Of a stretch of 64,000 nucleotides of DNA, positions 1-64,000 are shown piece by piece. Below the pieces are notes generated by a model. The model saw only the letters and a list, made by a program, of their open reading frames with translations. It made no database searches and was not told the DNA's origin. Numbering within the stretch: position 1 is the stretch's first letter; every line of letters begins with the position of its first letter. The DNA is from Tubiluchus corallicola (lineage: Eukaryota > Priapulida > Priapulimorpha > Priapulimorphida > Tubiluchidae): the NCBI GenBank assembly GCA_030141605.1, contig JAQGDQ010000005.1:1550180-1614179 (forward strand), in the 5' to 3' direction. The position numbers and the translations under genes are program-made.

Positions 1-195
1 TTAAGAAAATTATGGCACACAACTTAATAAAAATAGCCTTGCTACACTGGCAAATTGCAAACAGGTGTTTTTTGTGCAAATTACAACAAACTTTCAGTGC
101 TCTGTGTAACACTGCGCAATGCTGTTTAACCTGCAGAGGGAAAACTTTGTATGTTAATTCCTTGAATTTGGTATCATGTTTAATTCTAATTCTAG
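1..195 (+). other. POLR3E intron, upstream part
   Basis: This stretch precedes the acceptor TCTAG at 191-195. It is AT-rich and shows no recognisable coding similarity. The small ORF inside it reads into the first visible exon in the wrong frame. Confidence 0.7.
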
Positions 196-3100
196 GTTGA
201 GCTGGAACTTGCAGTCAACACGTCTAGTTCAAACTACTCATATAGCAAAGGTCAGCAGATTGCTTTGAATGTTGATGGCTCAGCACATGGAAGCGATTCT
301 GCATTCTTTGATAGCGATGTTATGAATAAACAAGTACTAACGTCTTCCCCCTTTGAGTCTAAGACCATTCAGTATGCTGCCGGTGTGCTTTATAATGGTA
401 TGCATCTGTAACGATTATTTAACTATGACATATTTTTTTTTAATTATTGGAATGCTAGCCAACAATAGAAAAATTATTGTTCTTTTTATTTGTTGCTAAA
501 TCCACTTCTGAACTTGTTTGAATCGGCAACATTCGTTCAGTAAAAGACACAGTCAAATGATCTATTTTCCAAAAACAAATTCTATGTGAAACAAGGGTAT
601 TTAAGATAACTGTGTGGTTTTGCGGTTTTAGCCTAATAACTATTGGTTTTATAGGAGAGCTACACATTACACCTTTAAATGGAGTTCTGCAGCTGAAACC
701 CAGTTTTTCATATCTAGATCGAGCAGATACCAAAGTTAAACAGGAGTTGGGAGCTACCAAAGATGAAGGTAATGACTATGTGATGTCAAACAAGAGCTCT
801 TGTATGAGAAAATAAAATGTGGCGATGAACTACTGACAGTTTTCTGCTCTGAAATTTCTGCCATATCCAATTTATTTGTTTTTAGAACTTTACTAAGCAT
901 AGCTTTTACAATATCCTATGTATCATATTTGTAATCATAGATCAGACATATTTTTGCCTTTACCTGCTTCTGGAGTTTTTGTGTTAGAAACATATTTAAG
1001 ATAATCTATATGTTACGAATAGATTATGGTAGGAGTAGAGGTGGTAATTATACTAAATTTGTAACAGATATCCAGCCTTTTTACTGGTTCCAACTTTCGT
1101 TTGTAAACTGCTTATAAAATTTTACAAGAGAGCCTAAAGTTTTTCTGACTATAGGTGAAACTGTAATGAAAACACAAAAATGTATATTTACTATTTTTAT
1201 CTGTAGAAATGAATTTTTTCTGTATTTCGAGGTGACTTATCACAAGAAGAAGAAGAAGCTAAACCAGTTACAGTTAAATACGCTAGACATGAGTCAGATC
1301 AAGCAAAAGCACGAAGAATGCAATCCTATGAATACATAACACAGCAAAAAGCTACAGAACCCTGGATTGACCTACAGTATCATTCCTATTTTGTAAGTAG
1401 TTTTTCGTCTAATAATGTTGTTAGTGCTACTAAAATGTATTACATTAATAGTATGTTTCATGTGTGTTTTTTCCAATTTTTCATTTACTCTGGCCTGATT
1501 AAGTTTTGGGCATGGGTAAGAGTTTTGCTGTATTTACCAGGTGTGCATGTGACTAAAGATTTTTATGCACTTGATGACATACACGTGTCACTTCAAATTT
1601 GGCCAAAATCATGTTTATATTTAGCTATGCAAGAGTTGTTAAAAAGTATGGAAATATTTGCGAGGCGTATCGGTACAGATAACTCTTTGTGTAAAGGTAT
1701 CACATGTATACTGAATACATGAATTTTATACTATATGTTGTTAAAATGATTGTATTATTTTTCAGAGTTCAAAAAGTAAGAGACAGCGAGAGCAGTTGTA
1801 TTGTGCTAAAACTGAGGTAGATATGAGTGAATTCAATGCAGAACCAAGAGATTATTTAAACATACTCGCTCCAGAACAGTCAAGTGACACTAGGTATAAT
1901 GCAAACAATCCAACAGTTGTCATTTTAACGACAGTATTAAATGAAAGTACAAACATTTGTGGTAATATGAATTTGACAGTTCACACAGTTTAGTACACTA
2001 AATTTGTATGTTTAAGTATGGTCAGTGAATACCAGGAAAATTATTTTACCGTAATATTAATTCAAAGAGAAAATTTATCATATTTTAAGTTCTTGTAGTA
2101 AAACTTTTGATTTTTTAACTGCTATGGCCGAGAACACATTTAGATAATTGATGTAGATAATCATACAGTATACAACCTGCCTGGTTATTGTTACATTGTA
2201 TGCAAGATTACTTGATTTGTCGCTGTTTTCATAGGTAAACTTTTAAGAGCCTGAGATTGCGTGACTCGTAAATAAATATTACAGTCAGACCTCGTTATAA
2301 CGTCCCTTCATAATACCAGACTTGCTTAATGCCCAGATTTTTAGCAAAACAAAATATCTGTATTTGTGTAGACCGATGCATGTATTAATGCACCTCTTTA
2401 TAATATCAAACTCGCTATAACGTCAACTTTTTTGCCGTCCCAAAGTAGGCGGTATAATGAGATTTGATTGTATATATAAAACGTTTGAATAATCTATTAC
2501 TCGGTTGGAATAAAATCAGCTGTACATATAAGCTTGCAAATGCAGTTAATCAATTTTGATTAAATAAATCCGCAGCTCAGATTGCTTGTAACAAAACTTG
2601 CAACTAATTTTCAGTGAGAAGCCAGACTTACCCAGCAATGTTCTATCCATGACACAACTGAGGACTATGCCAGTCAGTGAACAGATAAAAACTCTGTTGC
2701 TTAATGGTATAAATGATTTATTTGTCTTCTGCTTTATATAAAAGTGTCCAAGAATTTGTGGGAAATTAGATTTTGACATTATTATTATTGTGATACATAT
2801 ATATAATTTATAAATACATTATATAAATATATAATAATACAGAGAAAAGAGATTATAAAGTAAAACATTAATATAAAGAAAAATGATTGTATTATATATT
2901 CATATCATATACTAGGATTATATATATTAATGTATAATGGTATTATATAGTATATAATAATCGAGTCTGTAATCATCAAGATTTCATCAAGTATATGGAT
3001 TCTGGTCTTACGTCATATATGCATTATTGCAGCAAAAGTGATCAAGTTCGTACAGTTGATGCAATTGTTGCCAAGAGATACAGATGAAACTGTTGCTCTT

Positions 3101-6100
3101 CGCTCGCTTCAGCAAGTAGCTATACTTGTCCAAGGATGCTGGGTTGTGAAAAGGTAATATTTCTTCCTGTAAGCTAATAATAAAATTTTATTAGTCTGTA
3201 ACTTATCTCATAATGCTGATATTATTCTTAATACAGTAGGCACCACTTAATAGACTCTCTTTGCGATGGAAGTATTTTGACCCAGTTAATTGATTGACTC
3301 AATTAGCCAACGGGTGTAGCACATTATCACTGTAAAAGTATGAGTCAACACTCATCACCTTAGTATGCATTGCAAAAGCTTTGAATGAATTTTAGAAAAC
3401 GAATTAATGTCAAAATTCCTATATGCAATTATTATTTAAGAATACTAATTTATATAAGTGAATAGTAAAAAAAGAAAATAAAAAAATCGCTCAAATCTGA
3501 TTATTACCATTAGAAATTACAAAAATTCTTTGCTTCTTCATGAAGAAGTTGGTTTACGAAATTCTCATACTGATATAAATGTTGGAAATCTGTGGATGTA
3601 TGCTTTACATGTTCATGCAAGACACCTAGTCACCTAGTGCTTGATATGGGTCAGTTATGCTGTGTTATTTGAGTCAATTACCGTCAGTTTTCATATACTT
3701 TTGAATAGGATTTTTGAGACAATTAAGCGACTGATTCTATTAACCGTGAGGCTAATAAATGGTGCCTACTGTAATATTAATATGACTTGGGGTCGGCAAT
3801 TTGCTTTGGAGGATGACAGTTGGTGATCTAGGTTATGGTTCGGAGTTTATTTTTCTCCAAATTGTTAACTTAAAATACTACTAGCCTCATAGTTATACAG
3901 CTCTGTTATAGTGAATTAGATTGGTTTGGGTGGATTGCATTTAACTTTAAGTTTTTCTCCCTAATTTTTTAACTTCATTCAGCCAAAATTCTGCTGACTC
4001 ATTTGCAAACAATACTAGATTGTGCATTTATGCTTTTTTTATTTTTGTGACCAAAACTTGGAGCAATCATGTGAAAAACACTACATTTAGTAGAGCAGTA
4101 TGTGAAACGTTGTGTGATTTTATTATGTTTTCATTATCATCAGACTATCATGTTTTCTAATTCGATTGTTAAATGAATTTAGCAGTCTTGCAAAATAATG
4201 ATTACTTTTGAGAAAAAAAATTTCAAGATCATTATTTATTTAATAGTAATCCATTTTTCTTTAGTGAAATTTTGTACCCAAAGGAGACTTGTAGTTCACA
4301 CAGTGGAGTATCTGCTGAAATCTTGTGCCGGGCTCGTAATTACTTGGTGAGCGAAACTGTGCTATTGTAAAATCATTAACTTGCAATAATATTTATAGTA
4401 TTGTACAGTAAGTCTTGGTCTGATGACTTTCCACTTAGCAATGTTTTGTTTAGCTACTACATGTCATAAATACTAAACAAACTGCCAGACGGCAAGAACA
4501 TCTGCGGTTTTGCTGAATCGTGACTGTGAAAAGTAACTGCTGTGTAGAAAGATAAGATCGTTTAAACAGCAGTAAGTGAATTATAATGGTACATTGCAGA
4601 TTGTAGGACTAGCTAAGGTTTTTGAGTACCCAAACCATGTGAGCTTATCACTTTATTCATGGTGATCTGAAATTTTATGTAAACTCTTTAGCTGCTGCAC
4701 TAATTTTTCAATTTATAGTTAGTTTTTACCTTGTAGTAAACAAATAATGCATGTGATGAACAATAGAATTCACAAAATGTTTGCTTTCTATAAGCTATAC
4801 ATTAGAGGTTTTTTAACCCTTTTACATCATTTCCTGTGGAAGGTAATAATTCCGATGTTTGTTTAATGATGTGACAACATTATTAAGCGAGGTCTTATTG
4901 GAGCCTTTTCCATGATAGAAATTTCTCTTAAATGTTATCCACTACAATGTTATCCCCTTGTAAACAAGGCATGGTTGATAGGAAGAAATTAGGACATTGG
5001 AAGTGATTTGTAATGTGGGAATTTAGTGCGAATATTGATTTGAATACTGAGTGATTAGAATTAATATATCAGTATTATCGTACTTCTAGGCATGGAAATT
5101 TACACAGAGTAGATTTGTGACTAGGAAGGAAATAACATCTGTTATTAAGGTTAGTAAAATGTTTTTCTGATAAGTTCGGGAATTTGTTTTTTATATAAGC
5201 CAGTTGCACACTCATCTAACATGATGCTGTTGTAAAAAATGTTTTGCTTTACCTAGAAGATGTATTGTAATTTGTGATTACACATTGTATTTTACATCCG
5301 GCAACCATAAAGCTTCTATTATTTGCCTGCTTTGTTCATTTGAAAGTCAGTTGTGTGTTTGTTGCAAAATTATATGCACAAAAGGTTCTTTCTTTTTCAC
5401 AATATAAAAACAGCTTATCAAATATAAATTTTATTATTAGATTTGCAATGTTTCTTGATTGCTGTGTGTCTTGGATAAGTACAAGAATTTATGAAGTTTT
5501 TCTGTTTTTGTAGCTTCCCCAAGATGATTTGAAAGAAATGTTGGAACAGATGGCTAAAATAAGAGTCCATCATGGCTGGGAATTTTTACAAACTTACGAT
5601 AACGATTTCATTTATAGGTATATATTGTTGGTATAAATAACATGCATTTTACATTATTTTTGCCATTTATGTATTTCTTCTTTTACCTCTTCTTCTACTA
5701 ATTATGTCTTGATCTATCATTAATATTGGAGTGAAGAACGTTTGTCTGTTTATTCAAAAATTTTGCGCCCATATATTTGAGACTGCATTAAGAACAGGGC
5801 AAATCACTTGTTTTAATTGATTAAATCAATTCAAATATGTATTTCTACTGAAGCCTATTAATTTGTTTTCCTTCCCATGAAACACATTTTAGGTATTTTA
5901 TTCAGGTATCCAGAAATTGTGCAGCGGCAGCAAATGCTTATGGATGGAAAATACCAACAACTTTGCAAGTTACTCAAGCTGTCAAAACACGAAGGCAAGT
6001 ATTATCATATGTTTGGTGTTTTGGTGATTTAATATCAGCGAATTAGTTCATTACATAATTTATATTTTTATCTCTTTTTATACAAAAATGTACTGTGGCA

Positions 6101-9100
6101 TCATTCTTCTTAAACCCCATGTTTGTCTATTTACCAAGATGTGAAATGTTAACATGCTGCATCCAAGGCTTGAGATTTAAAATGAATAATTGTATTTTTC
6201 ATTTATCTTTGTAGCAGTTATGTGTTTGGCCACAGGGCTGAGACCGGTTAAGGATTCACTTAACTGGTTAATTTTTTTCAGTTAACCATTAACCAATTAA
6301 TCAGACCTAGGCAATGTCGGACGCCTTCTGTAATTTTGCTGACTAGGTCATTTTTAGAACCAAATAAGTAAGAAATTTACAACTCGAACATATCAAGTGA
6401 AACTTTAGAGGAATATGTTCAAATGATAGTGAAACTTTTATACATAGAAAGTCTACACAGAAAGTGAAAAGTCTCTGTTTGTAAGGATGCCAAGTGTTGT
6501 TACACTAAGTGTAACACTTTCCTACATAGAAATTGAAAAGTCAGTGTTTGTAAGGATGCCAAGTGTTGTTGAACTAAGCATAGCACTTTCCTACATAGAA
6601 ATGAAAGGTTTCTATTGTAAAGATGCAGTGAATCTTCAAATTATATATCATTTATATATAAAAACCTTTTAACCAGCTAAAAAAATTAACCGGTCCCAAC
6701 ACTGTATTTGGGTAAATTAGAGTTGTGCTATTAATAATCAAATTAAGACAAAAATTGATAGGTGATGTTTCAGACTGATATCACAGTAGCAGTTTAAGTA
6801 GTGCCAACATCGTTTTACAAATAGCACTTAACTGTTGTTTGTGTAAATTATGTATTGGCAACAGTTGCACTTCTTACATGGTAGCAATTGCTTATTAAAA
6901 ACTGTCCAACAACTTTCTTGTCTTTATGAATTGCCGAATTGCCAAGATTTGACTTCCTGCAAGACATACAGGTGATGCATTGTAAGACTCTGCTAAATGT
7001 TGTAATGTATGCAAGTCATTGATGTCAATGTGAGTTGTATATATTGGTGATAGCCATTCCTGTGATGAGTTATTTTGACAAATCAGTTCAAGGTTTCGCT
7101 GCTTTTAGTTTTGTCAAAAGTATCGGTTCTCATCTTGCAGTGAGTTCTATTGCTTGGTTTTTGTACAAATTAGAAATATATTGCTGAAAATTAGAAATAG
7201 CTAGTATATATGTATGTATAAATAGGATGTATAAATAATTTATATGACAGCTAATTTACAATTAGATTACCATTGGTTAGTAAGTACCACCTTTTTTTAT
7301 TTTTACATATTTAGGTGCAGTCGATGACTCTGCACCAAAAGTTGCTCGTTCGCGACAGAGAAGGAAATCTCACTCTAGGTCACAAGGCACAGACAGTGAA
7401 TCAGACTCAGCAATGATGTCTGGTGGTGAGATAGATGATAGAAAATCGTCTTTATCTGCAAACATACAAAACAGTGTAAACTATAATGTGCCTAATGGTC
7501 CCGGTGGTGACATGACCAAGGATTTGAAAACCGAACTTACAAGCTTTGTGCAAGATAAACTGTACAGTAGATACGTTTTGACATTATCGGAACTGCGCCG
7601 TCAGTTAGCACTGAAATTAGGACAATGCCCACCAGGGCACGTATTAGGAAAGGGTGTTTCAGATACATTATTAGCACAAACTGCTCTTGATGTTGGAGCT
7701 AGGCAAGTAAAATATCAGGTTTGTTTACTTTTATATTGTTTCTTAACATTAGTCATCATATTTTAAATGATTTTTTGTAATCAATGTAAAAGAAGGCTAC
7801 TGACAAACAAAATTTAATGCTTCCTGGGTATAGGTGAAATACTCATTGTTTGTCTAAGCATTTGTTTTAAAGTGTTAGTATTTCTTACACATGAGTGCAC
7901 GAGTTCCTATTTATCTGCAATATAATGTCTGTATCTTCCTTTTTGACATTAAGCAAAAAGTGCTTTGTAGAAATTTCTTATATTTATTTTGACTGTAATT
8001 GCCTGTAATTGGCAGCATTGCAGTAACACTCATTATGAAACATGCTTAACACAGTAGTGCTACATACAAGGTGGTGGAGCTATTGTAGAATTACTGAACC
8101 CTTTCTGTGTTTGATATTCATGAGTGAAATGGCCTTGTTAGGTCAGCCAATTCTTTTAAAGAATTTTGCTCTTGTTTTGGCGATCACAAATAAGTTGTGA
8201 CTCTTTGAGCATAAATTGTTTCCATTACCTGGAGTGCCAGAGAATTAAAAAGGGACAAACAGTAGTTTCATCAGTCTTTTAATCAGTCAGTAAAAGCTTT
8301 TCTTTTAGAAAAGTCAAGATCAGTTGCATTTCATAAATTCAAAACAAAAAACCAGTTTAGTCAGAATGAAACAATGTTTAGTGCAGAAGTCTTTGATTTA
8401 ACTTTATAATTTGTTTTGCAGTGGTCTAATAATTCATTTGATGAGCCTCTGTATGTTGTTACAAAAACAGGTGACATGTATGACGAGGTAAGAGTTTTAC
8501 AATTTAGAGTACAGAAATAAACATTTGGTTTCATTGTAATGTGTTAATGTATCTACGTAATGATTGTGAGTTCATTCCATCATGTATTTGTGTGACTGCA
8601 ATTTTCTTATGCACCATGATTTTTAGTTAGATTTTTTTTCAAAGAAATTCTCTCATGCTAAATATTCTAACGTAATTTGCAGGTTATTATTGAGTGTATT
8701 CAGCTATAGTGAAACAGATTGCAGTAGAAGTAACAGTGACTTAGTCAAACAAGTTTTTTGCAGGGCATTGTACGCTAAATTTGCAGTGATATTCACTTTA
8801 CTTATAGTTAATAGCATAATAGCATAGTAACAACTGTATTTAGTGAAAAATGATAGATATGTTTGATAGTACTTTTAAATAACTTTTTGCAAGTGAGTTT
8901 TTAGGTCTAACGGGTTACATTATTGAGTGTGGTTTTAGCTTTTAAGAATACTTTTCAGCTTTCGTTAACTGCAACTGCAGAGTTCTTAGCAGTTACAATT
9001 TGACAACATTATCTGGTGCTGTTTAATATATTAGGGTAAAATTATTTGTTACTAGGTTCGAGAAAGCATATTGACCATGTTTCAGTCATCATCTAAGTTT

Positions 9101-9592
9101 AGAATTGGCCAACTTAAAAAAAAGTTGGTTGAAACTATTGGAGATACTCCACCAGAAAGTGATCTTAGGAAATTACTTCGGGTAAGTGACATAAAACGTC
9201 GAAAATGAATCTCAGTTTTTAATTTGCATTTAGATTGGGTGAACATTCATTACAAAATTAGGGTGGTGCTGGACAAAATTAAGAAAAGCTTAAATTTGAA
9301 TAAATAAAATTTTTCACTTTTTGAGTTCAAATCGAATATGTATTACTATTGTTGTGATTCTGTTTGTTTGATTGTTTTTTAGTTTTCATCTAAACTTTGT
9401 CCATATTCTGCAGTAATGCCAGTCTATAATATACTGTAGAACAAATTTGCTTGTTAAAAACTAAATCTGTTCCTGATAATTAAATTATTTGCTTGTCTCA
9501 TTGTTTTTTAAATTCACATTTTTTTGCAGGACTACTGTGTTTCTAAAGCAGGATATTACTACCTAAAAGGAACTATATCTGTGGACAGCTAG
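196..9592 (+). CDS. POLR3E: RNA polymerase III subunit RPC5, 5' end truncated
   Basis: RPC5 is a Pol III-specific subunit that pairs with RPC4 and helps initiation and termination at tRNA, 5S and U6 genes. Fourteen exons join in phase: 196-397, 655-768, 1232-1392, 1766-1893, 2615-2706, 3033-3153, 4265-4346, 5090-5149, 5514-5617, 5906-5994, 7315-7718, 8422-8487, 9056-9181, 9530-9592 (stop TAG). They give about 603 residues. Human RPC5 has 708; the N-terminal ~55 residues are upstream of the window. Diagnostic matches to the family are QQIALNVDG in the first exon, GELHITPLNGVLQLKPSFSY (exon 2), ARRMQSYEY (exon 3), LPSNVLSMTQLRTMP (exon 5), ILVQGCWVVKSEILYPK (exons 6-7), WKFTQSRFVTRKE (exon 8) and the C-terminal YYYLKGTI. 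The residues near 380-430 are serine/arginine-rich and correspond to the low-complexity linker of the human protein. The C-terminal third carries the winged-helix segments. The intron after 5994 starts with GC, not GT. Confidence 0.95.
2282..2470. mobile_element. short inverted-repeat element (pogo/Tc1-like MITE) in POLR3E intron
   Basis: The left end reads CAGTCAGACCTCGTTATAAC. The right end, reverse-complemented, reads CAATCAAATCTCATTATACC, about 14 of 20 identical. Both ends are bordered by TA (2280-2281 and 2471-2472), as expected for the Tc1/mariner/pogo superfamily target duplication. At 189 bp it has no coding capacity, so it is a non-autonomous copy. Confidence 0.6.
3234..3771 (-). 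mobile_element. pogo/Tigger-like non-autonomous element, copy 1
   Basis: The ends are inverted copies of CAGTAGGCACCA followed by a TTAATAGACTC-like block, and TA lies on both sides (3232-3233, 3772-3773). Read on the minus strand, it follows the element at 34108-34754 at both ends, including the ATCGCTTAATTGACTCA-like subterminal motif. It is a 538 bp deletion derivative inside POLR3E intron 6 with no intact ORF. Assignment to pogo/Tigger rests on the TA duplication, the CAGT-type ends, and the transposase relic in the copy at 34108. Confidence 0.75.
6233..6704. mobile_element. hAT-like non-autonomous element with an internal tandem repeat
   Basis: The left end CAGGGCTGAGACCGGTTAA faces a right end that reads CAGTGTTGGGACCGGTTAA in reverse complement. 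The arms keep GGTTAA/TTAACC motifs further in. CAGTGTTGGGA-type ends are typical of hAT elements, but I do not see a clean 8-bp target duplication. Inside, at about 6437-6630, a ~71 bp unit starting ACATAGAAA and containing AAGGATGCCAAGTGTTGTT is repeated about 2.4 times. It lies in the POLR3E intron between 5995 and 7314. Confidence 0.5.
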
Positions 9593-10143
9593 CATCTAGC
9601 AAGAATTTAGATGGTTTTACTCACTACGTGAACTTTCTGTCTGAATCTTGAGTTGAAAATGCATCCTTTTTATTATGTAACCTGTTTCATGTGGTTGTAC
9701 GTAGTGCTTAAACAATATCAAAAAAGTCACATTATCAATGTTACTTTGGGTGTAAATTCATTTTCTGGCGTGTTAGTTACTGCAAAGTTAAAACATAACA
9801 TTTAACTGGAAAAAAATGTTATGTAAATTGTGTTTATCATACACATTAATTATGTAGTCTGCTGCTTCAAAATTATTTCAAGTGTCGAATTTTACATATG
9901 AATTTTATAACATTTTGTCTATTGAAAGGTTTGTCCAATACGTATGTATAGGAAAACGACAAAAGTAATCATTATTTTATTCCGTGAATATTCACTATAA
10001 ATTTTATTATGGTAGAGCAATGTTTCACCAGTAAAGCTGGATAAATCTAGGTCTTCAGACTGTTTGATTTACAAAAACTTAGAAAACAGGATACGCTTGA
10101 CATTCAGTCATGTTATTTATATTCAATACGACTTTGAAATAAA
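9593..10143 (+). terminator. POLR3E 3' UTR with poly(A) signal
   Basis: AT-rich sequence follows the TAG at 9590-9592. The first well-placed AATAAA on this strand is at 10138-10143, which would give a 3' UTR of roughly 570 nt. Other, non-canonical signals closer to the stop are possible. Confidence 0.45.
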
Positions 10144-10163
10144 AACTGTTAATACAAGCGAGG

Positions 10164-10834
10164 TACTTTGGAAATCCATTTTCTTACAATATGTAGACTA
10201 TACAACTGTACATTTATACCTGAATACACCTATACAACTGTATATTCATACATTTTACAAAGGCACTGTAGAATATTATGTTCAGCATTAGCATGTAGAA
10301 TAACAAGAGGTATTTACACAACAAGTAAGCAGTTGTGTTATGCTATGTGAAGACAGCATAATCAATATTATATTGTGCTTCTGATTTCGCTTTGAGAAAC
10401 TTGCCGTCACATGAAAATTTAGTTTATATATTTTAATGTTACAACACCTTTTACTAATTAACAGCAATTTTTATTGATGGCATCACAATAGTTGTATACT
10501 AGTGATTGTGATTGCTTGTTATCTTGTGTTGGCATCTATTGTCAAAAAGGAAACGTAGATGCGGTAGTTCTCTTTTGATGCTTACATTGCCACATGATGA
10601 GTCTTGATTTGTGTGATACAAAGCTACACAAATATAATGGGTGGAATTTATTTTGATTTCAATTCTAAATATTACAAACCTTCGAGCTGTTTGCTAGCTC
10701 ATTTAAGGAATATCGTATATGTCTAAGTATTTTCATGTTAGTCAACAAACAGTCAATTAGCCTGCACTAGTACAATGTGTTTTCGTAACTTTCTGTTAGG
10801 GGTTACCAAAAGAGCAAGTAACAGCACAAAACAA
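10164..10834. other. intergenic stretch between POLR3E and the minus-strand gene
   Basis: No coding similarity, repeat ends or RNA gene could be recognised on either strand. Two overlapping short ORFs near 10,064-10,350 have no protein-like features. The two neighbouring genes end tail-to-tail here. Confidence 0.5.
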
Positions 10835-10840
10835 TTTATT
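10835..10840 (-). terminator. poly(A) signal of the minus-strand gene
   Basis: The plus strand reads TTTATT, so the minus strand has AATAAA. It lies about 50 nt past the TAA at 10891-10893. A T/GT-rich stretch follows it on the minus strand, as expected for a cleavage site. It supports a gene ending here. Confidence 0.5.
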
Positions 10841-10890
10841 GGAGGTAGCATACAAAACAAAGAATAGAACATATATCCAGCCCTCAAAAT

Positions 10891-13800
10891 TTAGTGTGAA
10901 GCCGCTTGCCTTTCGCACAGTTTGCAAGTCTTCAGAGGTATGATCGAAGCAGCAACTGAAGAACGTTCCAGCATATCTTGCAGATGTCTCATAAGCTTGT
11001 CTGTTGAATACCAATCGATGGCATGCTCTTGGATCATCTTAGCATCCACTCATTCTTTCAGGATAGTTCCAATTTGTTTGGCTGGTTGCGGTACAGTGAA
11101 TTTCCAAGTCATTGAATTCGATGGAAAAATTAATTCAAGCCTTTTCAGGTCACTGCTCCTATCATCGATACCCTACAGGCTGTAAGTCATACGAAGGCTT
11201 CATACTAAATGTTGACGGGGTGATAGACTCTTTATTCAGCAACGCTTTGAGTGGTCACATTGTGTGCTTGATTGCAAAGAAAAACAACACGGGACTTAAT
11301 TTATATTATTATTATCTTTATTCGCGCATGAATTCAGATTTACGTGACTCACATAAAAAAATTAATACAGACTGCAAAGGGTATTAAAATTTTTTCCATA
11401 AAAATAATTATGTGCAGATCATAGAAAAAATGAAAAACGTCTAGAGAATTAAGACGCGTATAAAATCGTACTCTATAATTATATTAACACGTATTTCATT
11501 AATAATGCAATCAATATCATGTGACTCGAACACAACGGTGTAGCTATTTTCACGCAAACCAACCAGTTCTCTTAAAACACTAACTTTTCTTTTAACATCT
11601 ACAGGAATGTTTTTATAGTACAATATCAGCAACTGAGTCACAAGTCTTATTTCTGAGCAGAATGTTTCATGCAGTAACATTGTTACAAAAGGACGAGAAC
11701 GGTTTACAAATAGCAGTGTGACCCACGTGACTAACTATTGGCCACACAATGATTTAAAACACTGTTTGCAAAGTTGCCGAATCTTAATTGAAAGCTTATT
11801 TCTGAAGGTAAGCAATCAGAAACAAGACAGTGATATTACAAGGTGTTCTAGGAGATAAGCGCCACGCCATTCAAAGAGCATCTCTCCAAGCAGCACCTAA
11901 TTTGGCAACATAGTAACTAGACAGGTTCTATAAGGGTTCGGTAAAAATTGCAACAGTACTGTACAACACCGTTAAAATTAATATGATGCACTGGTGACTG
12001 GTCACCTGTCAAATTATTATAGGCTGGATTTTAGGAAAACAAAATACTATTTCTAAATAATGAAACATGGTGAATTCAACAGTGGTAGTATTCTGCCCTT
12101 CAGACTTCAGAGCCTTGAATTACGGACCACTGGTGACAGGGTGTCAGGTTCCCTTTACACTGAAGCTTAAAATGTCAAGGACAATAGTATTACATGATGT
12201 TAACTATTATGGAAAATAGTTTTTATTTGAAAAATAAAAAAGTTGTCACATAAAACATCTCCTGTCACAGAAGCAGAATCTTACTACAGTTTTTGACACA
12301 GGCAAGTCGTTCACTAGTAATTAAGCCTTTTCCCTACAATTAATTAAGATTGAAAAGGCACGACAAATGAAATTATCGTGTGAAAGCATCCTGGCACAAA
12401 GTGCACTAGGACTTTTCCTATGATGGGTCAAACCTTAATTAATGTTCTTTCAAAAGCGATGGACATTGGAAGACAATTCTTCAAACACATTTCTGTTAAG
12501 ATCTTCTGAAATGCTTCAACGAGATTTTGCATGTATGTACTACACACATCTACAGCATTACATTTATCATAACAGTCATAATTATTATGTAGTTCTTGCA
12601 TCTCCTCTGTCACTGGCAACTTTAACTGGGAAAATACCTCTTTTTGCTCGTAAATGCAATGAGTGCACAAGTCTTTGTCTGTGACAATGAAATGTACGGT
12701 ACTAAAACATGTTCCTAAAGTGCATAATTATGATATGTTAATAGTATGTCAAAGTCATTAGTCATTATGTATAGTGCTTGATGTTAAGTTCTAAAGAACA
12801 CTGTATATACTCAACGCATTCTTGTTACTCAGTTCTTTGTAAGCCATGTAAAAACTCCAAGTTCTTGGTATAAGATCTTGAAAGCACTGCTCTTCCTTTT
12901 CAGCTTGTAAGGTTTTCAGAAGGTAAAAACTGTTTTAAGGATTAAGAACACCAGGTTTTATAAAAAAATAAATTTGTAAAGAAACAGATGCAGGTTAATA
13001 TGTAATAAAACGGCATTTTTATTTAACACAAGGAAAACGAAAATAGTTATAGATTCTTTCATGATTTATCATAACGTTGATAATAAAAATGAAATGTATT
13101 TTAATATACATAATGATTGTCATTAAATTCTAGCTGATTTAGGATATTGTTTATGTTTCTATACTTCAACAGTAACTGTTATGTTACCATGTTGCCGATT
13201 AGCAGCTAAAGTGATTTCCGCTCAGACCATAGTTTCAAAAATCGGCTTGACGAGCGCTTTTATTCTATGGAGCCGTAGCATACTATAATATTGATACCTA
13301 TGCTTGCTGTCGTTGTTCTTGCCAACATGGTAGTTTCTTTATAATGTGCTTTGTTAGTTGCTGATACTAATGTTTTTTTGGTGTAATAAAACAATTAACC
13401 TGAAGTCCCAAGGACTGTCATCCCAAGGCTGCAGAGCTTGTAAATGGTCAGTAAATTGTAAAATTTTTATAAAGAAACATTTTTGCCCCTTTCTAAGGAC
13501 GACTGGAGAGGTGACTTCCCCTGCCTTGCTTTTGGACAAAATTAAGTCATTAAACATTGACTAGAAGTAGCATAAAATTATCTTTTGTAGGTGTCACAAT
13601 TAAAAATTAAAGTCAATCCTCCAGCTCGAAGCAGGACGCGTGGTCTTATCTCTATGTGTTTAAAAAATTGACCGCTAGATACCACCACAATTGCTTAATG
13701 TTAGGGCGGTAAACTCCAGTCCAGTCCAGGTTCTAGAAAGCTAGCAAGTGAAAAGTATATAAAGTTTTGGAGGCAGTGTCATCAGTGTTTTAAAAATATA

Positions 13801-14008
13801 GTAGACTTTATATAAATATTATTTTATCACACAAGCTCACTTTCTCTATTACTGACTGGGTAAACTGAAGTGAAATGTCTCTGCCGGACGTTATTCTTTC
13901 TGATGATTTGCCTCCCGAATTAAGGTAAACTTCTACTGGTATATCTAGGTAAGGCGTTGATTTGAGAACACGAAGTAGTGCTTTTATATGCTCGACATTT
14001 ATGTTCAT
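10891..14008 (-). CDS. unidentified gene, seven exons, one in-frame UGA
   Basis: I do not recognise this protein. Minus-strand exons at 13841-14008, 13400-13560, 12811-12929, 12434-12678, 12285-12333, 11472-11652 and 10891-11158 all have GT-AG borders. Their phases fit without adjustment (0, 2, 1, 0, 1, 2) and the joined frame is 396 codons plus TAA. The start is ATG at 14006-14008. The predicted protein is cytosolic-looking: no signal peptide or membrane segment, and leucine-rich helical stretches such as LIPRTWSFYMAYKEL (exon 3) and LCTHCIYEQKEVFSQL (exon 4). It ends with a CxxC pair (KTCKLCER). One UGA interrupts the last exon at 11050-11052, after residue 343; the following 52 codons stay open and protein-like. 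A poly(A) signal follows at 10835. Exon 1 overlaps RNF216 exon 1 on the other strand, so one of those two first exons could be wrong. A recent pseudogene or a sequence error at the UGA are alternatives. Confidence 0.5.
13755..13764 (+). promoter_or_regulatory. possible TATA box for RNF216
   Basis: GTATATAAAG lies about 115 nt before the RNF216 ATG. With transcription starting ~30 nt downstream, the 5' UTR would be about 85 nt. It rests on sequence match and position only. Confidence 0.3.
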
Positions 14009-17000
14009 TTAAAAATAGGTGTACTTGTCAATACTCGCACGGCGGATGAAATTCCTGATTCGAAGAATACCCCATATACCCTAGCTGAATAATCAAATGG
14101 AAATTAAAATTTTGCAGTTTTCAAGAGATGAAGACAAAATATGCGGATGTGCTTCAGCAACTTCATGCTATCTTTCCTGGTGTAAAAGATCCTGTGCTTT
14201 GTCTTACAATTGCTGCTCATCATCACAGAGCCGAACAGTCAGAGCAGTTGTTGCTACAGCATGTGACAAATGACTTGCTTGAGCTTCACACATACAAGTA
14301 AGGAATTTAGTTTTTCAGTCTACAAAATTTTGCAGTGTAGTTTTAGTGATGTGCATTCATAAGTTTTACATGTATAATTACATTTTTATTTATACTTGTT
14401 CTTGCACATCAAAATGCGTAGCTCATCAAAATGAACTGAAAAGTCACATAAAGTGGTAATACGAGGTTTGTTTGAATCAGTAAAAAGGGAAAACAAAAAT
14501 TATTTTGCCAGGGCAGCACTACGTTCATGCACAGTAGAGAAAATACCGGAATTTTCCTTTTAAAAGCCTTGTTGCTATGGTACCGAGCTTGGAAGTATGG
14601 TTCAAATTTTCTGCATGTGTGTGATGGGATTTGCTTGTGAAAAAACTGTGTGACGTTAAAATGTAAAAGAAAGTCATTATTAAATTGTTAGTGATTTTGT
14701 AAATGGTTACACCAGTTAGCGGACGGTTAGACGTTTAAACGGATAACTGTCTCATCTTTATTTATCATTATATATATATCATTAATCGTACATATATATA
14801 TATATATAAATATATATATATGTAGAGAGAGAGAGGAGTGCCCTTTAATTTTATTACCATTGCCATGAATGTTGTGTTTTCATTGCCGTTACTTTCTTAG
14901 CTTGTTTGTTTGTTAATAAAATTATGCTAAAACTGCTTCAGCGATTTTCATGAAACATTTTGGAAGGGCAGGATATGTGAGGAGAAAGAATTCTATCAAT
15001 TTTGGCAGTGGCTGATTAAGAATTGTAAAAGAAAATCAGTTTTCAATGATTAACTATAGGCTTGCATGGGGAAAATTCTGCGTGTAATGTCGCAATTGAG
15101 CACTGTAAAAAAATTACCAACAGTGGTGCATGTCAGAAATCAGCTGACATGAGAACATTTGACCTAAGTCACTATGTCATTTATTAAATTTTATGTTTTA
15201 TTTCTTTTGCAATTGATTTCTGACGCACCTATTGAATTTTGTTTTTGTTTTTATTCACTACTTTCTAGGAACCTTACTAATGCCTTCAATTCCAAGAGGA
15301 GAAAAAAGTATCAGAGAACTCGTCTTCAGTCTCATGACCATAGTAACACTCAGCAAAATAAAGTTAGGCCATCAGGTAAATCAGTTAAAATAATTAAGTT
15401 TCAGCTTTGTTGATTACTGTTCTTAGTAGTTGTACTGATGTTATATATGTTTTTTGTTCCCAGCTTGTTAAAGAATTGTAGTCAAACAACGAAAGACAAA
15501 CACTAAACCTAAACCAAATATTTGGCTATTTCATGAAACTTATGTTTATTTTATAAATTTTACTAAAAAGAACTTTTAATTGCCAATTTATCAAAATGCT
15601 GCTTGTTCTTGTTCTTGTTATTCATTCTGCACTTTTGTTAAAAAATTTTAACTAACAGATGAAAAATAAGAACAGAGTGGTTTAGGAAATTTTGTGAAAT
15701 TGAATTGAATGTGGAATTTACTATTAAATACAGGTTAGGCAAAAAGGAAACTAAGCAGATGTATAAGTTGCTGAATTTGCACCCTGCAGATAACAATACA
15801 TAAATATTAATTGCAACTTTTATCATATCAAGATGTGCTATTATTAGATATTTATGGTGATATAGATATGAAAATGTATGAATTTCAAATTTGGTATTTA
15901 TTTTTTATTAGATAGATTTTATATAAAAGCACTAAACTTCTTTTAGCTTTGTTACTGGGTGTGTATGTCTAAGCTGTAGTCAAGTTTAGCAGCCGAGGTT
16001 GTCAATATGAAGATACTGGTGATAGCCACATTTACAAAAGCATTACTCTAACTGTGCTAATAGCTTTTAGTAGAATAGATGCACTTGCAGGTGCACTTTT
16101 TTTACTGTTAACGTAAAAGATTTCCTTTCTTTCCTTGCAGGTCCTTCGTATGACAGTAATATTAGTCATAATGATACCATAGTATTAGATAACACCCCAG
16201 AGAAAAATGAGACACAGAGGTATGTATGTACGAGTAAGTAAGAGCAAAACTGTTGAAACATTGACGAGATAGTATTGTTTAGCTACTTAAAAATCTCTTC
16301 ATTGCCATTTGTAAACACAAGTAGATGGGAGCCTTAAAATTGGTGTTTTAGCAGCATTGTCTGCACCATACATAACATGATTAAGTGCAACTGCTGTGAC
16401 TTAGATCAAAAAATACTCATTCAACTGCTAACATATAGCAAGGGAGGGGGGAAATTGTTGGATAGCCATTACTGTTTATGTCAAGCATTAATTTTTTCCG
16501 TAGCAATTTGATTATAATAGTGCATATTAATTGGGAATTACATATAATTAAGATTCTTCTTCACAGCAGAATCTTCTTGATTTACTCCTGGCTTTTATTT
16601 ATTTATTTATTCTTTGTCCTGTTTATTTCTATAATAACTCACATATACACAGAGCTGGGGTCATGAAACTGACAGGACACGCACTCCAGGTAGATTGTTT
16701 ATGGTTATGCGTTACATGTTACCAGGATCGATCAAGGGTCACAGAGGAGTGGGCAGGGTTTCTTTTTTCTTGTAGGCTGGATCTCCTCGTATAGCTTTTG
16801 AACTAGGGCCACAATTTTTGGTATGCAGTTGGGGGGGTCAAAGTCTAGTGAATAACTGATTGGGTGCCTTTGTGTATGGCATAATTTTTCAGTAGGGGGC
16901 AAAAAAACAATGGACACTCATATGCTTCCAGTCTAGAATAACAGTGGCTTGTAGTATATCAAGTAAACGGAATCGATAAAGCAACTTGAATGGTATGAGT

Positions 17001-20000
17001 TACCCACCCATGACACCCAAGACCTCACCGTAGGAGCAAAAACCAGAACTGATCACCTTGGGACAAGTACTTTCATTGTCAAAGAACACCAGGTCATAGT
17101 ACATCAAATGAAAGGTTTTGTTCAGACAAATAGTTGTCAGTGAGGCACTTATTTTGCACTTAGCAATTCCTGTAATTGTCATGTTTTTTGCAGTGAAACT
17201 GTTGCTGATCCTCTGTCTTCTACATTGAAAAATGATCTAGTAACTAGTGAGTCAAAGATGAATATCGAACAGCAAGTAGAGGATATTAAACCAAGTGCAT
17301 TACAAGCTAATATGCCTACTGGGAGTGTTGCATGTGCTGGAGAAAACGTTACCAATACTACTGAAAGTAAGGACTGTAACCAATAATTTTACATTTGTGG
17401 AAAGATAAGCTATTAGCAGTATACTCAAAAACAAGCCAAAATGTTAGCGTAAAGCTCTTTTTATCAGCTAAAAATAGGAGTCGGTTGCCCTACATGAGAT
17501 AGTCTCAAAAAATTACAACAATTATTTTTTATTATTATTACAGCACAATGTAATCACAGTAGTGATGATTTTACAGCAGTTTAAGCTTCGCTCATTTCAG
17601 TGATGGTAATTTGGTATTCACGAAAAGTTTGAAATTATTCAGCAATAATAGCTTGATGGTTGTTAGTATTAGTTAAAATGCAATTATGCAAAATGACAAT
17701 GTACATTACACTTTTTATTTGATGTCTTCTTTGTGCACCAAGATCACTTCAAGATCGTACCATCTCACAGATGTTTTTATACTATTAAAGTATGTCAGTC
17801 TAGATTCCAACAATCTGTTCTTAAATTAGGCTGTTGGGCTTCTTCACCAGCATCTTTTACTTTACTTTAGGTTGAATATTATGGTAGTATAAGAGATAAG
17901 GCTTCTTAAGTGGTTCAGTTACTTTCCTGCCCATCGTTTCCAATGTGTCATCCTCAATAGTATATTTATTGACTGGCACCCTCTTATAAGTATTTCCTAA
18001 GGAACCTCGAGTGGGCCGTGTTGCTTTCTAATTATTGCTTCGTTCTTTTTTTTAATGATATTACTGATTGTATTGTGTCCCATATATCTAGAAGTGCTGC
18101 TGTAATTATTCCTTTCTATAAAGCAGTTGTTCCACACATTTTGGAGTATGTTGATTGTGTGGTTATTGCAGTATGCTCTCAAGAGTACACTCAGGATCAA
18201 TGTATTTATCTAACTTTTGATTTGAATCCCACTTCAAAACTAGTCTCGAACAGAAACGTGCAACCAGTGACATTTAACTCTTTCATCACCAGCCGTCTGT
18301 ACTCCATTGGTCAATAGTTTCAAAAGACATTAGACAAAGGTCCGCTTATAGCTAGTTACCATCTAGGTGCTTATTTCTTTGGATATGGCATTGTTAGATG
18401 AGGTACTAGACTTGTTACTTCAATTGTACATCAAATCTTAGAATGCTTTTTTTAAAGAACAAAAGTTTAGAGAAACCACACCCTTTATTGTATTTACCGG
18501 CTGCTTTGAATTAAATTTTATGTTGTTGTCGTAGAACAAAATCGTTCACACGTGATAAATTACTCAGTATGCTGATTTCATGTGAACTACATTGATACTT
18601 GTGGATCACAAGCAAGTCAACAACATGGTAGATAATCCCGTCTATTGAAAACAAGGAACTTGAGGCAGCAAATTATGAATGTGCCGTGTCATGTAATCAG
18701 AGTACCTAATATAACATTGTACAACAAACTACCTTTTAGCTTATAGTATAGGTAGCTGATTTTACATCTGCAACTTTTTGCATGCTTTTACCATTGCTGC
18801 ATCAGAACAATGTGTAACTGCAAGTAGTTTTACAGGTTGCAGCTTGCATTGGCATAGCTTCTTGAGGTTTTGTTCATTTGTTTAAACTGTTTATTGGTAG
18901 CTTCTAAAGAGACAGAATTTTTTAACATGTGTTTTGCAATTTAAAAAATTTTAAAATCATATTATGTGCAGGTCATGATCCTCATACCTTTGTGCTAGAT
19001 CAACTAGTTAAATCTCAAGGTGATATTGCTCCTACAATGCAAAATGTTGAACATAATTCTCTTGATGTCATTCAAAGAGAACCAACTACTGCAACCCCTT
19101 TTCCTCAAAAAGACGCTTCTATAGCCGGAATATTGTTTCATCAAGATGATCCACATCATATCGCCATAGACAGAATTCCGCTTCCGCAAGAGAACTTAGA
19201 AGAAACAAAAATTTTGCTTCCTCGTGAAAGTTTGAGTGTGGTTGGAATTCATCTTCCAAGAGAAGCTACTGGAGAAAATCAGAGTGTCTACCATCCTGGC
19301 CAAATCTCTGTTGGACAGTCTGATTGTATAACTGTTGCTCAGAACATTAATGATCAAGTGAATGTTGAACAACCTCCAATGCCGCAAAATACAAGTGTAA
19401 CTTCTCAGGAACAAAATAGAGTGGAAAAAGAGCAAGTCAGTCTCAAGGAGCAACATGTTGCTACAGTAGTAAGTGCCTATTTGTATTTGCTTTTTAGTTA
19501 TAGCTGCTTATAGGCAGTAAACTGCATTTTCCAAGTACTGAATTTCCAAGTTGCATTTTTTAGAACTTATTTAACTTAGAATCTTTCACTTGAGTTGACT
19601 GTTGCTTTAAACTAGATGTCATTTAAGATCACTTAATGTTTTAGATCTTGCTGGTGCAAATTTGCTAATGTTGTTGTTTTTTTGTCTTTGGAAGTAGAAT
19701 ATCTTTTGTTTACACAAGTATGTATTACATATTATTATTATAATTTTTGAAATGTTTATGCAGTCTGCTTACATTTCCATAAAATTTGCTTTTTTCAGCT
19801 ACAGTTATTTTCAGACGCTCAAATTGATTACGTCCGTGAGCAGGTCAACAGCTTGATAGATAATCCAGACTGTATTAATATTATATGCAACTATATGTTG
19901 GAGAATAAGTATCCAAAGGTTGAAAAAGTTAAGCCAAAACCTAAAAAGAATGATGCGGATGAAGCAGAAGATTCTAGAACTGCAACTAAAACGGTAAAAT

Positions 20001-23000
20001 AGAAAATTACACTACAAATAATTTCTTTGGAAAAAAATTATCAAACTTTTTATTTTCTTTGCTTTCCACTATTTTTTGTAAGTGTTTTTGGTTGTCAACG
20101 TTGAGCAATATTCTTGACTAATTTTTTTTATTTATTTAAATTTGGCACTAGATGTGCCTGGGTTTGTGGAGTCTGATTCGACTAAACATTTGTTGCCAAA
20201 GCAAACATTTTTTTCTAAAGCATTCTCCTCATTTTGACGGATTTGCTGTTTGTTTTGTTTTTTGTTTATTTTATAAATTTTACTTAAGTAGGTTTGTAAT
20301 GTTATAATTTTGCAATTGGCATTAATTGCATATTAGTTAAGTTCAAATATTTACGTATTTGTACCTTTTTTGTCAAATAGTAAAACACTGGTTTTTTACA
20401 GTTCCAGTATTACCAAGAAGAGTTAGGGAGGAAGACGTCTTATTTATACAGGCAGCAAGCATTGGTCTTGTTAAAGAAAGAGTTCCCACAGGTGGGTTTT
20501 TATATATTCTTTGCAGTACAACATTTTCAAACATGCTTGCAATTTTATTTGCTTGCTGCTTTCACTTTAAATATTTATTTGTTACTACATTGTCATAGAA
20601 AAACGGTAACATTCGTTGAAGTGGATTTCGCTTTATGTTTATAGTGTATAATTATAGTAATATGTAGTTTTTAAATTTTTTGGTTGAATTTTTTAGCTTT
20701 CTGTGAGAGATATTGCTTGGGTGTTTACTCATTTTAATTGGAAATATGCTCCAACAAAATGCTTTTTGGCTAAATTAATCCAAGAGCATTGCAGCGAGAA
20801 GAAACCTTCATACATACCATTCATTTTCTCAGTTAGTTTAGGTAAGTTTTCTTTTTTGGGAGGGGTTGCTATTTTAAGATTTACTGTCTTTTTATGTAAT
20901 TGGTTTCCTTGCATATCACACATTTTGTAGTACAATAAGCGGCCTCGCAAAAAGAACATGCCATGGTTGTTTCATAAGATGTTAGATTTTTGGATACAAG
21001 CATAAGGATCTTATTTATCTAAGCAAATGCAAAAAGTAACATTACAGTCACATTCAATGTCATAAACAGCATTAGACTTAAAATTAAGAGAAAATTTAGG
21101 CTTGTTTTTATTCATCAAAACAACACAGACTCGTTAAAGCTGCATACCCTATCTACACCACACAAAACTGTACCACAACCGCAATCATCAGAAGGCACCT
21201 GATCAGAATTTGCATATAGACTGCTTCTTTACGTTCTGCTAATTCTGGCCTCATGTTGAAGAAACATAGATCATAATCGTTATTTATTAAGTCTAAGCAC
21301 TCCACTGGAACATTTTCTACAAAAAGTATCAGAAGAGTTTACAATTTTCCACACGATTTAAATACCCTAGCCCTAATCCCAATCTCAACCTTAACCTTAA
21401 TGTGCTTCACAAATTAATTTCTTGTGTGTTTGGGGAATTGTAAAGCATAGCCAAAGCAGCAAAACCCGTGTGTTTATGATAATACAAAGGGGGTCTAATA
21501 GTGAAATTGTTCCCTATAAATTGAAAATTCTTTGAGAAATTTGCACCAGTAAGCAACTTGTGTAGTCAAGCAATTTTATACCGTTTCTTTATTTTGCAAA
21601 CAGTAAGTAATTTTATTTTCCCTGTTTAGAGCTGAGATTGTATATGTGATGATTAGCAGATAGGTATCTCGTTCAAATTATATTGTTAAGTAGAATGCAG
21701 TGCACAATGAGGATTGTTTCTTTTTTACAAAAAATAACTCTGCACTTATAAGTTTTTAATATGAGAAATAATTGTAATTGCAGGTGCACATCCACCGAAA
21801 ACATTCAAAACTTTAAAAAGCAGAAGGCCTACCAGAAATTTGTTTTTGCCAAAAGCTGTTATGGATGAAGAGTTGGCAGATGAAGTAGATGTGGTTAATA
21901 ACCAAGATAATTTCAAACCAGATGAAGACCAAGCTGCGGTAAATATGTTCAGATTACTAAAAAAATATGTCTTGTGTGTAAGTATTTGCTGGAAGTCAGA
22001 TTGACAAAATACTTCATCATTACTTACATCAAGGATCTTGTGCAAATTTTCAATCATATATTAAAAATAGGTAACTTTCTAAGTTTTTATTCTTAGCTAA
22101 AGCTTCTGGGTAATTCTTAGTTTAACAACAGCATATGAAACTCTGACTCATGCACACTGATGCACCTATTTTTGTTGTTGTTATTGTTGTTGTTGTTGCT
22201 ATTATTATTATTATTAACAATTTGTTGATCATTAAAAAATTTCTCCAGTTTACATTAAATATCACAACAGTAAAGTCATCGTACAATTTAAATCTACGGT
22301 TAACAGTTAGATACACATTACAATCATACAGCTTTAAATCTGAAAATGTAACTGTGACACATGCAAAATGTAGCTCAAACTGTTTTTCTTTTGTAACCTT
22401 AAATCAAACAGTATTACTAAAATAAATTTATGCTAAAAATCATTAAATTAAATTACGCTCTACAAATTCGTACTTACATATTTTTTGCTATAATTATATT
22501 ATAAATGGTAACTTATATATAACTGAATGGTTTACATAACAGTATTTCGTTACTGATCATATTTGCATATGGTTAATAAATGTCTAATTCGAAACATGTC
22601 ATTTAATATCCTTTTAAGTAAGTCACCAATTGATGTGAAATCGAGTGTTGCATATTTACTGCTTAATTCCACACTATAAGTATAACAACAGAAAACATTT
22701 TCCTCCCTTTGGATCGAGGAGTTATCGCAATTATAAACTCTGTACTCCCTGAGAAGAAGGACACATCTGCCCTACTCATTTCGCAGGTTGTGCGACAAAA
22801 ATTTAGCCCTTGTAGGCATTTGTATTCCTAATATACATACTGCTTGAGTGTTTGTTGCATGATATGTTTTATTCGACATTTATCTTTTCAACTTGTATAC
22901 AGATGAAGGGGAGTGCTTATGTATTTCAAAACAATTTATGTAACCTTTACTATAGCATTGTAGTTAACATAATTTGCATGCACTTCTTCAAGATTCCTCT

Positions 23001-26000
23001 TGCAATGGTAGCAAGTTAAGGTACATGTGACATTCTGTTCAGCTCTACTATTTTTTAGTTATTTGTTTTTTCGAGTCTTTCACGTCATTCCTGTTCTTAC
23101 TTTAAAAGTCGTTTTCATTCTGCCTTGTTGTATGTTCTATGCTGTTTCGTTTTATTTTCTTTTGTTGTGTCTTGCCTTCATTTTTCAGTCTGTCTTGTTT
23201 TCTGCTTTGTTCTGTTATAGCTGTTATCTTTCATTATGTACCTTTACTTTTTCTTGTTCCATTCTGCCTTGTCTTTTTTCATTTCATTCTAAATAAGAAT
23301 GGCACAGGTTGTATAGTGATTACAAATGAAAACGGCTTCCATTCTGCTCTGCTGTGTTCTATTTGCTCTTAATTGTGCTGTATTCTGCCTTATCCTTTCC
23401 CATACTATTCTGCATTATTTTGCTTTCACTATCATTACAGGCAGTAAATAATGAACTTGGAAAAGAGGCTCCAGTGGACGAAACACTTATAGAGTGCGGA
23501 TGCTGCTATGATGAAGTAGCATTTGAAAAAATGGTACAGTGTTATGAAGGACATTTGTTTTGTGAAGAATGTCTTCGGCGATATGCAAATGAAGCTGTCT
23601 TTGGTGAAGCAAAAGTATATTTTTCACTTAAATAATCTTTTTTACCTATTATAAATATAAGAACTAGGTTATTCAGTTTTATTCAGACTAGGAATTAACA
23701 AACTGGTTATTAGCAATCTTGTTACTCTATTGTATAGTTGCTTTGAGTTTACTTGAATCAATTCAAAGCAAGTTATATAATAGAGTAGCAAGATTGCTTG
23801 TATTTTCAGTCAGCTGTAATTATTATAGCTATAGTTTTCTCGAGACAAGAAAATATTGTATAACCGTATTAGTGCAAACGTAACACAATGCTTGAAATTT
23901 TGATGTAACAACAATCATTTTAACAACAATCATATTTTAAAATTAAATTTGATAAATATGTCTTAGATTTTCAGTTGTTTTTTGTCCTTGGTTGCTTATA
24001 TTATTTACTAAGTGAAATGTGTTGCTTAGTTGGCTTTGGACTGTATGAGTGATGGTTGCGATGGTTCCTTCCCTCTTAGTCAGTTACGTAAAGCACTGCC
24101 ACAAAAGCTCATCGCTCGATATGAGGAAAAACAGAAGGAAGAATCGCTCAATATTGCAAACTTACCAGGTCTAGTCAGGTTAGTTTAAACATTTAATATA
24201 GAATTGTATTTTCACAATGGTTGAAATTTTGTACTTTTTAGTGCTAGTGTTTAACAGATTCGCATTGGTACATCGTTTTTGAGTGATAGTGAAATTTCAT
24301 GCAAGAATAACATGTCCGTGTTTTATGTATGAACTAAACTATTATGTGTTGTATACACTAAACAGAGATAAAATTATGTATTACCTGAGCTGTGCTTATT
24401 TTGAAAAATGTCTGTATTTAATCACAATTAAATTTGTGACTGTTTGATTTTGCTACATTGTTGTTTGTAGCACTAAAAATTAATTATTGTTTATGCACCC
24501 GAACATAAAACTGTGTGAGACGGACTACCTTATGAAGGTTTGTGAAGGCATGAGTTATCGTATTGTTTAAGGTTGGCATTTAATTAGTAATGGGCAGTGG
24601 ACTAGTTTAGAAATTGAGCTGGATTGTATTGGACAGGAAGGGATTTTTTGCAGAAAAGTGTTAAATTTTGTTAGAAAATGATTAGAACTATAAATGCATT
24701 TTATTTTGTAGAAATCTGATTTTTCAGATGTCCACACTGTGCGTTTGCTGCTCTTTTGCCAGAGGAGGATAAAGTCTTTCGCTGCCAAAACCAGGAATGT
24801 TTAAGAGTGAGCTATCTAGTTTTGAAGTACCTACATGTTTAAATGTGTAAAATATTTAAAGATTACATTAGATGCACGTGTAATTTTATGCACGTTTGGT
24901 TTTAGGAAACCTGTCGTTATTGCAAGGAGGATTGGGAAGAACATTTTGGGAAGCGATGCGAAGAAATTGAGAAGCGAGATGAAGTCTCAATACGTCAAAA
25001 ATAGTAAGGATTTTCTATTGCAATCTTTCCCATGAAAACATGATGTAAGGGGAGGATTTTGGATAAAATCTTTTGTGAGTGTATGTCTGCTTTATGAATA
25101 ATTTTAATGCACATTGAATATTTCAGTGAAGAGCAGATGACCGAAGCAAAAATAAGAACTTGTTGGAAATGTAAGGTTAAATTCACCAAATCTGAGGGCT
25201 GTAATAAGATGACATGTAGCTGTGGTGCTAAGATGTGTTATATCTGTCGTCAACCAAAGGTAAATTATAATTTTTTCTGTTTAACATATGGCGGACCGAA
25301 GTTTTCAAAAAATGTTTTTTAAAGCTTACTTATTAATATTTTATTATATGACACTATATTACTCTATCTACTTACTTTTTTTATCTACTTAACTTTAAAC
25401 TTATGTCATTATAAACTACTAAAAATAGCTCATTTCATTACCCTTGTATGTAACGTTAAAACACCAGCTTTTTCTGCAACATTTAGTAATATTTAACACT
25501 ACGTTTTGTGAGCTTTATTAGCAGCAAACTGCATAAAAGATTACTGATTTGATGGTACGAATCTATTTTTGTGATATTATATTAAATTCAAAAACTTGAT
25601 AGATGTAAATAATGGAAACTTGCAAAAAGACTGTGGCAAAATTTGTGTCTGAAATAGAACTATTTAGTGCAAGCTAATGCGTTTACCTACTTGTCCATAT
25701 GCTGATGTTACAAGCTGACAGTTAATTAAATTTTGATACCAAACGTGGAACTAGGAAACGTGAAAAAGTTGGGATGCAACCTGGATTTGAACCAGGGATC
25801 TTCTGCTTATATTACAGATGCCTTTGCCACAGGTCTGCAATGTAAACAATCCAAATCCAGGCTTCAACCCAACTTTTTCACACTTACTGTCTTTTACGTT
25901 TGGTATCAAAATGTAATTAAATTCGGGTTTGTAACATCATTAATAATAATCTTGACGCTAAGATTATAGTAATAATTGTCAATTTGAAATTTCAAATTAC

Positions 26001-27678
26001 TTTGGCTTTTTCAAAATTAAAAATTCTTGTGCAGTAGTTGCCATTTATTGGACTCGCTGTTAATAGAACAAATCGCTTAATTGACTCAGATAATTCTACA
26101 TAACTGACTCATTATTTTTGTCTCGTGTACTTAAGTAAGTCATTTGTGATCAGTGAGCTTTTGTGTCCTTTTGACTTTGTTTTTATGTACTATAATATAG
26201 GTAGAAAGTACCGTTTGTAAGCAGGTTTGTTTAACCTGATAACCTAGCATAGCGTTTTTGCTTTGGGTTTATCACCCGCTTGTCTGCTGTAAAAATTTGC
26301 CTCGTTGCCCAACATTTTGTGAAAGTTGTACTTTTAGTCACATGGCCTAGCAGTTTCGTTTTGAAGTGCTTTGTGCTTTTCACAAAATGTTTAATCAGTT
26401 AACTGTTATGCTACCGATTCATCAACAGTAATCTGCCAGCATTCTTTGTGGGTCTACAAGCGTAAACATCATAAAGCAACCAAGAGTGTAGAATTAATTT
26501 TGAAAAAAACTACAGGTGCAGTAATCTAAACTCTTCATTTTGTTGGGCTCTGAGAAATACCTAATCCAAGTGATTTGCACAAAAGCGAATTGCACAAAAT
26601 ATTAGTTAATACAGCAGGCCGAGCTATAATAGGAAATGCAGAAGCAGAATTGGTCTAAAGAATGGAATTGCAAAAAAATATTGTGAGTTATGCTGGATTT
26701 GAATTTGGTTAAGCGCTTCAGGCAAACCTTAAATCGATCCTAGTAGTTCACTATCAGTGTAATAAGCCTAGTGTTTATTTGCATATTCTGACGTAATACA
26801 CAAATTTAGTTAATTCTTTATCAGTTTTGGAGTTAATTCTTATTGGTCAATTAATTATAATCGGTTAAGTAATCTGTGTAATTTGCTAGTTGTTTAAGGA
26901 CAAGTAATTTTATTCTAATCTGCATGGCAAATGCCTGAAAAATGTTACTCTTGCTTCCAGTTCTGCTTTATCTCTTATTTAGAACAACTTGATGGAAGAA
27001 AATAATGTGGTTTTTATTATTTCAGTTTGTCATGTAATGCATGCTTTGCCGTGTTTTACAGATTGATTATAATCATTTCTGTCGACATGCACGGGACCCA
27101 GGTAAAGAGTGTAATCAGTGTAAGGCCTGCAGTTTGTGGACCAACTCAGAGGAGGACGATGAACAAGCTATACGTGAAATACGTGAGACAGCTGAAAAAG
27201 AGAGACTTGACAAAGGTAATGTGTGTGTGTGTGTGCGTGTACATGTGCGTATGTATGTATGCGCAAAATAAAGCTACTGTATTTTTGACATGTGATTTAC
27301 TTTCTACTTCAAATTTTGGGTAAATTCTGTTTTTGTTTGTACTTGAACTGGTACTACTGGCATTTTTCAGGCTATACTGATAAACGGTTGATTGGTGCCC
27401 CAGAAGAAGCTATACCTCAGAAAAAACACAAACCAAATAGACATCAGCTCGACCTACCTGGCAGACATCACATTGGAAATTTATATTTCGACCATCATGC
27501 TGATAGACTAATGATGCCACCACCAGCACATTTGCCGATGATGCATGTAATGGATGTGCATCTTCCACCACCACCTCCGCCACCTTTACATCAGCCAAGG
27601 GTGCTTAATCCAGTGGTTGGACGTCCTCCACCTTTTATTCCCAGGCCTTTAGACCCTCACAATCCACACCATTTTTGA
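13875..27678 (+). CDS. RNF216: RBR-type E3 ubiquitin ligase RNF216 (TRIAD3)
   Basis: RNF216 is a RING-between-RING ligase that takes ubiquitin from an E2 onto its own RING2 cysteine and then onto substrates. Seventeen coding exons join in phase: 13875-13924, 14118-14297, 15269-15375, 16141-16219, 17194-17366, 18972-19468, 19799-19993, 20402-20491, 20697-20841, 21784-21938, 23441-23614, 24030-24178, 24728-24806, 24906-25003, 25127-25259, 27062-27215, 27371-27678 (TGA). They encode 921 residues; human forms have 866-923. A stop 9 nt before the ATG (13866-13868) supports the start. RING1 begins at ECGCCYDE (~575), the IBR at RCPHCAF (~665), and RING2 at [19 protein letters not shown] (736-754) with the catalytic cysteine expected at 749. 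A helix before RING1 matches human RNF216 ([10 protein letters not shown]). The proline/histidine-rich tail also fits. The N-terminal half is poorly conserved; exon 2 resembles a CUE fold, and DVILSDD and TIVLDN look like SUMO-interacting motifs. Confidence 0.95.
14764..14836. repeat. AT and GA microsatellite
   Basis: Runs of TATATATA are followed by GAGAGAGAGA in RNF216 intron 2. Simple sequence with no other content. Confidence 0.9.
16640..17185. repeat. unclassified, less AT-rich tract in RNF216 intron 4
   Basis: Base composition changes here, with several G-runs and two minus-strand ORFs (16732-16917 and 17000-17182) that look protein-like in part. They do not join in phase through clear splice sites. 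I could not match them to any family. A decayed mobile element is the simplest explanation. Confidence 0.3.
17367..18971 (+). other. RNF216 intron 5, no recognised content
   Basis: About 1.6 kb between the exons ending at 17366 and starting at 18972. I see no terminal repeats, RNA gene or coding similarity on either strand. Confidence 0.5.
21336..21446 (-). mobile_element. short element with telomere-like repeats, copy A
   Basis: It is ~111 bp with ends AGTTTACAAT and ATTGTAAAGC. On the minus strand it contains degenerate TTAGGG/TTAAGG units and matches the element at 33754-33873 along its length in inverted orientation. It lies in RNF216 intron 9. Confidence 0.7.
22171..22217. repeat. GTT/ATT trinucleotide repeat
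   Basis: TTGTTGTTGTTATTGTTG-type units pass into ATTATTATTA. Simple sequence in RNF216 intron 10. Confidence 0.85.
23090..23425. repeat. degenerate pyrimidine-rich tandem repeat
   Basis: The motif TTCTGCCTTGT and close variants recur at irregular spacing (near 23118, 23262, 23340, 23380). ORFs here are rich in F, L and C only because of this composition. It ends just before the acceptor of the RING1 exon at 23441. Confidence 0.55.
23712..23798. repeat. long near-perfect hairpin in RNF216 intron 11
   Basis: AGCAATCTTGTTACTCTATT at the left pairs with AATAGAGTAGCAAGATTGCT at the right. The pairing continues inward to TTTGA/TCAAA, giving arms of ~36 nt around a ~15 nt loop with only a few mismatches. 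It could be a foldback transposon or a precursor-miRNA-like hairpin. Confidence 0.7.
25722..25921 (-). mobile_element. foldback element with a tRNA-like core
   Basis: Arms of ~70 bp are inverted copies (both begin TTTTGATACCAAACGT after an ATTA-rich end and contain GTGAAAAAGTTGGG). On the minus strand the centre holds a perfect T-arm at 25780-25796 (CCTGG, TTCAAAT, CCAGG) with a B-box GGTTCAAATCC. An anticodon-like TCTG/CAGA stem and an A-box-like TGGCAAAGGC precede it. The acceptor stem is imperfect, so it is a tRNA-derived repeat rather than a working tRNA gene. Confidence 0.65.
26032..26515 (+). mobile_element. pogo/Tigger-like element, decayed partial copy
   Basis: It starts CAGTAGTTGCCATTTATTGG and follows the 5' half of the element at 34108 for about 480 bp, sharing TCGCTTAATTGACTCA, AGTACCGTTT and GCCTAGCAGTTTC blocks. 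The right end is not recognisable. It sits in RNF216 intron 15. Confidence 0.6.
27219..27267. repeat. GT microsatellite
   Basis: TGTGTGTGTGTGTG passes into GTATGTATG directly after the donor of the exon ending at 27215. Confidence 0.9.
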
Positions 27679-29738
27679 CAGAATGATTGAAAAATGCTTT
27701 ACAAGATGTACCTCTGTATTTGCCAGAGGGCATATTGCCATCTGGTAGCTTTTGCACTAAAACAGTAAGGATGGCATATTTTTTTCAGGCAGCTTCTAAG
27801 TATTTGGTAATTTTAGTAAAATAATAGCTTCACATAAGTATGCAGCAGTGTCTTAAATGCTTGCTATAAAAGGATTATTACTGGATTTAAAATTTTAATG
27901 TTCTCTGTTTCTTAGCATTAAGATAATGTTTTTATGGTTTAAAACCCGTAAAAAGTAATATATTCTGAGCCAAACATCTGAATGGTCATGGCATGTGCGA
28001 TGTGCATAGCAATCAAAATTATAAAAATTGAGTAAGCTGCTGTAAAAACATTATCTGTGTAATTTCATCAACCATACTGCCTTTGTTTATTTTGCATAGG
28101 GAAAAGGTACATACCTTTAACTGTGGCTAAGACATGTCTGCTGATTCCCCGATTCCTTTATAATGAGCTATGTTCCATAACTCCCATTTATTATAATTAT
28201 TTCTTACACTTCATGGGTGAAATACGGGCACAGAATAAAACTCAAGGGAATCACACAAAATTTGAATTGGATGATCTTGGAGTGAATATAGAGATTCAGT
28301 ATTATAGCATTGAACATGGCACCTCTTCTGTACGGGCCAGTTTTGTCATGTTATTTGAACTTCATGTAAAAGTTCATGCATGCGTACCTCATAGTTTACA
28401 GTTTTATGTGACACTTCTGTGTGTGCTGTATTTTTAATTAACTACTCTCCTGATGATGGTCTTACAGCAGAATATTTCAACTAAAGTATCAACCTGCTAT
28501 TTTGTGTAAGTATTACTTTGGCTCAGTTAAATGTATCTGAAGGTTTGTGTGCAGGGGAAAAGTTAGTTTTTATAAACAATATTCATTGATAGTGTGGGTT
28601 ATTTTGATTTCTTTTATAAACAATATTCATTAATAGGGTGGGTTATTTATCAAACTAACATCAGTTAAGTTAACTAACATCAATAAAGAAACTGCCATAT
28701 AAGAAAGTGATCATGAGATGGAGACATCTTAATCAGTTAGCTGAAATGTTTAGTTGCTGTGTTTTGACTTTACGGCCCAGTCATGATGACGGTCTTACAT
28801 GATCTTACAGCTAAAAACTTTCGAAAAAAACATCTACCTGTAAGAACTGTTATTATTAAATAAGTAATTATGTTATTAGGGATTATTAATTAAATAAATA
28901 ATCAGTAAAATATTATTAATCTAGAATTTTGTTAGTTATTATAACCCATAAGACAAATGTTATTTTCTGCACAACTGTGTTATTATGTTTTAACATCTGA
29001 TTTTTGTGAAATTCATTTTCAGGTTGACTTGAAATAATAGACGTTTATAATATGATTATTTGTTCATTGTTTACGTTAACAGCGTTTTGGGCATAATGTA
29101 TCACTAAGCCAAGTTTGTTTGCCTTTTTGTTGGAGATGTACTGCCATGCTCCATGTATTATAATTAAATTTATATAAAGAAAGACTTGCTTTTGTGACTG
29201 TGATATGAGGACAAACTGTCGTTTGATCACCAATGTTATTGTATTATAATATTTTGTTACTGTAAACTGTATTGAAGTATATTGTGTTATAGATATAATT
29301 TGATTTTGTTTGCTGGTCACTAGACAATTTATAGAACATTACAAGTTATGGGAATTTGTGTTAACTCACTATGCTACTGGAAATCCCTGGTGATACATCT
29401 AGTAATAACAACTCACATTGTAGAAAAAATATTCACAATTCTCAGCCTTCCAAAAGAAATTACCACACTTTTTGTGTATAAGCACAAATTGCAGGAGTGT
29501 TACAAAGTACATTAATTTTAAACACAATCACACCACCTTTAACCACATGCAAAATAGGTTTTAGTAATTGTGCCTGGAGCTGCTAAGTTTAACGTTGCCA
29601 TTATTACTGTAATGCATTATGCACTTCGGTCTTGCATTACTGTGATGATTCTGTCTTTTTAAGACTATTTGTGCAATTGCAGTGCATTAGTGATGCCACA
29701 CGTGAATAAATGTATGCAAAATGTTCTTGCTCAATAAA
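27679..29738 (+). terminator. RNF216 3' UTR with poly(A) signal
   Basis: About 2 kb of AT-rich non-coding sequence follows the TGA. AATAAA at 29733-29738 sits in CTCAATAAAG and is followed by a T/GT-rich stretch, making it the best polyadenylation candidate; AATAAA at 29704 is another. A local duplication of ~48 bp (TTTTATAAACAATATTCATT units) lies at 28568-28648. The 104-codon ORF at 28123-28437 has no recognisable similarity. Confidence 0.5.
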
Positions 29739-29769
29739 GTTATTTCCGTATTTAACAAATTCATGTCTG

Positions 29770-30020
29770 TTTTTGTTTATCTGCACAAGGAGTTTGGCTT
29801 TTGCATACTTGGCACTTTTTTCAGTATGCAGATTACAAAAATTTCCTCTTGACGTCTAAAATCTCTGCAAAGCATGTGTGTATGCTCGAGCATTTCAATT
29901 TGGTAGGTTACCTAATTAGTAAATTCTAACCAACTGCAAACTGGCCTCGCTTTAATAGATCACCCAACAACTACTACGACTAGTGCTGTGGAGCAATGAT
30001 GTTAACACTAACTTCAGAAT
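29770..30020. other. intergenic sequence
   Basis: AT-rich spacer between the RNF216 poly(A) site and a dispersed repeat. Nothing recognised. Confidence 0.5.
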
Positions 30021-30580
30021 CTTAAACTGTAGGTCAAAACAATCTACTCCTTAAAATCTTAAAAAAATCATACTTTTTTCAAGCATGCCTTGCGTGAAAG
30101 AATTATTACCGCACAAATGCAATTTCGCATTTGCGCCACTAGCTCTTCACTGTTACATGCATTTCGCCATTCACTAGCTAGATGGGCTAAAGTGTCTGCA
30201 TTTCGAAAAAGCGTAGCACAAAAAACAGGTACTGTACCTCTCAGTTCAGATGTGTTAGTTTCTGACGTACTTCATACGTTCAACAGCTCATGCGTTAGCA
30301 CAGCGGTAATTTAAAATTTGAATTTTTATCTTAAAACTTGCCTAGTTTTAGTACAATAAACTAAATATCTTACAGCAGTACTGTAATGTTTGAATTTTCT
30401 TTTTCGCAAACACGTTTGTGGAATATTTCCCTGCTAGTTTGTGATGTCATCAATGGTTGGACTCGCCTGCCATTAATTAGTTTTAAATCTATTATTTAAT
30501 TACCAGAAATGCTTTTGCAATATTAATTGTGTTAAAATGTATTCTTTTTATCGGACTTGAAAATGGGGTAGTACTGTCTT
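30021..30580 (+). repeat. dispersed repeat, copy 1
   Basis: About 560 bp align with 42320-42885 in the same orientation. Shared blocks are AAAACAATCTACTC, AAATGCAATTTCGCATTTGCG, TGTTACATGCATTTCGCCAT, TGATGTCATCA and TGTTAAAATGTAT. No coding capacity or clear terminal repeats are seen, so the class is unknown. Confidence 0.75.
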
Positions 30581-31133
30581 CCTTTAAGAGTTAGAATTCA
30601 TCAGGGTGGATAACATTTCTTTGAGTAATGGCTATCATTAAATGAAAGCTATAAAATAGTACCCGCGTGCTAGCAATAATTACATTTAGAACAGTCAGAC
30701 TTAAAACTAGTGACAAAAGACACGAAACAGTAATTTTTACATAATGTGCATTACTTTGTTTCCCTCTTAACATCACCTGTTTTGAAAAAATAACACCTAA
30801 GTTGATCATATCCCCACAAAAGCAACCATTACGAAACTACAGGACACGCCGAGTCCTAATAAATAACATGCATGTACAAGATAAGATACTGAGTGAATAC
30901 TCCCCAACAAATGAAATTATATGGCATTCCTTCAAGACTTTAAACAAACCCTCAAAATAATAAAAGTAATAATAAAATATTTTGTATGTTAGCGACATTG
31001 CTGTAAATGAAAAAAAGACAAACGATAAAAATGTAACTAGAGGCAAAATTAGATCGATTTTCATCAGATCTGAATCGTCTGTACAGATAATACTTCTTTA
31101 AATGTGTATTAGATAAGCCTCTTTAACAATTAA
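30581..31133 (-). other. probable SURF4 3' UTR and spacer
   Basis: AT-rich sequence downstream of the SURF4 stop on the minus strand. No clear poly(A) signal could be singled out and no other gene is seen. Confidence 0.4.
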
Positions 31134-39401
<8,268 letters not shown>

Positions 39402-40662
39402 AGATTATTATTTACACACATCAATGACACTAATTCTTAATGTGCGAATAAAACCACAGAATGTGGATTAAGAAAACCTAAACCCTGAAAACCTTAAACC
39501 ACCAAAAACAACTCAATCTTGCTCAATTTTGTGGCACACTGGCATACTGGCCGTATTTCGCCGAGTGGTGCGGTGCACAATACAGCTCTCGTATTCGCAA
39601 TTTGGCCATGCAGTATCATTGACAATATATATATATAATCGAACCATAGATGTGTTATGGTCAACTCATAGAAATTAATGAAACCAAATTTTGAATAGAC
39701 ATCGATCATCATAGGCATTACCATTTATCAGAGCATTCCACCCATTCCATCTGTAGCTAACAGCATAAGTTCTTTTGTTTCTAAAGATTTGAAGATTGTC
39801 ATTTATCTTAGCTCAGCTAATATTATAATAATACAGTAGTATCCAAGTTTTTTTGGTTTGCCAAGTCTGGTATTTCATTCAGTATTCCGAAAAAGTGCCC
39901 TAACCTTCTTAATTTTCGGAAATTGGCTTTCGAAGGTCTTTTATTTTAGTATATAAATCTTTATTTTTGATCACGAATAGCCATCTTATCTTTAAAAGTT
40001 TATTTACTAGATTTCTATGAACTGTGTGTCGATTTGTTTCTCGAATAATCATTATTAACATCTCTTGCGATTTAGTACTATAAACTTAATGCTTTTATAA
40101 TATTTATTCAGAATTATCAACGAAATTTACAAAACAAACATTACTTTATTATATACATAGTAATTTAGTTTTATATTTATTTTTATGAAGTGTGGATATA
40201 ATAAATAAATTACTTTAGCATATTTACTACACTGATTTACCATTGACTGCACTGTTGAACATATCGCTTTTACCTGCTACTTGAAAGGAACTGCCATCAT
40301 CGGATTTCCACTAATTCCATTTATGTGCAACCATTACAATGGTCATCAGTATCATTAATAACTGGTATCAACCACCATTATTGTTGCCAGCAGTAAGCCA
40401 GTGACCATAACTGTTAATATTTCGTTATTACTACTAAAATAATATAATCGTTATTATTTGTTATTATTCTCATTTTTGTTATAATTATAGTGTTGCCATG
40501 AATTACTCAAATTATTACTATTGCATACGTTAACTGTGGCTAGCGCACTAAGGTCCATACCCTAGGTAACTGTTTTGTAGTCACAACGCAGTGCAGAATG
40601 TAAGCAGCAGTGCTTCAGCGGTTCATTAGTAACGGCATTCAGAGAAATTATGGAGTAAGAAA
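39402..40662. other. intergenic stretch between SURF4 and SPTAN1
   Basis: SURF4's upstream side. A lone pogo-like end (TA, then CAGTAGTATCCAAG at 39834) has no visible partner. No gene is recognised. Confidence 0.45.
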
Positions 40663-40985
40663 TTACAAATAACTAACTTAACCACAATTGTTAGTTATTA
40701 GCACATCACACTCAGAAAAGATAACTTGATTTAAATTAATGGGATAACGTATGTCCTGCATCTACTACGTACAATCACATCTTCCATAAATCAACTATAA
40801 AGGTGAGTAAGCTGGTATAATTATAAAATTATATAAGTAACTTTATAAAAAAAACAGTTTTTCAATAAAATTACTAGAGTTCAGACCAAGTGCTCAATCT
40901 CATCACTCCTTATAATGCAAAACAAAACTATTTTTGACATGCAACAGAAGTCATTACAAAAGCTCCCAATAAGTTCAGGTGTGAA
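40663..40985. repeat. long inverted repeat, left arm
   Basis: The reverse complement matches 41845-42275, with blocks GTAATGACTTCTGTTGCATG, GTTTTGTTTTGCATTA, CCTTTATAGTTGATTTATGG, GACATACGTTATCCCATT and CTGAGTGTGATGTGCTAATA. The right arm carries an extra ~90 bp. The two arms are separated by ~860 bp. Confidence 0.8.
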
Positions 40986-41084
40986 ACAAGCGGCAGAACA
41001 TTTGGTGGCAACAAAAATTAACAAGCAACTTTTTTTTGCAACAGTTAGATATTATGGTTTACAGTTTGCAGAATGCCTAACAAT

Positions 41085-41474
41085 TAGGAGTGAGCATCGA
41101 ACGTTTGAATTCGATTAGAACGAGTTTTTTTAGTTCAAATTCGATTCGAACCTAAAATTATAAATTCGAATAATTCAGCACATCAGCCACGTGTGTTCCT
41201 TATCATTAAAATGTTTGAAACAGCATGCAATTAGCACAATTTAGCTGCAGTTTCTGAGTAAAATTTTTAATAAACTGATAGTGGTTTTTACTGCAAAAAA
41301 ATGAAGTACTATGCATGGTTTTTGTAAGATCACTGTTTACTAGTGCTTCGAAAACTTGTTTGAAAATCTTTCGAACTCAATTCGGATTCGAAATACTGAA
41401 ATTCGGTTCGATTCGAATGCGAAAGTCACAAATTTGATTCAAATTCACTTTCTAGTACAGGATGCTCACCCCTA
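41085..41474. mobile_element. hAT-like non-autonomous element with 8-bp target duplication
   Basis: Ends are TAGGAGTGAGCATC and, in reverse complement, TAGGGGTGAGCATC. The flanks are CTAACAAT (41077-41084) and CTAAAAAT (41475-41482), 7 of 8 identical, fitting the hAT target size. The interior is rich in TTCGAA/ATTCGA motifs and non-coding. It sits between the arms of the long inverted repeat. Confidence 0.75.
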
Positions 41475-41689
41475 CTAAAAATAAATGCAGCAGTTAACTA
41501 TAAATAACCATAATGCACATAATTTCAATATTAAAATTATAAAGAACTAGAAATTATTGTGTAAGCTATTATTGTGCTGTCTCTCTAAGCTTATGAAATA
41601 GTTACTTATTTACTATTACTCTCCTCTCTACTCTAGGCTGACCCTCTGGCCCTTCATGTCTTGAATATGCCTGGATCACGTGATATACC

Positions 41690-41774
41690 GGCTGAATACC
41701 ACACCCCGGTGATTCAATATCGATCGATTCTGTTGGCAGCCATTGCAGGGCGTCGTTTCATGTGTTGTATTTCG
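41690..41774 (+). other. probable non-coding first exon and promoter of SPTAN1
   Basis: A local patch richer in GC and CpG (CGTGATATACCGG, CCCCGGTGATT, ATCGATCG, GGGCGTCG) ends in a strong donor, TTCG followed by GTAAGTG at 41775. The next matching acceptor upstream of the SPTAN1 ATG is TTTTTTAG at 44938-44945. I infer a 5' UTR exon; RNA data would be needed to fix the start. Confidence 0.4.
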
Positions 41775-41844
41775 GTAAGTGTATTGCATTTTACCGCTTA
41801 GTTTATGTAGTTTTTCTTTTTAATAACATTGTTTCACAGCTGGA

Positions 41845-42275
41845 CTTATTGGGAACTCTTGTAATGACTTCTGTTGCATGTCGAAAACAGTTTTGTTTTG
41901 CATTAAGGAGTGATGAGTTTGGGCACTTCCTGTATGGGCTGCACTCTAATAATTTTATTGAATATCTGTTTTTTTTTGATAAAGTTACTCATATAACTTT
42001 ATAATTATACCTGCCTAGTCACCTTTATAGTTGATTTATGGAGAATTAGTCAAGTTACATCTGATGTGGCTTTAATGAGTAGTGTTATGTTCTTCTAATT
42101 AGACACTGGGTAAGTGTGCAGTGCTAATGAGCTCAAAGATGTGATTGTACGTAGTAGACGTTGGACATACGTTATCCCATTGATTTAAATCAATTTGTCT
42201 TTTCTGAGTGTGATGTGCTAATAACTAACAGTTGTGATTAACTTAGTTATTAGTTTATTAGTAATATCCTACTTC
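41845..42275. repeat. long inverted repeat, right arm
   Basis: Partner of 40663-40985 in inverted orientation. It begins near TTGTTTCACA just downstream of the putative exon-1 donor and ends near GTTTATTAGTAA. Its 80-codon ORF (41762-42004) has no recognisable similarity. Confidence 0.8.
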
Positions 42276-42319
42276 ACATACATAAAATCAAAATATATTT
42301 AAAGGAAAACGCACTCAAC

Positions 42320-42885
42320 CTTAAACTATAGACCAAAACAATCTACTCTAAAGAATATTAAAATGTAATATATTATTTTTTCAAGAATGACTTAGGTGAA
42401 AGAAGTATTGCTACGTAAATGCAATTTCGCATTTGCGAAGCTCGTTCTTCGCTGTTACATGCATTTCGCCATTTGTTAGATGGGCACTAGCGCTTACCTC
42501 TCAGAAATCCATTTCACAATAAACAGTGCTGTACCTCTCAGTTCAGAGATGTTCAGTTGTAATGTAGTGTACACATTCAAGTGCTCATGCGTGAACATAG
42601 CATTAAACTTGAAATTTGAATTTTAAACTTAAAATTTGTGGAGTTTTTGTGTATCACACTCAGTGTTATACAAGCATTTTTGCTTGAAATCAAAAACACA
42701 TTTGCAGCATGTTCATTGAATGTTTGTACTGTTGAAAATTATGTTCAGTTCTGATGTCATCACTAGTTAGGCTCACCTGTCATTAATTAAGTTTTTAACC
42801 TACCATCTTATTATCAGAAATGCTTTCGCATTATTATAGGTGTTAAAATGTATACTTTAATCTATACTTCAAAGTGTTGTATGGC
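42320..42885 (+). repeat. dispersed repeat, copy 2
   Basis: Same-orientation match to 30021-30580, from TTAAACTATAGACCAAAACA to GTTAAAATGTATACTTTAA, with small insertions and deletions. It lies in the putative SPTAN1 intron 1. Confidence 0.75.
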
Positions 42886-43587
42886 ATGAAAAATCATCAC
42901 GTTTTCCTTTAACAACCGAGAGAAAAATAACAAAACTTTAATTTTAAACATTTGATATTACAAATTTAAAAACAACAACTTGCAAATGTAGCAGAAAAAG
43001 TACACAGTTAGCTTTGGACCAAAAAACTCTGTAGAAATGCAGATGAGAGAGGAACGCGTGTATGTAAAAACCAGTTCTGGTGTAACAGCCACTCCAGAAT
43101 ATACCCGGGTATAGTTCAGCCTAGCCCAGAATAAACCCCAGGGTGTAATTTGGCCTAGCTTACTTTATACCCTTAGACATAAAGTAGCCTGGTCCGAAGT
43201 ATACCTTCCTATGCCAGTTTAAACCCCTTTCAAAATCAATAATAAAACTAATAAATAAAGCCAGTCAGGTTTTAAGTTAGAAACATATATTGCTATGACT
43301 TAAAAATATGAATACGGAGTGGTGTATTATATATGATAATCAGTGATTGGTTTCTAACACGAGTCTTGCATGCAATTGTTTGTCAAAAGTGATACTAGAA
43401 TGTTACAAAGAATTAATTGGGTAAAAATAGCAGCTTTTAATATTGATCTGAACATAGCCTTTTTACTTGAAGTATTGCAGAAACGCCGTTTTCCGACAGT
43501 TATGAATTACTCCATTATAAAACTTGAATATTTTCATGTGAAATAATAAGGACCCTTAGCAAACAACATTAAACTTATAACTTTCAG

Positions 43588-44130
43588 GATTCCCGCTCAT
43601 TACATCATCTACTTTTGTGTTCGTTAATGGGATTCGTTAATGGGCTGCCTTTGGCCTTAAATTGGAGGAATCAGTTAATCTTGGTCTTACATCCCAAACG
43701 TCTTTTTAATACCAAAAGAGATAGTAATTGCTATTTTCGAGCAGTCAGTTACATTTTGACAGGATCTGAAAACAGCCATGCTGTCATCAGAGATGCTGTT
43801 GTACAGCACATGAACAGTGATATCACTGAAAAGCTACAAAAGTACTTAAATGAAAATGTTGCAGAGTACACAGAGTGTTCTAGGATGTTTCAAGATGGAG
43901 TTTGGGCAACTGATGCAGAGATAGTGGGCACAGCTAGTTTATTGGGTTGTGACATTATAGTGTCTAGTAAATGTGGACAGTCCAATGAATAGTTGACATC
44001 TCCACCAAGTTTTCAATTAAGTTCCACTTCAGAACATGCTTTTTACCTCACAAATCTTTCTTGGCATTTAAATGTTGTTTTAATTGTTTCTACTGAATTT
44101 AAATGGATTTCCAACTTAAAAGAAATTTGA
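43588..44130 (+). pseudogene. OTU-like cysteine protease fragment, interrupted
   Basis: OTU proteases cleave ubiquitin chains; the catalytic pair is a Cys in a D-x-N-C motif and a C-terminal His. Here RDSNCYFRAVSYILTG carries the expected Cys at 43729-43731, with Ser where Gly is usual. WATDAEIVGTASLLGCDIIV matches the family core. A TAG at 43990-43992 breaks the frame, but it continues open to 44130, and FYLTNLSWHLNVV supplies the expected His at 44065-44067. The frame is open back to an acceptor-like CTTTCAG at 43581-43587, so it may once have been a 3' exon. Whether it is a host pseudogene or the element's own gene is not settled. Confidence 0.6.
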
Positions 44131-44473
44131 GTCTATAAAAACATCTAATTTTTTCTGCTTTGAAGTTGTAAATACTATTAATATGGACTGTTGCCATGAC
44201 TATGTAATATTGTATAATGTCCACTTCAGATACAGAGAGCTGAACTCAATTATTGTATAATTATAATGGTAACTATCATGTAACATGTAACTATCAATGA
44301 ATGTACATTAATGTTAATATTCGTGTAGATAAGCTTTTTGTTGTTCGGTGCTGCATAAAACAAGTCTTTCGTTAATACAGATGTTGAATTATTTTGTATT
44401 TACACTCCTAGAATTACATTTGATACACTATGTGGGATAATGGGCAATACCACATTATTAGCAAAAATATAAA

Positions 44474-44545
44474 AATAATAAATAATAATAATAATAATAA
44501 TAAAAGTAAGATAATAATAATAAAACGAGTAAATAATAATAAGCT
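44474..44545. repeat. AAT microsatellite
   Basis: AATAATAATAATAATAATAA-type units, interrupted once, inside the OTU element. Confidence 0.9.
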
Positions 44546-44958
44546 CTTTGATTTAGAAAATGAGGGGTATATTCTGGACACTGGGTATATTCTAGTCTAG
44601 CCCACTTTATAGCCAAGGATGTATACTGGCCTAGTCCAAACTATACCATGGGTATTAAACAGCCTAGCCTGGAATAACCCCGGGTACACTCTGGACATAG
44701 AACATGAATGATCATTGTAAGGTCCATTACATTTTACTTAGCTTTCAACATTTTTCACACCAGTTTTTAAGATTAAAATATATTTTAGCAAGGATATAAT
44801 GGATTTTTCATCTGGTTATATGAATACTAGCTGCTATATACAGCATTTACATGTATCACTCTGGGTATGTGCTTAAATCTGTGTATGTTCATAAAACTGT
44901 TTAACTTGATTTTGCATTCTTATAACATTTTTGTTCATTTTTTAGATATTTTCCGAAT

Positions 44959-63891
<18,933 letters not shown>

Positions 63892-64000
63892 GTATTTAAC
63901 TCGCTTAAGTTTTGGTCTCGTGTTTCTTGTGCTTAAATTTTGGGGCAATATTGTTTAATCTTTTCAAAATAGAAATGACACTTATTTGTGTTATACTGTT

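Follow-up and report, generated by a model that had tools for sequence, protein, structure and literature searches.

The window, a 64,000-nucleotide stretch of Tubiluchus corallicola DNA on contig JAQGDQ010000005.1 (C177 in our labelling), contains a fragment of an OTU-like cysteine protease gene lying between two arrays of small palindromic repeats (Table 1). The element lies ~260 bp upstream of an apparent first coding exon, whose ATG is at 44959; the exon that follows matches the Spectrin repeat with an E value of 3.7e-6, slightly under the curated cut-off. By sequence recognition, we take this gene to be alpha-spectrin, and the element looks like an insertion upstream of the start codon of an alpha-spectrin-like gene, or in an intron preceding that codon.

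Table 1. Features of the element, in window coordinates
Feature	Position	Strand	Basis or remark
CTGG, remnant of the left CCGG target-site duplication	43077–43080		CCGG found here in related copies; empty sites hold one CCGG
Left terminal inverted repeat	43081–43205	+	14 left ends aligned; TGTAACAGCC terminus, then TCCAGAATATACCC and three palindromic units
Array unit 1 (GGGTATA..CCTAG..AAACCC)	43107–43138	+	Family D1
Array unit 2	43141–43172	+	Family D1
5' inner region	43206–43572	+	No recognised coding domain
OTU-like cysteine protease domain	43573–44085	+	PF02338, 32 bits; OTUD1 4bop
3' region common to non-autonomous copies	43948–44560	+	Left edge is the deletion junction of eight copies
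Right terminal inverted repeat, incomplete (inner and middle parts)	44565–44695	-	Lacks the outer ~26 bp and the right copy of the target site
Right-array units	44583–44614, 44617–44648, 44650–44681		Within the right terminal inverted repeat

The array units are 32–34 bp long and display, on both sides (43107–43172 and 44583–44681), GGGTATA...TATACCC arms and a CCTAG core; a third, diverged unit extends the left array to ~43205. Alignment of the left array with the reverse complement of the right one gave a score of 42.5, compared to a maximum of 15.5 for 500 dinucleotide shuffles, and alignment in the direct register a score of 28 (shuffle maximum, 16). Since each score exceeds its shuffle maximum, both registers are real. 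More specifically, the CCTAG cores share one orientation on the two sides, the inverted match being due to the termini and to the arms of the palindromes. The first-pass annotation had described inverted arrays of inward-facing, ~34-bp palindromic units: the inversion is confirmed for the arms and termini, but it coexists with a direct match, and the cores point in the same direction on both sides. The unit and its CCTAG motif are likewise confirmed, but the units are imperfect palindromes, five of the six majority units being palindromic beyond nearly all shuffles (0–4 of 300) and the third left unit only weakly so (30 of 300).

Between the arrays, the reading frame open from 43573 to 43992 matches the OTU profile PF02338 with 31–32 bits, above the curated cut-off of 23.3 (profile positions 3–95 of 128 at 32 bits). 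The frame is closed by a TAG stop at 43990–43992, beyond which the C-terminal half of the domain goes on, with the conserved C-terminal strand and the His region, to about 44085. The domain starts with the catalytic-type motif DSNC (DxNC criterion of the PF02338 family), and its histidine is found at the expected position near the C-terminus, within SWHLNVV, in the part that follows the in-frame stop. The best match among solved structures is OTUD1 (4bop, E 1.8e-5); a single-sequence AlphaFold model of the read-through product (pLDDT 31) was too poor for use. The arrays, the matching ends and the OTU fragment reported in the first-pass annotation are real. Of the OTU matches recorded elsewhere in the genome, none lies inside an array-flanked element, and several, judged by eye, resemble host OTU genes. 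A second, degraded OTU fragment (C460:341092–341247), 47–48% identical to the window OTU, has no array ends, and no integrase was found near it; it is perhaps the fossil of a related Ginger1 element. Finally, at C813:68000–73500, an OTU-domain ORF and a reverse-transcriptase-like ORF of the same strand are separated by no more than about 2 kb; the OTU domain may be carried there by a retrotransposon or other element.

The element had been delimited as 43093–44695, and these limits do not hold. Alignment of the flanks of related copies established that the TCCAGAATATACCC ends are subterminal, the other copies reaching ~24–26 bp farther out, and that the copies begin with TGTAACAGCC on both sides. 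In the window copy, the true left terminus, TGTAACAGCC, is at 43081, directly preceded by CTGG, a decayed CCGG, and, compared to the other copies in an alignment of 14 left ends, it bears an internal deletion of ~13 bp; on the right, the outer ~26 bp seen in other copies are absent. The lack of a target-site duplication at the original limits was explained once the flanks of the other copies had been aligned. The majority left and right ends can be aligned over ~138 bp, which defines the terminal inverted repeats. The window copy is defective, with both edges damaged; without its right terminus and with an interrupted OTU frame, it should be immobile.

Most copies display a TGTNR terminus (TGTAACAG) at their outer edge, on both sides. 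The four bases outside TGTAAC, taken by eye from flank printouts for 21 ends, are exactly CCGG at 10 ends and within one mismatch of it at 19, the nine single mismatches being mostly changes expected from CpG decay. Given a genomic background of 0.00086 CCGG per position, the probability of 10 exact matches among 21 ends is about 8e-26. To distinguish a target duplication from a longer inverted repeat, we fused the two flanks of each of seven elements, and those of the window copy, in silico and used them as queries against the genome. The C99 insertion, which reads GTGATACCGG-element-CCGATAGAT, sits in a repeat, and the paralogue on C1776 is uninterrupted, with GTGATACCGG followed directly by CAGAT. 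Similarly, the C127 insertion reads AAATGCCGG-element-CTGGAACAA and the matching C1027 paralogue AATTGCCGG followed by AACAATG. At both sites, insertion was clean and duplicated the 4-bp CCGG without other change, since there is one CCGG in the empty site and two in the filled one. The joined-flank search found no empty site for the window copy, which keeps only the left, decayed CTGG and for which a CCGG duplication is presumed from its relatives.

To our knowledge, Helitrons neither duplicate their target nor bear terminal inverted repeats. A Helitron2/Helentron remnant is an alternative, since these rolling-circle elements of animals have short inverted repeats in a subterminal position and small palindromes close to their ends, and OTU domains have been reported in animal Helitrons (PMC2836005). 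However, the copies bear true terminal inverted repeats at both edges and the empty sites reveal a 4-bp CCGG duplication, so that we consider this origin very improbable and reject it.

The genome (343.5 Mb) was searched with the ends of the element. The left and right ends of the window copy match 16 and 11 places, respectively; majority end sequences gave more matches and define ~15 insertion loci. The arrays are found together with the 3' part of the OTU sequence in at least eight other copies with different flanks, standing on one or both sides of it. The first-pass annotation had regarded arrays and OTU fragment as one element unless the two never occurred together elsewhere, and this co-occurrence upholds its proposal. 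It refutes the opposite reading, namely that a pair of satellite-like repeats happens to surround a fossil host OTU gene: the array unit does stand alone, as a 40-copy array on C2009, but eight loci with different flanks carry arrays beside the same OTU 3' sequence, and we regard a chance neighbourhood as exceedingly unlikely. Moreover, the eight copies have one common junction, TTGGGCAT/GTGACATTGTAGTG, where the left terminal inverted repeat abuts the OTU frame at window position 43948. What is left of the frame in these copies can still be aligned with the OTU C-terminus (66–70% identity on C36 and C2289). Thus, there was a parent that possessed both arrays and OTU; its middle part was lost once, and the deleted form then spread to several sites with unrelated flanks. 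Mobilization of this form probably occurred in trans, since it cannot encode its own transposase. To judge from the identity between copy pairs (0.76–0.88, K2P 0.13–0.30), the family is old. The 5' half of the OTU domain is present only in the window copy, on the basis of which it would be attributed to the parent; part of the 5' inner region (~43260–43480) is also found in the C448 copy, which has the left end too.

Note that three loci (C177:1257.87–1258.74 kb, C1173:93.9–94.8 kb and C1886:225.7–226.6 kb) each display two elements in head-to-tail fusion, with an identical fusion point at AACAGCC: a right-end unit ending in GGTATAAAACAG is followed directly by the CCCAGATTACGCCCC with which the next left end is marked. 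The three pairs probably represent a single composite element, which moved as a whole.

As defined by Bao, Kapitonov and Jurka (PMC2836005), Ginger1 transposons have TGTNR ends, terminal inverted repeats of about 40–270 bp and an integrase-like transposase that carries an OTU or Ulp1 domain at its C-terminus. Their 4-bp target duplications are CCGG in 75% of cases and CCGT/ACGG in 24%; families have been reported in Hydra, Aplysia, lancelet and aphid, and short non-autonomous copies are known (PMC2836005). Because the TGTNR ends, the CCGG target, the length of the terminal inverted repeats and the OTU domain all fit this description, the element is very probably a defective DNA transposon of the Ginger1 superfamily, from a family of low copy number. 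Its named relatives would be the OTU-bearing Ginger1-1_HM, -2_HM, -3_HM and -11_HM of Hydra and Ginger1-1_AC of Aplysia, with which it shares the TGTNR termini, the 4-bp CCGG duplication, terminal inverted repeats within the 40–270 bp range, the OTU domain, short non-autonomous derivatives and a low copy number (PMC2836005). The family is a new one of Ginger1 type, matched to the published families by description. Ginger2/Tdd elements also have TGTNR termini, mostly 4-bp duplications and, expectedly, a gypsy-type integrase, but Ginger2 prefers AT-rich RTATAY targets, and it is for Ginger1 that OTU and Ulp1 domains are described (PMC2836005). Thus, the first-pass annotation, which had proposed the remnant of an undescribed element carrying a deubiquitinase, was right about the remnant of an OTU-carrying transposon, but the kind of element is known and bears the hallmarks of Ginger1.

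Unlike in the OTU-bearing Ginger1 elements, a Gypsy-like integrase (H2C2, DDE, GPY/F, YPYY) was not found in the element, its copies, the 64-kb window or the other loci examined. Gypsy elements dominated the matches to PF17921, of which 150 out of 631 were scored, and all 20 H2C2 zinc-finger regions fetched looked like Gypsy retrotransposons. An integrase profile built from 13 Gypsy-like regions, which gave 150–418 bits in a leave-one-out control, yielded a best fragment of 7.4 bits across the family loci, the other loci examined and the window. No integrase was found when the C448 copy was read past the common 5' region, no fusion of the OTU domain to a transposase was seen in the window copy, and no full-length copy with a transposase, such as the first-pass annotation had envisaged, was found among the 150 of 631 candidates scored and the loci examined. 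Absence of the integrase is expected from deletion derivatives, for which we infer an autonomous partner; the OTU domain would be the C-terminal part of the lost transposase. Alternatively, the element might belong to some other DNA-transposon superfamily that makes 4-bp duplications, and resemble Ginger1 only in its CCGG target and OTU domain, since the catalytic gene was not seen (150 of 631 integrase candidates and the loci examined), but the TGTAA terminus, the CCGG target, the length of the terminal inverted repeats and the C-terminal OTU domain fit Ginger1 at every testable point, which renders this alternative improbable.

Two further observations concern integrase sequences. In Gypsy-type polyproteins on C1139, C858 and C2008, the integrase lies upstream of the apparent reverse transcriptase; this arrangement, opposite to the usual one, is that of Gmr1-like elements. 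In addition, integrase matches recur with matching spacings and identical scores on C1752, C1831, C1974, C2072, C2074 and C2107, which suggests duplicated or uncollapsed assembly segments.

The Ginger1 assignment leads to the following scenario. The autonomous parent would have encoded a transposase with a Gypsy-like integrase and a C-terminal OTU domain, between terminal inverted repeats of ~138 bp. The integrase would bind the ends, probably at the palindromic array units; after cleavage, it would insert the TGT...ACA ends into CCGG at positions staggered by 4 bp, so that the CCGG is duplicated. The duplication is observed, the enzyme presumed. As for the OTU domain, Bao et al. suggest a role of such domains in ubiquitin signalling during repair (PMC2836005). 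Internal deletions would have removed the integrase part, leaving the OTU part in the window copy, and a second derivative, deleted from the left terminal inverted repeat into the OTU gene and presumably mobilised in trans, makes up most other copies. The window copy, whose right terminus was later lost and whose OTU frame acquired a stop codon, is dead.

The only unusual feature of the element is its ends, made of small palindromic repeats that form a satellite array elsewhere in the genome. As far as we know, PMC2836005 does not describe palindromic tandem units within Ginger1 terminal inverted repeats. On C2009 (72828–74151), 40.4 copies of the 33-bp unit of the terminal inverted repeat (GTATAGTTTGGCCTAGGACAGTTTAATCACGGG) constitute a 1.3-kb tandem array, with 94% matches between neighbouring units and no element termini. 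Either the array arose from a terminal inverted repeat, or the terminal inverted repeat took up units of a pre-existing satellite. Tetris of Drosophila virilis provides a precedent for repeats internal to terminal inverted repeats growing into satellite arrays (PMC4079207): like the present element, it has tandem repeats inside its terminal inverted repeats and satellite-like arrays elsewhere, but its units are of ~220 bp and it is foldback-like, whereas the units here are palindromes of 33 bp within Ginger1 ends. A speculative reading, which we hold to be rather doubtful, is that the terminal inverted repeats are arrays of 33–34-bp palindromic integrase-binding sites able to detach and expand, and that the C2009 array grew from a Ginger1 end. 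If true, this Ginger1 group would be characterized by foldback-like ends of array type, and its integrase-binding sites could turn directly into satellite DNA.

In conclusion, although the practical importance of the finding is modest, it adds a Ginger1 family to another animal genome, including its non-autonomous derivatives and a CCGG duplication proven by empty sites. Where OTU fragments adjoin repeat arrays in animal DNA, Ginger1 can account for them, with no need for a new class of element. The anatomy of the family is now clear enough to ask about the function of the repeats inside the terminal inverted repeats, which may serve as integrase-binding sites and as the seeds of satellite arrays.
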